Positions 1 through 64,000 of a DNA stretch of 64,000 bases are shown one piece after another. This stretch comes from Flavobacterium johnsoniae UW101 (lineage in GTDB: Bacteria > Bacteroidota > Bacteroidia > Flavobacteriales > Flavobacteriaceae). The position numbers and the translations under genes are program-made. Each line of letters opens with the position of its first letter. The first letter of the stretch is position 1. Location of the stretch: positions 372,001 to 436,000 of the forward strand of contig NC_009441.1 of the NCBI RefSeq assembly GCF_000016645.1, given 5' to 3'. The notes below the pieces were generated by a model. The model was not told where the DNA came from and did no database searches. It was given only the letters and a program-made list of their open reading frames with translations.

Positions 1-124
1 CAGCAAAAATAAAATGATATAGTTATTACTGCTAATCTATTTCGAAAGAAAGAATAATATATTAATTCTTATATACATTTCATAAATGTAATTCTAACTA
101 TAATTACTTTTCCTATTCAGATAA
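1..124. other. Left edge, no gene called
   Basis: This AT-rich stretch lies downstream of the Wzz-type gene on the minus strand. I see no ORF with a credible start. A minus-strand frame is open at the very edge and reads membrane-protein-like residues, but it has a stop upstream and no ATG before the edge. The next gene of the polysaccharide locus may begin to the left of the window. Confidence 0.4.
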
Positions 125-1198
125 TTAACTAAACAATACTTGCTTAAACAACCTTCTAACTATTAAAATAATCATTATAATAAAAGATGCTAAAATACTA
201 CCTATGATAAATCCTTTAGCTTTTCCAAAATACTCTTTTGACAATGGCAAAATAGGTCTATCAATAACTTGGATTAAAGGAGTTTCTTTACGTAAAGTAA
301 CTTTGGCTAATTCAGATTGTTTAACCAATTCTGTCAATATGGCTGTGTTTGCTTGTACATCTACCTGTCTCCTCGAAGAAGGTGCCCTGCGAACATTAAG
401 GGCTGGATTCAAATTAAAAGTATTATCATTAGCGACAGCAACACTTGTGATTGCTCCATTTAATTCAGAGCGGACAGAATCTACCTGATGTTCTAGAATG
501 TCCATATTCATGCGAGCTTTTTTACTTTTTGTCTCTACATAAAACTTACCTACTTGTTTCGCTAATGCTTCACAAAAATACAATGAAAACAATTCGTTTG
601 TAGAACTTACATCTATTGAAATAATTGCATTTTTTTTATCTTTTTGTGCAACAGATAATGAATTTTGAGAAAGATTACGATAAATAACTCCTAAGATACT
701 GTCATTTTCTCTTGTGAAATAATCACGATTAAGATTTGGTAAAAACTTAATATTCTTAAACTTAGGCTGATCATTCCATTTGTCTCTCCATTTATGAATT
801 TGAATATACATTTCAGCTAACGAAATAACCTTATTATTATAATGAACAGGTGTCAAAAGGGTTTTTTCTACCATCGATCTTGACTTAAATAGTTCAGTTA
901 AATTTGAACCTGAAAATATACTACTTCCATTACCTCCAATATCAAGTCCTAAAGAACCAGCCAAACCTAATGCTCCTCCTAAGCCTCCAGTGCTTTTTTC
1001 ATCTTCTACAACAAAAGATAATGTTGCGGTATAGATAGGTTTCTTTAAGAAAGAATAGGTCAGTCCTGCAAGAGCCCCAAAAATTCCCGCTAATACAATT
1101 ATTTTCCATTGAGATAACAAATAATTATACCAATCACTAATTTTTAGTAACAATTCTTTTAACGATATTTCATCGTTTTCAATAAGTTTATCATTCAT
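125..1198 (-). CDS. Wzz/PCP-family chain-length determinant protein (no kinase domain)
   Basis: A 357-residue inner-membrane protein of the polysaccharide co-polymerase (Wzz) family, which sets polymer chain length and couples polymerisation to export. Seen: a first membrane segment at about residues 32-50 followed by the typical KPIYTATLSF beta-strand start; a Gly-rich stretch at about 70-95; a mostly helical periplasmic part; and a second membrane segment near 325-347 preceded by VIDRPILPLSKEYFGKAKG, close to the Pro-rich motif of the family. It ends in a short basic tail with no Walker motifs or tyrosine cluster, so unlike the Wzc-type protein at 10.4-12.8 kb it has no BY-kinase. It follows the large SLBB exporter gene by 7 nt, so the two are almost surely co-transcribed and probably work as a pair. 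Whether it serves O-antigen, capsule or EPS cannot be decided here. Confidence 0.85.
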   Translation of the reverse strand: MNDKLIENDEISLKELLLKISDWYNYLLSQWKIIVLAGIFGALAGLTYSFLKKPIYTATLSFVVEDEKSTGGLGGALGLAGSLGLDIGGNGSSIFSGSNLTELFKSRSMVEKTLLTPVHYNNKVISLAEMYIQIHKWRDKWNDQPKFKNIKFLPNLNRDYFTRENDSILGVIYRNLSQNSLSVAQKDKKNAIISIDVSSTNELFSLYFCEALAKQVGKFYVETKSKKARMNMDILEHQVDSVRSELNGAITSVAVANDNTFNLNPALNVRRAPSSRRQVDVQANTAILTELVKQSELAKVTLRKETPLIQVIDRPILPLSKEYFGKAKGFIIGSILASFIIMIILIVRRLFKQVLFS

Positions 1199-1205
1199 TA
1201 AATAA

Positions 1206-3698
1206 TTATTTAAAAGCAGTTACAATTAACAATGCCAAACTAGCAAATGCAGTTCCTAAACCTGCCCATTCTCCAGCACTCATCTTTTTTCTTTCCGGCC
1301 TTTCAGGAACAACAATTTGAGAATCAGGCTCTACTTTGGGATAAGATTTAAAAAATAAAAATGAACTTGTTACGGCTGCTTTTCCATTAGGATAGATTAT
1401 ATAAGCTTTTCTTTTCCATCCTTTACTATCAACACCCCCTACAGAATTAATATAGTATTTAAATCCTTTCCCGCTTCTATATGGAATCTCAGATGTTAAT
1501 AATACATTCCCTGTTACTTTAACCCCCTCATTATAGACTGCTACTTCAATCTCGTCTCCAGGAAATAAAGTAACATTAGAATAATGATTTTTATCTTTTA
1601 CAATTTTCTCCCAATTAACAGGAATCGTTGTATACTTCAATTCGTCTCTAAGTCTTTTTGATAATCTAGATTTAAGAGTATCATTTTGTTTTAAGTTAGA
1701 TTCATTCCCAGAAATATCTTTTCCAGAAATATCTTTTTTATCAAAATTAAGATTTACACTTTCCAATTGTTCTATTTGTTCTTCTTTGATTGGTCTTTTA
1801 ATTTTCATACCATCCAAATTAGCTATAGATGTCAATCCTCCAGCTCTCATCACTACATTGTAAACTTTTTCTTTCTTGTTTGCCAATACATATTTTCCTG
1901 GATAAGTTACAGCCCCACTTATTTTAACCATTTCTGGTTTTTCATAAACTGCCATTCGACGAACATTAATGACATCAAAAGGTTTTAGAACAAAATTTTT
2001 AATTTGTTCATTATTATCTGCTGTTATTTCAAGTTCAACTAATTCTATACGTTTAGGATCTGTATCATCAATAGCATCAGATTTAATCATTCTGGCAATT
2101 TCAACTCTTTTTGAAGCAGAACCTGTTAGTCCACCTACCTGAACAACTAAATCATTTAATGTTAAATTTTCAAAATATTCATATTCTCCAGGATTTTTTA
2201 CTTCACCATCAATTGTAATTTTATATTCTTCTCTAAAGTCTAAAATAGAATATACTGTAACTATGTCTTCTCTTTTTAATAGAATATCTGCATTTATATC
2301 ACCTGATAAAGCAGCCTCTAAATCTACATTAACAATTTCTGTTGTTAAATCTGTTTTTAAACGAATTATCCTTGCTCTTTTAGTGTAAGCATCTTCTTTT
2401 AAACCTTCAGCTCTGGTAATAAGATCATAAATTCTCATTCCTTCTGTAAAAGAGTAATAATCAGGTCTAAAAACAGCACCTTCAATTTTAATACGATTTT
2501 CAAATCGATTTAAAATCTTAGTAACCTTAAAAACATCTCCTGATTGAGGTTGATAAGAATTATACTCACTCTCATTTATATCATGAACTTTAAACTCTTT
2601 TCCTGTCTTTTGCAAAACATTTACTGAAGCAGTATAAGCAAACTCATTAAATCCTGACGCAAAATTTAAGAGGTCTGAAAACTTTTCACCTTTTTTCATC
2701 TCGAAAATACCTGGACGTTTTACTTCTCCCTCAACAGTTACTCTTTGGCTATATGCAGGAATTCGAATTACATCATTATCTTTTAGTGCAACATTATCTG
2801 ATTGATCTCCTTTAACCAAAAACGCATAAATATCAATGTTTTTATATACTCTATTATTCCTCAATAACTCAATATTTCGATAACTTCCATTTTTGCCAGG
2901 GCCGCCGGCCAAATGTAGAGCATTATAAACTGTAGCTAATGATGAAATAGAATAATTACCTGGCTGCTTTCCTCCAACAATTGTAACTTTAATTGTTCTT
3001 ATCCCACTTAAACTTACACTAACTTGAGACTGTCCCGATCGAACGGTACTGTATACTCTTGCAATTGCTCCTTTTATTTTTTGAGTTGCAGCTTCAATTG
3101 TCATTCCAGAAACAGCAATTTGACCAACATACTCAATAGCTATTTTTCCTTCTACGCTTACTGGAAGGCTTGCGTTATATTCTTGAACACCATAAATACT
3201 AATTTGTAGTTCATCTCCTGGTCCTAAAACATAATTTAAAGGAGTTGCTAATTTCAAATCAGGTTCGAAATTTAAGGTTGGATTATCAAACAATTCTGAG
3301 CCAAAAATTAAAGCATTTAATGAATCTTTTACTTTATCATTTTTAATTTTTTCTTGTTTTCTTCCAAATTCAGAATCTTTTTCTCCGTTTTTTAACTTAT
3401 CTTCTTTCTCCTTATTTTTATCTGAATCTTTGGAAATCTTCTTTTCATATTCTTTAAGTTTTGTTCTTAATTTATCAAATTCAGCTTGACTCATACCTTT
3501 CGACAAAGCCATTGATTCAACTTGATCAATAGTTGTGTTATTGCTTTTTAACTGAACACTAATCTTCGCCAAATCATCATCTGACATATAATCAACCCTA
3601 ACTGTACTTAAATCTTTTGATTTTATTATATCTTGTGCTGTGGCATTAAATGTTGTTAATGCTAAAAACAAAGTAAGAACGTATATTATTTTTTTCAT
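1206..3698 (-). CDS. Large SLBB-domain polysaccharide export protein
   Basis: An 830-residue secreted outer-membrane exporter of the Wza superfamily. Seen in order: a signal peptide (about residues 1-21, ending ATAQ, no lipobox); a charged Lys/Glu-rich linker at about 65-125; a Poly_export domain beginning LNYVLGPGDELQISIYG near 155; then about six SLBB-like repeats, each starting with a VxxxGxVxxPG-type strand (for example VEGEVKRPGIFEM, IEGAVFRPDYYSF, IDGEVKNPGEYEY, ISGAVTYPGKYVL); and a hydrophobic C-terminal segment (about 808-828). It is much longer than a classical Wza (about 380) and than the 263-residue homologue at 12.8 kb. The multi-SLBB form is common in Bacteroidetes. Its neighbours are rfbB (upstream, 42 nt) and the Wzz protein (downstream, 7 nt). 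Inferred role: periplasmic/outer-membrane channel for a second polymer or an alternative export route. Confidence 0.88.
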   Translation of the reverse strand: MKKIIYVLTLFLALTTFNATAQDIIKSKDLSTVRVDYMSDDDLAKISVQLKSNNTTIDQVESMALSKGMSQAEFDKLRTKLKEYEKKISKDSDKNKEKEDKLKNGEKDSEFGRKQEKIKNDKVKDSLNALIFGSELFDNPTLNFEPDLKLATPLNYVLGPGDELQISIYGVQEYNASLPVSVEGKIAIEYVGQIAVSGMTIEAATQKIKGAIARVYSTVRSGQSQVSVSLSGIRTIKVTIVGGKQPGNYSISSLATVYNALHLAGGPGKNGSYRNIELLRNNRVYKNIDIYAFLVKGDQSDNVALKDNDVIRIPAYSQRVTVEGEVKRPGIFEMKKGEKFSDLLNFASGFNEFAYTASVNVLQKTGKEFKVHDINESEYNSYQPQSGDVFKVTKILNRFENRIKIEGAVFRPDYYSFTEGMRIYDLITRAEGLKEDAYTKRARIIRLKTDLTTEIVNVDLEAALSGDINADILLKREDIVTVYSILDFREEYKITIDGEVKNPGEYEYFENLTLNDLVVQVGGLTGSASKRVEIARMIKSDAIDDTDPKRIELVELEITADNNEQIKNFVLKPFDVINVRRMAVYEKPEMVKISGAVTYPGKYVLANKKEKVYNVVMRAGGLTSIANLDGMKIKRPIKEEQIEQLESVNLNFDKKDISGKDISGNESNLKQNDTLKSRLSKRLRDELKYTTIPVNWEKIVKDKNHYSNVTLFPGDEIEVAVYNEGVKVTGNVLLTSEIPYRSGKGFKYYINSVGGVDSKGWKRKAYIIYPNGKAAVTSSFLFFKSYPKVEPDSQIVVPERPERKKMSAGEWAGLGTAFASLALLIVTAFK

Positions 3699-3740
3699 AT
3701 TTTCAGGAAAAATTATCTCTAGATTTTTTATCTATTTTCT

Positions 3741-4787
3741 TTATAAATATTGTTTTTTGTAATAATCTTTATAGGCACCAGATGTAACATTTTGGAGCCA
3801 TTCTTGGTTATTCAGGTACCAATCAATAGTTTTTTCTAACCCTTCTTCAAAGGTAACAGAAGGCTTCCACCCCAACTCTTTAGTAATTTTTGAAGCATCT
3901 ATAGCATAACGTAAATCGTGACCTGGTCTATCTTTCACATAAGTAATTAGTTTCTCAGAAGCATCTTTTTTTCGTCCTAATTTTCTATCCATTATTTGGC
4001 ATAATAATCTCACTAAATCAATGTTTTTCCATTCATTAAAGCCACCAATATTATAAGTCTCATGATTTTTCCCTTCATGAAAAACCAAATCTATTGCGAT
4101 TGCATGGTCTTCTACAAACAACCAATCACGAGTATAATTACCATCTCCATAAACAGGTAAAGGCTTATTATTTATAATATTATTTATAAAAAGAGGAATT
4201 AATTTTTCTGGAAAATGATATGAGCCATAATTATTCGAACAGTTTGTTAAAACGTAAGGTAAGCCATACGTCTCTCCATAAGCTCTAACAAAATGATCGG
4301 AACTGGCTTTTGAAGCTGAATAAGGAGAATTTGGATCGTAAGATGTTGTTTCTGTAAACAGACCATCAATACCTAATGAACCATATACTTCATCTGTGCT
4401 TATATGATAAAATCTCTTTCCTTCAAAATTGTCTTTCCACTGATTTTTTGCTGCATTTAGCAAATTTATGGTCCCAATCACATTCGTTTTAACAAATGCT
4501 AAAGGGTCTTCAATAGATCGATCCACGTGTGATTCTGCTGCTAAATGAAGTACACCATCAAAATTGTGTATATTAAACAGTTCGTTTATAAAATCTTCAT
4601 TTACAACATCACCTTTTACAAAAGTATAATTTGATTTATTTTCAACATCTATAATATTTTCCAAATTCCCAGCGTATGTTAAAGCATCTAAGTTATAAAT
4701 TTGATACTCTGGATACTTATTAACAAAACGTCTTACTACGTGAGAACCTATAAAACCAGCCCCACCAGTTATAAGAATTTTTTTCAT
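3741..4787 (-). CDS. rfbB: dTDP-glucose 4,6-dehydratase
   Basis: Converts dTDP-glucose to dTDP-4-keto-6-deoxyglucose in the cytoplasm, the committed step to dTDP-rhamnose and other deoxysugars. This is a 348-residue extended SDR. Seen: the NAD-binding GGAGFIGSH at residues 8-16; the RmlB active-site stretch TDEVYG at 131-136; the catalytic YSASK at 156-160; a typical length; and the family-typical SNNYGSYHFPEKLIP and YGDGNYTRDWLFVEDH motifs. The gene lies 2 nt after the mannose-1-phosphate guanylyltransferase gene. The other rml genes (rfbA, rfbC, rfbD) are not in this window, so they must lie further along the locus or elsewhere. It could feed a different 6-deoxy or amino-deoxy sugar. The assignment itself is secure. 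Confidence 0.95.
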   Translation of the reverse strand: MKKILITGGAGFIGSHVVRRFVNKYPEYQIYNLDALTYAGNLENIIDVENKSNYTFVKGDVVNEDFINELFNIHNFDGVLHLAAESHVDRSIEDPLAFVKTNVIGTINLLNAAKNQWKDNFEGKRFYHISTDEVYGSLGIDGLFTETTSYDPNSPYSASKASSDHFVRAYGETYGLPYVLTNCSNNYGSYHFPEKLIPLFINNIINNKPLPVYGDGNYTRDWLFVEDHAIAIDLVFHEGKNHETYNIGGFNEWKNIDLVRLLCQIMDRKLGRKKDASEKLITYVKDRPGHDLRYAIDASKITKELGWKPSVTFEEGLEKTIDWYLNNQEWLQNVTSGAYKDYYKKQYL

Positions 4788-4789
4788 TT

Positions 4790-5797
4790 TTAATTTAATA
4801 AATCTGAATTTTGTTTTTCTAATGAACTGTAAACATCTTTTACATCTTGTGAATTTTCTTTTTGCAAGATTAAATTAGCTGTTTCAGTATGAACAAATAT
4901 AGTATTTTTTAATCCTAAAAAAGTTGTATGGCTGTCACACCCTATTACCATATTTCCGTTTGCATCAATTGGATGTCCCTTGGAAACCAAATATTCATAT
5001 ACAGATTCAAAAGAACCTAGATCAGACCAAGAAAAAGAAGCTGGGACTACTTTAATTTTTTTACTTCGTTCCATTACAGCATAATCAATACTTATTGATG
5101 GAATTTTCATTGATAAATTCAAGTCTAACAATCCCTCTTTCGATTGGTCCCAAACCTGTTTAGATTTCTCATAAACATCTGGTTGAAATTGTTTTAATTC
5201 ATCTAGAAGAACTCCTGCTTTAAAACAAAACATACCACTGTTCCATAAAAAATTCCCTCTCGCAATAAATTCTTTTGCAGTAGTTTCGTTTGGCTTTTCA
5301 CGGAATGATATTACATTATCTCCTTTCGACTCAATATAACCGTATCCGGTTTCCGGTTTTGTTGGAATAATACCAAATGTTACTATATATCCTTCTTTAG
5401 CTTTTAAAATAGCATCTTGTATAGCAATATTGTAATCATCCATTTTATCAATAATATGATCTGAAGGAGTTATAATTAAAATATCTTCCGAATCAGCAGC
5501 AAAAGCGGCGAAGGCAATTGCAGCAGCCGTGTTTCTAGGAGTAGCTTCTACAATATTTAAATAAGAAGTTTTGGTTTTATCCATTACTTTTCCACTTAAA
5601 TGATGATTATCTACATTTCCGACAACCATCACTTTATCTGCTAAATGATTGTTACGTTCAACCGTCATCTCAAATAAAGATTTATTTTCAAATATCTCTA
5701 AATATTGTTTTGGCTGACTTTTACGAGAAAGCGGCCATAATCTACTACCAACTCCTCCTGTTAAAATTACATGTATAATTGAACTATTCTTTTCCAT
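4790..5797 (-). CDS. Mannose-1-phosphate guanylyltransferase
   Basis: Makes GDP-mannose from GTP and mannose-1-phosphate for glycan synthesis. Seen: the nucleotidyltransferase signature GGVGSRLWPLS at residues 14-24 with the following Lys/Pro (SQPKQYL), the ITPSDHI metal/sugar-binding stretch, FREKPN, and the MERS segment of the family. At 335 residues it is the single-domain form; the C-terminal phosphomannose isomerase half of the two-domain ManC/AlgA enzymes is absent. It sits between the nucleotide-sugar dehydrogenase and rfbB in one tight run, which suggests that mannose or a GDP-mannose-derived sugar (fucose, rhamnose, perosamine) is in the polymer. Confidence 0.92.
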   Translation of the reverse strand: MEKNSSIIHVILTGGVGSRLWPLSRKSQPKQYLEIFENKSLFEMTVERNNHLADKVMVVGNVDNHHLSGKVMDKTKTSYLNIVEATPRNTAAAIAFAAFAADSEDILIITPSDHIIDKMDDYNIAIQDAILKAKEGYIVTFGIIPTKPETGYGYIESKGDNVISFREKPNETTAKEFIARGNFLWNSGMFCFKAGVLLDELKQFQPDVYEKSKQVWDQSKEGLLDLNLSMKIPSISIDYAVMERSKKIKVVPASFSWSDLGSFESVYEYLVSKGHPIDANGNMVIGCDSHTTFLGLKNTIFVHTETANLILQKENSQDVKDVYSSLEKQNSDLLN

Positions 5798-5833
5798 TTA
5801 AATAATATATAAATTAAAAAGGAGATCTAGAAA

Positions 5834-7123
5834 TTACAATCTGTTATCTGCGATTGTTCCCAAAACCCCTTTAACATCGTATAATAAACTATTTTCTTTT
5901 TGAAATTCTGAAAAACTTAATTTCAAAAACTCTTTGTGTGACACTCCTAAAACTATAGCATCAAATTTTTCTATTGGCGAAGAATTTGTAGTTTCTAGTT
6001 TGTACTCTCTTTTAACCTCTTCAACATTCGCCAAAGGATCATAAATTGTAACTATTATTCCATATTCTTTTAATGCTTTTATTACATCAACTATCTTTGT
6101 ATTTCTAACATCAGGACAGTTTTCTTTAAATGTAATTCCAAGCATTAATAAACTGGCTCCATTAACAGAAATTCCTTTTTTGATCATTAACTTCACGATT
6201 TGCGAAGCTACATACTCCCCCATACTGTCGTTCAAACGTCTACCTGCTAAAATTATTTCAGGATGGTATCCAAATTCTTGCGCTCTTTGCGCTAAATAAT
6301 AAGGATCAACTCCAATACAATGACCACCTACAAGTCCTGGTTTAAATGGCAGGAAATTCCATTTTGTTGCTGCAGCAGTCAATACTTCCTGTGTGTCGAT
6401 ATTCATTAAATTGAAGATCTTAGCTAATTCATTTACAAAAGCAATATTTATATCACGCTGAGAGTTTTCAATTACTTTTGCCGCTTCTGCAACTTTTATC
6501 GAAGGCGCTAAATGAGTCCCTGCAATTATAACTGATTTATATAATGCATCAACTTTTAAACCTACTTCAGGAGTTGAACCAGAAGTAACTTTTAAAATTT
6601 TCTCTACTGTATGCTCTTTATCTCCTGGGTTTATTCTTTCTGGTGAATATCCTGCAAAAAAGTCTTTATTAAACTTTAAACCTGAAACTTTTTCTAAAAC
6701 TGGAACACATTGCTCTTCTGTAACTCCTGGGTAAACTGTAGATTCATAAATTACAACATCCCCTTTTTTCAATATTTTACCTACAGATTCACTGGATTTA
6801 TATAAAGGTGTTAAATCAGGTCGATTATTTTTATCAACTGGAGTAGGAACTGTAACAATGAAGTAATTACAAGCCGCAATATCTTCAAGAACGTTTGTAC
6901 AGTATAATCCTATTTCGCTATTTGAGTTATCGACTAAAACAGCTTTTAATGTTTCTTGATCGACTTCTAATGTTGTATCAAATCCAGAACTTAAACTTTT
7001 AACTCTGGTTTCATTTATATCGAACCCAATAACTGAATATTTTGTCGCGAATAATCTTGCTAAAGGCAAACCAACATAACCTAAACCAATAACAGCTATT
7101 TTTATGTTTTGTTCCAATTTCAT
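5834..7123 (-). CDS. Nucleotide-sugar 6-dehydrogenase (WbpA/TviB/WecC type)
   Basis: A 429-residue NAD-dependent four-electron dehydrogenase that oxidises C6 of a UDP-HexNAc (UDP-GlcNAc, GalNAc or ManNAc) to the uronic acid. Seen: the Rossmann motif GLGYVGLP at residues 13-20; the substrate-binding SPERINPGD at about 160-168; the catalytic cysteine C269 in GGHCIGVDPYYL; and the C-terminal UDP-binding domain with GITFKENCPDVRNTK. The PERINPGD and GGHCIGVDPYY signatures separate this class from the UDP-glucose dehydrogenase at 8-9.4 kb. The 4-epimerase at 9.4-10.4 kb is the usual partner in the TviB/TviC (WbpO/WbpP) route to UDP-GalNAcA. It appears to be first in its transcript, with a promoter at about 7217-7247 and an 85-90 nt leader. 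Exact substrate not determined. Confidence 0.9.
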   Translation of the reverse strand: MKLEQNIKIAVIGLGYVGLPLARLFATKYSVIGFDINETRVKSLSSGFDTTLEVDQETLKAVLVDNSNSEIGLYCTNVLEDIAACNYFIVTVPTPVDKNNRPDLTPLYKSSESVGKILKKGDVVIYESTVYPGVTEEQCVPVLEKVSGLKFNKDFFAGYSPERINPGDKEHTVEKILKVTSGSTPEVGLKVDALYKSVIIAGTHLAPSIKVAEAAKVIENSQRDINIAFVNELAKIFNLMNIDTQEVLTAAATKWNFLPFKPGLVGGHCIGVDPYYLAQRAQEFGYHPEIILAGRRLNDSMGEYVASQIVKLMIKKGISVNGASLLMLGITFKENCPDVRNTKIVDVIKALKEYGIIVTIYDPLANVEEVKREYKLETTNSSPIEKFDAIVLGVSHKEFLKLSFSEFQKENSLLYDVKGVLGTIADNRL

Positions 7124-7153
7124 TAATTATTTTTTATAATTTCATTCATTTCA

Positions 7154-7196
7154 ACTCACGGCTTCGCCCTTCTGAGTCACAAAAAATTGCCTCAGA
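7154..7196 (-). promoter_or_regulatory. Structured 5' leader with two overlapping hairpins
   Basis: This lies in the leader of the nucleotide-sugar dehydrogenase gene. On the minus strand TCTGAG (7191-7196 on plus) can pair with CTCAGA (7171-7176), or ACTCA (7173-7177) can pair with TGAGT (7154-7158), the latter strengthened by GGC/GCC around a 3-nt loop. Both use bases 7173-7176, so the two stems are mutually exclusive, as in attenuators. The sequence is GC-richer than its surroundings. No U-run follows, so if it acts, translation or pausing is more likely than termination. This is inference from pairing only. Confidence 0.35.
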
Positions 7197-7216
7197 TGCC
7201 TTAAAATCATTTTCGG

Positions 7217-7247
7217 CAAATATAACATATTCACATTACTTAATCAA
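7217..7247 (-). promoter_or_regulatory. Internal promoter of the polysaccharide locus
   Basis: The minus strand reads TATATTTG (plus 7217-7224), a perfect match to the Bacteroidetes -7 consensus TAnnTTTG, with TTG (plus 7245-7247) 20 nt upstream as the -33 element. Predicted transcription start is near 7212, giving a leader of about 90 nt before the dehydrogenase gene. It sits downstream of the upxY terminator and so defines a second transcription unit. Confidence 0.6.
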
Positions 7248-7338
7248 TACGGTTTCTCGTATTACTAAAAAGAAATCGTGTTAATTTTTTGCAAAAAAAA
7301 CAAACAACTCTTAATCAACAGATAAAGATTTTTTTTAC

Positions 7339-7380
7339 AAAAAAAAGAGTCTAAAACATTAAACAATGATTAAACTCTCT
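7339..7380 (-). terminator. Intrinsic terminator after upxY
   Basis: The minus strand has AGAGT then TAA (plus 7374-7378 and 7370-7372) pairing with TTA then ACTCT (plus 7352-7354 and 7346-7350), with one mismatch and a 15-nt loop, followed directly by a run of eight T. The stem is modest, but position and U-run fit a rho-independent terminator just behind the UpxY gene. Partial read-through, possibly helped by UpxY, would join the two halves of the locus. Confidence 0.55.
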
Positions 7381-7415
7381 TGATATTTAATATGCTTTCT
7401 TTGTAGAAAACGAAA

Positions 7416-7880
7416 TTATTTGTATTTTATTTTCAAAACACATCCTAAAGATTCAAGAACTAAAATATAATGTGTCTTTGATACTTCTTGTACGATTGCA
7501 TTTTGATTACTAAATGCCCCTGTTTCTAATTTAATCTTATCTCCTACCTGAATTTGTGATACCGAAATATCTGCAATATTTGATGCTTTTAAACTGTTTT
7601 TTATAACATTAATTTCTTCATCACGCACAACTGCAGGTTTCCCCAACCAAAATAAATACCTTACAATACCAGCAACCTCAAATACAGAATTTCGGTCAGC
7701 ATCTTCAATTTGAATAAATACATAAGAATTAAAAAGTGGCATTTCAACTTTTTTCTTTCTATCTGACCATTGTTTAACTTGAGTAATCAATGGACAATAA
7801 CATTCGATTCCTATTTGAGTAAGCTTTTCGGCTACCTTTTTTTCCCATTTGGGTTTTGTATAAACTACATACCAATTCAT
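7416..7880 (-). CDS. UpxY-family NusG-like transcription antiterminator
   Basis: A 154-residue specialised NusG paralogue. In Bacteroides, UpxY proteins bind the leader of their own capsule operon and suppress premature termination. Seen: an NGN domain from the first residues (MNWYVVYTKPKWEKKVAEKL), the PLFNSYVFIQI strand and VRYLFWLGKPAVVRDEEI, then a KOW-like C-terminal part (VGDKIKLETGAFSNQNAIVQEV). The usual NusG and the longer LoaP/RfaH sequences are not matched as well. Unlike the Bacteroides arrangement, where upxY opens the operon, here it is the fifth gene, directly before a terminator, a promoter and a structured leader. It probably regulates this locus; targets are inferred. Confidence 0.85.
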   Translation of the reverse strand: MNWYVVYTKPKWEKKVAEKLTQIGIECYCPLITQVKQWSDRKKKVEMPLFNSYVFIQIEDADRNSVFEVAGIVRYLFWLGKPAVVRDEEINVIKNSLKASNIADISVSQIQVGDKIKLETGAFSNQNAIVQEVSKTHYILVLESLGCVLKIKYK

Positions 7881-7973
7881 AATTTTTATTTATCTTGAAA
7901 ATAAAATTCTTTAAACCCAACCTGCAATACCTTCGTTTCAATCTTTCAAATTTTATTCCAATTTATTTACCAA

Positions 7974-9365
7974 TTATGAACCTATTCCGTTATAAATAAA
8001 TCCAATTGATTCTAATTCTTTTGCATTTAAAATATTTCTGCCATCAAAAACAAATGCCGGTTTATGCATAAACTCATAAATTTTTTGCCAATCATAAGTC
8101 GTAAATTCATCCCACTCAGTTAATATTGCAATCGCATGAGATTCTTTACAAGCTTCATAAGCATTGTCAAATATTGTTAATGCTTCAGCATTTTCTACTT
8201 CAGATCTAGTTTCCAAATAGTCTAAATCACTGAGCATTTTATTCCTTGAAACTTTCGGGTCATAAACAGAAATTTTTGCTTGTTCATTTATCAAATCATC
8301 TGCCACGTAAATCGCTGCAGATTCTCTTGTATCGTTTGTATCTTTTTTGAAAGCCCAGCCCAAAAAAGTTATTTTTTTATCAGCAACTGTATTATATAAG
8401 GTTTGAACAATTTTATTCGAAAATCTTCTTTTTTGATGATCATTCATAATAATAACCTGCTCCCAATAATCTGCTACTTCGTTTAATCCGTATGATTTTG
8501 CAATATAAACTAGGTTTAAGATATCTTTTTGAAAACAAGATCCTCCAAATCCAACTGAAGCTTTTAAAAATTTTGGACCAATTCTACTATCCATCCCAAT
8601 AGCTTTAGCTACTTCATTTACATTAGCACCTGTTTTTTCACACAACTCAGACATAGCATTAATTGAAGAAATTCGCTGTGCTAAAAATGCATTAGCCGTT
8701 AGCTTAGACAATTCTGAAGACCAAACATTTGTAGTCAAAATTTTATCTCTATTCACCCAGTTTGCATAAACATTAACTAAAGCATCAATAGCTGATTCAC
8801 CTTCTGGAGAAGAATCCCCTCCAATCAAAATTCTGTCAGGATTTAACAGATCTGTAACGGCTGTTCCTTCTGCTAAAAACTCTGGATTTGATAAAATCTG
8901 AAACTGAACACCATTTCCAGTATTATCTAATATACTTTTAATTGCTTCTGCAGTCCTAACTGGCAGAGTTGATTTTTCAACGACAATTTTATTCTGTTTT
9001 GCAACTTTCGCAATTTGTCTGGCACATAATTCAATATATTTTAAATCTGCCGCCATACCTTTTCCTTTTCCGTAGGTTTTGGTTGGTGTATTTACTGAAA
9101 TAAAAATAACTTGAGCTTCATCAATTGCTTTTTCAACTTCTGTAGAAAAAAATAAGTTCCTTCCTCTTGCTTCAGCTACAATTTCTGAAAGCCCAGGTTC
9201 ATAAATAGGAATATTATCAGTATTTGGATCATTCCAATCTTTAATTCTTTGTTCATTCAAGTCTACAACTGTTACTTGAATATGTGGACATTTTTGAGCA
9301 ATTACAGCCATAGTTGGCCCTCCAACATAACCGGCACCAATGCAGCAAATTTTTGTAATTTCCAT
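7974..9365 (-). CDS. ugd: UDP-glucose 6-dehydrogenase
   Basis: Oxidises UDP-glucose to UDP-glucuronate using 2 NAD+. The 463 residues resemble the eukaryote-type long UGDH class. Seen: the Rossmann motif [14 protein letters not shown] at residues 10-23, [11 protein letters not shown] at 130-140, the [11 protein letters not shown] substrate motif at 159-169, the catalytic cysteine C277 in [10 protein letters not shown], and the C-terminal [13 protein letters not shown] motif. The gene lies between the 4-epimerase (24 nt upstream) and upxY (93 nt downstream). Together with the other dehydrogenase it implies at least one uronic acid in the polymer. Confidence 0.95.
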
Positions 9366-9389
9366 TTACTTTATTATTATCTTATTTTT

Positions 9390-10373
9390 TTATTTTAAAT
9401 TATTCCAGTACCAACTAACTGCTTCTTTTAATCCATCCTGCAAAGAGAATTCTGGTTTATATCCTAACATTTTTTTTGCTTTTTCGATACTTGCCAATGA
9501 ATGCGGAATATCTCCAACTCTATTTAATCCATAACTAATTTCAACATCAGCGATATTTGGATCAAATTCTGACAAATATTGTTTTAGATATTTCACTAAA
9601 TCATTTAATGTATTTCGATCTCCAAATGCAGTATTATAAACTGTATTAATTGCAGCTGAATCTTTCGTATTTATAGCCAGTTCATTCATTTGAATCACAT
9701 TATCAATATATGTAAAATCACGTGAATAATTACCGTCTCCATTTATTAAAGGGCTCTCAAGATTGATTAATTGCCTAACAAATTTTGGAATTACTGCAGC
9801 ATAAGCACCATCTGGGTCTTGCTTCCTTCCAAAAACATTAAAATATCGTAATCCAATTGTTTCTAGTCCATAGGTTCTGCTAAAAATTTCTGCATACAGT
9901 TCATTTACATATTTTGTAATAGCATATGGAGATAAAGGTTTTCCAATTACTTCTTCTACTTTTGGCAATCCTTCAGAATCTCCATAAGTTGATGAGCTGG
10001 CAGCATAAATAAAACGTTTTATTTTTGCATCTCTTGAAGCGACTAACATATTTAAAAAACCTGAAACATTTACTTCATTTGTTGTTATCGGATCATTTAT
10101 AGATCTTGGCACAGATCCTAATGCAGCTTGATGTAAAACATAATCAACTCCTTGAACAGCTTTAGTACAATCTTCAAGATTTCTAATATCGCCTTCAATT
10201 AATTTGTAATTAGGATTTTCTATAAAATCTTTTAGATTATGTCTATGTCCAGTAGAAAAATTATCCAAACAAATTACTTTATGACCTAAACCTAAAAAAT
10301 GCTCAGATAAATTTGAGCCAATAAACCCTGCGCCTCCAGTAATTAATATCGTATTTTGATTTGAAATCTCCAT
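9390..10373 (-). CDS. UDP-hexose/HexNAc 4-epimerase, extended SDR (WbpP/TviC type)
   Basis: A 327-residue NAD-dependent SDR predicted to interconvert UDP-GlcNAc/GalNAc or the matching uronates at C4. Seen: GGAGFIGSN at residues 13-21; SSTYGDSEGLPK with the catalytic Ser/Thr region; the catalytic YAITK (YxxxK); the GLRYFNVFGRKQDPDGAYAAVIPKF stretch typical of the WbpP/TviC group; and NGDGNYSRDFTYIDN. It follows wzc by 9 nt. UDP-glucuronate 4-epimerase is the main alternative, since a UDP-glucose dehydrogenase follows directly; the WbpP-like motifs favour the HexNAc type. Confidence 0.85.
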   Translation of the reverse strand: MEISNQNTILITGGAGFIGSNLSEHFLGLGHKVICLDNFSTGHRHNLKDFIENPNYKLIEGDIRNLEDCTKAVQGVDYVLHQAALGSVPRSINDPITTNEVNVSGFLNMLVASRDAKIKRFIYAASSSTYGDSEGLPKVEEVIGKPLSPYAITKYVNELYAEIFSRTYGLETIGLRYFNVFGRKQDPDGAYAAVIPKFVRQLINLESPLINGDGNYSRDFTYIDNVIQMNELAINTKDSAAINTVYNTAFGDRNTLNDLVKYLKQYLSEFDPNIADVEISYGLNRVGDIPHSLASIEKAKKMLGYKPEFSLQDGLKEAVSWYWNNLK

Positions 10374-10382
10374 TTTAAGTCA

Positions 10383-12830
10383 TTATTTTTTTCTAAATAC
10401 TTTGGATATCACTTTCAAAAATCCTTTTTTTTCTTCTTCATGATATCCATTAGAATAAGCACCATAGCCGTATCCGTATCCGTAATTAGAACCGTATTTT
10501 GTTTTATTTTCAAAACCGTTAAATATAACACTCGTATTAGTTAATTCTCCTCTTTTAACTCTGTTATTTAAAAGGGTAATCATATCTTTTTTAGTGTAAT
10601 TCTGTCTCACAATATACAAAGTAACATCAGTATATTGAATTAACTCCAAAGCGTCAGAAACTAACCCTACGGGAGGTGTGTCAAGAATAATATAATCATA
10701 CTTTTGTTTAAGCTCATTTATCAACTCTCCCATTGCGTCACCTAGAATCAATTCAGAAGGATTAGGCGGAATAGGACCTGAAAGTATAACATCAAGATTT
10801 GAAATCTGTGTTGAATTAGTTATCTCTTCTAAAGTATTTTGTTTTATTAAATAATTCACAACGCCTAATTGATGATTTGTCAAACAAAATTCATCTGCTA
10901 AACGAGGTTTTCTCAAATCTAAACCAACGATTACTGTTTTTTTCTCACTTAAAGCGAAAACTGTTGCGATATTTATCGAACAAAATGTTTTACCTTCTCC
11001 ACTAATAGATGATGTAATCATTAAAGTTTTTGATCCTTCTAACTGTTGCTTTTTATATAAAAACTGCAAAGATGAACGAACTCCTCTAAAGGCCTCAGAA
11101 AGTGCAGATTTCGGTTTGTCAAAAACAGCTAAATTTACTGATTCCTTATTAAATCCAATAACTCCAATAATTGGTATATTCGTTAATTTACTTATATCAT
11201 CAATGTTTTGAATAGAATTATTAATAAAAAATAAAATAAAAATAAACATTAGCGGAACTAATATTCCTAGAAATAATGCCAGAATATAATTCACAGAAGT
11301 TTTGGGACCTATTAACCCTCCTCCAATATCTTTTGCAGGATCTATAAAATGAATATCTGAAAGATTAGATGCCTTTACAATTTCAGCTTCATTTCTCTTT
11401 TGCAGAAATTCAGTATAAATATTATCATTAAGATCATATTTCCTCTTTATTTTTAACAATTCCTGCTGTTCTTGAGGAAGTCTTTTAACAGTACTTTCTG
11501 CTTCTCCAATTTTTGCATTTACAAGAGACAAATCATAAAGCAGAGAATTTTTTGCAGATGAAATATTTTCTATCAAAACATTTTTCACCGCCTGCATTTG
11601 ATTATCAAAATCTTTAAAAATTTTATCACTTTTTACAGCATAAGCCATTTCTGATCTTTGAGTAGAAAGTGTAATAAGTTTTGCAACACCTGCAATAATA
11701 TTTGCATCTTCAATTCCGGCAACTGATGGAGCGGGCAATCTTGAGTAATCTACACTATTATTTAAATATGCTCTTAAAGAGTTATAGTAAGCAATTTTTC
11801 TAGTAACTTGATCCTTTTGAACATCAAAATCCATAATTTTATTAGAAAATTTTTCGCCACCTCCTTCTATATCAAATATATTTTTGTCTTTCGAAAATGT
11901 TTTTAACTCATTACCTGTTTGTTTCAACTGTGCTTCCATAGAAACAAGAGTGCTATCAATAAATCGAATAGTATTTGTTGCAAACTGATTTTTTCCATCC
12001 AGCTGAATTTTAATCAACATTCTTACTGTTGCATTTAAATACTCCACCATTCTTGCTTTGTTAGTTCCCTGCATACTTAAAGTCAGGATAGAGCCTCCCC
12101 CTTTATCACCGTCAACACTAATTCCTCTATAACGAGAAACTGTTCCGTTAAAATCATTAAACCTCACAAAATATTCCTTCCCTATGTAAAAACCTGGATT
12201 ATCAATTATCTGCAATTTCCAATTTAGAAAAGGTAGAGAAGCCTGTTCTCCAACTTTATATCTTTTTAAAAATATTGCTGGCTGAACAGAAGTATTACTA
12301 TAAGTATTATCAGAATATGTGATTAATGAAACTGAAGGGTTTTCAAATGGAATTTTAATTTGATATTCATTTTCACTCAAAAACTTAATGCTAATTAAAT
12401 TATTTGCCAGTTGCCCTTTTGTTTTATCAATTTCTACATAGAAAGGTACTGCTCCATAAGAATCAATTAAATTATATTTTCCTTGCTCCAAATAGTCGAC
12501 ATAAAAAGATAATTTACTAACAACCATTTCGTTATGAGATCTTGATTGCAAAATAGTCGAAATTCCATTTACTTTATCTGAAACACCTCCCCAATTAAAA
12601 ACTAAACTAGTATTAGAAGTAAAAAAGGGATTACTCTCCTCTTTAATAGAAATCATGGTCTGCATTCCGTAAATTTTTTCTTTTCTTACATTCACCCGAT
12701 ATGCAATTGTAAATGCAATTATCAAGCTCAATAAAAACCATTTCCAATAACTTATTATTTTCAACAAAAAACCTTTAAAATCAAAATTTGACTGGTTCTC
12801 AAAAATGGAAAAATCTTTTATATCTAACAT
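10383..12830 (-). CDS. wzc: Wzc-like polysaccharide co-polymerase with BY-kinase domain
   Basis: An 815-residue inner-membrane protein that controls polymer length and export and autophosphorylates on tyrosine. Seen: a Wzz-type N-terminal domain with a membrane segment at about residues 27-45; a long periplasmic coiled region; a second membrane segment near 515-535; then a bacterial tyrosine kinase with Walker A SGEGKT at about 606-611, Walker A' VGLDLRKPRL, and Walker B YIILDTPPVG; and a Tyr/Gly-rich tail (alternating Tyr-Gly, about 777-795) as the phosphorylation cluster. The chosen ATG at 12830 (MLDIKDFSIF) lies 11 nt after wza. The longer frame to 12935 would overlap wza by about 90 nt and adds a non-family sequence, so it was rejected. 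In F. johnsoniae, as I recall, wza/wzc mutants are altered in surface polysaccharide and RemA-dependent clumping. Confidence 0.93.
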   Translation of the reverse strand: MLDIKDFSIFENQSNFDFKGFLLKIISYWKWFLLSLIIAFTIAYRVNVRKEKIYGMQTMISIKEESNPFFTSNTSLVFNWGGVSDKVNGISTILQSRSHNEMVVSKLSFYVDYLEQGKYNLIDSYGAVPFYVEIDKTKGQLANNLISIKFLSENEYQIKIPFENPSVSLITYSDNTYSNTSVQPAIFLKRYKVGEQASLPFLNWKLQIIDNPGFYIGKEYFVRFNDFNGTVSRYRGISVDGDKGGGSILTLSMQGTNKARMVEYLNATVRMLIKIQLDGKNQFATNTIRFIDSTLVSMEAQLKQTGNELKTFSKDKNIFDIEGGGEKFSNKIMDFDVQKDQVTRKIAYYNSLRAYLNNSVDYSRLPAPSVAGIEDANIIAGVAKLITLSTQRSEMAYAVKSDKIFKDFDNQMQAVKNVLIENISSAKNSLLYDLSLVNAKIGEAESTVKRLPQEQQELLKIKRKYDLNDNIYTEFLQKRNEAEIVKASNLSDIHFIDPAKDIGGGLIGPKTSVNYILALFLGILVPLMFIFILFFINNSIQNIDDISKLTNIPIIGVIGFNKESVNLAVFDKPKSALSEAFRGVRSSLQFLYKKQQLEGSKTLMITSSISGEGKTFCSINIATVFALSEKKTVIVGLDLRKPRLADEFCLTNHQLGVVNYLIKQNTLEEITNSTQISNLDVILSGPIPPNPSELILGDAMGELINELKQKYDYIILDTPPVGLVSDALELIQYTDVTLYIVRQNYTKKDMITLLNNRVKRGELTNTSVIFNGFENKTKYGSNYGYGYGYGAYSNGYHEEEKKGFLKVISKVFRKK

Positions 12831-12841
12831 TTTTTGATTTT

Positions 12842-13633
12842 TTAGTTTTTTACAATAAAATAAACAGTTGTTGCCAAAGAAAGTAAAGTTATGATTGTAC
12901 CAATAGATTGTAAACCTGTCTCTCCTGTACCCCAAGTTTTTTGTCGTAAAGGCTTAACATAAATGTAATCATTTGGCTGTAAATAATAATATGGAGACTT
13001 CATAACATTAACATCTGTTAAATCAATAGAATTCATCTGAACTCCGGTGGGACTCTGGCGAATGATAACAACAGATTTTCTATCTCCAACTGTTTTAATA
13101 TCTCCTGCATTAGCAATCGCTTCCAATACATTTACGCGTTCCTGAAACAAAGTTTTTGTACCAGTGCTGCCAACTTCGCCATTGATTGTATATCTAAACC
13201 CTGCAAGTTTAACTGTAACAAAAATATTAGCTTCACTTTTAAAATATTCTTCAAGAAGCTGCTTTTCAATTTTAAGACGTACTTCTTCTAAAGTATACCC
13301 TATAACATTTATCTCACCCAAGATTGGCATTCTTATATTTCCATGATCATCAACCGTAAATCCATCAAAATATAAAGCAGATTCAGATTTGCCATCAGCT
13401 CCACTTTCGGTGGGACTAAAAATAGATACAAACTTAGGGTCAATAGCTTTAATAGTAACACTCAAGACATCATTAACCTGAAGCCTGTAAGGTTTCGATT
13501 CTACCTGAGCTATATTATTGTTTTGCTCTCCCGAATTATTTTTATCTTGTAAATATATCAGATCTTTTACAGGGATACATGAAGTAAAAAATATACTAAC
13601 TATTAAAAGTATATAAAAGCTATTTTTTGTCAT
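12842..13633 (-). CDS. wza: Wza-like polysaccharide export lipoprotein
   Basis: A 263-residue outer-membrane polysaccharide exporter. Seen: a lipoprotein signal (residues 1-19, lipobox FFTSC, lipidated C19); a Poly_export domain starting YRLQVNDVLSVTIKAIDP near 48; an SLBB unit (INGEVGSTGTKTLFQERV, about 150-167); VYVKPL; and a hydrophobic C-terminal segment (about 245-260) that may cross the outer membrane as the Wza C-terminal helix does. First gene of the locus: a promoter lies directly upstream and recR ends 70 nt further up. Partner of the BY-kinase protein 11 nt downstream. It is shorter than E. coli Wza (about 380), normal for Bacteroidetes. Confidence 0.93.
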   Translation of the reverse strand: MTKNSFYILLIVSIFFTSCIPVKDLIYLQDKNNSGEQNNNIAQVESKPYRLQVNDVLSVTIKAIDPKFVSIFSPTESGADGKSESALYFDGFTVDDHGNIRMPILGEINVIGYTLEEVRLKIEKQLLEEYFKSEANIFVTVKLAGFRYTINGEVGSTGTKTLFQERVNVLEAIANAGDIKTVGDRKSVVIIRQSPTGVQMNSIDLTDVNVMKSPYYYLQPNDYIYVKPLRQKTWGTGETGLQSIGTIITLLSLATTVYFIVKN

Positions 13634-13649
13634 TATGAAAATTTTACCG

Positions 13650-13680
13650 CAAATATAGCTTTTCCTTTAGTTTCCAGAAA
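13650..13680 (-). promoter_or_regulatory. Promoter of the wza-wzc operon
   Basis: The minus strand reads TATATTTG (plus 13650-13657), a perfect TAnnTTTG -7 element, with TTTC (plus 13677-13680) 19 nt upstream at the -33 position. Predicted start is about 4 nt beyond the G, leaving a leader of only 12-14 nt before wza. It marks the boundary between the polysaccharide locus and recR. Confidence 0.6.
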
Positions 13681-13703
13681 ATCTATGTTTTGCTTGATTT
13701 TAG

Positions 13704-14324
13704 TTAATTATTTTTGAAAGTTTTTTCAAATGGAACTCGATGCAGAATACTTCGACCAAGGGTAATTTCATCAGCATATTCTAATTCATCTCCCACTGAT
13801 ATCCCTCTTGCAATAGTCGAAATTATAATTTCTGATTCGGCGATTTGTTTATAAATATAAAAATTGGTCGTATCGCCTTCCATTGTAGAGCTTAGTGCAA
13901 ATATAATTTCAACCACTTTTCCTGATTTTACTTTCTCAACTAAGCTTGAAATATTCAGCTGACTTGGACCAACTCCTTCAATTGGCGAAATCTTACCTCC
14001 TAAAACATGATAAATTCCTTTATATTGTCCTGTGTTTTCAATTGCCATGACATCTCGAATATCTTCTACAACACAAATTGTTTGATGATTTCTAACTGAA
14101 TTTGCACAAATTTCACACACTTTAGTATCTGAAATATTGTGACAATTTTCACAGAATTTAATATCCTCACGCATATTTAAAAGCGCCTGCGACAAAAATC
14201 CTGTTTGTTCTTTTGGCTGTTTTAATAAATGTAATACCAATCGCAATGCCGTACGTTTACCAATCCCTGGTAATTGCGACATTTCATTGACTGCTTTTTC
14301 TATTAATTTTGATGAAAATTCCAT
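13704..14324 (-). CDS. recR: Recombination mediator RecR
   Basis: Acts with RecO and RecF to load RecA on SSB-coated gapped DNA. 206 residues. Seen: an N-terminal helix-hairpin-helix ([17 protein letters not shown], about residues 18-34), a C4 zinc finger with C58, C61, C70 and C73, and a Toprim domain beginning [13 protein letters not shown] at 84-96, ending in the Walker-B-like GRSILHR region. The start [12 protein letters not shown] matches family practice. A perfect -7 box (TACTTTTG) lies only 5 nt before the ATG, so the transcript may be leaderless. Confidence 0.96.
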
Positions 14325-14329
14325 GACGA

Positions 14330-14337
14330 CAAAAGTA
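14330..14337 (-). promoter_or_regulatory. Promoter -7 element of recR, nearly abutting the ATG
   Basis: The minus strand reads TACTTTTG (plus 14330-14337), a perfect TAnnTTTG match. The last G is 6 nt from the A of the recR start codon, about the distance from this element to the transcription start in Bacteroidetes, so the mRNA may begin at or next to the ATG. No clear -33 TTG is seen. Confidence 0.45.
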
Positions 14338-14489
14338 ATACTTTTAATGGTATCAGAAGTTTTGACGCATCTAAAATCAATACCTTAGAAAGATAAAATG
14401 TTATAATTAATTCAAATTAAAGTGACATCATCTTGCAATATCACTAATAACTTTTTACGACTGCAAAATAATTGAGATAAAGCCAGATA

Positions 14490-14858
14490 TTAATATTGAT
14501 TTGTTGCCAATAGTACCAAAGTACAAGCCACTTCTGCTTCAATATTATTTAACTCTAATAATTGATACAGTTCAGGATTTTCAGTTCCCGGATTAAAGAT
14601 CACTCTTTTTGGCTGTGCTTCAATGATATAATTATAATAATCACGCTGACGAGTAGGATTTAAATATAAAGTAACTGTATCTATATTTTTAACCGGAATT
14701 GCTTTTGTATGAATTTTTACCCCTGCTACTTCTCCGGCATTTTGCCCAATAGCAATAACAGTATGCCCTTTTTGAGTTAATGCATTAATAGCTCTAAAAG
14801 CATAACGATCTGTTTTTGTTGTTGCTCCTAGCAACAAAGTTTTTTTGTTTTTCATCAT
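14490..14858 (-). CDS. CoA-binding domain protein (YccU family)
   Basis: A 122-residue single-domain Rossmann-type CoA-binding protein. Seen: the N-terminal TLLLGATTKTDRYAFRAINAL glycine-rich nucleotide site (LLGATTKTDRYAFRA, about residues 8-22), GHTVIAIG, then the conserved DTVTLYLNP and RVIFNPGTENPEL motifs, the last typical of this family. Cellular role is unknown for the family. The start could be Met1 or Met2. A -7 element (TACTTTTG at 14873-14880) lies just upstream. It is divergent from the MarC-family gene. Confidence 0.85.
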   Translation of the reverse strand: MMKNKKTLLLGATTKTDRYAFRAINALTQKGHTVIAIGQNAGEVAGVKIHTKAIPVKNIDTVTLYLNPTRQRDYYNYIIEAQPKRVIFNPGTENPELYQLLELNNIEAEVACTLVLLATNQY

Positions 14859-14872
14859 TTTAGAATATTCTA

Positions 14873-14880
14873 CAAAAGTA
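14873..14880 (-). promoter_or_regulatory. Promoter -7 element of the CoA-binding protein gene
   Basis: The minus strand reads TACTTTTG, a perfect TAnnTTTG box, 15 nt before the start codon. No convincing TTG is seen 19-20 nt upstream, so confidence is moderate. Confidence 0.45.
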
Positions 14881-15006
14881 GTTAAAAAGCATAAGTTTAA
14901 CTTATCTTATTAATTTAGAATATTGACTGTAAAAAACAATATGATAATATTTATTTGTATGCAGCTATTAAAATTTGATTATTTTTACTTTACTAACCAA
15001 TATTTC

Positions 15007-15636
15007 ATGGATTTATTTATTTACCTATTTGCCGCTCTTTTCTCAGTACTAAACCCAATTGGAACAGTACCCATTTTTGTTGGATTAACACAGCATGATT
15101 CACAAAAAGAACGTTCGAGAATTTCTTTATGGACTGCCATAAATGTTGGTATTATTTTATTAGTTTCTTATTTCATTGGCCAATATGTTTTAACTTTTTT
15201 TGGAATTAGTATTGATGCACTTCGAATCGCCGGCGGAATTGTAATTGTAAATTCTGGTTTTTCGTTACTTTCTGGTAAATTCAATAAGAAGCGAGGTATC
15301 AATAAAAAAATTGAAAACGAAGTACAACAAAGAAACGACATTGCCTTAACTCCATTAGCAATTCCGATGCTTGCTGGTCCCGGATCAATTTCTTTGTTAA
15401 TTGCATTTTATCAGGAACATCATCAAATGGAAGAAATCCTTTTTTCTTGTCTTGCGATTTTAGCAATAGCTGTTGTAATTTTTGTTATTCTAAAAAGTGC
15501 ACATTATCTGGCAAGAATTTTAGGTGCGTCTGGAATCGTTGCTATTTCAAGAATTGTTGGCTTTATTGTAATCTCTATTGGGATTCAATACATTGTAAGC
15601 TCGATCGTAAATATCATAAAAGGAAACTTAATGTAA
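15007..15636 (+). CDS. MarC family (UPF0056) integral membrane protein
   Basis: A 209-residue inner-membrane protein with about six membrane segments. Seen: the family start FAALFSVLNPIGTVPIFVGLT, a GGIVIVNSGFSLLSGK loop, and the LTPLAIPMLAGPGSISLLI motif diagnostic of MarC. Function is not established; the link to multiple antibiotic resistance was withdrawn for E. coli MarC. The start MDLFIYLFAALF (ATG 15007) was chosen because the 28 residues read from 14923 are not family-like and because MarC proteins are about 200-215 residues. The gene stands alone on the plus strand and shares a convergent terminator with ctlX. Confidence 0.88.
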   Translation: MDLFIYLFAALFSVLNPIGTVPIFVGLTQHDSQKERSRISLWTAINVGIILLVSYFIGQYVLTFFGISIDALRIAGGIVIVNSGFSLLSGKFNKKRGINKKIENEVQQRNDIALTPLAIPMLAGPGSISLLIAFYQEHHQMEEILFSCLAILAIAVVIFVILKSAHYLARILGASGIVAISRIVGFIVISIGIQYIVSSIVNIIKGNLM

Positions 15637-15652
15637 TTTATCTTTTAAAAAC

Positions 15653-15694
15653 AAAAAAAGGGATAAAACTAATGTTTCTATCCCCTTTTAATTT
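15653..15694. terminator. Bidirectional terminator between marC-family gene and ctlX
   Basis: GGGATA plus AAAC (about 15660-15669) pair with GTTT and TATCCC (about 15674-15684) around a TAAT loop, with one bulged C. The stem is flanked by an A-run on the left and TTTT on the right, so it can terminate both convergent genes. Confidence 0.8.
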
Positions 15695-15705
15695 TATATA
15701 AAATC

Positions 15706-16641
15706 TTAATTTCTTGGCAAAAATACTTCAGCCATCATACATCTTGCACTTCCGCCTCCACAAGCTTCAATAGTATCTAAACTAGAACTCAAAATCTCTG
15801 CATGTTTCTCTAACTGCTGAATTTGCTTAGGAGTTAAACTTTGATGAGCTGACGCACTCATAACGATATATTTTTTATCGTTTGTACCACGAACTTCCAA
15901 CATATTACCAGCAAAATTATTTACTTGATCTTCTGTAATTAAAATGATTTCTTTTTTATCATCTTTCAGATTATCTAAAACCATTTTTCTTTCTTTTTTA
16001 TCATCGATACAATCTGCACAAATAACAGCAAATGTTTCTCCTAAACACATCATAACATTGGTATGATATATTAGTTTTCTTTCACCGTCAACTGTTTGAA
16101 AAGCTTCAAAAATTACCGGAGCATAATCAAAATCTTCGCAGAATTCTATAAATAATTCTTCATCAGCACGAGGAGATAGAGCACAATACGCTTTTGCATT
16201 AGCACGATCTAAAAGCAAACTTCCGGTTCCTTCTAAAAAATACCCATCATCTTCTGCAGATGTATAATCCATTATATTAGAAATTTCGAAACCTTTTTCT
16301 TCTAGTGTATCTAAAATATCTTCACGACGTTCCTGACGACGATTTTCGGCAAACATAGGATAAAGTGCTACATCTCCATTTTCATGAAAAGAAACCCAGT
16401 TGTTTGGGAAAATACTATCCGGAGTATCAGTTTCCAAAGTATCTTCGATTACGGTAACATCAACACCAACAGCTCTTAGTTTTTCAACAAAAGCATCAAA
16501 TTCTTGTTGTGCTTTTGCATTCACAGTGCTTGGCAATAATCCATCTAATACTTTTTGGTAATAATTATTTACAGCAGTCTGCTCATTCATTCTGAAAGCA
16601 ACTGGCCGAATCATTACGATTGCATTTGTAGTTTGTTTCAT
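15706..16641 (-). CDS. ctlX: CtlX-like guanidino-group hydrolase (citrulline/arginine-related)
   Basis: A 311-residue pentein-fold enzyme matching the family named citrulline utilisation hydrolase CtlX, related to dimethylarginine dimethylaminohydrolase. Seen: an MIRPVAFRMNEQTAVNNYYQ start, the substrate-binding FPNNWVSFH, EGTGSLLLDR, the catalytic His region HTNVMMCLG, and the C-terminal catalytic cysteine C301 in CGGGSARCMMAEVF. It follows another pentein enzyme gene on the same strand (83 nt apart, with tandem repeats between) and is probably co-transcribed with it. Substrate not proven; arginine, citrulline or a methylated arginine is inferred from the fold. Confidence 0.82.
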   Translation of the reverse strand: MKQTTNAIVMIRPVAFRMNEQTAVNNYYQKVLDGLLPSTVNAKAQQEFDAFVEKLRAVGVDVTVIEDTLETDTPDSIFPNNWVSFHENGDVALYPMFAENRRQERREDILDTLEEKGFEISNIMDYTSAEDDGYFLEGTGSLLLDRANAKAYCALSPRADEELFIEFCEDFDYAPVIFEAFQTVDGERKLIYHTNVMMCLGETFAVICADCIDDKKERKMVLDNLKDDKKEIILITEDQVNNFAGNMLEVRGTNDKKYIVMSASAHQSLTPKQIQQLEKHAEILSSSLDTIEACGGGSARCMMAEVFLPRN

Positions 16642-16655
16642 CTTTTATCTTTTTT

Positions 16656-16711
16656 GTTTCAGGTTTCAACTTTCACGTTTCACGTCTTGTACAAACTTGA
16701 AATTTGAAACC
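16656..16711. repeat. Tandem heptamers forming a long inverted repeat
   Basis: Four tandem 7-mers of the pattern (G/C)TTTCAn run from 16656 to 16683. Part of them (GGTTTCAA then TTTCA, 16662-16675) is complementary, with one mismatch, to TGAAA and TTGAAACC at 16698-16711. It lies in the 82-nt gap between two pentein-enzyme genes. It could be a dispersed intergenic repeat or an mRNA-stabilising/attenuating hairpin. No T-run follows directly on either strand. Confidence 0.6.
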
Positions 16712-16723
16712 AAAAAACTATTT

Positions 16724-17638
16724 TTAGTCTCTAATTAATGGCAAAGTTGAACATCTTAACAACCCTTCTTGTTTTGCTATTTCTGCATAAGGGATCTCTT
16801 CCACTGTAAAACCTTTTGCACGAAGCCAATTATTTAAACGAGTGAAGTTCTTTTCAGAAACCACAACATTTGTATCGATCGAAAAGACATTTGAAAACAT
16901 ATTGTACATTTCTTCTCTTTCTATATGGAATAAATTTTCTTTTCCAAAAAGCTTAACTAAATACAAATAATCTGCCTCTTCACGAAAACCTCTTTTGTAG
17001 ATAATGCCTTTATCTTTCCCAACAGGCTGAAAACAGCAGTCTAAATGTAGTGCATTATCACGTGCTTCTAATTTAGATTTAACTAAATCAAATTCTTTTA
17101 CAATTTTATTTGGGAATAATTCTTTAATATAATTTACACCATGCATATTTGTTCTGGCCGTAATGTAATCTTTATAGTCGCTTCCTTTGTAAGTACCAAT
17201 AAAAATATGATCATTCCAAAGCATGACGTCACCGCCTTCAATATGAACTTCTTCCGGCGGACGCACCACTTTTACTGGATTAATTTGATCAATAACATAT
17301 TGAATTGCATCTAATTCACGTTCGCGATCTGGCAGAATATTCGATTTTACAAAAACATCATCAATTACAAATCCTATATCTCTTGCAAAAATCTGATTGT
17401 AGTTTTCGATCAACTCAGGACGATAAACTGTCACATTATACTTTTGAAAAACAGCATTAAAAGCATCCATTTCAGCAACCATATCTTTTTCTATTGGATA
17501 TGTTCCTGCTTTAATATGTTCCAACGATTTAGGATCATAGGCTTCATCAATTGTAGGAGTTGGCCCATTATGAACGGCAGAACCCAAAACAACAGCCCGA
17601 AGCCTAGATGTTTCGTTCTTTACATTTAATTGCAACAT
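16724..17638 (-). CDS. Arginine deiminase/amidinotransferase-related pentein hydrolase
   Basis: A 304-residue pentein-fold enzyme. Seen: FARDIGFVIDD at about residues 84-94, HIEGGDVML (acidic catalytic region), HLDCCFQPVG (catalytic His) and a C-terminal catalytic cysteine C296 in LRCSTLPLIRD. This is the Asp/Glu-His-Cys arrangement of arginine deiminase, amidinotransferase and DDAH. Length and motifs do not fit classical ArcA (about 410). The start at 17638 (MLQLNVKNETSRL) was chosen; the frame to 17677 adds 13 residues that overlap the predicted promoter. It is first in a two-gene unit with ctlX. Likely reaction: hydrolysis of the guanidino group of arginine or a derivative. Confidence 0.8.
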   Translation of the reverse strand: MLQLNVKNETSRLRAVVLGSAVHNGPTPTIDEAYDPKSLEHIKAGTYPIEKDMVAEMDAFNAVFQKYNVTVYRPELIENYNQIFARDIGFVIDDVFVKSNILPDRERELDAIQYVIDQINPVKVVRPPEEVHIEGGDVMLWNDHIFIGTYKGSDYKDYITARTNMHGVNYIKELFPNKIVKEFDLVKSKLEARDNALHLDCCFQPVGKDKGIIYKRGFREEADYLYLVKLFGKENLFHIEREEMYNMFSNVFSIDTNVVVSEKNFTRLNNWLRAKGFTVEEIPYAEIAKQEGLLRCSTLPLIRD

Positions 17639-17656
17639 AACATTATATATTTTGAG

Positions 17657-17664
17657 CAAATATA
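17657..17664 (-). promoter_or_regulatory. Promoter -7 element of the amidinotransferase-like gene
   Basis: The minus strand reads TATATTTG, a perfect TAnnTTTG match, 18 nt before the start at 17638. It lies immediately behind the gltA terminator, so transcription appears to stop and restart within about 40 nt. The -33 region falls inside the terminator stem and has no TTG. Confidence 0.45.
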
Positions 17665-17694
17665 AAAAAAGCTTCACAGTTAAGTGAAGCTTTC
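17662..17694 (-). terminator. Intrinsic terminator of gltA
   Basis: Seven-bp perfect stem GCTTCAC/GTGAAGC (17671-17677 and 17684-17690) with a six-nt loop, extended by A/T pairs. On the minus strand it is followed by seven T. It starts only 10 nt after the citrate synthase stop. Confidence 0.88.
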
Positions 17695-17699
17695 GTTTT

Positions 17700-18977
17700 T
17701 TATTTATTAGACTTGAACTCTCTTAAAGGATGTCCAGTATAAATTTGTCTTGGCCTTCCAATTGGCTCTTTATTTTCACGCATTTCTTTCCATTGTGCGA
17801 TCCAGCCTGGTAATCTTCCGATAGCAAACATTACAGTAAACATATCTGTTGGAATTCCTAACGCTCTGTAGATAATTCCAGAGTAGAAATCAACGTTTGG
17901 ATATAAATTTCTTGATTTGAAGTAATCATCTTCAAGAGCTGCCTTTTCTAATTTTCTTGCAATATCTAAAATTGGATCTTCAACACCTAAAGTCTCTAAT
18001 ACTTCAGTTGCTGCTTTTTTGATGATTTTGGCTCTTGGATCAAAGTTTTTATAAACTCTGTGTCCGAATCCCATTAAACGGAATGGATCATTTTTATCTT
18101 TTGCTTTTGCTAAGAATTTATCAGTATCTCCACCGTCTTTATTAATTTCTTCTAACATTTCAAGTACCGCTTGGTTTGCACCACCATGAAGTGGTCCCCA
18201 TAAAGCAGAAACTCCTGCAGAAACTGAAGCAAATAAACCAGCATGAGAAGAACCTACCATTCTTACTGTCGAAGTAGAACAGTTTTGTTCATGATCTGCA
18301 TGAAGAATAAATAATTTATCTAAAGCATTAACAATAACCGGATTTGCTGCGTAAGGACCTGTTGGCAATTTAAACATTAATTGCATAAAGCTCTCAACAT
18401 ATCCTTTTGTATTATCGTAGTAGTTTAACGGATAACCCATAGATTTTCTATAAGTCCAAGTCGCAATCACAAGAAACTTTGCCATTGTTTTACAAATAGC
18501 TTCGTACATTTCTTTTTCATTATCAACATTTACCGCTTTTGGATTAAATGCTGTCAAAGCACTTGTTAAAGCAGATAAAACTCCCATTGGGTGGGCTGTT
18601 TTTGGAAAACCGTCAATAATATTTTTCATTTCTTCGTTTACCAAAGAATGTTTTCTAATATTATTTTCAAAATCTTCTAATTGTGCCGCAGTTGGCAATT
18701 CTCCAAAAATCAAAAGGTATGAAACTTCTAAGAAACTAGCTTTTTCTGCTAAATCTTCGATTGAATACCCTCTGTAGCGTAAAATTCCTTCTTCTCCATC
18801 CAAGAAAGTGATTTCACTTGTACAAGATCCTGAATTTTTATAACCCGGATCAATAGTAATAACACCTGTTAAATCACGTAATTTGTTAATATCGATAGCT
18901 GATTCGTTTTCGCTTCCTGTGATTACTGGAAGTTCAATCTTTTTACCATCTATTTCTAATGTAGCTATTTTTGACAT
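17700..18977 (-). CDS. gltA: Citrate synthase (type I, hexameric class)
   Basis: Condenses oxaloacetate and acetyl-CoA, the first step of the TCA cycle, in the cytoplasm. 425 residues from MSKIATLEIDGKK. Seen: an N-terminal beta-rich domain, the catalytic His region LWGPLHGGANQAVLEML, GFGHRVYKNFDPRA with the second His, and the catalytic Asp in NVDFYSGIIYRALGIP, ending in GRPRQIYTGHP. The start at 18977 is preferred over 19016 because of family alignment and because a -7 element at 19014-19021 would otherwise fall in the coding sequence. It is monocistronic by its own promoter and terminator. Confidence 0.96.
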   Translation of the reverse strand: MSKIATLEIDGKKIELPVITGSENESAIDINKLRDLTGVITIDPGYKNSGSCTSEITFLDGEEGILRYRGYSIEDLAEKASFLEVSYLLIFGELPTAAQLEDFENNIRKHSLVNEEMKNIIDGFPKTAHPMGVLSALTSALTAFNPKAVNVDNEKEMYEAICKTMAKFLVIATWTYRKSMGYPLNYYDNTKGYVESFMQLMFKLPTGPYAANPVIVNALDKLFILHADHEQNCSTSTVRMVGSSHAGLFASVSAGVSALWGPLHGGANQAVLEMLEEINKDGGDTDKFLAKAKDKNDPFRLMGFGHRVYKNFDPRAKIIKKAATEVLETLGVEDPILDIARKLEKAALEDDYFKSRNLYPNVDFYSGIIYRALGIPTDMFTVMFAIGRLPGWIAQWKEMRENKEPIGRPRQIYTGHPLREFKSNK

Positions 18978-19013
18978 AATATATTGGAAATAATTCTTTA
19001 AATAATAATTTAC

Positions 19014-19021
19014 CAAATCTA
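19014..19021 (-). promoter_or_regulatory. Promoter -7 element of gltA
   Basis: The minus strand reads TAGATTTG, a perfect TAnnTTTG match, 36 nt before the gltA ATG. The -33 region is a T-run rather than TTG. Confidence 0.5.
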
Positions 19022-19072
19022 ATGAATTTAAGACTAATTAAAAAAAGAATACTGCTATGAATTTGTTAAAAC

Positions 19073-19109
19073 TCCAAAAAAAAACCATTCGTTAGAAAAC
19101 GAATGGTTT
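19073..19109 (-). terminator. Intrinsic terminator of eno
   Basis: A 12-bp perfect stem (19082-19093 with 19098-19109, core CCATTCGTT) and a 4-nt loop. On the minus strand it is followed by a run of nine T. It lies 21 nt after the enolase stop. Confidence 0.92.
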
Positions 19110-19130
19110 ATCTTAATATAACTCTTATGA

Positions 19131-20435
<1,305 letters not shown>

Positions 20436-20525
20436 TTATTAATAGATTATAGATTTTTTTTCGAAATTATAAAAATATTTAATATTAAAAACGCTTTTTC
20501 TCTACTAAACACCTTTATTTATTAA

Positions 20526-21644
20526 CTACATCGTTTTAGACACAGCTAGTTTTATATTCTCAACAAATTGATCAAATAAATATGACGAATCGTGCGGTCC
20601 CGGACTTGCTTCTGGGTGATATTGCACTGAAAAACAATTCTTGTTTTTCATTCTCATACCTGCAACAGTATCATCATTTAAATGTATATGTGTAAGCTCT
20701 AATTCCGGATGACCTTCCAAAGCCTCTCTTTTTACAGCAAATCCATGATTTTGAGAAGTAATTTCACCTTTACCTGTTAAAAGATTTTTTACAGGGTGAT
20801 TAATACCTCTATGTCCCCCAAACATTTTATAAGTCTGTACTCCATTTGCCAAAGCAATAATTTGGTGTCCTAAACAAATTCCGAACAAAGGCCTGTCATC
20901 AGCAATGATTTTTTTAGCAACTTCAATTACTCCATGTAATGGATCCGGATCTCCAGGTCCATTCGATAAGAAAAATCCATCTGGATTAAATGAATTCAAA
21001 TCTTCGTAAGTAGCATCGTATGGAAAAACTTTAATATAACAGTCTCTCTTTGCAAAGTTTCTTAAAATGTTTTTCTTAATTCCTAGATCAAGTGCAGAAA
21101 TTCTATATGTTGCATTTTCGTCTCCAACAAAATATGGTTCTTTGGTAGAAACTTTTGAAGCTAATTCTAAACCTTCCATGTTTGGAACATTTGCTAATTC
21201 TTTTTTCAAATCCTCAATTGAAGTTCCATCTGTACAAATAACAGCATTCATTGCACCATTATCTCGGATATAACTAACAAGAGCTCTAGTATCTACATCT
21301 GAAATACAAATTAAATTTTGTTTAGCGAAATAATCTTCTAAACTTCCAGAAGCACCTACTCTTGAATAATTAAAACTAAAATTTTTACAAACTAAACCAG
21401 CAATCTTTACATCTTCTGATTCAACTTCAAGATCATTCACACCGTAATTACCAATGTGAGGGTTAGTAGTTACCATAATTTGTCCAAAATAAGAAGGATC
21501 TGTAAAAATCTCCTGATATCCTGTCATTCCAGTATTAAAACAAACTTCACCAAAAGTTTTACCGCTGATTCCGATAGATTTACCATGAAAAATAGTTCCA
21601 TCGCTTAGTAATAAAATGGCGCTTTGTCGTGTTGTGTATTTCAT
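20526..21644 (-). CDS. carA: Carbamoyl-phosphate synthase small subunit (glutamine amidotransferase)
   Basis: Hydrolyses glutamine and channels ammonia to CarB for carbamoyl phosphate (pyrimidine and arginine synthesis). 372 residues. Seen: the N-terminal CPSase small-chain domain (FGEVCFNTGMTGYQEIFTDPSY), the class I amidotransferase domain with nucleophile Cys in FGICLGHQIIAL (about residue 257), and the His/Glu pair in QYHPEASPGPHD near the C terminus. carB is not in the window. It is preceded by a good promoter (21713-21743). Confidence 0.97.
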   Translation of the reverse strand: MKYTTRQSAILLLSDGTIFHGKSIGISGKTFGEVCFNTGMTGYQEIFTDPSYFGQIMVTTNPHIGNYGVNDLEVESEDVKIAGLVCKNFSFNYSRVGASGSLEDYFAKQNLICISDVDTRALVSYIRDNGAMNAVICTDGTSIEDLKKELANVPNMEGLELASKVSTKEPYFVGDENATYRISALDLGIKKNILRNFAKRDCYIKVFPYDATYEDLNSFNPDGFFLSNGPGDPDPLHGVIEVAKKIIADDRPLFGICLGHQIIALANGVQTYKMFGGHRGINHPVKNLLTGKGEITSQNHGFAVKREALEGHPELELTHIHLNDDTVAGMRMKNKNCFSVQYHPEASPGPHDSSYLFDQFVENIKLAVSKTM

Positions 21645-21712
21645 TGTTTAATTTGTATTGTTTTTAATCGTATTATGAAACTTTTAGAGTTCCATTGTAA
21701 TTAGATATTTTG

Positions 21713-21743
21713 CAAATTTACTTCTTTAAAAGAGTGCTGCCAA
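21713..21743 (-). promoter_or_regulatory. Promoter of carA
   Basis: The minus strand reads TAAATTTG (plus 21713-21720) with TTG (plus 21741-21743) 20 nt upstream, matching the Bacteroidetes -33/-7 pattern. Predicted leader is about 65 nt. It lies between the rplQ terminator and carA, so carA is not part of the ribosomal transcript. Confidence 0.62.
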
Positions 21744-21818
21744 GATTTTTTAAAATTTTCATTCATAAAAATAAAACCTTGACAATGAAATAAGTTAAAT
21801 TTTACTCTTCTAAAAAAA

Positions 21819-21856
21819 TCAAAAAAAAAGGATAAACTAAAAATTAGCTTATCCTT
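21819..21856 (-). terminator. Intrinsic terminator at the end of the ribosomal protein operon
   Basis: AAGGATAA and CTAA (21828-21840) pair with TTAG and TTATCCTT (21844-21856), with one mismatch and a 3-nt AAA loop. On the minus strand the stem is followed by nine T. It lies 28 nt after rplQ. Confidence 0.9.
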
Positions 21857-21884
21857 GATTTCTATAGAATCATTACTTTCATAA

Positions 21885-22376
21885 TTATTCAGAAGCTTCA
21901 GTAGTCGATTCTGATTCAGCTGCAGGAGCTTCAGGAGCAGTACCTTCAGCTTTTTTAGCTTTACCACCACGACGGCTTTTAGCTTTTTTAACTTCTTTTT
22001 TACCTCCGTTGTAAAGTTCATTGAAATCTACAAGTTCGATCATCGCCATATCAGCGTTATCTCCCAAACGATTTCCAACTTTAATGATACGAGTGTATCC
22101 TCCTGGACGGTCTCCTACTTTAGCAGCTACATCTCTGAACAAATCAGTTACAGCATATTTGCTACGTAAGTATGCAAAAACAATACGACGATTGTGAGTC
22201 GTATCTTCTTTTGATTTTGTGATTAAAGGCTCAACAAATTGTTTAAGCGCTTTAGCTTTAGCAACAGTAGTATTAATACGTTTGTGCTCGATAAGAGAAC
22301 AAGCCATATTAGCTAACATAGCTTTTCTATGTCCAGTCTGTCTGCTTAAGTGATTGATTTTTTTTCCGTGTCTCAT
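21885..22376 (-). CDS. rplQ: 50S ribosomal protein L17
   Basis: Large-subunit protein near the tunnel exit. 163 residues: a normal core ([21 protein letters not shown], then [18 protein letters not shown] and [14 protein letters not shown]) of about 120 residues plus a C-terminal extension, first Lys/Arg-rich ([13 protein letters not shown]) then Ala/Glu/Pro-rich. Such tails occur in Bacteroidetes L17. It is last in the alpha operon, 36 nt after rpoA, with a small UUCG hairpin between and a strong terminator behind. Confidence 0.97.
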
Positions 22377-22394
22377 TGCTATTTTAAATTTAAC

Positions 22395-22406
22395 CCGCCG
22401 AAGCGG
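22395..22406 (-). other. UUCG tetraloop hairpin between rpoA and rplQ
   Basis: The minus strand reads CCGC-TTCG-GCGG, a four-bp GC stem closed by the very stable C(UUCG)G tetraloop, 6 nt after the rpoA stop and 18 nt before the rplQ ATG. No U-run follows. It could protect a processed 3' end or tune L17 translation; this is inference. Confidence 0.5.
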
Positions 22407-22412
22407 ATTGAA

Positions 22413-23405
22413 TTATTCTTTATCTAGTTTGTATTTAGCTAAATCCATTCCAAAAGTTAAATTCTTCACTGCAACAAGTTCATCAAGTTCAGTTAAAGAT
22501 TTTTTACCGAAATTACGGAATTTCATTAGGTCATTTTTATTGAACGATACTAAATCACCAAGTGTATCAACTTCAGCCGCTTTCAAGCAATTTAATGCTC
22601 TTACAGATAAATCCATATCAACAAGCTTAGTTTTAAGCAATTGTCTCATATGCAATGACTCTTCATCATACGATTCTGTTTGTGCAATTTCGTCAGCCTC
22701 AAGTGTAATTCTTTCATCAGAAAACAACATGAAATGGTGAATTAAAACTTTAGCAGCTTCAGTAAGAGCATCTTTTGGATTAATAGATCCATCAGTTTTG
22801 ATTTCAAAAACTAATTTTTCGTAATCTGTTTTTTGCTCTACACGGAAATTTTCGATTGCATATTTTACATTTTTTACCGGAGTAAAAATAGAATCTGTAA
22901 AAATCGTTCCAATTGCAGCATTCTGTTTTTTGTTCTCTTCAGCAGGAACGTATCCTCTACCTTTTTCGATTGTTAAATCGAAGTTCAATTTGATTTTAGA
23001 ATCTAAATTACAGATAACAAGGTCTGGATTCAAAACTTGAAAACCTGAGATAAATTTTTGAAAATCACCTGCTGTTAATTGATCTTTACCAGAAACAGAA
23101 ATAGTAACTGATTCATTATCGATATCTTCGATCTGACGTTTAAAACGTACTTGTTTTAGATTAAGGATAATTTCGGTAACATCTTCAACAACACCTGAAA
23201 TAGTAGAAAACTCATGATCTACACCTTCGATACGAACAGATGTAATTGCATAACCTTCTAACGCTGAAAGCAAAACTCTTCTAAGTGCATTACCAACTGT
23301 CAATCCGTAACCAGGTTCTAAAGGTCTAAATTCAAATTTACCTTCAAAATCGGTTGAATCGATCATGATAACTTTATCGGGCTTTTGAAAATTAAATATT
23401 GCCAT
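22413..23405 (-). CDS. rpoA: RNA polymerase subunit alpha
   Basis: Assembly platform of RNA polymerase; its C-terminal domain binds UP elements and activators. 330 residues. Seen: the N-terminal dimerisation domain ([26 protein letters not shown]), an acidic linker, and the alpha-CTD with helix-hairpin-helix [21 protein letters not shown] and [16 protein letters not shown]. It is encoded between rpsD (21 nt) and rplQ (36 nt), the standard alpha operon order. Confidence 0.98.
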
Positions 23406-23426
23406 AAATTTCGACTAAGTCAATTA

Positions 23427-24032
23427 TTATTTGTTGTACAACTCTACGATTAATTGTTCTTTAATGTTTTCTGGAATTTGAAGTCTCGCAGGTACAGAAA
23501 CAAAAGTTCCTTCTTTAAGATCATTGTTCCAAGTAATCCATTCATAAACATGACTTGAATTTGATAAAGAACGCTCGATAGCTTCTAAAGATTTAGATTT
23601 TTCACGAACTGCAACTTTATCACCAGGTTTTAGGTGGTAAGAAGGAATGTTTACAACTTCTCCGTTTACAGTAATGTGTCTGTGAGATACAATTTGACGA
23701 GCACCTCTTCTAGATGGAGCAATTCCCATTCTAAAAACAACATTATCTAATCTTGCTTCACATAGTTGTAATAAAACTTCACCAGTTACACCTTTAGTAG
23801 CTGATGCTTTTTCGAATAAATTTCTGAATTGTTTTTCTAAAATTCCATAAGAATATTTAGCTTTTTGCTTTTCCATTAATTGAACAGCATATTCAGATTT
23901 TTTTCCTCTTTTCTTAGCCATCCCGTGTTGTCCAGGTGGGTAATTTCTTTTTTCGAAAGACTTATCATCTCCGAAGATTGCTTCGCCAAATTTACGAGCG
24001 ATTTTGGTTTTTGGACCAGTATATCTTGCCAT
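23427..24032 (-). CDS. rpsD: 30S ribosomal protein S4
   Basis: Primary 16S-binding assembly protein, also a translational autoregulator in many bacteria. 201 residues. Seen: the S4 N-terminal domain ([21 protein letters not shown]), YPPGQHG, and the S4 RNA-binding domain [31 protein letters not shown]. No N-terminal CxxC...C zinc motif is seen, so this is the zinc-free type. It is separated from rpsK by an unusually long 92-nt gap with a long hairpin, a likely S4 control site. Confidence 0.98.
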
Positions 24033-24046
24033 TTTAAAAAAATTTT

Positions 24047-24100
24047 AAGGTAGAGATTATGAATTCAGGTCTAATCCTCCGATAATCTATATTCTACCTT
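24047..24100 (-). promoter_or_regulatory. Candidate ribosomal-protein leader (S4 type) upstream of rpsD
   Basis: In the rpsK-rpsD gap, AAGGTAGA (24047-24054) pairs with TCTACCTT (24093-24100) and GATTAT (24055-24060) pairs with ATAATC (24082-24087), leaving a 5-nt bulge on one side and a 21-nt apical loop containing GGAGGATTAG on the minus strand. The hairpin sits 14 nt before the S4 ATG. All other gaps nearby are 2-36 nt. I recall S4-type leaders being predicted for Bacteroidetes but cannot verify the match. No U-run, so translational control is more likely. Confidence 0.6.
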
Positions 24101-24124
24101 GATTATACTATAAAAATAAAAAAA

Positions 24125-24508
24125 TTAAACTCTACGTCTTTTTGGAGGACGACATCCGTTGTGAGGCATTGGAGTAACATCAATAATTTCAGTAACTTCA
24201 ATTCCACCGTTATGAATAGAACGGATAGCAGACTCACGTCCGTTACCTGGTCCTTTTACATAAACTTTTACTTTTTTAAGTCCTGCCTCAAGAGCTACTT
24301 TGCTGCAATCTTCTGCTGCCATCTGAGCTGCGTACGGAGTATTCTTTTTAGAACCTCTGAAACCCATTTTACCAGCTGAAGACCAAGCAATAACTTCACC
24401 TTTCTTATTTGTCAAAGAAATGATAATATTGTTGAAAGTCGAAGAAATATGAGCTTCACCCGTTGATTCAACGATAACTTTACGTTTTTTTGCAGTTGCT
24501 TTAGCCAT
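24125..24508 (-). CDS. rpsK: 30S ribosomal protein S11
   Basis: Platform protein of the small subunit next to the mRNA exit. 127 residues. Seen: [49 protein letters not shown], and the C-terminal signature [18 protein letters not shown]. It lies 8 nt after rpsM; the conserved rpsM-rpsK-rpsD-rpoA-rplQ alpha operon order is intact. Confidence 0.98.
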
Positions 24509-24516
24509 ATTACTTA

Positions 24517-24891
24517 TTATTTAGTTGCTTTTTTCTTGTTAGCAACAGTTTTTCTTTTTCCTTTTCTTGTTCTAGAGTTGTTTTTAGTTCTTTGACCTCT
24601 TAATGGAAGACCAGATCTATGACGAATACCTCTATAACAACCAATATCCATTAAACGTTTGATGTTCAAAGAAACTTCAGAACGTAATTCTCCTTCAATT
24701 TTGTAAAATGAAACAGCATCACGAATCGCTCCGATCTCGTCATCATTCCAATCTTGAACTTTTTTATCCTGGCTAACTTGAGCTTTCTCTAAAATCTCAA
24801 TAGCTCTACTTTTTCCTAATCCGAAGATGTAGGTAAGTGCAATAACACCTCTTTTGTTTTTTGGGATATCTACCCCTGCTATTCTTGCCAT
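24517..24891 (-). CDS. rpsM: 30S ribosomal protein S13
   Basis: Head protein of the small subunit that contacts the P-site tRNA and L5. 124 residues. Seen: [25 protein letters not shown] with helix-hairpin-helix, and the C-terminal [22 protein letters not shown] tail. It starts 2 nt after rpmJ. Confidence 0.98.
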
Positions 24892-24893
24892 AA

Positions 24894-25010
24894 TTATCCT
24901 TGTCTTTGTTTAAATCTAGGATTCTTTTTGTTTATCACGTACAATCTTCCTTTTCTACGCACGATAATGCACTCGGCACTTCTCTTTTTTACTGATGCTC
25001 TAACTTTCAT
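24894..25010 (-). CDS. rpmJ: 50S ribosomal protein L36 (zinc-free type)
   Basis: A 38-residue large-subunit protein, read directly from the sequence: [14 protein letters not shown], then [17 protein letters not shown] and RFKQRQG. The usual C-x2-C...C...H zinc ligands are lost: only C14 remains, and the family's later Cys and His are replaced by Asn and Phe. It is therefore the zinc-independent form. It lies 12 nt after infA and 2 nt before rpsM, the standard place. Confidence 0.96.
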
Positions 25011-25022
25011 ACTGAATATCTT

Positions 25023-25238
25023 TTAATATCGATAAGTAATTCTTGCTTTTGACAAATCGTAAGGGCTCATTTCCAATTTCACTTTATCACCAGGTAATAA
25101 CTTGATATAATGCATTCGCATCTTTCCAGAAATATGAGCAATTACTATATGTCCATTTTCTAACTCCACACGGAACATAGCATTTGATAATGCTTCAATG
25201 ATTGATCCGTCTTGTTCTATTGCTGATTGTTTTGCCAT
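25023..25238 (-). CDS. infA: Translation initiation factor IF-1
   Basis: Binds the 30S A site during initiation. 71 residues with one OB-fold (S1-like) domain: [54 protein letters not shown] is essentially the canonical IF-1 sequence. It starts 8 nt after secY and is followed by rpmJ. Confidence 0.98.
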
Positions 25239-25246
25239 AAATAATA

Positions 25247-26593
25247 TTAAGCTACTGCTTTTCTATTTTTACCAGTCTTCATTAAACCATCATAATGTTT
25301 GTTTAACAAGTATGAATTGATTTGTTGAATAGTGTCTATTGCAACCCCAACCATAATTATTAATGAGGTACCTCCAAAAAACATCGCCCAAGATTGTTGT
25401 ACATCCATAATACTTACAACAATAGCTGGGAACACAGCAATCAAAGCAAGGAATAAAGATCCTGGGAAAGTTATTAAAGACATCACTTTATCTAAGAAAT
25501 CTGAAGTTTCAGCTCCTGGACGAACTCCCGGAATAAAACCACCGCTTCTTTTTAAATCATCAGCCATTTTGTTAGTAGGTACAGTGATTGCAGTATAAAA
25601 GAATGTAAATACAATAATTAAAGTTGCAAAAACAAAATTATACCAGAAACCAAACATATTACTAAATGCACCAACAATTGATTGTGATGTATCTGACTTA
25701 GACAGTCCAGCTACAGCTGCAGGGATAAACATAATTGCCTGAGCAAAAATGATAGGCATAACTCCAGAAGCATTAAGCTTAAGAGGAATCCATTGTCTAT
25801 TACCACCTGCCAAATCTTGCTCGTAATCACCAGTTGTAGTACGACGAGCGTATTGAACCGGGATTCTACGTACTGCCATAGTAAGCAATACACAAGAAAT
25901 GATTACTAATAACCACACAATAATTTCAATAACTAACAACATTGGACCACCATTGTTATTGGTAACTCTCGTTGTAAACTCTTGAATAAAAGCTTGTGGT
26001 AAACGAGCTAAGATACCAACCATGATTAATAATGAAATTCCATTTCCAATACCTTTATCTGTAATTTTCTCACCAAGCCACATAGCAAAAATTGTACCTG
26101 TAACTAAAATGATAACTGACGAGAACAAAAATTCTGGTGAATTAAAGCCTAGTAGAAAAGCACTACCAGGCAATGTTCTGTATAAATTATAGATATAAGT
26201 TGGACCTTGAACCAGTGTAATAGCTATAGTCAACCAACGAGTGATTTGATTAATCTTTTTTCTACCACTTTCTCCATCGTTTTGAAGTTTTTGTAAATAA
26301 GGAATAGCAATTCCCATTAACTGAACAACAATAGATGCAGAAATATAAGGCATGATACCTAAAGCAAAAACTGAAGCTTTAGAGAAAGCACCCCCAGTAA
26401 ACATGTCTAGGATAGATCCTAAACCATTTTTAGTTTGTCCCGCTAAACCTGTTAATTGAGTTGCGTCAATTCCAGGAAGCGTAACGTGTGCACCAAAACG
26501 ATATACTAAAAGTAATCCTAATGTAATTAAGATTCTGTTTTTCAGTTCTTCGATTTTCCAAACATTACTTAGTGATTCAATAAATTTCTTCAT
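25247..26593 (-). CDS. secY: Protein translocase subunit SecY
   Basis: Central pore of the Sec translocon in the inner membrane. 448 residues with about ten membrane segments. Seen: the N-terminal IKNR-like [23 protein letters not shown], the plug/TM2a region [42 protein letters not shown], the cytoplasmic [10 protein letters not shown] loop, and the C-terminal [10 protein letters not shown] loop. It is encoded between rplO and infA as in most spc operons. Confidence 0.98.
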
Positions 26594-26606
26594 CTTAATA
26601 GATAAG

Positions 26607-27059
26607 TTATATAGTTACAGCTTCACCACCAGCAGCTTCAATAGCAGCTTTTGCAGTAGCAGTAAATTTGTGGGCAGTTACTTTTAATTTTGCTTTCAAT
26701 TCACCTCTACCTAAAATCTTAACGATTTCATTTTTTGAAGCTAGACGATTAGCTACGAAATCTGTCATAGAAACAGAATCTGTAATCACACCATTGTCTA
26801 CTAATAATTGAAGCGTATCTAAATTAACACCTTCGTATTCTTTACGATTGATGTTTTTGAAACCAAACTTAGGAACACGTCTTTGAAGTGGCATTTGTCC
26901 ACCCTCAAAACCAATCTTTTTAGAATAACCAGAACGAGATTTAGCCCCTTTGTGACCTCTTGCAGCAGTGCCACCTTTTCCAGAACCTTCTCCTCTACCT
27001 ACTCTTTTATTTTGATTGTGCGTTGATCCTTCAGCAGGCTGTAAGTTACTTAAATTCAT
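26607..27059 (-). CDS. rplO: 50S ribosomal protein L15
   Basis: Late-assembly large-subunit protein. 150 residues. Seen: the Gly-rich N-terminal tail RVGRGEGSGKGGTAARGHKGAKSRSG, then GFEGGQMPLQRRVPKFGF, diagnostic of L15, and a C-terminal globular part. Placed between rpmD (11 nt) and secY (13 nt). Confidence 0.98.
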   Translation of the reverse strand: MNLSNLQPAEGSTHNQNKRVGRGEGSGKGGTAARGHKGAKSRSGYSKKIGFEGGQMPLQRRVPKFGFKNINRKEYEGVNLDTLQLLVDNGVITDSVSMTDFVANRLASKNEIVKILGRGELKAKLKVTAHKFTATAKAAIEAAGGEAVTI

Positions 27060-27070
27060 AACAGTATTTG

Positions 27071-27253
27071 TTATTTAGCTTCTTCTACAGAAACTAAGTG
27101 TTTAACTTTGTTTATCATCCCAAGGATAGCAGGATTTGACTCATGCTCCACAACTTGTCCTAATTTACGTAGACCTAAAGCTTCTAAACCTCTCTTTTGA
27201 GAAAGAGGACAGTTGATCTTGCTTCTTACTTGTTTTACTAATAATTTAGCCAT
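27071..27253 (-). CDS. rpmD: 50S ribosomal protein L30
   Basis: A 60-residue large-subunit protein with the ferredoxin-like L30 fold: [39 protein letters not shown]. Normal length for bacteria. Between rpsE and rplO, 11 nt from each. Confidence 0.97.
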
Positions 27254-27264
27254 AATTTCCTTGA

Positions 27265-27786
27265 TTAACCTTTAAAAACTTTTTCTAAAGAAACTCCTCT
27301 CTGTTTTGCAACAGTATGAGCGCTTCTCATTTGTAATAAAGCATCAAAAGTTGCTTTAACTACGTTATGAGGATTTGATGATCCTTGAGATTTAGATAAT
27401 ACGTCGTGAATACCTACTGATTCAAGAACTGAACGAACAGCTCCACCAGCAATAACTCCTGTACCATGAGAGGCAGGGATTAAGAATACACGCGCACCAC
27501 CAAATTTACCTTTTTGTTCGTGAGGAACAGATTGTCCGTTCAAAGGAATTCTAACTAAGTTTTTCTTAGCATCTTCTACTGCTTTCGCAATTGCTTCAGA
27601 AACGTCTTTAGATTTTCCTAATCCGTGACCAACTACTCCATTTTCATCACCTACAACTACAATAGCAGAAAAACCAAAAGCTCTACCTCCTTTTGTAACT
27701 TTAGTAACACGATTTACACTAACTAGACGATCTTTAAGTTCAAGACCACTAGGTTTTACCAATTCTACATTTTTGTATTTAGACAT
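27265..27786 (-). CDS. rpsE: 30S ribosomal protein S5
   Basis: Small-subunit protein at the mRNA entry tunnel that influences decoding accuracy. 173 residues. Seen: the double-stranded RNA-binding N-terminal domain ([42 protein letters not shown]) and the C-terminal domain with [21 protein letters not shown]. It lies 6 nt after rplR. Confidence 0.98.
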
Positions 27787-27792
27787 AATATA

Positions 27793-28143
27793 TTAGAATT
27801 TAAGTCCAGCGGCTCTTGCGCCTTCTGCTAATGATTTAATACGACCGTGATATAAATATCCACCTCTATCAAAAGTGATGGTATCTATCCCAGCTTTTAA
27901 CGCTTTCTCTGCAACTAGTTTTCCAACAGCGGCAGCGATTTCAACGTTAGTACCTTTTGCTATTTCTTTTTCTCTTGAAGATGCAGCTAATATAGTAACT
28001 CCATTTACATCATCAATAAGTTGAGCGTAAATTTCTTTGTTACTTCTAAATACAGACAATCTTGGCTTAGCAGCAGAACCACTAATCGTTTTTCTAATTC
28101 TGAATTTAATTCTCTGTCTTCTTTCAGATTTTGTTAATGACAT
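27793..28143 (-). CDS. rplR: 50S ribosomal protein L18
   Basis: 5S rRNA-binding protein of the central protuberance. 116 residues. Seen: [31 protein letters not shown] and the C-terminal [26 protein letters not shown] signature. Within the spc operon, 11 nt after rplF. Confidence 0.98.
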
Positions 28144-28154
28144 AATCTTATATT

Positions 28155-28697
28155 TTAAGCTGATTTACCTGCTTTTCTTCTTAATACTTCACCCACAAAT
28201 TTAACACCTTTTCCTTTGTACGGCTCTGGCTTACGGAAACCTCTGATTTTCGCTGCAACTTGCCCTAAAAGTTGTTTATCAAATGATGTTAATTTTACAA
28301 TTGGGTTCTTACCTTTTTCAGATATTGTTTCTAAACTTACTTCTGGAGCAATTTCTAAAACAATATTGTGAGAATATCCAAGAGCTAAATCTAATTTTTG
28401 TCCTTGGTTTGAAGCTCTATAACCAACTCCAACTAATTCTAGTTCTTTTGTGAAACCTTCAGATACACCAACAACCATATTACTGATCAAAGATCTGAAT
28501 AATCCGTGTTTTGCTCTATGGTCTTTATGATCAGACGATCTTTCTACTAAAACTTGATCGCCTTCAACAGTTACATTTACGTCCGAAAACTCCTGAACTA
28601 GTTGACCTTTTTTTCCTTTTACTGTAATAATACCGTCTTTAACTTCTACAGTTACACCAGCAGGGATTACAATTGGGCTTTTACCTATTCTTGACAT
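28155..28697 (-). CDS. rplF: 50S ribosomal protein L6
   Basis: Large-subunit protein near the sarcin-ricin loop and factor-binding site. 180 residues in two related domains. Seen: [15 protein letters not shown] at the start and the C-terminal signature [24 protein letters not shown]. It lies 18 nt after rpsH. Confidence 0.98.
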
Positions 28698-28715
28698 CTT
28701 ATCTAGTGTTTAAAA

Positions 28716-29114
28716 TTAGTATACGTAACAAATTACTTCACCACCTACATTTAACTGCTTAGCTTGTTTTCCTGTCATCAAACCTTTTGATGTAGAAACA
28801 ATAGCAATTCCTAATCCGTTAAGGATTCTTGGTAATTTGGCAGCACCTGCGTACTTACGTAAACCAGGTTTACTAATTCTTTGGATATCTTTAATTACAG
28901 GCTCTTTAGTATCTTTATCATACTTTAAAGCAATTTTGATAGAACCTTGAACCGTGTTCTGCTCAAATTTGTAACTTAAGATATAACCTTGATCGAATAA
29001 GATCTTAGTTATTTCTTTTTTAAGATTAGAAGCTGGAATTTCAACAACTTTGTGGTTTGCAGCCACAGCATTACGAACTCTAGTCAAATAATCTGCAATA
29101 GGATCTGTATACAT
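28716..29114 (-). CDS. rpsH: 30S ribosomal protein S8
   Basis: Primary 16S-binding protein and, in E. coli, the autoregulator of the spc operon. 132 residues from MYTDPIADYLTRVRNAV, the conserved N terminus; the C-terminal SKGLMTGKQAKQLNVGGEVICYVY is the family signature. The start at 29114 was chosen over an in-frame ATG at 29150, which lies inside a hairpin and would add 12 non-family residues. It has an unusually long 77-nt gap from rpsN holding a 10-bp hairpin. Confidence 0.97.
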   Translation of the reverse strand: MYTDPIADYLTRVRNAVAANHKVVEIPASNLKKEITKILFDQGYILSYKFEQNTVQGSIKIALKYDKDTKEPVIKDIQRISKPGLRKYAGAAKLPRILNGLGIAIVSTSKGLMTGKQAKQLNVGGEVICYVY

Positions 29115-29138
29115 ATGTATTTGATTGCGATTATGGTT

Positions 29139-29162
29139 TTCAGGAAGCACCCGCTTCCTGAA
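29139..29162 (-). promoter_or_regulatory. Strong hairpin in the rpsN-rpsH gap, candidate r-protein regulatory site
   Basis: A 10-bp perfect inverted repeat (29139-29148 TTCAGGAAGC with 29153-29162) around a 4-nt loop, GC-richer than its surroundings, in the 77-nt gap before S8. On the minus strand the stem ends 24 nt before the rpsH ATG and no T-run follows, so it is not a terminator. A binding site for S8 or another spc-operon protein, or an RNA processing site, is inferred. Confidence 0.6.
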
Positions 29163-29191
29163 CCTTTAATCAATTTATAAACTTTTTTAAA

Positions 29192-29461
29192 TTACCAGCT
29201 GGCTTTTTTTACACCTGGAATTAATCCATTGTTAGCCATTTCACGGAAAGTTACACGAGAGATTCCGAATTGACGGATATAACCTCTTGGTCTTCCAGTT
29301 AATTTGCAACGATTGTGTAAACGAACAGGTGAAGCATTTTTAGGTAATCTTTGTAAACCTTCATAGTCTCCAGCTTCTAATAAAGCTTTTCTCTTTTCAG
29401 CATACTTAGCTACCGTTTTCTCTCTTTTCACCTCGCGGGCTTTCATTGATTCTTTAGCCAT
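29192..29461 (-). CDS. rpsN: 30S ribosomal protein S14 (zinc-free, long type)
   Basis: Small-subunit head protein. 89 residues with only one cysteine ([21 protein letters not shown]), lacking the two CxxC pairs of the 61-residue zinc type, so this is the C-minus form. The C-terminal [18 protein letters not shown] is the family signature. It lies 3 nt after rplE. Confidence 0.97.
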
Positions 29462-29464
29462 GTC

Positions 29465-30016
29465 TTAATTCTTTTTAAAAGGTAATCCTAATTCAGCCAA
29501 TAATGACTTTGCTTCCTTGTCTGTTTTTGCAGTAGTAACAAATGTAATATCCATTCCTGAAATTTTATTTACTTTGTCAATATCAATTTCTGGGAAAATG
29601 ATTTGCTCTAAAACTCCAAGATTGTAGTTACCTCTTCCGTCGAAACCAGTAGCTTTAATACCACCAAAATCTCTAACACGTGGTAAAGCAGAAGTAATAA
29701 GTCTATCTAAAAACTCATACATTCTTTCTCCACGTAAAGTAACTTTTGCTCCAATAGGCATCCCTTTTCTTAATTTGAAAGACGCAACGTCTTTCTTAGA
29801 AATTGTAGATACTGCTTTTTGTCCAGTGATCTTAGTTAACTCATCAACTGCATAGTCAATAAGTTTTTTATCAGATACAGCTGCACCAACTCCACGGCTC
29901 AAAACGATTTTTTCAAGTTTAGGAACTTGCATTACGTTTGTATATCCGAACTCTTCTTTAAGAGCAGAGATTACTCTACTCTTATATTCTTCTTTTAGTC
30001 TAGGTGTATATGCCAT
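29465..30016 (-). CDS. rplE: 50S ribosomal protein L5
   Basis: 5S rRNA-binding protein contacting S13 across the subunit bridge. 183 residues. Seen: [36 protein letters not shown], the conserved [26 protein letters not shown], and [23 protein letters not shown]. It starts 2 nt after rplX. Confidence 0.98.
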
Positions 30017-30018
30017 TA

Positions 30019-30333
30019 CTATAGTACTTGATTAGATTTTTTTGAAAATCTTACTTTCTTATCTCCTTCTACTCTAATACCTACTCTAGTTGTTTCCTTA
30101 GTTTTAGGATCAATTAAAGCAATGTTAGAAATTTGAATAGAAGCCTCTTTCTTAACGATACCACCTTGAGGGTTTTTAGCACTTGGTTTAGTATGTTTTG
30201 AAACCAGGTTTACACCTTCAACGATCGCTTTGTTTTTTTCACGGTAAACACGTAAAACTTTACCTTCAGCACCTTTATGGTCTCCAGCAATAACTCTTAC
30301 GATATCTCCTGATTTTATTTTTAGCTTTATCAT
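30019..30333 (-). CDS. rplX: 50S ribosomal protein L24
   Basis: Assembly-initiator protein of the large subunit near the tunnel exit. 104 residues with an N-terminal KOW motif ([35 protein letters not shown]) and [20 protein letters not shown]. Between rplN (11 nt) and rplE (2 nt). Confidence 0.98.
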
Positions 30334-30344
30334 CTTAAAACGAA

Positions 30345-30713
30345 TTAAAGCACTTCTGGTGCTAATGATACAATTTTCATGAATTGTTTTTCACGAAGTT
30401 CTCTTGCTACCGGACCAAAAACACGAGTTCCTCTCATTTCCCCTGCAGCATTCAAAAGAACACATGCATTGTCATCGAAACGGATATAAGAACCATCAGC
30501 TCTTCTCACTTCTTTTTTAGTACGCACAACAACTGCAGTTGAAACCGCTCCTTTTTTTACGTTTCCGTTTGGAGTTGCATCTTTGATAGAAACTACAATT
30601 TTGTCACCAACAGAGGCATATCTTCTTTTAGTACCTCCTAAAACACGAATAGTTAAAACTTCTTTAGCTCCCGTGTTATCTGCTACTTTTAGTCTTGATT
30701 CTTGTTGTACCAT
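30345..30713 (-). CDS. rplN: 50S ribosomal protein L14
   Basis: Large-subunit interface protein. 122 residues, exactly the canonical length. Seen: [59 protein letters not shown], and [28 protein letters not shown]. It starts 2 nt after rpsQ. Confidence 0.98.
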
Positions 30714-30715
30714 AA

Positions 30716-30976
30716 TTATTTAGCTCTTTCTAAGATTTCAACTAATCTCCAACATTTCGTTTTACTTAAAGGACGCGTTTCGCTAATTCTTACAGTATCA
30801 CCAATGTTACAGTCGTTTGTTTCGTCGTGTGCAACATATTTCTTAGTTTTCAACACGAACTTACCGTATAATGGGTGTTTTACTTTTCTTACTTCTGAAA
30901 TAACGATAGATTTATCCATCTTATTTGAAGTAACAACACCTATTCTTTCTTTTCTTAAATTTCTTTTTTCTTCCAT
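30716..30976 (-). CDS. rpsQ: 30S ribosomal protein S17
   Basis: Primary 16S-binding OB-fold protein. 86 residues. Seen: [34 protein letters not shown], then the family signature [23 protein letters not shown]. It lies 17 nt after rpmC. Confidence 0.98.
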
Positions 30977-30993
30977 CTTTCAGCAGAATACAA

Positions 30994-31185
30994 TTATTGT
31001 AACTCTCTTTTAGTTAACTCTGTAGCTAATCTAGCAACTGTTCTTCTAACGCTTCTAATTCGAAGTGGGTTAGCAATTGGAGAAATAGCGTGAGCCATTT
31101 TTAGGTCAGCATATACTTTCTTAGTTTGACTAAGCTTTTCTTGCAACTCCGCTGCAGAAAGATCTTTTATTTCTGATTGTTTCAT
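30994..31185 (-). CDS. rpmC: 50S ribosomal protein L29
   Basis: Small helical protein at the tunnel exit near the docking site for signal recognition particle and trigger factor. 63 residues. Seen: MKQSEIKDLSAAELQEKL, LKMAHAISPIANPLRIRSVRRTVARLATEL. In standard S10 operon order between rplP and rpsQ. Confidence 0.97.
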   Translation of the reverse strand: MKQSEIKDLSAAELQEKLSQTKKVYADLKMAHAISPIANPLRIRSVRRTVARLATELTKRELQ

Positions 31186-31197
31186 AATAAATATAAA

Positions 31198-31623
31198 TTA
31201 TGCTTCGAAATCTCTAGCAACGACGAACTTAGTTTTTACTGGAAGTTTTTGAGCTGCAAGACGTAAAGCCTCTTTTGCAACTGACAATGGAACCCCTCCA
31301 ACTTCAAACATAATTCTTCCTGGTTTAACAACAGCAGCCCAATATTCAACTGCTCCTTTACCTTTACCCATACGTACTTCAAGAGGTTTCTTAGTGATAG
31401 GTTTGTCTGGGAAAATTTTAATCCACAATTGTCCTTCTCTTTTCATGTAACGAGTTGCAGCGATACGCGCAGCTTCGATTTGACGTGAAGTTAAGAACAT
31501 TCCATCTTCATGCACAGATTTAATACCAAACATTCCATTTGAAAGTTCATGCCCTCTTTGAGAGTTACCCTTCATTCTACCTTTTTGTACCTTACGGTAT
31601 TTTGTTCTTTTAGGCTGTAACAT
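31198..31623 (-). CDS. rplP: 50S ribosomal protein L16
   Basis: Large-subunit protein near the A-site tRNA elbow and peptidyl transferase centre. 141 residues. Seen: [62 protein letters not shown], and the C-terminal [13 protein letters not shown]. It lies 19 nt after rpsC. Confidence 0.98.
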
Positions 31624-31642
31624 TTTTCTTTAGTTTAAAAAT

Positions 31643-32401
31643 TTACTTTCTTTTACGAGCGTCTGGTTTTCCACCTTTATTAAAGTTAGATTTACCTCTA
31701 GGGGCATCTCCACCTTTACCACCGCCAGTACCAGATTGTTTTTTATCCATTCCAGCAAGTGGAGAAAGATCTCTCTTTCCATAAACTTCACCTTTCATGA
31801 TCCATACTTTGATACCCATTCTACCGTAAGTAGTGTGAGCTTCAGCCAAAGCATAATCAATATCAGCTCTGAAAGTTGATAGAGGAATTCTACCTTCTTT
31901 GAAACCTTCAGAACGCGCCATCTCAGCACCATTCAAACGACCAGAAATCAAAACTTTGATACCTTCAGCGTTCATACGCATAGAAGCAGCAATAGCCATT
32001 TTGATTGCACGTCTGTAAGAAATACGGCTTTCGATTTGACGAGCGATGCTTGTCGCCACAAGATAAGCATCTAACTCAGGTCTTTTAATTTCAAAGATGT
32101 TAATTTGAACCTCTTTATCAGTAACTTTCTTAAGTTCCTCTTTTAACTTGTCTACCTCTTGTCCGCCTTTTCCGATAATGATACCAGGTCTAGCAGTAGT
32201 GATAGTAACGGTTACAAGCTTTAAAGTTCTCTCGATGATTACTTTAGATACACTAGCTTTTGATAAACGAGCGTGGATATACTTTCTGATTTTGTGATCT
32301 TCAGCTAATTTATCGCCGTAATCATTTCCACCATACCAGTTTGAGTCCCATCCTCTGATGATACCAAGTCTATTTCCAATTGGATTTGTCTTTTGTCCCA
32401 T
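31643..32401 (-). CDS. rpsC: 30S ribosomal protein S3
   Basis: Small-subunit protein lining the mRNA entry with S4 and S5. 252 residues. Seen: [23 protein letters not shown], a KH domain with [25 protein letters not shown] [17 protein letters not shown], and [31 protein letters not shown]. It has a C-terminal Gly/Lys-rich tail of about 35 residues, longer than E. coli S3 (233). It lies 5 nt after rplV. Confidence 0.98.
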
Positions 32402-32406
32402 GCTGC

Positions 32407-32820
32407 TTAAGAATTGCTTTGTGTGTTATTGATAGCTCCAAGCACGATTGTTACGTGATTAGAACGTTTTCTTATTCTGTGTGCACGACCTTGTGGAGCT
32501 GGACGAAGTCTTTTTAACATCATTCCACCATCTACTCTGATCTCTTTAACAAATAATCCAGCTTCTTCTAAATTACCTTCACTATTTTTTTGCTCCCAGT
32601 TGTTGATTGCAGATAATAATAGTTTTTCTAATTTTCTTGAAGCTTCTTTAGAACTGAATCTTAAGATGTTAAGTGCTCTTTCTACCTTCTGACCTCTTAC
32701 CAAGTCCGCTACTAAGCGCATTTTTCTAGGTGAAGTAGGGCAGTTATTCAATTTTGCGAAAGCGATAGACTTATTAGCCTCTTTTCTCGCATCTGCTGTT
32801 TCTCTTTTACGAACTCCCAT
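32407..32820 (-). CDS. rplV: 50S ribosomal protein L22
   Basis: Large-subunit protein whose beta-hairpin lines the exit tunnel. 137 residues. Seen: [38 protein letters not shown] and the hairpin tip [31 protein letters not shown]. It carries an N-terminal extension of about 20 residues relative to E. coli (110). It lies 8 nt after rpsS. Confidence 0.98.
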
Positions 32821-32828
32821 TGCTTCTT

Positions 32829-33107
32829 TTATTTTTTACCTTTATTTTTTGCTCCAGCATGACCTCTAAAAGATCTAGTTGGCGAAAACTCTCCTAATTT
32901 GTGACCTACCATGTTTTCTGTTACGTAAACTGGTACAAATTGACGACCGTTATGAACTGCGATAGTTTGTCCAACGAAATCCGGAGTAATCATAGAAGCT
33001 CTAGACCAAGTCTTAACTACACTATTTTTACCACTTTCTACGTTTTCTTGAACTTTCTTGTCTAATTTATAATGAACGAAAGGTCCTTTTTTTAATGAAC
33101 GTGCCAT
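32829..33107 (-). CDS. rpsS: 30S ribosomal protein S19
   Basis: Head protein that partners S13. 92 residues, canonical length. Seen: [19 protein letters not shown], the signature [46 protein letters not shown]. It lies 6 nt after rplB. Confidence 0.98.
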
Positions 33108-33113
33108 ATCTTA

Positions 33114-33938
33114 TTATTTCTTTCTACGTTCTACGATATACTTGTTACTCGGGTTTTTCTTAGAACGAGTTCTGTAACCTTTAGCTGGCAATCCGTTTCT
33201 TGAACGTGGGTGCCCTCCAGAAGAACGTCCTTCACCACCTCCCATAGGGTGATCAACTGGGTTCATCGCTACTGGTCTAGTTCTAGGTCTTCTTCCTAAC
33301 CATCTTGTTCTACCTGCTTTTCCAGATACAACTAATTGGTGGTCAGAGTTAGAAACAGCTCCAATTGTAGCCGAACAAGTTAACAAGATTAATCTTGTTT
33401 CTCCAGATGGCATTTTAATTGTTGCGTATTTCCCGTCTCTTGCCATTAACTGAGCAAAAGTTCCAGCTGAACGAGCAATTACAGCTCCTTGTCCTGGACG
33501 TAACTCAATACAAGATATAACAGTTCCAAGAGGAATTCTGCTTAAAGGTAAAGTATTACCAATCTCTGGTTGAGATTCTGGACCAGAAACTAATTTCTGA
33601 CCAACTTTCAATCCGTTTTGAGCGATAATATAAGTTTTCTCTCCATCAGCATAAGCTAATAAAGCGATAAACGCAGTACGATTTGGATCATATTCGATTG
33701 ATTTCACTGTAGCTGGAATTCCATCTTTAGTTCTTTTGAAATCAATAATACGATATCTCTGCTTGTGACCACCACCCGTATAACGCATGGTCATCTTTCC
33801 TTGACTATTTCTACCTCCTGAGTTTTTTATCGGCGCTATCAAAGAGCGTTCCGGCTTATCAGTTGTAATAGCGTCATAACCATTCACAACTCTAAATCGC
33901 TGACCCGGGGTAATAGGTTTTAATTTTCTTACTGACAT
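33114..33938 (-). CDS. rplB: 50S ribosomal protein L2
   Basis: Large-subunit protein required for subunit association and peptidyl transfer. 274 residues. Seen: the OB-fold N-terminal domain with [32 protein letters not shown], the C-terminal SH3-like domain, and the catalytic-region loop [22 protein letters not shown] with the conserved His. It lies 9 nt after rplW. Confidence 0.98.
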
Positions 33939-33947
33939 TTTTCTATC

Positions 33948-34238
33948 TTAGATATTGTTGTAAAAATCAATTGTTTCTCCTTCTTGTACTTGAACAATTG
34001 CTTTTTTGATTGCATTTGTCTTTCCACTGATTAAACCACTTTTAGTGTATTTAGTAGATCTGTCTGGTCTCACATTCATTGTGTTAACAGAAACGATAGT
34101 TACTCCATAAGCAGCTTCAACAGCTTTCTTAATTTGAACTTTGTTTGCTTTTTTGTCAACAACGAATCCGAAACGGTTAAGAACTTCACTTTCTTTGGTT
34201 ACTTTTTCAGTTACTATAGGTCTAATTATGATACTCAT
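33948..34238 (-). CDS. rplW: 50S ribosomal protein L23
   Basis: Tunnel-exit protein that docks trigger factor and SRP. 96 residues. Seen: IIIRPIVTEKVTKESEVLNRFGFVVDKKANKVQIKKAVEAAYGVTIVSVNTMNVRP, the full L23 signature. It lies 7 nt after rplD. Confidence 0.98.
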   Translation of the reverse strand: MSIIIRPIVTEKVTKESEVLNRFGFVVDKKANKVQIKKAVEAAYGVTIVSVNTMNVRPDRSTKYTKSGLISGKTNAIKKAIVQVQEGETIDFYNNI

Positions 34239-34245
34239 ACTCCTA

Positions 34246-34875
34246 TTATTTACTTAAATTTTCTTCAATTAACTCTAAAGAACCCTCCAAAAGCACTAAA
34301 TTATTAGTGTTTAATATTGCGTAAGTGCTTAATTCTGAGCTAGTTACGACATTAGAGGCCTTTAAATTGCGTGACGACAAATATACATTTTTATTTGACT
34401 CACCCAACACAAATAGAGATTTTTTATTTTCTAACCCTAAAGCTTTCAAAACGTTAATGAAATTTTTAGTGTTTGGCGCTTCAAAATTAAAGTCTTCAAG
34501 AACGATAATATTCGACTCTTTTGCTTTGATAGAGAAAGCTGATTTTCTAGCCAATCTTTTTAAGTTTTTATTCAATTTGAATGAATAACTTCTTGGTCTT
34601 GGCCCGAAAACTGTTCCTCCACCTTTAAACAAAGGATTCTTAACACTTCCCGCACGAGCCGTACCCGTACCTTTTTGTTTTTTAATCTTACGCGTACTTC
34701 CAGTTACTTCAGCTCTTTCTTTAGCTTTATGAGTACCTTGTCTTTGATTAGCAAGATATTGCTTAACATCAAGATATACTGCGTGATTGTTTGGTTCAAT
34801 TGCGAATACTGAATCAGAAAGTTGAACTTTTCTTCCAGTATCTTTTCCGTTGAAATCTAATACTTTTACTTCCAT
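34246..34875 (-). CDS. rplD: 50S ribosomal protein L4
   Basis: Large-subunit protein with a tunnel-lining loop; autoregulates the S10 operon in E. coli. 209 residues from [19 protein letters not shown]. Seen: [32 protein letters not shown] and [30 protein letters not shown], the L4 loop signature. The ATG at 34875 overlaps the rplC stop by one base (TAATG), a sign of translational coupling; the frame to 34920 only reads into rplC. Confidence 0.97.
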
Positions 34876-35492
34876 TACTTCTGAATGATTACGTAAGAGT
34901 TTTTGTGTCCTGGAATACATCCTTTAACAACAAGTAGATTCTTTTCAGCAACTACTTTTAAAACTCTAAGGTTTTGAACTTTTACATTATCTCCTCCCAT
35001 TCTTCCAGCCATACGCATTCCTTTGAATACTCTAGACGGATAAGAAGATGCTCCTACAGAACCTGGCGCTCTTAAACGGTTGTGCTGACCATGTGTAGCT
35101 TGCCCAACCCCACCAAAACCGTGACGTTTAACAACACCTTGGAAACCTTTACCTTTAGACACACCTTGCACGTCTACAAACTCTCCTTCTTCAAAAATAG
35201 AAACATCAATAAGATCTCCTAATTTTTGCTCAGTTGCAAAATCTTGGAATTCAACGACTTTTTTCTTAGCAACAGTTCCAGCTTTTTTAAAGTGCCCTAA
35301 AGCAGCTTTAGTAGAATGTTTCTCGTTTTTGTCATCGAAACCAAGTTGCAACGCTTCATACCCGTCAACCTCGTTGGTTCTGACTTGGGTAACAACACAT
35401 GGTCCAGCTTCGATTACTGTACAAGGAATGTTTTTCCCGTTTTCGTCGAAAATACTAGTCATGCCGATTTTTTTACCAATTAACCCAGACAT
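34875..35492 (-). CDS. rplC: 50S ribosomal protein L3
   Basis: Early-assembly protein near the peptidyl transferase centre. 205 residues. Seen: [37 protein letters not shown] and the loop motif [44 protein letters not shown]. Here it is the first gene of its transcript: rpsJ, which opens the S10 operon in E. coli, is cut off by a terminator, and a promoter stands about 70 nt before rplC. Confidence 0.98.
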
Positions 35493-35561
35493 AAATATTA
35501 ATTATTAATTACTAAAATTCCCTTCAATTTGAAAATAACAGAAATTTCCAAACAGGGAGTG

Positions 35562-35593
35562 CAAAAGTAGACATTAAAATTGAATATACCAAA
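35562..35593 (-). promoter_or_regulatory. Promoter of the rplC-rplQ operon
   Basis: The minus strand reads TACTTTTG (plus 35562-35569) with TTTG (plus 35590-35593) 20 nt upstream, close to the full Bacteroidetes consensus. Predicted start is near 35558; the leader of about 65 nt can fold irregularly (AGGG at 35554-35557 with CCCT at 35520-35523, CAAA with TTTG inside). The rest of the gap up to the rpsJ terminator (35594-35846) is AT-rich and I see nothing else in it. Confidence 0.72.
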
Positions 35594-35846
35594 CAGTTAC
35601 AAAAATTAAATCGCTCATAATCAAAATCCAAGCCTCAAACCAGCATCAAAAACAACTTTTTCTAATCTAATTTTTCAAACTCTTTTACCCTTTTACAATC
35701 GACTTACGCCTAACAATTAATTAACAAAACAACAACAAAAATCATCTGAATAGCTTTAAAACAAAGGGCTTTACAAAAATTGGTGAAAAAAAATATTAAA
35801 CATATAACATCTTAAAATCACACAAAAAAGCCTATAATTCAAAAAC

Positions 35847-35880
35847 AAAAAAAGCGAGACATTTCTGACTCGCTTTTTAT
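35847..35880 (-). terminator. Intrinsic terminator after rpsJ
   Basis: AAAAAGCGAG (35849-35858) pairs with CTCGCTTTTT (35869-35878), a 10-bp stem with a 10-nt loop. On the minus strand it is followed by TTTTTTTG. It lies 19 nt after the rpsJ stop and ends the rpsL-rpsG-fusA-rpsJ transcript. Confidence 0.88.
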
Positions 35881-35898
35881 ATAAAAAATATAATAAAA

Positions 35899-36204
35899 TT
35901 ATACTTTAATCTCTACTTCAACACCACTTGGTAACTCAAGTTTCATTAAAGCATCAATAGTTTTAGATGAAGATGAATAAATATCAATCAATCTCTTGTA
36001 TGACATTACTTCAAATTGCTCTCTCGCTTTTTTGTTAACGTGCGGAGAACGCAATACAGTGAAAAGTTTTTTGTGAGTTGGCAACGGGATTGGACCTGTC
36101 ACAACTGCTCCAGTAGTTTTTACTGTTTTTACGATCTTTTCAGCAGATTTATCTACCAACATGTGATCGTAAGATTTTAGTTTTATTCTGATTTTTTGAC
36201 TCAT
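35899..36204 (-). CDS. rpsJ: 30S ribosomal protein S10
   Basis: Small-subunit head protein (also NusE, which bridges NusG and the ribosome). 101 residues. Seen: [60 protein letters not shown]. It lies 10 nt after fusA, as the last gene of the str operon instead of the first gene of the S10 operon. Confidence 0.98.
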
Positions 36205-36214
36205 TTTCTTAAAA

Positions 36215-38371
36215 TTAAGCGTTACCTTTTGCTTTTTTGATTACCTCTTCTGAAATATTAGAAGGTGTTTCTGCATAGTGAGAAAACTCCATTGTAGAAG
36301 TAGCTCTACCAGAAGATAATGTTCTTAATGTAGTTACATATCCAAACATTTCTGATAAAGGCACATCAGCCTTAATAGTTTTTGCACCATTTCTATCACC
36401 CATATCATTAACCTGACCTCTACGACGGTTCAAGTCACCTACAATATCACCCATGTTTTCTTCTGGAGTAATAACTTCGATTTTCATGATTGGCTCAAGA
36501 ATAACAGCTCCAGCAGCGCGTCCAGACTCTTTATAACCCATTCTTGCAGCTAATTCAAAAGATAATGCATCAGAATCCACAGGGTGGAAAGATCCATCAG
36601 TTAAAGTTACTTTTAAACTATCCACAGCATATCCTGCTAATGGACCAGTTTTCATAGCTTCTCTAAATCCTTTTTCAACAGCAGGGATATATTCTTTAGG
36701 AACGTTACCACCTTTTACAGCATTGATAAATTGTAATCCAACTGGAACTTTACCATCAACTTCATCAGCAGGCTCAATTGTAAATACGATATCACCGAAT
36801 TTACCACGACCTCCAGATTGTTTCTTGTAAGTCTCTCTATGTGTTGCAGATCTTGTAAACGCTTCTTTGTATTCAACTTGAGGCTCACCTTGGTTTACTT
36901 CAACTTTAAATTCACGTTTCATACGATCTACTAAGATATCTAAGTGAAGCTCACCCATACCAGAAATAATTGTCTGCCCTGAAGCCTCATCAGTTCTAAC
37001 TGTAAATGTCGGATCCTCTTCAGCCAATTTAGCTAAAGCCATACCCATTTTATCAACGTCAGCTTTTGTTTTTGGCTCAATAGCAATACCAATTACAGGA
37101 TCCGGGAATTTCATAGATTCCAATACAATTGGATTCTTTTCATCACAAAGAGTATCTCCTGTTTTAATATCTTTAAATCCAACAGCAGCTCCAATATCTC
37201 CAGCCTCAATAAATTCGATTGGATTTTGCTTGTTCGCGTGCATTTGGTAAATACGAGAAATTCTTTCTTTATTTCCAGAACGAGTATTTAAAACATAAGA
37301 ACCTGCATCTAAACGCCCAGAGTAAGCACGGAAGAAAGCTAAACGACCAACGAATGGATCAGTAGCAATTTTAAATGCTAAAGCAGCAAATGGCTCTTTA
37401 ACATCTGGCTTACGCAAGATTTTAGTTTGATCCTCTTCTAATAAATCAGCATCATCAGGATGAATACCTTCAATACCTTCTTTATCTAAAGGAGATGGTA
37501 AATACTTACAAACTGCATCCAACATAAATTGAACACCTTTGTTTTTGAAAGACGAACCAGCAAGCATTGGAATAATTGCCATATCAATAGTAGCAGCTCT
37601 TAATGCATTATTGATTTCTTCTTCTGAAATAGAATTTTCATCTTCCATGTATTTATCCAAAAGATTCTCGTCATAAGTAGCAATCTCTTCGATAAGAATA
37701 GAACGATAGTGTTTTACTTCGTCAACCATATCAGCAGGTATATCAACGATATCAAAAGTAGCTCCTTGTGTTTCATCATGCCATACAATAGCTTGATTTT
37801 TTACTAAGTCAACAATACCTTTAAAATCCGCTTCATCACCAATAGGTAAAGTAATTGCAACCGCATTCGATTTCAACATATCTTTAACCTGTCCGCATAC
37901 AGCTAAAAAGTTAGCACCTTGACGGTCCATTTTGTTTACGAATCCCATACGAGGAACTCTATATTGATCTGCAAGTCTCCAGTTAGTCTCTGATTGAGGC
38001 TCAACACCATCAACAGCACTAAACAAGAAAACTAAACCATCAAGTACACGTAAAGAACGATTTACCTCTACAGTAAAGTCAACGTGCCCAGGAGTATCAA
38101 TAATATTGAAGTGATAAGGTAATGATTGAGGAATAACTTTTCCCTGCTCAGTTGGAAAGTTCCAAGTACAAGTTGTAGCAGCAGACGTAATTGTAATACC
38201 TCTTTCTTGCTCTTGCGCCATCCAGTCCATTGTCGCAGCACCATCGTGCACCTCACCAATTTTGTGTGATTTTCCAGTATAAAAAAGAATACGCTCAGTA
38301 GTTGTTGTTTTACCAGCATCAATGTGAGCAGCAATCCCGATATTTCTTGTATATTTTAAATCTCTAGCCAT
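36215..38371 (-). CDS. fusA: Elongation factor G
   Basis: GTPase that drives translocation and, with RRF, ribosome recycling. 718 residues. Seen: G1 [10 protein letters not shown] at residues 15-24, switch [13 protein letters not shown]3 DTPGHVDF, G4 [10 protein letters not shown], domains II-V including [19 protein letters not shown] and [16 protein letters not shown]. It is the normal length for the classical EF-G. Between rpsG (11 nt) and rpsJ (10 nt). Confidence 0.98.
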
Positions 38372-38382
38372 TTCTTTACGAA

Positions 38383-38859
38383 TTAAAATCTAAAGTGAGA
38401 GAATGCTTTATTAGCCTCTGCCATTTTGTGAGTATCCATTCTTTTCTTAACCGCAGCACCTTCTTCTTTAGCAGCAGCTAAACACTCTGATGCTAAACGT
38501 TGTGCCATAGATTTTTCATTTCTTCTTCTAGCATAAAGTATTAACCACTTCATAGCCATAGAAATTTTTCTGTCCGGACGAATCTGCATTGGGATTTGGA
38601 ATGTAGCTCCACCAACTCTACGGCTACGCACTTCTACGTGAGGCATAACGTTTGTTAAAGCATCTTTCCAAATTTCTAATGAAGTTTTTTCATCATTTTG
38701 CTTTTTAGTTTCGATGATATCAATAGCATCATAAAATACTTTAAAAGCTGTAGATTTCTTACCATCCCACATTAAGTTATTCACAAAACGTGTTACTAAT
38801 TGGTCGTTAAACCTAGGATCCGGTAAAAGTGGTCTTTTCTTTGCCGCTCTTTTTCTCAT
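38383..38859 (-). CDS. rpsG: 30S ribosomal protein S7
   Basis: Primary 16S-binding protein organising the head; contacts the E-site tRNA. 158 residues. Seen: [38 protein letters not shown] and [39 protein letters not shown]. It lies 24 nt after rpsL. Confidence 0.98.
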
Positions 38860-38883
38860 GTCTTTTTCTTAAAAGTTTTTAAA

Positions 38884-39267
38884 TTACTTTTTTGCTTCTT
38901 TTGGGCGTTTAGCACCGTACTTAGATCTTCTTTGCGTTCTTCCCGCAACACCTGACGTATCAAGCGCTCCACGAACGATATGATATCTAACACCTGGTAA
39001 ATCTTTTACCCTTCCGCCTCTAACTAATACTATCGAGTGCTCTTGTAGATTGTGTCCTTCTCCAGGAATGTAAGCATTCACCTCATTACCATTTGTCAAA
39101 CGCACACGCGCAACTTTACGCATTGCAGAGTTTGGTTTTTTTGGTGTAGTAGTGTAAACACGCGTACAAACCCCTCTTCTTTGAGGACAAGAATCTAAAG
39201 CAACCGATTTACTCTTCTTAGTTATCTGAGTTCTTCCTGTTCTTACTAATTGTTGAATTGTTGGCAT
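38884..39267 (-). CDS. rpsL: 30S ribosomal protein S12
   Basis: Decoding-centre protein. 127 residues. Seen: [12 protein letters not shown], the loop [21 protein letters not shown] with the lysine that is wild type for streptomycin sensitivity, and [28 protein letters not shown] with the second conserved Lys/Asp region. First gene of the str operon behind a consensus promoter. Confidence 0.98.
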
Positions 39268-39319
39268 AATTAATACTAAAAATTAATATGATATTAAATT
39301 CCCGCTTTTTACGGGGTTG

Positions 39320-39350
39320 CAAATGTATAAAATAAATTTCACTATACAAA
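39320..39350 (-). promoter_or_regulatory. Promoter of the rpsL-rpsG-fusA-rpsJ operon
   Basis: The minus strand reads TACATTTG (plus 39320-39327) with TTTG (plus 39347-39350) exactly 19 nt upstream, a full match to the Bacteroidetes TTTG-N19-TAnnTTTG consensus. Predicted start is near 39316, so the mRNA would begin with a small hairpin, CCCG/CGGG (39312-39315 with 39301-39304), and have a leader of about 49 nt. Confidence 0.8.
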
Positions 39351-39450
39351 CGTTAATCTATTAATTTTCAACAACATTATTTAATTGTATGTTTTTACAA
39401 ACAAACAATAGATATTTGCATCACATATAACCAAACAAAAAACTTTATTC

Positions 39451-41151
39451 TTGAAACTGTTTTTTCAAACCTTCTTTTTCATTTTAATAAGCACCTCGGC
39501 TTACACTCAAAACTTTTACCTAAAAATAAACGGTTCGAATATCCTTGAAAACAAAACTATTGACTCTTTATCCTACACAACAATCCACCATAACACGAAA
39601 TCACTTTTCGACGAAATTAAAAACATTTCTAAAAAACTTTCAAAAGAAGGCTATATAGACAACAAGATTATTGAAACTAAAAAAACAAATGACAGTACAT
39701 ACATTTCCGTTTTCGAATTAAAAAACAAAATAAAATACATTCATATATATATAGGTACAAATTATACCATTTCTAATTTTAAAAAGAAACAAAACGACAC
39801 CGTAATCATACCTTATAGTGAAATCGAAAGCTATTTAGAAAAAGAAACTTCAATTGCCGAAAAATCAGGTTATTCACTCAACAAAATCAAACTTGAAAAC
39901 ATACAAAGAAAAAACGCAATAATTTATGCCGATCTGAATTTCAAAAAAGAAAAAAAACGAGTCATAAATTCAATCATCCTAAATTACACAAATCAGAGTT
40001 CAACTGATTTCTTTCCTAAAGGTCATCTAAAACAACTCAACAAAAAATATCTAAATAAAACTTTTAATCAAGAAACATTAAAAGAGCTTTACGAAGACAT
40101 TAATAATTTCGAATTTGTTTCACAAACAAAATATCCTGAAATACTTTTTACGAATGACTCTACAAAAATCTATACTTATATAGAAAAAAGAAAAGCAAAC
40201 ACTTTTGATGGATTTATTGGATTTTCAAACAATGAAGACAAAAAAATAAGATTGAATAGCTACTTAGACGCTTCATTAATAAACACTCTCCATGCTGGGG
40301 AACATTTTTCATTATACTGGAAAAGCGACGGAAATCAACAAAAAACTTTTAACACCAAATTAGAAATACCCTACATATTTAAAACTTCGCTCGCAATAAA
40401 GGCACAGTTAAATATTTTTAAACGAGACAGCACTTTTCAAAATACAAAAACAGCTATCGAACTGGGATATCTCTTAAATTACAATTCAAAAATTTACCTA
40501 GGCTACCAAGCAACAGAATCAAGCGACATCCAAAACACAAACAATTCAAAAATAAGCGACTTTAAGAATTCATTTATTACATCAAATTACGAATACAAGA
40601 AAATTGACCAAACCAACACTCTTTTTCCATTAAAGTCTTTTTTTAACTGCACATTAGGATACGGAAAAAGAAACACCAACAACTTGCCAGAAACAGCAGA
40701 ACCAAGCAGTCAATTTTACACAAATCTAAATTTAGCATACAACATCGAACTGAACAAAAAGAATTTAATATACATCAACCCACAACTTCTTTATCTAAAA
40801 AGCACAAATTACATAAACAATGAACTGTTTCGCTTTGGCGGAATGAATTCGATTAGAGGATTTGCAGAAAACAGCTTACAAGGCAACAGTATAAATTTAC
40901 TATTAACAGAATATCGCTTTCTGGCAAATCAAAATCTTTATCTTCATTCAATTTTAGATTACGGCCTATACCAAGATCAAACATCTCCTGAAAATAAAAA
41001 ATTCAACAATCTAGTTTCAGTTGGAATAGGAGTCGGAATATTAACATCAAACGGACTTCTAAAACTAACAATAGCAAATGGCACAATAAACAACAGCAAT
41101 ATTAAATTCTACAATAGCATTTTAAACTTATCCTATAATGTAAAATTCTAA
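39451..41151 (+). CDS. BamA/TamA-family outer membrane protein
   Basis: A 566-residue predicted outer-membrane beta-barrel. Seen: a signal peptide (about residues 1-20, ending AYTQ), a POTRA-like periplasmic part rich in Lys/Asn (about 60-235), then alternating beta strands with the Omp85 signature RFGGMNSIRGFAEN at about 470-483 (GGxxSxRGF, like the VRGF motif of BamA) and a final strand ending in Phe (NVKF), the barrel-assembly signal. It is shorter than BamA (about 800), and lacks the five POTRAs, so it is a TamA-like or two-partner-like member. The start codon is TTG at 39451; no in-frame ATG is near, and the signal peptide begins there. It is alone on the plus strand next to the ribosomal cluster. 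Substrate unknown. Confidence 0.82.
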   Translation: MKLFFQTFFFILISTSAYTQNFYLKINGSNILENKTIDSLSYTTIHHNTKSLFDEIKNISKKLSKEGYIDNKIIETKKTNDSTYISVFELKNKIKYIHIYIGTNYTISNFKKKQNDTVIIPYSEIESYLEKETSIAEKSGYSLNKIKLENIQRKNAIIYADLNFKKEKKRVINSIILNYTNQSSTDFFPKGHLKQLNKKYLNKTFNQETLKELYEDINNFEFVSQTKYPEILFTNDSTKIYTYIEKRKANTFDGFIGFSNNEDKKIRLNSYLDASLINTLHAGEHFSLYWKSDGNQQKTFNTKLEIPYIFKTSLAIKAQLNIFKRDSTFQNTKTAIELGYLLNYNSKIYLGYQATESSDIQNTNNSKISDFKNSFITSNYEYKKIDQTNTLFPLKSFFNCTLGYGKRNTNNLPETAEPSSQFYTNLNLAYNIELNKKNLIYINPQLLYLKSTNYINNELFRFGGMNSIRGFAENSLQGNSINLLLTEYRFLANQNLYLHSILDYGLYQDQTSPENKKFNNLVSVGIGVGILTSNGLLKLTIANGTINNSNIKFYNSILNLSYNVKF

Positions 41152-41622
41152 TTCAAATACCATAAAACACAAACACCTGAGAGTTAAAAAAAGATATTAA
41201 CCTCTAAAAAAAACACAATTAAAACCTCATTGTTAAATTATCATAAAGTCATTTTTTAACAAAAAAAATAAAATTACACTTCTGCGTTTTTTATACATAT
41301 AAGAAGCTTTTTTTATAAAAGAAAATCATTTTTAACAAAAAGCCTATCATAAAGAGTATAATTTTTATAGTATAAAAGTTATAAAAAAAACAATAAAAGA
41401 CTAAGTATTAATAAATTTAACATTTATTCCAGTCTAAATATTTTTAATTATTATCATAATTTACCTTAAATTCTGAGAATTCCTAAATCGGATGCTTTTA
41501 TTAACAATAAAAAAACAAAATCATAGAGCAAAATCATAATTTAACTAAAAAAAAAGCTTTTAATATTAGGAAAGTTAACAAATTATTAAGAGTTTTGCGA
41601 TACTAATTCAAAATATTTAAAA
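41152..41622. other. AT-rich intergenic region upstream of susC
   Basis: These 471 nt contain no convincing ORF on either strand. The sequence is extremely AT-rich with several A-runs. The only promoter-like element is GAGTTTTG (41590-41597), one mismatch from TAnnTTTG, with TTAG about 19-20 nt upstream; it would give a leader of about 22 nt for the SusC gene. No terminator with a T-run is clear behind the BamA-like gene. Confidence 0.4.
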
Positions 41623-44600
41623 ATGAAACTAAAGTTCAATGGATTCTTAGTGCTTTTATTAGTACTAGTTGCGCAACTTTCTTTTGCGCAAGAAAGAGCT
41701 GTTTCTGGAACAGTTTCTGACAATGCAGGAATGCCTTTACCAGGTGTAAGTGTATTAGTTAAAGGAACTAAAGCAGGAACACAAACAGACTTTGATGGTA
41801 AATATTCGATCAAAGCATCATCAAGCCAAGTTTTGGTATTTAGCTACATTGGGATGAAAACTCAAGAAATAGCTGCAACTTCATCTACAGTTAACGTAAA
41901 ATTAGCTGGAGATGCACAAGAGCTTGAAAGCGTTGTTGTAACAACAGCTTTAGGTGTTAAAAGAGAGAAAAAATCTCTTGGATACGCTACTCAAGAAGTA
42001 AAAGGAGGAGACCTAAGAAATGGTACTTCTAGTGGTAACTTTTTGAATGAACTTTCAGGAAAAGTTGCCGGTGTTAACATCACAAGAAACTCAAACTTTG
42101 GTGGTTCAACAAGTGCAATATCAAGAGGGGTTAAAGCTATTGGTCAAAGTAATGAAATGTTAATCGTTATTGATGGTATGCCAATCAACAATGGTAACAA
42201 CACAAATGACGGAACAACAGCTCAATCATCAGGAGGTAGAGGTTTTGACTATGGTAATAACGCTATGGATATCAATCCAGAGGATATTGAAAGTGTTAAC
42301 GTATTGAAAGGTGCAACTGCATCTGCATTATATGGTTATTTAGCAGGAAACGGAGTTTTAATGATTACTACTAAAAAAGGTAAAGCTAAAAGAGGATTAG
42401 GTATTACAGTTTCATCTGAGGTAGTAACAGGAAGCCCTGATAAATCTACATTCGTAAAATATCAAAAAGATTACGGTGCTGGTTACGGAGGTTCTTTCGG
42501 AGAACAAGATATCGATGGTGATGGTATTCCAGACTTAGTAGTTGCTATGGGAGATGACGCTTCTGTAGGAGATGCTTTTGACCCAACATTAAATGTTTAC
42601 CAATGGGATGCTTTCTCATTATACCCGGGAAACAACAATTATGGAAAAGCAACACCATGGAAAGCTGCTGCTAACGATCCATTTAAATTCTTCAAAAATT
42701 CACTTTCATTAGTAAACAGCATCTCTTTCGAAGATGGAAACGAAAAAACTAACGTTGTTTTCAACTATACTAATACTAAACAAACTGGTATTTTACCAAA
42801 CAGTGAATTAAGAAAAAACAACTTCAGTTTAAAATTAAATCACCAATTTACAGACAGATTATCTCTTAGTACTTTTGCTAATTTCTCAGCACAAGAAACT
42901 CTAGGTAGAAACATGACAGGATACAGTGCCAACTTAATTTCTGGTTTCCGTCAATGGTGGCAAACAAACGTTGATATTAAAGAGCTTGAAAGAGCTTACA
43001 ACAATTCAGGCGGAGAAAACATCACTTGGAACAGAAAATCTGTTGCTAATGGAGCTCCAGCTTACTGGAACAACCCATATTTTGAGCGTTACCAAAACTA
43101 TCAAAATGACAGCAGAAATCGTTTCATAGGTTACGCAAACTTTACTTACAAAATTGCTGACTGGCTTTCTGCAACAGCAAAAGTTTCAACAGATACATAT
43201 GCTGAAATCCGTGAAGAAAGAGTAGCTGTAGGTTCTGTAGCTAAAACTTTCGGTATTAACGCACTAGACGAGACTTCTGGATACCAACGTTACAACGGAA
43301 ACTTCTCTGAGCAAAACTATAATTTACTTCTTAACTTCAAACATAACTTTGGTGAAAACGTAAGTTTAACTGGAGTAGCTGGGGGTACAATCAGAAATAC
43401 ATATTTCAACCAAATCACAGCTTCTACACAAGGAGGTCTTATTATTCCTGGAATCTACAGTTTATCAAACTCTAGAGCTGCTAGTCCATATCCATACGAA
43501 AGAGAAACAAAAACATCTGTTAACAGTTATTATGCTTCTGCTTCGTTAGGTTTCTTAGATACTTATTTCATCGATGCAACTGCACGTAGAGATGCTTTCT
43601 CTAACTTACCTGCAGACGATAACAGCCTAATTAGTAGCTCTGTTTCTGGTAGCTGGGTTTTCTCAAAAAACATCGATGCTAGCTGGTTAAGTTTTGGTAA
43701 ATTAAGAGGAGGTTATTCTGAAAGCCCACTTGGAACACCTGCTTTAGCTTTAGTTGACACTTATACAAAATACGATCCGTTCAACAACAATCAAATGTAT
43801 TCTGTTAACTCAATCAAAAATAATCCAGATTTAAGACCTATTAAAACAAACACTACAGAGGTAGGTCTTGAGATGCAATTCTTAAACAGAAGAATTGGAT
43901 TTGATGTGAGTTTATATAAAAACATAAACGATGGTGAAGCAGTAAGAGTACCTTACTCAACTGCAACAGGTTATACATCTAAATATGTAAATGCTGCAAA
44001 AATCGAAAATAAAGGTATTGAGGTTCAGTTTAACGTAACTCCAGTAAAAACTAATAATTTTGCTTGGGATATTAACGTAAACTGGTCTAAAAACGAAAAT
44101 ATGGTTACAGCTTTAGCTGATGGTGTAAGCAACTTACAAATATCTTCTTTCCCTGGTACTGTAACTTTAAATGCTGTGGTTGGACAACCTTTCGGAGTAT
44201 TAAAAGGAACAGATTACACTTACACAGCAGATGGGCAAAGAGTTATCAACCCAGCTACTGGTAGATATGTAATCAATACATCTACTAACAATATCATAGG
44301 AAACATCAATCCAGACTGGATTGGAGGTATTAGAAATAAATTCACATACAAAAGTTTATCTTTCAGTTTCTTAATTGACACTAAACATGGTGGTGACATT
44401 TTCTCTACTGACCAATGGTATGGTGTAGGAACAGGTTTAACTAATGAAACAGCAGGAAACAATGATCTTGGAATTCCTAAAAGAAATACACTTGTTAATG
44501 GTGGTGGTGTAATTCTTGAAGGTGTTTATGCTGACGGAACTCCAAACACTACGAGAACTGCTTATTCTACAGGTGGAGCAATAACAAATGCTTATACAAA

Positions 44601-44874
44601 TGGACCTAGAAGCCAATATGTTTATGATGCTGGTTTTATCAAATTAAGAGAGGTTAACATTACTTATAGCTTACCATCTTCATTAGTACAAAAAATGAAA
44701 TTAGTAGATGCGAAAATTTCACTTATTGGTTCTAACTTATGGATAATTCAGAAAAATATTCCAGACGCAGACCCAGAAAGTGGATTAGGATCTAATGTTG
44801 GATCTCAAGGTCTTTCTATTGGTTCTTTACCAACAACTAGAAATATTGGTTGTAACTTAACAATAAAATTCTAA
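41623..44874 (+). CDS. SusC/RagA-family TonB-dependent outer membrane receptor
   Basis: A 1083-residue nutrient importer of the outer membrane, energised by TonB-ExbBD. Seen in order: signal peptide (residues 1-22, ending SFAQ); a carboxypeptidase-regulatory-like domain (VSGTVSDNAGMPLPGVSVLVKGT... about 25-100); a plug domain with VVVTTALGVKREKKSLGYATQEV, the LIVIDGMPINNGN strand and ALYGYLAGNGVLMITTKKGK (about 232-251); and a long 22-strand-type barrel ending in IKF. The SusD partner begins 3 nt after the stop. The fixed KGxxxLYG...VxxxxTKKG motifs define the SusC class. Ligand unknown: no glycosidase, peptidase or sulfatase is adjacent. Confidence 0.96.
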   Translation: MKLKFNGFLVLLLVLVAQLSFAQERAVSGTVSDNAGMPLPGVSVLVKGTKAGTQTDFDGKYSIKASSSQVLVFSYIGMKTQEIAATSSTVNVKLAGDAQELESVVVTTALGVKREKKSLGYATQEVKGGDLRNGTSSGNFLNELSGKVAGVNITRNSNFGGSTSAISRGVKAIGQSNEMLIVIDGMPINNGNNTNDGTTAQSSGGRGFDYGNNAMDINPEDIESVNVLKGATASALYGYLAGNGVLMITTKKGKAKRGLGITVSSEVVTGSPDKSTFVKYQKDYGAGYGGSFGEQDIDGDGIPDLVVAMGDDASVGDAFDPTLNVYQWDAFSLYPGNNNYGKATPWKAAANDPFKFFKNSLSLVNSISFEDGNEKTNVVFNYTNTKQTGILPNSELRKNNFSLKLNHQFTDRLSLSTFANFSAQETLGRNMTGYSANLISGFRQWWQTNVDIKELERAYNNSGGENITWNRKSVANGAPAYWNNPYFERYQNYQNDSRNRFIGYANFTYKIADWLSATAKVSTDTYAEIREERVAVGSVAKTFGINALDETSGYQRYNGNFSEQNYNLLLNFKHNFGENVSLTGVAGGTIRNTYFNQITASTQGGLIIPGIYSLSNSRAASPYPYERETKTSVNSYYASASLGFLDTYFIDATARRDAFSNLPADDNSLISSSVSGSWVFSKNIDASWLSFGKLRGGYSESPLGTPALALVDTYTKYDPFNNNQMYSVNSIKNNPDLRPIKTNTTEVGLEMQFLNRRIGFDVSLYKNINDGEAVRVPYSTATGYTSKYVNAAKIENKGIEVQFNVTPVKTNNFAWDINVNWSKNENMVTALADGVSNLQISSFPGTVTLNAVVGQPFGVLKGTDYTYTADGQRVINPATGRYVINTSTNNIIGNINPDWIGGIRNKFTYKSLSFSFLIDTKHGGDIFSTDQWYGVGTGLTNETAGNNDLGIPKRNTLVNGGGVILEGVYADGTPNTTRTAYSTGGAITNAYTNGPRSQYVYDAGFIKLREVNITYSLPSSLVQKMKLVDAKISLIGSNLWIIQKNIPDADPESGLGSNVGSQGLSIGSLPTTRNIGCNLTIKF

Positions 44875-44877
44875 GCT

Positions 44878-46344
44878 ATGAAAAATAGACTAATAATATT
44901 AATATCATTCATTGCCTTATTTTCATCATGCTCTGATGATTTTGGGAATATGAACCAAGACACAAAAAACCCTACCGTAACTACTCCTGAATTTTTATTT
45001 ACAAATGCAGAGAAATTTATGGTGGATCAGGTGACAAGTACATCTGTAAACTTTAATGTATTCAGATTGTATGCTCAACAATGGACAGAAGTACAATACC
45101 CACAGGAAACTCAATATGACCTTACTGGACGTACAATTCCAGATCGTCACTGGGCTACTTACTACCGTGATGTATTAAGAGATTTTAAAGAAGCAAAACA
45201 ACTTTTACTTACTCAAAAAGCAAATTTTACAGGAACTCCTGATGGCTTAATTGTAATAGAAAACAAAATTGCTATTATTGACATTTTATCTTCTTACTGC
45301 TACAATATCTTAGTTGACACTTTTGGTGATGTTCCTTATACTGAAGCTTTAGATATAGATGGACATCCACAACCAAAATATGATGATGCTCAAACAATCT
45401 ACAAAGATCTTTTGTCTGTATTAACAGCGGCATCTCACAAATTAGATCATAGTGAAGGAAGTTTTGATTCAGCTGACCTTATTTACGGTGGAGACACTCA
45501 AAAATGGGCTAAATTCGCAAACTCTCTTCGTTTTAGAATGGCTATCACAATGGCTGATGTAGACTTAACTTATGCTACTACAGAAGCATTAGCAGCACAA
45601 GCTGATGGTTTAATTTTAACAAGTGCAGATGGAACTTATATGCCGTATACTACTAACACGACAAACAACAACCCATTATACCTTGATTTAGTGGCTAGTG
45701 GTCGTGATGATTTCTTGCCTGCTAATACATTTGTAAATAAAATGAATGCACTTTCTGATCCTAGAAGAGCTAAATACTTTACAGAATATCCAGCTGGTTC
45801 AGGACAATATAAAGGTGGAGTATATGGAACAGTTAACGTATATGGTGATTTCTCTCACTTAACTCCAACGATTAAAGACCCAGTTTATCCAGGTGTATTA
45901 TTCACTTACTCTGAAGTAGAATTTTTATTAGCAGAAGCTGCTGAAAGAGGTATTGCTGTTGGAGGTACTGCTGAATCTCATTACAATGCTGCAATTACTG
46001 CGTCATTACAAGACTGGGGAGTTGCTTCAGGAGACATTACGACATATTTAGCAAGACCTGATGTTGCTTATGCTACAGCTACAGGAACTTGGAAACAAAA
46101 AATTGGAGAACAAGCTTGGATCGCTTATTACAATAGAGGTTTTGAAGCTTGGACGTCATACAGAAGATTGGATTTCCCTGTTTTAGCAGCTCCTGCTGTA
46201 ACTTTTGGAGATATCACTGAAGTTCCTAAACGTTACTCTTATCCAGGAATTGAGCAAACATTAAATGCTGCAAATCTAGAAGCTGCAGTTGCAAAATTGG
46301 GTAACAACGCTGTAACTACTAAACTTTTCTGGGATAAATTCTAA
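44878..46344 (+). CDS. SusD/RagB-family surface lipoprotein
   Basis: A 488-residue ligand-binding lid of the SusCD complex, lipid-anchored on the cell surface. Seen: a lipoprotein signal (LFSSC, lipidated C19) with Ser-Asp-Asp after the Cys, the surface-export-like acidic start of Bacteroidetes lipoproteins; helical SusD-type repeats; and SEVEFLLAEAAERGI, WIAYYNRGFEAWTSYRRLDFP, matching the SusD-like group 2 C-terminal part. It is directly downstream of its SusC partner (3 nt) and 17 nt before a third lipoprotein. Confidence 0.95.
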   Translation: MKNRLIILISFIALFSSCSDDFGNMNQDTKNPTVTTPEFLFTNAEKFMVDQVTSTSVNFNVFRLYAQQWTEVQYPQETQYDLTGRTIPDRHWATYYRDVLRDFKEAKQLLLTQKANFTGTPDGLIVIENKIAIIDILSSYCYNILVDTFGDVPYTEALDIDGHPQPKYDDAQTIYKDLLSVLTAASHKLDHSEGSFDSADLIYGGDTQKWAKFANSLRFRMAITMADVDLTYATTEALAAQADGLILTSADGTYMPYTTNTTNNNPLYLDLVASGRDDFLPANTFVNKMNALSDPRRAKYFTEYPAGSGQYKGGVYGTVNVYGDFSHLTPTIKDPVYPGVLFTYSEVEFLLAEAAERGIAVGGTAESHYNAAITASLQDWGVASGDITTYLARPDVAYATATGTWKQKIGEQAWIAYYNRGFEAWTSYRRLDFPVLAAPAVTFGDITEVPKRYSYPGIEQTLNAANLEAAVAKLGNNAVTTKLFWDKF

Positions 46345-46361
46345 TATTTAATAATACAAGT

Positions 46362-47180
46362 ATGAAAAAATATATAAAACAAATAGCTGCGTTCGCATTA
46401 ATTGCGGTATTAGCTTCTTGTGATTCAGCAGATGACAATGTAAATTTGACATCTGTAGGCGGAAACGCAGTTCCAACCACATCAAGTATTAGTCGTTTAG
46501 ACAATAATTATGTTCTGCCGTTTAATACTTTTACTCAAGAAGGTGTAACTGTTTCTAAAGTTGAGCTTTTCAAAAACACAGCTAAAACAACTTCTGATCC
46601 AATTATTTTTGGTGATAAAGTTACTGACTTAACACTTAGTGAAGGAAAAGGTACATTTAACACTTCTGTTTTAGGAAGTTTTGATGTATTCCCTGTAACT
46701 TCAGGAGGAGTAACAACTCTTACTGGAAAAACTGGATCTTACTCATTAGCAATTCTTGCAACTTATTCTGATGGATCAACAACAAGAGCCCCATGGACAC
46801 TTACGGTTGGAAAAGGAATTTCTTGGCAAGGTTTCAATGATGAAGGAAAACTTGCAAACACTACTTCAAGTGGTATATCAACAATAACATACGGAGATAC
46901 AACACCGGCTTTAGTATATATTGCTCCAGTTAAAAAATCTACTACTACAATAACTAGTATCGTTGGATATTGGTCTAAAAATGATAGTGGTACATTTGCT
47001 GCATTACCATTAACTTTAACTAATGGTGCACAACCTGTAAATTTAGCTGCAATTCCTTACACTACTTACGGAGGACTTGTTGCGGGAGACAAAATTACTT
47101 ACAGATTCGTTATAACTGCTACAGGAGGTCAGACAGATCAGATTTCTACAACAGTTACATTTGATGCTGACGCAATCTAA
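46362..47180 (+). CDS. Lipoprotein of the SusCD operon, unknown function (SusE-position)
   Basis: A 272-residue predicted lipoprotein: signal peptide with lipobox VLASC (C20) followed by DSADD. The rest is beta-rich, Thr/Ser/Gly-rich, probably two Ig-like or FN3-like sandwiches (about 50-150 and 155-270). I recognise no catalytic motif or named family. It is third in the susC-susD operon (17 nt after susD) and precedes a terminator, so it is probably a surface accessory binding protein like SusE/SusF in position, though sequence similarity to them is not evident. Confidence 0.75.
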   Translation: MKKYIKQIAAFALIAVLASCDSADDNVNLTSVGGNAVPTTSSISRLDNNYVLPFNTFTQEGVTVSKVELFKNTAKTTSDPIIFGDKVTDLTLSEGKGTFNTSVLGSFDVFPVTSGGVTTLTGKTGSYSLAILATYSDGSTTRAPWTLTVGKGISWQGFNDEGKLANTTSSGISTITYGDTTPALVYIAPVKKSTTTITSIVGYWSKNDSGTFAALPLTLTNGAQPVNLAAIPYTTYGGLVAGDKITYRFVITATGGQTDQISTTVTFDADAI

Positions 47181-47220
47181 TTCGAAGAAAGAAGAAACAT
47201 AAAACTTCTTAATAAATCTA

Positions 47221-47252
47221 AAACCGCTCTGTTAATTCAGGGCGGTTTTTTT
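47221..47252 (+). terminator. Intrinsic terminator of the susCD operon
   Basis: AAACCGC-T-CTG (47221-47231) pairs with CAG-G-GCGGTTT (47238-47248), including one T-G wobble, with a six-nt loop and a tail of T residues. Confidence 0.92.
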
Positions 47253-47268
47253 ATATAAACAATATACC

Positions 47269-47276
47269 TATATTTG
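47269..47276 (+). promoter_or_regulatory. Promoter -7 element of rlmB, 4 nt from the ATG
   Basis: TATATTTG, a perfect TAnnTTTG match, ends 4 nt before the rlmB ATG. The -33 position falls in the T-run of the upstream terminator. The expected transcription start coincides with the start codon, so the mRNA may be leaderless. Confidence 0.5.
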
Positions 47277-47280
47277 TCCT

Positions 47281-48015
47281 ATGGAAAAAGAACATCAAAT
47301 ATTTGGCATTAGAGCCATTATAGAAGCAATACAAGCAGGTCAGGAAGTCGACAAAGTATTTATACAAAAAGAGATTTCTGGAGAGTTAATGAAAGATTTG
47401 ATGAAGGTAATGAAACGTGCCAACATCAATTTCTCTTATGTTCCTGTTGAAAAATTAAATCGGTTAACACCAAACAACCACCAGGGTGCTGTTGCTACAA
47501 TTTCACCAATTGGTTTTATCGATATAGAACATCTTGTTGAATCAACTATTGCTTCGGGTTCAAAACCTCTTTTTTTAATTTTAGATCAAATCTCTGATGC
47601 CCGAAATTTTGGTGCTATAATCAGAACTGCAGAATGTACTGGTGTTAATGGCATCATTGTTCAAAAAGCAGGTTCAGCGCCGGTAAATGGTGACACTGTT
47701 AAAACTTCAGCAGGAGCTGTTTTTAATGTGCCAATCTGTAAGGTTGAACATATTAAAGATGCTATTTTTTATTTACAGGGTTCGGGAATTAAAACAGTAG
47801 CAGCAACTGAAAAAACAGATCAAAATATTTATGACTTATCATTAAATGAACCATTAGCTATTATAATGGGATCTGAAGATCGAGGAATAAATCCTTCTGT
47901 TCTTAAAATCGTAGATGAAAAAGCTAAATTACCAATGTTTGGATCTATAGGATCATTAAATGTATCTGTTGCCTGTGGGGCATTTTTATACGAAGCTGTC
48001 CGTCAAAGAAGTTAA
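47281..48015 (+). CDS. rlmB: 23S rRNA (guanosine-2'-O-)-methyltransferase RlmB
   Basis: SpoU-class SAM-dependent methyltransferase that modifies G2251 (E. coli numbering) in the P loop of 23S rRNA. 244 residues. Seen: an N-terminal L30e-like substrate-binding domain starting IFGIRAIIEAIQAG, then the trefoil-knot domain with motif 1 LILDQISDARNFGAIIRTAECTG, motif 2 IMGSEDRGINPSVL and motif 3 LPMFGSIGSLNVSVACGAFLYE. The start at 47281 fits the family. A DUF2490 gene follows after 40 nt and may be co-transcribed. Confidence 0.93.
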   Translation: MEKEHQIFGIRAIIEAIQAGQEVDKVFIQKEISGELMKDLMKVMKRANINFSYVPVEKLNRLTPNNHQGAVATISPIGFIDIEHLVESTIASGSKPLFLILDQISDARNFGAIIRTAECTGVNGIIVQKAGSAPVNGDTVKTSAGAVFNVPICKVEHIKDAIFYLQGSGIKTVAATEKTDQNIYDLSLNEPLAIIMGSEDRGINPSVLKIVDEKAKLPMFGSIGSLNVSVACGAFLYEAVRQRS

Positions 48016-48055
48016 GTAACATAGAATTAGGAATGACAATTAAATAAAACAATTT

Positions 48056-48856
48056 ATGTCTTTAAACCCTAATCATACCATACTAAATAAAAAAGCATGT
48101 TCAATACTTGTAATGTTATTAATTACAAGTATTAGCTGCGGACAAACCATACACTACAATCAATTTTGGGGAGAAGTTCAATTTAACAGAACCATCAATG
48201 AAAAATGGTCAACAGAACTAAATCTTGGCACTAGCTACAGCAGTACAGAATCATCTCCGAATATATTTGAACAAAATACGCAAAGATCTTTTCGCGGGTG
48301 GGGACACTATTATTTAAATCCGCGTTGGAAGCTTTCTTCTTTTATAGCTTATTACAACAACAAAGATGTTCCTGAAATTGGTCAGTTTGAATCTCCTGAA
48401 TGGAGGTTTGCTTTACAGGGTATTTATTATTTTCATAAAACGGGGTACACACTTAGCACAAGAATGCGAACGGAACTTCGACACATGAGAAACCAAGATG
48501 ACACTTATGAAAATGTGATTCGATATCGGCAGCAAATTAAATACTTAAAACCAATAAATAGTAAAGTTCTCCGAAGTGGTGTTGTTTACGCAATAGCTTC
48601 TGATGAAATCTTCTTAAAATCAGAAACCAAAGTAACCGGACTAAGTTTTTTTGACAGAAACAGATTAAATCTTGGAGCTGGGTATTTGTTTACAGATGAC
48701 ATTCAAATTGAGATAACTTATGCAAATGAATATCTGCCTAGAGATAACGGAAATCAAATCGTAAATGCAGGTTCACTAACTCTTACTTTCAACAATCTGT
48801 TTAAAAACCTAAGCAAGAAACTTTTACATCAAACTCCTCAAGAAAATGATGAATAG
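48056..48856 (+). CDS. DUF2490 outer-membrane beta-barrel protein
   Basis: A 266-residue predicted secreted protein: a hydrophobic signal segment after a longer basic N-terminus (about residues 14-30, ending SCGQ). Then alternating aromatic strands, including FWGEVQFNRTINEKWSTELNLG, typical of DUF2490, and GWGHYYLNPRWKLSSFIAYYNN. A Cys at residue 28 might be a lipobox, but the following sequence (GQTIHYNQFWGE) fits Sec cleavage. Function unknown for the family. It ends 2 nt before the convergent gene at 48859. Confidence 0.78.
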   Translation: MSLNPNHTILNKKACSILVMLLITSISCGQTIHYNQFWGEVQFNRTINEKWSTELNLGTSYSSTESSPNIFEQNTQRSFRGWGHYYLNPRWKLSSFIAYYNNKDVPEIGQFESPEWRFALQGIYYFHKTGYTLSTRMRTELRHMRNQDDTYENVIRYRQQIKYLKPINSKVLRSGVVYAIASDEIFLKSETKVTGLSFFDRNRLNLGAGYLFTDDIQIEITYANEYLPRDNGNQIVNAGSLTLTFNNLFKNLSKKLLHQTPQENDE

Positions 48857-48858
48857 TT

Positions 48859-49362
48859 TTACTTATCTTCTTTCTTTAAAAAACAAGCCAGCTGTTTTAC
48901 AATTTCGTCTTTGTGGAGTTTGAAATTATAATCTCGAATAAACTCTGTCCCTTTCATGTTTATAGTCGCCACAAGTGCTTCAAACTTAGAGAAAGCTTCT
49001 AAATCTTTAGAATCTATTAAATACAAAACCTGCATAACAGAATCATTTTGTATATACTGCGTATCATAATGAGTCAGCTTGTAGGCATTTTTATCTGCAA
49101 GATGTATCACTAAATCATCTGTGATTTTTTTACCTATCTTTTTTTCAGGAAAAGGAGTTGGCTGCAAGGCAACAAAATAACTTTCTTTATCTGTTACAAT
49201 ATTTATTTTTAATGACTTTGATTTTGTTGTATAAAACACTTCTGGGTAAGAATAGTAAATCATAGAACCATCTGCAAGCACTCTGTTTTTTATCTCACAT
49301 TGTGCAAAAGATTTATTTCCTAAAATCAATAAAATCAAACCTGTAAAAAAAAGTTTTTTCAT
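48859..49362 (-). CDS. Secreted protein of unknown function
   Basis: A 167-residue protein with a clear signal peptide (about residues 1-20, ending SFAQ). The mature part is mixed alpha/beta with no recognised motif; one Cys near the N-terminus (C22) and one near the C-terminus (C159). I do not recognise the family. A -7 element (TAATTTTG, 49397-49404) lies 35 nt upstream. Convergent with the DUF2490 gene and behind the rhomboid gene. Confidence 0.7.
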   Translation of the reverse strand: MKKLFFTGLILLILGNKSFAQCEIKNRVLADGSMIYYSYPEVFYTTKSKSLKINIVTDKESYFVALQPTPFPEKKIGKKITDDLVIHLADKNAYKLTHYDTQYIQNDSVMQVLYLIDSKDLEAFSKFEALVATINMKGTEFIRDYNFKLHKDEIVKQLACFLKKEDK

Positions 49363-49396
49363 AACATCAGAAAATGAAATTAAAAATGGTCTTTAA

Positions 49397-49404
49397 CAAA
49401 ATTA
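49397..49404 (-). promoter_or_regulatory. Promoter -7 element for the 167-residue secreted protein
   Basis: The minus strand reads TAATTTTG, a perfect TAnnTTTG match, 35 nt before the start codon. No TTG is seen at -33. Confidence 0.4.
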
Positions 49405-49432
49405 AGCATTTTAATTAAACCCCGTTTACATT

Positions 49433-50197
49433 TCAACCTTTATCTCCTGATTCTGATTTCGTTACAATATAATTTACAGTAATATTAGAATTAAAAAAAG
49501 AATCTAAATTTTCTGTTTCTTCTTCAACAACTTCGGTATTCACAAAATTACCATCTTCATCAAAATGCTTCATGAAAGGATCTGCTGAAGGATCAAAGTC
49601 TGGTCTTTGCCAATCGTAAATTATAGGTTTTGTATACTCTGGAGTTTTATAATACAGCGAAAGCCCAAATCCAGTTATGAATCCCGCCAGATGACCTTCC
49701 CAGGAAATTGTTTTATCTACATCTGGAAATACATACCAAATCATTCCGCCATAAAGCAGGATAACTGACAATGAAAGTGCCACTAATCGATAATATTTAG
49801 TTTGAATTCCTTTAAAGAAAATAAAGCTGACCAAAACATAAATCAGTCCGCTTGCTCCAATATGAAAATTTGCCCTGCCGATAATCCATGTTATCAATCC
49901 CGAAAATAAAATTCCAAAAACAATTACCACAAATGACTGTTTCGGATAGAAAAATTGTAATGCTGCCAATAATACTAAAAGCGGAATTGAATTATTATAT
50001 AAATGCTCTAAGTTTTCGTGAATAAAAGGACTAAATAATACACCTTGCAATCCGGAAAAATCTCTCGGATAAATTCCGTTTTGATAAAAATCGACATCAA
50101 AACGAATTTGAATCCAATAAATTATCCATAAAAAAAGCACAAAAAACAGCGGAAGTCCAACAACTGCATTCGAAAATTTAAAGTGATTATCATTCAT
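49433..50197 (-). CDS. Rhomboid-family intramembrane serine protease
   Basis: A 254-residue inner-membrane protease that cleaves transmembrane substrates. Seen: about six membrane segments; HENLEHLYNNSIPLL at 60-74 (the conserved His/Asn region of TM2); catalytic Ser116 in HIGASGLIYVL; and the catalytic His169 in WEGHLAGFITG. All three landmarks are present, so it is probably active. A soluble acidic C-terminal tail of about 60 residues (after 190) faces the cytoplasm or periplasm. Substrate unknown. Divergent from rarA. Confidence 0.9.
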   Translation of the reverse strand: MNDNHFKFSNAVVGLPLFFVLFLWIIYWIQIRFDVDFYQNGIYPRDFSGLQGVLFSPFIHENLEHLYNNSIPLLVLLAALQFFYPKQSFVVIVFGILFSGLITWIIGRANFHIGASGLIYVLVSFIFFKGIQTKYYRLVALSLSVILLYGGMIWYVFPDVDKTISWEGHLAGFITGFGLSLYYKTPEYTKPIIYDWQRPDFDPSADPFMKHFDEDGNFVNTEVVEEETENLDSFFNSNITVNYIVTKSESGDKG

Positions 50198-50360
50198 ATA
50201 GTTTCAGGTCAAAGTTGTAGATACCGACATCAAAAAACTATCCAAAGAAAATCTACTGATATTTTGTCAGCTGCATGATTTTTGTTAAATGTTTTACAAT
50301 TGAATTCGTATATCACTCTTGAAGCAATAAAATTAATTTTGAAAATAGTAATTTTACAAA

Positions 50361-51638
50361 ATGGAAGCACCTTTAGCAGAGCGTATTCGCCCACGGACAC
50401 TAGAAGATTATATAAGTCAAAGTCATTTGGTAGGCCCGAATGGCTCTTTAACGCAGCAAATTTCGAAAGGAATAATTCCGTCCTTAATTTTTTGGGGACC
50501 GCCGGGAACTGGAAAAACGACTCTGGCACAAATTATTGCACAAGAATCTAAACGTCCCTTTTATGAACTGAGTGCCATAAATTCTGGAGTTAAAGATATT
50601 CGAGATGTAATTGAAAAAGCCAAACAAAGCGGAGGACTTTTTACTGCCAAAAATCCTATTTTATTTATTGATGAGATTCACCGATTCAGCAAATCGCAGC
50701 AAGATTCACTTTTAGCTGCAGTTGAAAAAGGATGGATCACACTTATTGGCGCAACCACAGAAAACCCAAGTTTTGAGGTCATTCCCGCATTATTATCCCG
50801 AAGTCAGGTTTATATACTAAACGCGTTTACGAAAGACGATTTAGAAGCGTTATTACACCGTGCCATAAAAATTGACAAAGAACTTTCTTCAAAAAATATA
50901 ACCCTTAAAGAAACAGAAGCCTTATTAAGACTTTCAGGAGGTGACGGAAGAAAACTACTCAACATTTTTGAGCTTGTAGTTAATGCATCTGCAAGTGATG
51001 AAATAGTAATAACAAATGATCGCGTTCTTGCATTAGTTCAGCAAAATACCGTTTTGTATGATAAAACCGGAGAGCAGCATTATGACATTGTTTCTGCTTT
51101 TATAAAATCGATAAGAGGAAGCGACCCAAACGGAGCCGTTTATTGGCTGGCAAGAATGATCGAAGGCGGTGAAGATGTAAAATTCATAGCACGAAGAATG
51201 CTTATTTTATCGAGTGAAGATATTGGAAATGCAAATCCAACGGCATTTATCATGGCTAATAATACTTTTCAGGCCGTTTCTACAATTGGATATCCGGAAA
51301 GCCGAATCATTTTAAGTCAATGCGCTATTTACCTGGCAACATCGCCAAAAAGCAATGCGTCGTATATGGCAATTGGAAACGCACAGCAGTTAGTAAAACA
51401 AACGGGCGATTTACCGGTTCCAATTCACTTAAGAAATGCGCCGACTAAACTTATGAAAGAGTTAGGTTATGGTGAAGACTATAAATATTCGCATGATTAT
51501 GCCAATAATTTTGCCGAACAGGAATTTCTTCCTGATGCTATAAAAGAAACGGTTCTTTACAATCCGGGAAGCAATTCAAGAGAGAACAGCAACCGCGAAT
51601 TTTTAAAGAACCGCTGGAAAGATAAATACGGATATTAA
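50361..51638 (+). CDS. rarA: Replication-associated recombination protein RarA (MgsA/WRNIP1 family)
   Basis: AAA+ ATPase acting at stalled replication forks with SSB. 425 residues. Seen: Walker [12 protein letters not shown] (46-54 region), Walker [17 protein letters not shown], sensor 1 [12 protein letters not shown], the arginine finger LLSRSQV, sensor 2 GGDGRKLLN, and the C-terminal RarA tetramerisation domain [33 protein letters not shown]. The stop codon lies inside the loop of its terminator hairpin. Confidence 0.95.
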
Positions 51639-51655
51639 ATCCGTATTTTATTTAA
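51624..51655. terminator. Terminator shared by rarA and the convergent gene
   Basis: AAATACGGAT (51624-51633) and ATCCGTATTT (51639-51648) form a 10-bp perfect stem with a 5-nt loop. The rarA stop codon TAA (51636-51638) lies within that loop, so the left arm is coding sequence. AT-rich flanks on both sides suit bidirectional termination. Confidence 0.75.
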
Positions 51656-52386
51656 AATTTTACAGAAATTTTTTCTGAAACTAATTTATCGTTTTGGTAG
51701 TATTCAAAATACCAGCCATTATCTTTTGCATTTAAAGAACCTTGTACGCCATCTTTAATTGCTATAAAAGAATCCTGACGTGACGTTTTAAGTAATTTCA
51801 TGACAACTTTTGGTGTTTTGTCAATCAATTGATAACCATTTTCAGTTGGCTGTGCATATAATAAATTTGGATCTGAAACATCCGGAGTAGGAATCACAGT
51901 AGTCGCTGCAACAGTTGAAACAACCGGAGTACTTGTTTGGGCGACCTGAGTTGTAACTGTTTTACCATTATATTTATAATGCTGTGCAATAATAGAAATA
52001 AAAGCGTTATCTAAGCTTTCTTTATAAGCTGCTTCATAATCTTTTTCCCTGCTCTTTCCTGTTTCAGATGTATAAACTATTTTCCCATAACAATCTTTAA
52101 ACTCTACAAAAAGCTTTGTCACCAAAAAAGCATTGTCTTTTTTTACATCAACATAAAGTAATTCACATCTGTCACCTAAACCTGCCGGCATTTCTTCATT
52201 AGCATAATAAGCTTTAAAACCCGCTTTAAGAAGATTAGATTTTGTTAAAGTTGCTAATCTGTACTGATTTTCAGTTTTCATAAAATCGTACTTTACTGGT
52301 ATTATTACAGCTTTATAGTCGTTAATAGATTGCGAGAATCCAATAACCGAACAAAGAAGCAAAGTCAATAAAACTTTTAGTTTCAT
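51652..52386 (-). CDS. Secreted protein of unknown function
   Basis: A 244-residue protein with a signal peptide (about residues 1-18, ending GFSQ). The first 125 residues look like a small alpha/beta domain (KAVIIPVKYDFMKTENQYRLATLTKSNLLKAGF); a Thr/Val/Pro-rich linker follows (about 140-170); and the C-terminal 60 residues repeat short beta motifs (KVVMKLLKTSRQDSFIAIKDGVQGSL). No enzyme motif seen and family not recognised. It starts 2 nt after the YjjG-type gene, so the two, and perhaps radC, form one transcript. Confidence 0.7.
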   Translation of the reverse strand: MKLKVLLTLLLCSVIGFSQSINDYKAVIIPVKYDFMKTENQYRLATLTKSNLLKAGFKAYYANEEMPAGLGDRCELLYVDVKKDNAFLVTKLFVEFKDCYGKIVYTSETGKSREKDYEAAYKESLDNAFISIIAQHYKYNGKTVTTQVAQTSTPVVSTVAATTVIPTPDVSDPNLLYAQPTENGYQLIDKTPKVVMKLLKTSRQDSFIAIKDGVQGSLNAKDNGWYFEYYQNDKLVSEKISVKF

Positions 52387-52388
52387 AA

Positions 52389-53075
52389 TTATAAATATTT
52401 TTTAAGTTCTAATAAATGATTAATTTGTTTATAGTTTTGAGGTGTTTCGATATTTTTTACGTTAAAAAAAATAGCGTCCATACCTGCATTTAAAGCTCCG
52501 TTAACATCGGCATCAAAATCATCTCCAATCATAATACTGTTTTCTTTTGATGACTGGGCCAAATTGACAGCATAATCAAAGATAATACTATTTGGCTTTT
52601 TAACACCTGCTAATTCAGAATTCGTAATCGTGGTAAAATAACCTCCAAGCGAAGCATTATTAATTTTCTTTTCCTGAACATGAGCAAAACCATTCGTAAT
52701 AATGTGAAGTTTATACTTTGGTTTTAAATATTCCAGAACCTCAATAGCACCATCAAAAAGATAATTATTATCTGTTAGAAACTCTATATAATCGTTTGAA
52801 ATCTGATCTATATTTTCATCCGTCATTGAATAGTTCAAAGCATCAAAAGAAAGCTTCAGTCTATTATAACGCAATTCCTGATGCGTAATTTGATCGTTTT
52901 GATATAATCTCCAGCATTCCTGGTTTATTGGAAGATATTTTTCAATAAAATCTTCAATTTTGATTCCTTCGAAATTGTTTTTAAAAATACGATCAAAAGC
53001 CATTTGAGAGTTTTTATCAAAGTCCCACAATGTATGATCTAAATCAAAAAAAATGTCTGTAATATTAGTATTCAT
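52389..53075 (-). CDS. YjjG-family noncanonical pyrimidine nucleotidase (HAD)
   Basis: A 228-residue HAD-superfamily phosphatase; YjjG members dephosphorylate noncanonical dUMP/UMP analogues (house-cleaning). Seen: HAD motif I FFDLDHTLWDFD (nucleophile D11, D13), motif II IITNG, motif III with Lys in GVKKPNSIIFDYAV, and motif IV MIGDDFDADVNGALNAGMDAIFF. The motif I WDFD and the helical cap with ECWRLYQ fit YjjG better than other HADs. Between radC (3 nt) and the unknown secreted protein gene. Confidence 0.88.
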   Translation of the reverse strand: MNTNITDIFFDLDHTLWDFDKNSQMAFDRIFKNNFEGIKIEDFIEKYLPINQECWRLYQNDQITHQELRYNRLKLSFDALNYSMTDENIDQISNDYIEFLTDNNYLFDGAIEVLEYLKPKYKLHIITNGFAHVQEKKINNASLGGYFTTITNSELAGVKKPNSIIFDYAVNLAQSSKENSIMIGDDFDADVNGALNAGMDAIFFNVKNIETPQNYKQINHLLELKKYL

Positions 53076-53078
53076 AGA

Positions 53079-53768
53079 TTAGAAAATTCCTTCATCTACA
53101 AAACTATAATATTTTGTTTCAGTTATAATCAAATGGTCTAAAATTTTAACATCTAATATCTCTCCTGCCGTTTTTATTTTCTTAGTAATCTGTTTATCAG
53201 CCTGACTTGGATTTAACTCTCCAGAAGGATGATTATGGCACAAAATCAAACCAGTAGCGCCATTTTCTAATCCCAATTTAAAAACCAACCGCACATCTAC
53301 AATTGTTCCGGCAATTCCTCCTTTACTCAATTGTGCTTTAGAAATTACCTTATTTGAATTATTAAGAAAAAGCACCCAAAATTCTTCGTGAGGAAGTTCG
53401 CCAATAATTGGCTGCATAATAGTAAAGGCATCTTTACTCGAAGTTATTTTTTTTAACTTCAATATATCTTCCGCTCTCTGTCTTCTGCCTAATTCTAATG
53501 CAGCAACAATTGAAACTGCTTTGGCCTCTCCTATTCCTTTAAACTTTATTAACTGCGAAACAGACATTTTCCATAAAGAGTTTAAATTTTTAGCAGAAGC
53601 TAAAATCCGCTGGCTTAATGCAACAGCAGATTCGTTACGACTTCCAGAACCAATTAAAATAGCCATTAATTCAGCATCACTCAGAGCCTCTTTGCCCTTA
53701 AGCATTAATTTTTCGCGAGGCTTATCATCTTCTGACCAATCTTTTATAGCAAAATGACTTCCTTCCAT
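53079..53768 (-). CDS. radC: RadC/JAB1-MPN family protein
   Basis: A 229-residue protein. Seen: an N-terminal helix-hairpin-helix (SQLIKFKGIGEAKAVSIVAALELGRR, 71-96) and a C-terminal MPN/JAMM metalloprotease-like domain with the metal ligands H178, H180 and D191 in CHNHPSGELNPSQAD. Despite the name, a role in DNA repair is not established. The start at 53768 (MEGSHFAIKDW) was chosen; the frame to 53867 adds 33 Lys/Phe-rich residues with no family match. Confidence 0.92.
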   Translation of the reverse strand: MEGSHFAIKDWSEDDKPREKLMLKGKEALSDAELMAILIGSGSRNESAVALSQRILASAKNLNSLWKMSVSQLIKFKGIGEAKAVSIVAALELGRRQRAEDILKLKKITSSKDAFTIMQPIIGELPHEEFWVLFLNNSNKVISKAQLSKGGIAGTIVDVRLVFKLGLENGATGLILCHNHPSGELNPSQADKQITKKIKTAGEILDVKILDHLIITETKYYSFVDEGIF

Positions 53769-53903
53769 AATCAAATAATTTAAAAAGCGAATATATACCA
53801 AAAAGAAGAAAAATCTTTCAAAAAATATATTTGATTTTAAATTTTTAATCTTCTTATAGCTTTTCAAATCATATCCGAAAAATAAAAAACAGAAACAGTA
53901 TAT

Positions 53904-53933
53904 TAAAAAAAGCCGGCTGTTTTTACAGCCGGC
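53904..53933 (-). terminator. Intrinsic terminator of mpl
   Basis: Nine-bp GC-rich perfect stem GCCGGCTGT/ACAGCCGGC (53912-53920 and 53925-53933) with a TTTT loop. On the minus strand it is followed by seven T. It lies 31 nt after the mpl stop. Confidence 0.93.
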
Positions 53934-53964
53934 CTATTATCTAATTTTCAAATTGGCTAATTCT

Positions 53965-55320
53965 CTAATTAATCAACCCTTTTACTTCATCAAAATTCAA
54001 ACCTCCGTAGTTTCCTGAACTCATTAATAAAAGTGCAGAATTATCAAGATTTAAGTGGAATAAATATTCTTTAAATTCAGTTGGATTCGTATAAATAATC
54101 AAATCTTTTCTGTTAAATGCAGCTGCAATCTGCTCATAAGTCACTTCTTCAAGCTGTTTAATCTTAACGGCATCTGGCGAATAAAACACAACTGCAACAT
54201 CAGCATATTCTAATGCTCCTTCATATTCTTTTAAGAATGCTGCATTTAAACTGCTGTAAGTGTGCAATTCTAAACACGCCACTAAAGTTCTGTTTGGATA
54301 TTGTTCCTTCACCGCTTTAGTCGTTGCGGCCACTTTACTTGGTGAATGCGCAAAATCTTTATAGGCTACTTTTCCTTTTCCTTCGGCAATTTTTTCCAAA
54401 CGTTTAGAAGCACCTTTAAAACTTGCAATTGCTTCGTAAAAATCTTCTTCGTCAACACCCATATTTTGGCAGATCCATTTTGCTCCAGCTAAATTATTTA
54501 AATTGTGAGCTCCAAAAACTTCAATTGGCATATCACCTTCGGGAGTTTTTAAAAGCGTTACACCATCGGCAACAGAATATTCTGGTGTGCTGTAAGGTAA
54601 TTTACGAATTGGATTTGTTGCAGCTTCTGAAACACGTTTTACTTCTGGATCATTTTCGTTGTAAACTAAAATTCCGCCATTGGTAATTTTTTCAATAAAA
54701 ATTTCAAACTGCTCTACATAATTCTCATACGTTGGAAAAACATTAATATGATCCCAGGCAATTCCAGAAATTAAAGCAATATTTGGCTGATACAAATGAA
54801 ACTTTGGTCGTCTGTCTATCGGTGAAGATAAATACTCATCGCCTTCCAAAACCATAAAATCATTTTCTTCTGTAAGGTGAACCATAGTATCAAAACCTTC
54901 CAGCTGTGCTCCTACCATGTAATCAACTGCAATATTATGATAATGCATTACATGAAGAATCATCGAAGTAATCGTAGTTTTTCCGTGAGAACCACCAATC
55001 ACAACACGAGTTTTATTTTTAGACTGTTCGTATAAAAACTCTGGATATGAATAAATTTTCAATCCCAATTCCTGCGCTTTTAATAATTCAGGATTATCAG
55101 CTTTAGCGTGCATTCCTAAAATAATGGCATCAATATCTGCCGTTATTTTTTCAGGAAACCAGCCCAATTCTGCAGGAAGAATTCCTTTTTTTTCTAATCT
55201 TGATTTTGAAGGTTCAAAAATAGCATCGTCACTTCCTGTAACCTGATATCCTTTATTATGTAATGCTAATGCAAGGTTGTGCATCGCGCTTCCGCCAATG
55301 GCAATGAAATGTGTTTTCAT
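53965..55320 (-). CDS. mpl: UDP-N-acetylmuramate:L-alanyl-gamma-D-glutamyl-meso-diaminopimelate ligase
   Basis: Murein-peptide ligase that reattaches recycled tripeptide to UDP-MurNAc. 451 residues, close to the family (about 455). Seen: the N-terminal Mur ligase domain (FIAIGGSAMHNLALALHNKGYQVTGSD), ATP-binding GGSHGKTTITSMI at 109-121, the central domain with EGDEYLSSPIDRRPKF and SGIAWDHINVFPTYENY, and the C-terminal domain with KDFAHSPSKVAATTKAV. The SD[DN] and DHINVF motifs fit Mpl rather than MurC. Monocistronic by its terminator; no -7 box was identified upstream. Confidence 0.92.
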   Translation of the reverse strand: MKTHFIAIGGSAMHNLALALHNKGYQVTGSDDAIFEPSKSRLEKKGILPAELGWFPEKITADIDAIILGMHAKADNPELLKAQELGLKIYSYPEFLYEQSKNKTRVVIGGSHGKTTITSMILHVMHYHNIAVDYMVGAQLEGFDTMVHLTEENDFMVLEGDEYLSSPIDRRPKFHLYQPNIALISGIAWDHINVFPTYENYVEQFEIFIEKITNGGILVYNENDPEVKRVSEAATNPIRKLPYSTPEYSVADGVTLLKTPEGDMPIEVFGAHNLNNLAGAKWICQNMGVDEEDFYEAIASFKGASKRLEKIAEGKGKVAYKDFAHSPSKVAATTKAVKEQYPNRTLVACLELHTYSSLNAAFLKEYEGALEYADVAVVFYSPDAVKIKQLEEVTYEQIAAAFNRKDLIIYTNPTEFKEYLFHLNLDNSALLLMSSGNYGGLNFDEVKGLIN

Positions 55321-55524
55321 TTAAAATGTTTAATCGTTAAACTGTTTAATCAGTTAATCGAAATAGCAAGTAACTAATAAAACTCAATAATAATTTTCAA
55401 AAATAAGGAAATATAAAATGTCACATTTGGTTTTGGGGATAAATTAGTAATTTGTACGAAAATTATTTTTCGCGCATCCCAACCATTTAATAAAAAAAGG
55501 CCTCTATATACTAAAAACTACTCT

Positions 55525-58500
55525 ATGAAAAATATGTTATTTGTATTTACTTTAATTTCTTCCACCTTGTTTGCTCAGCAAAATGATAAAAACTGGGCAA
55601 AAGTTATTGCATTTGAAAACGAAGGCAAAATTAAATCTGCAAATGAATTAGTTGCCAAAATTTACAAAAAAGCAACAGCAAAAAAGAATGAAACTGAAAT
55701 GATAAAATGCTTTTTTTATCAGGCCAAATATTTAATGGTAATTGACGAAAATGCCAAAACAAAAATTCTGGACAACCTAAAAACAGATATAAATCGTGTT
55801 TCAATTCCGTCAAAAGCCATATTAACATTGATTTATGCAAAATGTCTTAATCATTATTCAAATTATGATGATTATGCAGTTGTAGTAGACAGCGCCGCAG
55901 CTGTTGTTGATGATGAAGCTTCTTTAATTGATCAGGCTGCAGCAACAATTGACACGGCTGCAGTTGATGGTATTGCGCATGATAATGCTTCGATCTATTT
56001 AACACCAGAAAAAGAAATTATAGCGCTTTACAATAAAACAGTAGAAAATGAAGAAATTCTAAAAAAAACACCTTTAAATAACTATGCCTTAATTTTTGAA
56101 TTTACTTCAGACAAATTCAAAAACGCAAGTTTGTATGATTATGTATTAGATGAAAACATCACTTTTTATAAAGAAAAAATCGAAAGCTGGAATATTCCAT
56201 ATTCAGACCTTTTCCAGCACTCAGATAAATTATTGGGCAGTTCTGAATCATTTTTAACCCTTAATTTTGATTTTATAAAAGAAGAGTATTTAAAGAAAAC
56301 CCTTGAGTTATACCAAAAAAAAGAGAAAGACAATCCATCATTAGAAAATCAATTTGAGCGTGTAAAATACTGTAATAATGCATTAATTCATTCTGATGAA
56401 ACTTTCAGCCAGTATCTAGACAAAGTCGAAAAAATCGCTAAAGATGAAAATCTTCTTCAAAAAATAAAACTTGAAAAAGCAGAACTTTTAGCCAATAAAG
56501 CTTCAAAAGAGTTTTATCCAAAAAATAATATCGAAGCTCTCAAAATACTTGATGAGATTATACAAATCAATAAAAAAACCAATACGGCAAATTTAGCTCT
56601 ATTAAAAAAGAGAGAACTTACTGAAAAGTCAGTATCCATTCAACTTGAAAAGTATATTTACGATAACGAAAACACCAGAACATATATAAGTTATAAAAAC
56701 CTGAACGGGCTGAAAGTTTCTTATTATAAAATCAATTTATCTCAGGTAAAAAAATTTCAAAAACAATCTGAAACAGCAAGAGACAGCTTGTGCAAATCAA
56801 CAATAAAAAATCAAACTCCTGTAGTTTCACAGAATTATGATTTAAAAAACAAGAACGATTATTTTGAATACAATACTGAACTGCTGCTTCCTAAATTAAC
56901 CATTGGGAACTATTTAGTCTATTTTGAAAGTGATTCTGATATTAAAAACAAAAAAGCTTCTGCTTACGAAGTTATTACGGTTTCAAACATTTCTGTTTTG
57001 GCAACGAGGCAAGATAAAATTGAAAACTATCAGGTTTTAGATCGAAAAACCGGAAAACCTCTTGAAAATGTAACGGTAAAATCGTCAACTTCTACTGCCA
57101 AAACTGACTCGAAAGGAATTGTATCATTACAATTGAAAAACGAAAGTTATAATTATGAACCTGTTGAATTTTCGATAGGAAATGACAGTATTTTAATTCA
57201 CAAAAACTACCTGAGATATGTCTCTGATTATGGTTTGTCTGAAAACGAAAGAGCAAGTGCCAAAGTCGAATTTTATTTAGACAGAGCCATTTACAGACCG
57301 GGACAAACTGTATATTTTAAAGGTATTGCAATTCAAAAAAGCAAAAACAAATCAAGTGTAGTACCAAACACGCCTTTTAAAATTGTTGTAAACGATGTTA
57401 ATTACCAAAAAATTAATGAATTTGAATTAACAACAAATGAGTTTGGTTCGTTTTCGGGTGAATTTGTTCTGCCAAAAAATGGTTTGACAGGTGATTTTCA
57501 TATCAGCGTGCAAAGACCAGATGATTACACCAAAAAGGAAACAGCAGCAGCGTTTTGGAATACTACTAATTTTAATTATTCTACTACTTATTTTAGTGTT
57601 GAAGAATACAAACGTCCAAAATTTGAAGTTACTTTCGATGCCAAAAAAGAAAGCTTTAAACTTAACGAATCAGTTAAAATAAAAGGAACAGCAATTGCTT
57701 TTGCCGGAAGCAGTATCTCTGACGCGGTTGTTAAATACAGCGTAAACCGATACACAACCTATTTTAGAAATTATTACGGGCGCGAAGAAAACGAGACTTT
57801 AGCAGTTGGCGAAACCAAAACCGATGCCTCAGGAAAATTCACAATTGACTTTATGGCATTGCCTTCAAACAATAATTCGAAAGAACAAAGACCTGTTTTC
57901 AATTATGAAATTAATGTTTCGGTTACAGATATAAACGGCGAAACACATACAGCGGTAACAACGGTAAAAGTGGGTTATCATGATTTAATTATCGACGCTC
58001 TTGTTCCAAATAGCATTGAAACAAAAGACAAAAACGAAATCATTTTAAACAGCACAAATTTAAATGGAGAATTTCTGCCTGCCAAAGGCGAAATCAAATT
58101 GTACTTTGTGAGTCCGTTTCCAAATAAATTTAAACCAAGAATCTTTAATAGACCTGAAATTGAAACTATTTCTGCTAAAGAATTTGAAGCCTTATTTCCG
58201 TATGAAATCAACGAAAATCCATTTGCAGAGAAATCTCGAGAAGTTTTATTGTTTTCAAAGAAAGTAGACACGCAAAAAGATAAAAAAATCATTCTTGATT
58301 TCATTTCAAATTATAAATCCGGAAATTACAAGATTGTATTTACTGCAAAAGACAGTTTTCAAAATACAATTGAATCTACAACAAACTTCAACATCAAACA
58401 AAGCAAGGACAAATTCCATTCAGACCGCTTATTTTCGGCAGAGCAAATGAATGACGATCCTAAAAAAGATGGTTTTGTACTTGTTAAGCTGTCTTCGGTA

Positions 58501-61500
58501 ATTCCTGAACTTTATATTACTGCAAATGGAAATTACCAAAATAAAGTATATTTTGAAGATACCTTTCATTTGCAAAATCATGAAGCTGTAATTAAAATTC
58601 CGCTGAAAAGCGAATTTGAAAAAGAGATAAAAATAGGATTTGAAAGCATTTTCGATAATGCCAGTTTTACTGATGCCATAACAGTTGACCTTAAAACACA
58701 AGAACAAAAACTAGAATGGATAGTTGAAACTTTTAGAAATAAAATACAACCCGGAAGCGCCGAAACCTGGTCGTTTAAATTAAATAGTAAATCTGCAAAA
58801 ATCGAAGCCGAAGTTTTAGCTTCAATGTACGACAGCTCATTAGACCAATTCACTAAAAAAGACTGGAACCTTCTAAAGCTTGATCCTTATTATTATAATT
58901 CTGTTATGACAAGATCGGTATTAGGTTTTGACATGGCGTATTTATCATTAGAAAATTTAAATGAAATATTTCCTCAAATTGATTTTCATTCTGATGAAAT
59001 AAAACTTAACTGGTTTGGCTTTGATTTTTACAACAGCCGATTTGGTACTGCTTACGCGGGCATAACAATCGCTGAACTAAAAGACAAAAAAGTGGGAGGT
59101 GCAATGATTCAAGAAGAAGCAGATTCTGGACGTAGAGTAAGTTTAGCACTTGCTGCGCCTTCTGTTATGAAGGAAGAAAGTAATTTTGACGAAGGCACTG
59201 TTAAAGCAAATAAAACGGCTCCAGCTTTACGCATTAGAGGAAACAGCAATATAGCAGGAAATGAACCTATCTATGTTGTCGATGGTGAAATTATGACAAC
59301 CATAAAAGATATTGATCCTAAAGAAATTCTTTCAATTGAAACATTAGATCCAGAAAAAGCAACTGCATTATACGGCAGCAAAGCTGCAAATGGCGCCATT
59401 ATCGTTACAACCAAAAAAGCTCTTGAAGCCTTAAGTCAGGTAAAAGCGAGAAAAAACCTTTCTGAAACTGCTTTCTTTTTGCCTAATTTAAAAACTGATT
59501 CTAAAGGAAAAGTAAGTTTTAATTTCACATCGCCTGAAGCTTTAACCGCTTGGAAATTCCGTTTACTGGCACATAACAAAGATGCAGTTTCAGGCTATTT
59601 AGAGAAAAGTGTTATTACACAAAAAGAATTAATGGTCGTTCCTAATTTCCCTCGCTTTTTTAGAGAAAAGGATGAAATTGTGATCAATGCCAAAATCTCT
59701 AATATGACGGATCAGGCCAAAACAGGTATTGCTTCTTTACAATTTTTTGATGCTGTAACTATGCAGCCAATTGATGATAAAATGTTGAATACAAAAAACA
59801 TTAAAAATTTCACCATTTCATCACATGGCAATACTTCTGTAAGCTGGACAATTACAATTCCGGAAGGTTTACAGGGCGTTCAGTATAAAATTATAGCAAA
59901 AGCCGGCAATTTCTCAGACGGTGAAGAAAACATTCTTCCTGTGCTGACCAATAATATGCTTGTAACAGAAAGCATTCCGGTGTGGGTAAGAGAAAATTCT
60001 ACAAAAGAATATACTTTCGAAAACTTAAAAAACAATAATTCTACAACTTTAAAAAATCATCAGTTTACATTTGAATATACTTCAAACCCAACATGGCTGG
60101 CGATTCAGTCTCTGCCCTATTTAATGGAATATGAACACGAATGTGCCGAACAGACTTTTGCACGTTATTATGCCAATTCTTTAGCTTCAGAAATTATTTC
60201 CAGTAATCCTAAGATTGCATCTGTTTTTGAAGAATGGAGAAAAAGCGGAAAACCTGTTTCTAAACTGGAAGAAAACGAAGAATTAAAATCTTTAATTCTC
60301 GCCGAAACGCCTTGGCTGAATGATGCGCAAAGCGAAGATGAAAAGAAAAAGAATCTGGCTCTTTTGTTTGATTTAGAAAAAATGAAAACTTCTTTAGAAA
60401 GTGCTTTTGAAAAATTAAAACAAAAACAAAATACTTCAGGAGCATTTTCATGGTTCGAAGGCGGTTATGAAAATGAATATATAACCAGACATATTTTAGC
60501 CGGTTTAGGACATTTAAATAAACTGACAAAAACGGCTGGAAATAAAGCCGATGAAATTGCTAAAAACGGGATTCCGTTTCTGGACAGTAAATTTATAGAA
60601 TACCATAAAACAAGAACCAAAAACTTAAAAGAGGTTGATAAGTTAATCTGGTATAATCCTTATTCTGATCTTCATTATTTGTATACCAGAAGTTTCTATT
60701 TAGAAAAATATCCACAGTCTGATACATTAAAGAAAACAATCCAATTGTATCTGGATAAAGCTAAAAAAGACTGGCTCAATTATTCTATTTATGAAAAAGG
60801 ATTAGCAGCAATAACCCTAAACCGATTTGGTGAAAAAGAAACTGCTAAAAAAATTGTAGAAAGCCTAAAAGAAACTTCATCAAACAATGAAGATTGGGGA
60901 ATGTACTGGATTGCGAATAAATCCGGATGGTATTGGTATCAGGCACCTATAGAAACTCAGGCTTTATTAATTGAGGCTTTCGCCGAAATATCTAACGACA
61001 CGAAATCTGTTGATGCAATGAAAGTCTGGTTATTAAAAAACAAACAGACTAAAAACTGGCCTACAACTAAATCTACAACCGAAGCCGTTTATGCTTTATT
61101 AATGCAGGGTACAGACTGGCTTTCTGTAAAAGACAATACTATTATTAAATTGGGAGATGAAAAAATCATGACCAAAAAACTGGCAGAAAATCAAAAAGAA
61201 GCCGAAACGGGTTATATCAAATTAAACTGGAAAGCCGAAGAAGTAAAAAAAGAAATGGCTTCAATAAGCATTCAAAACAAATCCAAAGTTCCGGGATTTG
61301 GCGGTGTTTACTGGCAGTATTTTGAAGATTTAGATAAAATTAAAAACAACTCTGGAGCCGTTTTATCAGTTTCAAAAGAATTGTACATAAAGAAAAGCTC
61401 TTTAAAAGGAGACCAGCTGCACAGAATTACGTCTAAAGATCCTTTAAAAACAGGTGATCTGGTTACAGTTCGTTTGATTATTACTGCGAAAGAAGACTCA

Positions 61501-61779
61501 GAATATGTTCATTTAAAAGACATGAGGGCTTCTTGTTTTGAACCTGTGAATGTACTTTCTGAATACCAATACAAAAATCGTCTGGGCTATTATATGAGTA
61601 CCAAAGACGCAGCAACACATTTCTTTTTTGATCAAATCAACAAAGGAACTTATGTTTTAGAATATGATATTCGAGTAAACAACAGCGGTGAATTCTCAAA
61701 CGGAATTACTACAATCCAAAGTATGTATGCTCCTGAATTTGCAAGTCATACCAAAGGCATTCGAGTAAAAGTTCAATAG
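55525..61779 (+). CDS. Giant secreted alpha-2-macroglobulin-family protein with embedded TonB plug-like segment
   Basis: 2084 residues. Seen in order: Sec signal peptide (about 1-18, ending LFAQ, no lipobox); a helical N-terminal part with an Ala/Val/Asp-rich low-complexity insert (about 113-155); a carboxypeptidase-regulatory-like unit (LDRKTGKPLENVTVKSST, about 505); macroglobulin (MG) domains including the MG2-type RAIYRPGQTVYFKG near 590; a segment resembling a SusC plug (YVVDG at 1250-1254, then ALYGSKAANGAIIVTTKKA at 1281-1298); the A2M signature domain (FTSPEALTAWKFRLLAHN); and a thioester domain with C1540-A-E-Q1543 in the CxEQ pattern, inside the helical toroid. Family role: covalent trapping of attacking proteases or periplasmic defence. 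The plug-like segment sits where the bait region lies in classic A2Ms. Monocistronic; convergent with an S46 peptidase gene. Confidence 0.88.
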   Translation: MKNMLFVFTLISSTLFAQQNDKNWAKVIAFENEGKIKSANELVAKIYKKATAKKNETEMIKCFFYQAKYLMVIDENAKTKILDNLKTDINRVSIPSKAILTLIYAKCLNHYSNYDDYAVVVDSAAAVVDDEASLIDQAAATIDTAAVDGIAHDNASIYLTPEKEIIALYNKTVENEEILKKTPLNNYALIFEFTSDKFKNASLYDYVLDENITFYKEKIESWNIPYSDLFQHSDKLLGSSESFLTLNFDFIKEEYLKKTLELYQKKEKDNPSLENQFERVKYCNNALIHSDETFSQYLDKVEKIAKDENLLQKIKLEKAELLANKASKEFYPKNNIEALKILDEIIQINKKTNTANLALLKKRELTEKSVSIQLEKYIYDNENTRTYISYKNLNGLKVSYYKINLSQVKKFQKQSETARDSLCKSTIKNQTPVVSQNYDLKNKNDYFEYNTELLLPKLTIGNYLVYFESDSDIKNKKASAYEVITVSNISVLATRQDKIENYQVLDRKTGKPLENVTVKSSTSTAKTDSKGIVSLQLKNESYNYEPVEFSIGNDSILIHKNYLRYVSDYGLSENERASAKVEFYLDRAIYRPGQTVYFKGIAIQKSKNKSSVVPNTPFKIVVNDVNYQKINEFELTTNEFGSFSGEFVLPKNGLTGDFHISVQRPDDYTKKETAAAFWNTTNFNYSTTYFSVEEYKRPKFEVTFDAKKESFKLNESVKIKGTAIAFAGSSISDAVVKYSVNRYTTYFRNYYGREENETLAVGETKTDASGKFTIDFMALPSNNNSKEQRPVFNYEINVSVTDINGETHTAVTTVKVGYHDLIIDALVPNSIETKDKNEIILNSTNLNGEFLPAKGEIKLYFVSPFPNKFKPRIFNRPEIETISAKEFEALFPYEINENPFAEKSREVLLFSKKVDTQKDKKIILDFISNYKSGNYKIVFTAKDSFQNTIESTTNFNIKQSKDKFHSDRLFSAEQMNDDPKKDGFVLVKLSSVIPELYITANGNYQNKVYFEDTFHLQNHEAVIKIPLKSEFEKEIKIGFESIFDNASFTDAITVDLKTQEQKLEWIVETFRNKIQPGSAETWSFKLNSKSAKIEAEVLASMYDSSLDQFTKKDWNLLKLDPYYYNSVMTRSVLGFDMAYLSLENLNEIFPQIDFHSDEIKLNWFGFDFYNSRFGTAYAGITIAELKDKKVGGAMIQEEADSGRRVSLALAAPSVMKEESNFDEGTVKANKTAPALRIRGNSNIAGNEPIYVVDGEIMTTIKDIDPKEILSIETLDPEKATALYGSKAANGAIIVTTKKALEALSQVKARKNLSETAFFLPNLKTDSKGKVSFNFTSPEALTAWKFRLLAHNKDAVSGYLEKSVITQKELMVVPNFPRFFREKDEIVINAKISNMTDQAKTGIASLQFFDAVTMQPIDDKMLNTKNIKNFTISSHGNTSVSWTITIPEGLQGVQYKIIAKAGNFSDGEENILPVLTNNMLVTESIPVWVRENSTKEYTFENLKNNNSTTLKNHQFTFEYTSNPTWLAIQSLPYLMEYEHECAEQTFARYYANSLASEIISSNPKIASVFEEWRKSGKPVSKLEENEELKSLILAETPWLNDAQSEDEKKKNLALLFDLEKMKTSLESAFEKLKQKQNTSGAFSWFEGGYENEYITRHILAGLGHLNKLTKTAGNKADEIAKNGIPFLDSKFIEYHKTRTKNLKEVDKLIWYNPYSDLHYLYTRSFYLEKYPQSDTLKKTIQLYLDKAKKDWLNYSIYEKGLAAITLNRFGEKETAKKIVESLKETSSNNEDWGMYWIANKSGWYWYQAPIETQALLIEAFAEISNDTKSVDAMKVWLLKNKQTKNWPTTKSTTEAVYALLMQGTDWLSVKDNTIIKLGDEKIMTKKLAENQKEAETGYIKLNWKAEEVKKEMASISIQNKSKVPGFGGVYWQYFEDLDKIKNNSGAVLSVSKELYIKKSSLKGDQLHRITSKDPLKTGDLVTVRLIITAKEDSEYVHLKDMRASCFEPVNVLSEYQYKNRLGYYMSTKDAATHFFFDQINKGTYVLEYDIRVNNSGEFSNGITTIQSMYAPEFASHTKGIRVKVQ

Positions 61780-61807
61780 TAAATTCCAAAAAAATAATCT
61801 ATATTTT

Positions 61808-61866
61808 GTCAGGCTGAGCGAAGTCGAAGCCCCGCAACGAAGAGCTTCGACTTCGCTCAGCCTGAC
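61808..61866. repeat. 23-bp perfect inverted repeat, GC-rich, intergenic
   Basis: Arms 61808-61830 (starting GTCAGGCTGAGCGAAG) and 61844-61866 are perfect reverse complements around a 13-nt loop. The GC content is far above the surroundings. From memory, similar CTTCGACTTCGCTCAGCC-containing palindromes are dispersed between genes in many Bacteroidetes and other genomes. It lies between the convergent A2M and S46 genes; it may be a REP/MITE-like element that was inserted there. Confidence 0.85.
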
Positions 61867-61891
61867 ATCTCTTTCAAAATTAAAGACAAAT

Positions 61892-61930
61892 AAAAACCCG
61901 ACAGATTTAAAATCTGTCGGGTTTAATTTT
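61892..61930. terminator. Bidirectional terminator between A2M and S46 genes
   Basis: A 13-bp perfect stem (61894-61906 with 61912-61924, core CCCGACAGAT) and a 5-nt loop, with A residues on the left and T-rich sequence on the right, so both convergent genes may use it. Confidence 0.88.
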
Positions 61931-61945
61931 ATAAATAAATTGAGA

Positions 61946-64000
61946 TTATTTAGCAATCGTCAATTCGTCAATAATGTTTTTAGCTCCTGCGTATTTGTCA
62001 ATAAGCCAAAGTACATAACGAATATCAACGTTGATAGTTCTTTGTAATTTAGAATCAAAAATAACGTCTCCAGCCATAGCTTCGATGTTACCGTCAAAAG
62101 CAATTCCAATTAACTCACCTTTTCCGTTAAGAACCGGAGAACCTGAGTTTCCACCTGTAATATCATTATCAGTTAAAAAGTTTACCGGCATGTAACCTGC
62201 TTTATCAGCATATTGGCCGAAATCTTTTTTCTTATTTAACTCTAATAAACGTGCTGGTAAATCAAATTCCTGATCTCCTGCTTTATACTTTTTCACCATG
62301 CTTTCCATAGTAGTATAATTGTTGATCGCTGCATCATTACGCGGATCTGCAGGTAAAGCACGAACTTTTCCGTAAGTCAATCTCAAAGTTGAGTTAGCAT
62401 CTGGATATTTAATTGCATTCAATTTTGACTCTCTTAAACCTTCAACCAATTCGCGGTAAGCAGTTGCAAAACCATCATCTGCTTTTGCCTGATCATCTGT
62501 TTTAGAACGGTATTTAGTCAATAAATCATTAGAAATAATATACAACGGATCATGTACAATCGCTAATGGTTTTGGATTAGCCATGAATGCTTGTATTTTT
62601 TCTTTAGATGAAAAATAACTCATTTCAGCTCCTTTAGTAACATCTGATGTAAAATCACCATTGTTAGCCGCTTTCATAGCAGCAATTTGAGTTGCCAAAC
62701 CATATTCAGAAGCTTTTGAAGCATATAAGTTTAATTGTGCAATTAAAATATCTTTTTCTAACGGCTCATAAAACTCACCGTAGATATTTTCGATCATTGC
62801 ATTAATTTTAGGAAGCATTTCTGCTTTTTTAGCATCATTTTCGTTAAAGTAAGCGATCAATGAGTTTCCTAAATTTGCAGGTCCTGTTGCATAGCTTGAA
62901 GTACGTAAAAGCTGCATTAAATAGTTATCATGACGCGCTTTTAAGTTTGTTTCTCTATAATAATCGTTAATAGTTGGAATTACGTTTTCGTATTTCTCTT
63001 TATTTGCAGGTTTACTTGCCCACTCATAAAATTTATCTTCTTGTTCTGCTTTAGTATCAACCGTCCCAGCTTTTGTTAAAGCATCGATCATACCTTGACG
63101 GTTTTTCCAGTAATTTGCTGTAGAAGCATATTTAGAAGCATACTGTAAACGAACAGTTGCATCTTTATCCATATACTTTTTCATTACATCCATTCCGGTT
63201 TTAGCACCTTCAACCCATGCAGGATAAGCATATTTAATGTTTTGCTCAATTCCTCCTGCCGGCATCCAGCGGTTTGTTCTTCCCGGATAACCTAAGATCA
63301 TAGCAAAATCATTTTCTTTTACACCTTTAATACTTACTGGCAGGTAGTGTTTTGGTTTCAAAGGCACATTGTCTTTAGAATACGCTGCAGGATTTCCGTC
63401 TTTATCAGCATACACTCTAAACATTGAGAAATCTCCTGTTTGACGAGGCCATTCCCAGTTGTCTGTATCTCCACCAAATTTACCAACGCTTTCTGGTGGT
63501 GTTCCCACTAAACGAACATCTGTATAATCCTGGTAAACGAAATAGTAATATTCATTTCCTTGAAAGAAAGGACGAACAGAAACTGTATATTTTCCGTTTT
63601 CGCTATTTTCTTTTTCAATCAAACTAATTTCCTGCTGAATGATTTTGTTTCTTTCAGTTTCAGTCATTTGATCGTTTACTTTTGATAAAATTCTTTTAGA
63701 AACATCATCCATACGAACAAAGAAACGAACATATAGAGATTTTGGTTTCATTTCGGCACTCTTTTGTTTAGCCCAGAAACCATCTTTCAAATAGTTTTGT
63801 TCTGCTGTAGAAAGTTCAGCAATTGCATTGTAACCACAGTGGTGGTTTGTTAAAACCAATCCTTCTTTTGAAACGATTTCAGCTGTACATCCTCCGTTGA
63901 ATTGTACAATAGCATCTTTCAAACTATGGTGATTGATACTGTAAATTTCTTCGGCTGTTAATTGCAAGCCCATTTTTTCCATATCTCTATGGTTCAATCT
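61946..64000 (-). CDS. S46-family dipeptidyl-peptidase (DPP7-like), 5' end beyond the window
   Basis: Periplasmic/outer-membrane exopeptidase that releases N-terminal dipeptides (PgDPP7/DPP11 family, normally about 715-720 residues). The 683+ residues seen lack the signal peptide and first residues, which lie past 64000; the frame is open at the edge (an Arg codon precedes). Seen: the catalytic His in LVLTNHHCGYNAI, the catalytic Asp region GGDTDNWEWPRQTGDFSMF, and the catalytic Ser in GGNSGSPVLNGKGELIGIAFDGN. The residue 18 after that Ser is Gly, the position that is Gly in DPP7 (hydrophobic P1) and Arg in DPP11 (acidic P1), so DPP7-like specificity is inferred. Convergent with the A2M gene. 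Confidence 0.92.
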   Translation of the reverse strand, partial: RLNHRDMEKMGLQLTAEEIYSINHHSLKDAIVQFNGGCTAEIVSKEGLVLTNHHCGYNAIAELSTAEQNYLKDGFWAKQKSAEMKPKSLYVRFFVRMDDVSKRILSKVNDQMTETERNKIIQQEISLIEKENSENGKYTVSVRPFFQGNEYYYFVYQDYTDVRLVGTPPESVGKFGGDTDNWEWPRQTGDFSMFRVYADKDGNPAAYSKDNVPLKPKHYLPVSIKGVKENDFAMILGYPGRTNRWMPAGGIEQNIKYAYPAWVEGAKTGMDVMKKYMDKDATVRLQYASKYASTANYWKNRQGMIDALTKAGTVDTKAEQEDKFYEWASKPANKEKYENVIPTINDYYRETNLKARHDNYLMQLLRTSSYATGPANLGNSLIAYFNENDAKKAEMLPKINAMIENIYGEFYEPLEKDILIAQLNLYASKASEYGLATQIAAMKAANNGDFTSDVTKGAEMSYFSSKEKIQAFMANPKPLAIVHDPLYIISNDLLTKYRSKTDDQAKADDGFATAYRELVEGLRESKLNAIKYPDANSTLRLTYGKVRALPADPRNDAAINNYTTMESMVKKYKAGDQEFDLPARLLELNKKKDFGQYADKAGYMPVNFLTDNDITGGNSGSPVLNGKGELIGIAFDGNIEAMAGDVIFDSKLQRTINVDIRYVLWLIDKYAGAKNIIDELTIAK

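Follow-up and report, generated by a model that had tools for sequence, protein, structure and literature searches.

Segments of the cell's own envelope proteins in the bait slot of Bacteroidota alpha-2-macroglobulins, a mosaic that may act as a self-mimic decoy

Why does an alpha-2-macroglobulin (A2M) hold a piece of a SusC-type TonB plug in its bait slot? The question is raised by a 64,000-nucleotide stretch of the Flavobacterium johnsoniae UW101 genome (hereafter the window), which encodes the protein described in Table 1. Judged by its sequence, the protein is a thioester A2M and by family it would be a protease snap-trap: MG2, PF00207 and a C-terminal MG10-type domain all score above their curated cut-offs, and CAEQ provides the CxEQ motif of type I thioester A2Ms. 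By eye, the start of the protein is signal-peptide-like, and no lipobox was seen there.

Table 1 Features of the A2M gene, in window positions and protein residues.
Feature	Position	Strand	Description
A2M gene	55525..61779	+	2084 aa; MG2, PF00207 and bMG10 above Pfam cut-offs
MG2 domain	57271..57537	+	residues 583-671; Pfam E 3.5e-17
Macroglobulin-type domain upstream of the bait	58417..58707	+	residues about 965-1061
Stretch predicted to be disordered, the bait linker	58822..59256	+	residues about 1100-1244, ~145 residues; pLDDT <50
TonB-linker remnant, weak	59068..59127	+	residues 1182-1201; core ELKDKKVG at 59074-59097
SusC-type plug piece	59206..59421	+	residues 1228-1299; from profiles, solved chains and model
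Conserved anchor ARKNLSETAFF, 3' of the bait	59446..59478	+	residues 1308-1318
PF00207 A2M domain	59467..59724	+	residues 1315-1400; Pfam E 1e-16
Thioester motif CAEQ	60142..60153	+	residues 1540-1543
bMG10 domain	61363..61737	+	residues 1947-2071; Pfam E 1.7e-31

A sequence-only reading of the window had noticed a plug-like segment at 59200-59430 (residues 1226-1302) and had placed it in the bait slot, directly before PF00207. Both observations hold, and the segment corresponds to a SusC-type TonB plug that lacks its first third. Residues 1228-1291 align with positions 41-107 of the 107 positions of the plug profile PF07715, with E 0.004 (18.1 bits) on the whole protein and E 8.6e-5 (23.4 bits, just below the curated cut-off of 23.9) on the excised segment; what is present is the C-terminal ~70 positions and not a whole plug domain over the cut-off. 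The NCBIfam model OMP_RagA_SusC (TIGR04056) matches the segment with E 3.6e-22 and 78.5 bits, a score to be read against a cut-off of 368.25 that is set for the whole receptor, and the SusC signature TIGR04057 matches with E 1e-9 and 38 bits (cut-off 46.2). Six solved SusC/RagA chains match by sequence (E 5.6e-8 to 6.2e-5). A model of residues 1217-1310 has a mean pLDDT of 70, with about 76-88 in the plug part, and its first 21 Foldseek matches are TonB-receptor plugs (ranks 1-9 with probability 0.99-1.00, none with E <0.001). Because profile, chain and Foldseek matches agree on the plug, the homology is beyond chance, though partial. The protein is not a SusC/RagA transporter: no barrel follows the plug, and PF00207 comes directly after it. 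As the earlier reading had supposed, a search of the open-licence PMC literature found no functional description of a plug piece in an A2M; it also found no paper on Bacteroidota A2M baits.

Most of the bait upstream of the plug piece is predicted to be disordered, in a whole-region model of low confidence (551 aa, mean pLDDT 56, pTM 0.29) that we relied on for one macroglobulin domain and the disorder only. Within this linker lies the weak remnant of a second envelope protein, the linker of TonB; it shares 11 of 20 residues with its own genome's TonB (pairwise E 0.021). The piece is strong at the corresponding place in orthologues of the window A2M.

At least 131 of 296 Bacteroidota genomes have a PF00207 match. 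We examined 100 A2M regions, namely the best-scoring PF00207 rows and one lower row; the window's own A2M and one G138 region were omitted from this set, in which low-scoring A2Ms are under-sampled. Profiles for four parts of the SusC N-terminus were made from 19 SusC regions of the window's genome and the window's SusC, excluding L120, which is not a SusC. At E<=0.1 they gave 65 matches in 102 A2M fragments, 64 of them in the bait and one elsewhere, and two matches in the reversed fragments. With the ARKNLSETAFF anchor as the reference point, here and for the per-genus counts below, at least one SusC element (E<=0.02) was found in 33 of 66 A2Ms with an ETAFF-type anchor or close to it; at that threshold the profiles found none in the other 33. 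Among the 66 A2Ms, the plug end occurs in 14, the TonB box in 21 and the N-terminal extension (NTE) in 17, with minimum changes of 6, 12 and 8, respectively, on a flank-only tree (a quick tree; 22 of its 63 inner branches are open, and several long ones carry a flag). A distant group of A2Ms (L096, L099 and L100) has NTE, box and plug together; this trio and the frequent changes of presence on the flank tree rule against a single SusC capture. The bait of one further A2M (L024) holds what looks, by eye, like an N-terminus from another type of TonB receptor.

SusC is one donor among several. In searches of whole genomes, the bait of a Chryseobacterium A2M (L078) matches a 314-315-aa protein in five of five genomes (E 4.8e-8 to 8.2e-5), and the one tested is the T9SS protein GldN (PF19841, TIGR03523). 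With the bait of P0226, five of five genomes gave a 281-332-aa protein (E 1.1e-5 to 5.1e-5), the one tested being TonB (PF03544). For the bait of P0235, one genome yielded two proteins, of 498 aa (E 1.9e-9) and 649 aa (E 1.7e-9), the latter a YfbK-type vWA protein with TSP3 repeats, and other genomes yielded proteins of 495-507 aa; L174, among the donor matches of this bait, is an OmpA with TSP3 repeats.

To avoid picking, 13 of 116 Chryseobacterium baits, taken at every ninth place, were pooled into one query (four proteins left out of this extraction are included in the later counts). Against five whole genomes at E<=0.1, the pool gave 40 matches: 6 A2Ms, 9 TonBs and 25 SusC-size frames of 916-1001 aa, all 18 fetched ones having a SusC plug. 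The reversed pool gave no match in these genomes. Nine Flavobacterium bait parts searched against six genomes gave 51 rows. Five are A2Ms and six are TonB, which was matched in every genome, as was LptD with nine rows (the one tested gave PF19838 E 1.6e-165). L253, which combines DUF2135 with a VIT match below threshold, and the vWA protein L269 account for one row each, and frames of 989-1512 aa for the other 29. Five of these 29 were identified, L270 being SusC-like by profile and the window genome's four being plug-bearing frames. Fifteen phylum-wide baits searched against 19 genomes gave 31 rows, 15 A2Ms and 16 others, among which are a SusC (L244) and two vWA proteins, L245 and the YfbK-type L239, the latter bearing NTE and plug; the frames of the weaker rows mostly start, by eye, like exported proteins. 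None of the identified matches of the three pooled searches is a donor that reads as cytoplasmic.

We then counted donor pieces in the best 120 proteins of each of three protein searches by BLAST (E<=0.01, proteome-size database), with donor sets taken from genomes where pieces had been seen beforehand. Among these best-listed proteins, the Flavobacterium baits (n=119, P0054 being left out as it has no anchor) match SusC in 119, TonB in 70 and LptD in 36; the Hymenobacter baits match SusC in 120 of 120; and the 120 Chryseobacterium baits match GldN in 7, SusC in 5, TonB in 3 and OmpA in 1. A single match fell outside the bait, and no match was obtained with reversed donors or in 44 other ORFs of the window. 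At a lax E<=0.1 with a small database, reversed donors matched 12 proteins for GldN, 7 for SusC, 3 for OmpA and 1 for LptD, and one other window ORF matched; the stricter counts are preferred. The short Chryseobacterium pieces were detected by profiles at 8 bits, with donor sets chosen in the same way, which find at least one donor piece in 107 of the best 120 baits listed and pieces of two or more donors in 34, with 2 of 120 in the reversed control and 0 of 120 in the 410-aa stretch on each side. The reversed-sequence, flank and other-protein controls oppose chance or low complexity as the origin of the matches.

The matched parts of the donors lie at residues 101-209 of about 270-283 in TonB, 107-279 in LptD, 230-362 of about 500 in OmpA and 121-180 in GldN, and the six SusC matches listed are N-terminal, except one that reaches residue 510. 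Pfam places the start of the C-terminal domain of TonB at 197, that of the barrel model of LptD at 254 and that of the OmpA domain at 360, so the matches cover mainly linker or pre-barrel parts; the cores of the TonB C-terminal and OmpA domains are not among them. The donors are thus SusC (NTE, TonB box and plug), the TonB linker, LptD, GldN and the OmpA linker. The window's bait holds the plug piece and the weak TonB remnant, and relatives hold the whole SusC N-terminus and other donors. From these comparisons, the bait slot in related Bacteroidota A2Ms is almost certainly a mosaic of segments from the cell's own periplasm-facing envelope proteins.

Median identities (500 random pairs per genus) downstream of the bait, in the bait and in the 140 residues upstream are 0.88, 0.43 and 0.46 in Flavobacterium, 0.90, 0.33 and 0.75 in Chryseobacterium and 0.66, 0.48 and 0.43 in Hymenobacter; the upstream side is therefore variable too in Flavobacterium and Hymenobacter. 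Among relatives with a ~90% identical downstream flank, the pieces are reordered and differently combined. Chryseobacterium baits have the plug start or one TonB piece at bait position about 20-26, the TonB box, the second TonB piece or GldN at about 48-54 and an OmpA-like piece at about 70, in many combinations. In 12 of 14 cases for SusC and 15 of 15 for TonB, the pieces stand in the opposite order to that in the donor. The bait of P0112 is 73% identical (97/132) to a SusC (L161), and among A2Ms it is 83% identical to P0090 and 63% (76/121) to the next, P0057, while the downstream flank is A2M-like (95% identical to P0057). P0112 may be a young SusC mosaic.

The age of the pieces was assessed by a codon test with the TonB, LptD or GldN of the same genome in the seven genomes searched, which covers only pieces still recognisable as protein. 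Over 256 aligned residues with 161 identities, the identical codon is used in 81 (77.2 expected at random), with dS 1.79 and dN 0.28. Codon sharing at the random level indicates that the copies are old and that protein resemblance has outlasted DNA resemblance. Recent copying from own genes is opposed by this result, and also by the DNA alignments: a GldN piece in G210 is 64% identical in DNA, and no TonB alignment rises above background. That the protein resemblance persists despite saturated synonymous sites suggests selection. In two of six genomes the A2M piece fits its own TonB best, clearly in G202, whose TonB linker differs (57.0 bits against its own TonB, 41.2-43.1 against others), and marginally in the window's; in the other four, another genome's TonB scores at least as well.

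What could such a bait do? The most economical reading is that it is maintained as a likeness of the envelope segments which the cell itself exposes. A periplasmic protease able to cut envelope machines, from a competitor, a predator, a host or the cell's own secretions, would meet look-alike sequences in the bait; its cut would spring the trap, and the protease would be held. When the bait of the E. coli A2M is cut, the trap loses its tether and the thioester becomes exposed (PMC4498604), and where a protease site is put into part of the bait, capture follows that site (PMC9918453). It is this known bait-cleavage mechanism in other A2Ms, together with the donor, control, mosaic and codon data, that leads us to the decoy reading. 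We give the whole statement, a mosaic that serves as a self-mimic decoy bait, a probability of about 0.5, and hold the decoy mechanism itself to be evenly balanced; cleavage, trapping, the choice of proteases and the benefit are steps that we infer. A wider proposal, in which Bacteroidota A2Ms would be integrated-decoy immune traps with a selected, exchangeable bait keeping pace with its donors, and piece-bearing vWA proteins would act in the same defence, is tentative.

Several observations count against a decoy. Similar pieces occur in YfbK-type vWA proteins and in one VIT/DUF2135 protein, which the bait idea alone does not predict. The window's own bait shows, beside the plug piece, just the weak TonB remnant, and in 33 of the 66 anchored A2Ms the profiles found no SusC element. 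CxEQ is absent from all 120 best-listed Chryseobacterium A2Ms (P0121-P0240), which nevertheless keep the mosaic bait; it is present in 119 of 119 from Flavobacterium and 120 of 120 from Hymenobacter, again the best listed. The plug piece, being predicted to fold, is a less evident target for proteases. Only in G202 does the A2M piece clearly track the own TonB, and the Flavobacterium upstream side is as variable as the bait. Finally, the sole A2M-linked phenotype that we met, that of MagD, concerns peptidoglycan-targeting T6SS effectors and not proteases, in the parts of PMC12663445 available.

The sequence-only reading had offered another function, in which the plug replaces the bait and the trap could bind a SusC barrel or TonB, or respond to a cue other than proteolysis. 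Conservation of the plug piece in sequence and predicted fold would agree with this, but the plug is incomplete (profile positions 41-107) and follows ~145 residues with pLDDT <50, the close orthologues L089 and L097 lack it but have NTE and TonB box, Chryseobacterium baits hold short SusC fragments only, and other A2Ms fill the slot with TonB-linker, LptD, GldN or OmpA pieces, which have no plug or barrel logic and so argue against it. We regard a plug that as such replaces the bait to bind SusC or TonB as unsupported, and barrel binding with firing by a non-proteolytic cue as highly improbable. Docking, in which the pieces bind their donors' partners (e.g. a TonB box and the TonB C-terminal domain) and place the A2M at envelope machines, is unlikely to a lesser degree: TonB-box-like motifs recur in 21 of the 66 A2Ms, and in Bt1763 the motif DEVVVTG functions as TonB box (PMC7782687), yet the pieces are swapped among unrelated donors, TonB's own linker included, and the box motifs in baits are often altered (e.g. 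EEVVVRGY, EEVVMTG).

Neutral capture is the rival we take most seriously, although we consider it rather doubtful. It holds that the bait linker tolerates nearly any flexible exportable sequence, and that recombination with abundant envelope genes inserts fragments which then decay. The genome of the window offers 97 plug matches to recombine with, P0112 joins a SusC-like bait to an A2M-like flank, similar pieces lie in vWA proteins, and many pieces are short or degraded. On the other hand, such decay fits poorly with a resemblance to proteins of the own genome at saturated synonymous sites, with the lack of a cytoplasmic-reading donor among the identified matches and with a slot arrangement that recurs.

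The decoy reading can be set beside known systems. The type I A2Ms of E. coli and Salmonella (ECAM, SaA2M) have MG2, PF00207 and the thioester in common with the window A2M, and a disordered bait whose cleavage fires the trap (PMC4498604); the window A2M may resemble them in this disorder, which a low-confidence model predicts, and its firing would be by analogy. It differs in its bait of envelope-protein pieces and in showing no lipobox by eye, and sequence comparison with ECAM chains gives nothing better than E 0.22. In the engineered, man-made A2Mcap baits, a swap of bait sets the captured protease (PMC9918453), whereas Bacteroidota relatives show natural swaps of self segments. Type II MagD of Pseudomonas aeruginosa is a periplasmic trap without CxEQ, like the Chryseobacterium relatives and unlike the window A2M with its CAEQ; it still holds the protease after bait cleavage without a thioester (PMC5764988), and cells that lose it resist some peptidoglycan-targeting T6SS effectors less well, through a mechanism given as unknown (PMC12663445); the passages available from these two papers describe no donor pieces. 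SusC/RagA transporters have the plug piece in common with the window A2M, and NTE, box and plug with its relatives, whereas the window module sits within an A2M, without a barrel. The authors of PMC7782687 suggest that proteolysis can reach a SusC plug once the barrel has ejected it, and show growth on levan to depend on the TonB box DEVVVTG.

Plant NLR integrated decoys are immune proteins that bear a copy of the attacker's target; the likeness to the A2M bait would be one of analogy only, between unrelated proteins and mechanisms. If the decoy reading is true, this idea from plant immunity extends to bacterial traps, the bait reveals the proteins of the cell that are cut by its enemies, and bait sequences could be read as a record of the pressure that proteases put on the envelope. 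It would then be testable what bacterial A2Ms protect against, which the MagD paper (PMC12663445) calls unclear. Even if capture is neutral, repeated transfer of envelope segments into one slot would be an unusual form of modular evolution. The SusC pieces in the bait also explain why some traps bear database names of TonB-dependent SusC/RagA receptors.

Pieces outside A2Ms have their own arrangements. Among vWA proteins of the YfbK type, SusC NTE, box and plug stand ahead of the vWA part in L269 (1-2100, -), which also has an LptD-like piece, and in L239 (1-2463, -), and TSP3 repeats stand ahead of it in L173 (1-1911, -). The VIT-like/DUF2135 protein of L253 (478-3276, -) holds TonB-linker pieces, and the vWA protein of L245 (1-2643, +) a piece common to the A2M bait of L041. 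That bait also has a piece in common with L238 and L236 (57-65% identity over about 55-60 aa), which are large repeat proteins with exported-type starts. In the window, the helical N-terminal part of the A2M contains an alanine/aspartate-rich low-complexity stretch (55882-55989, residues about 120-155), and the gene convergent with the A2M (61946-64000, -) encodes, by eye, an S46-type dipeptidyl peptidase-like protein.
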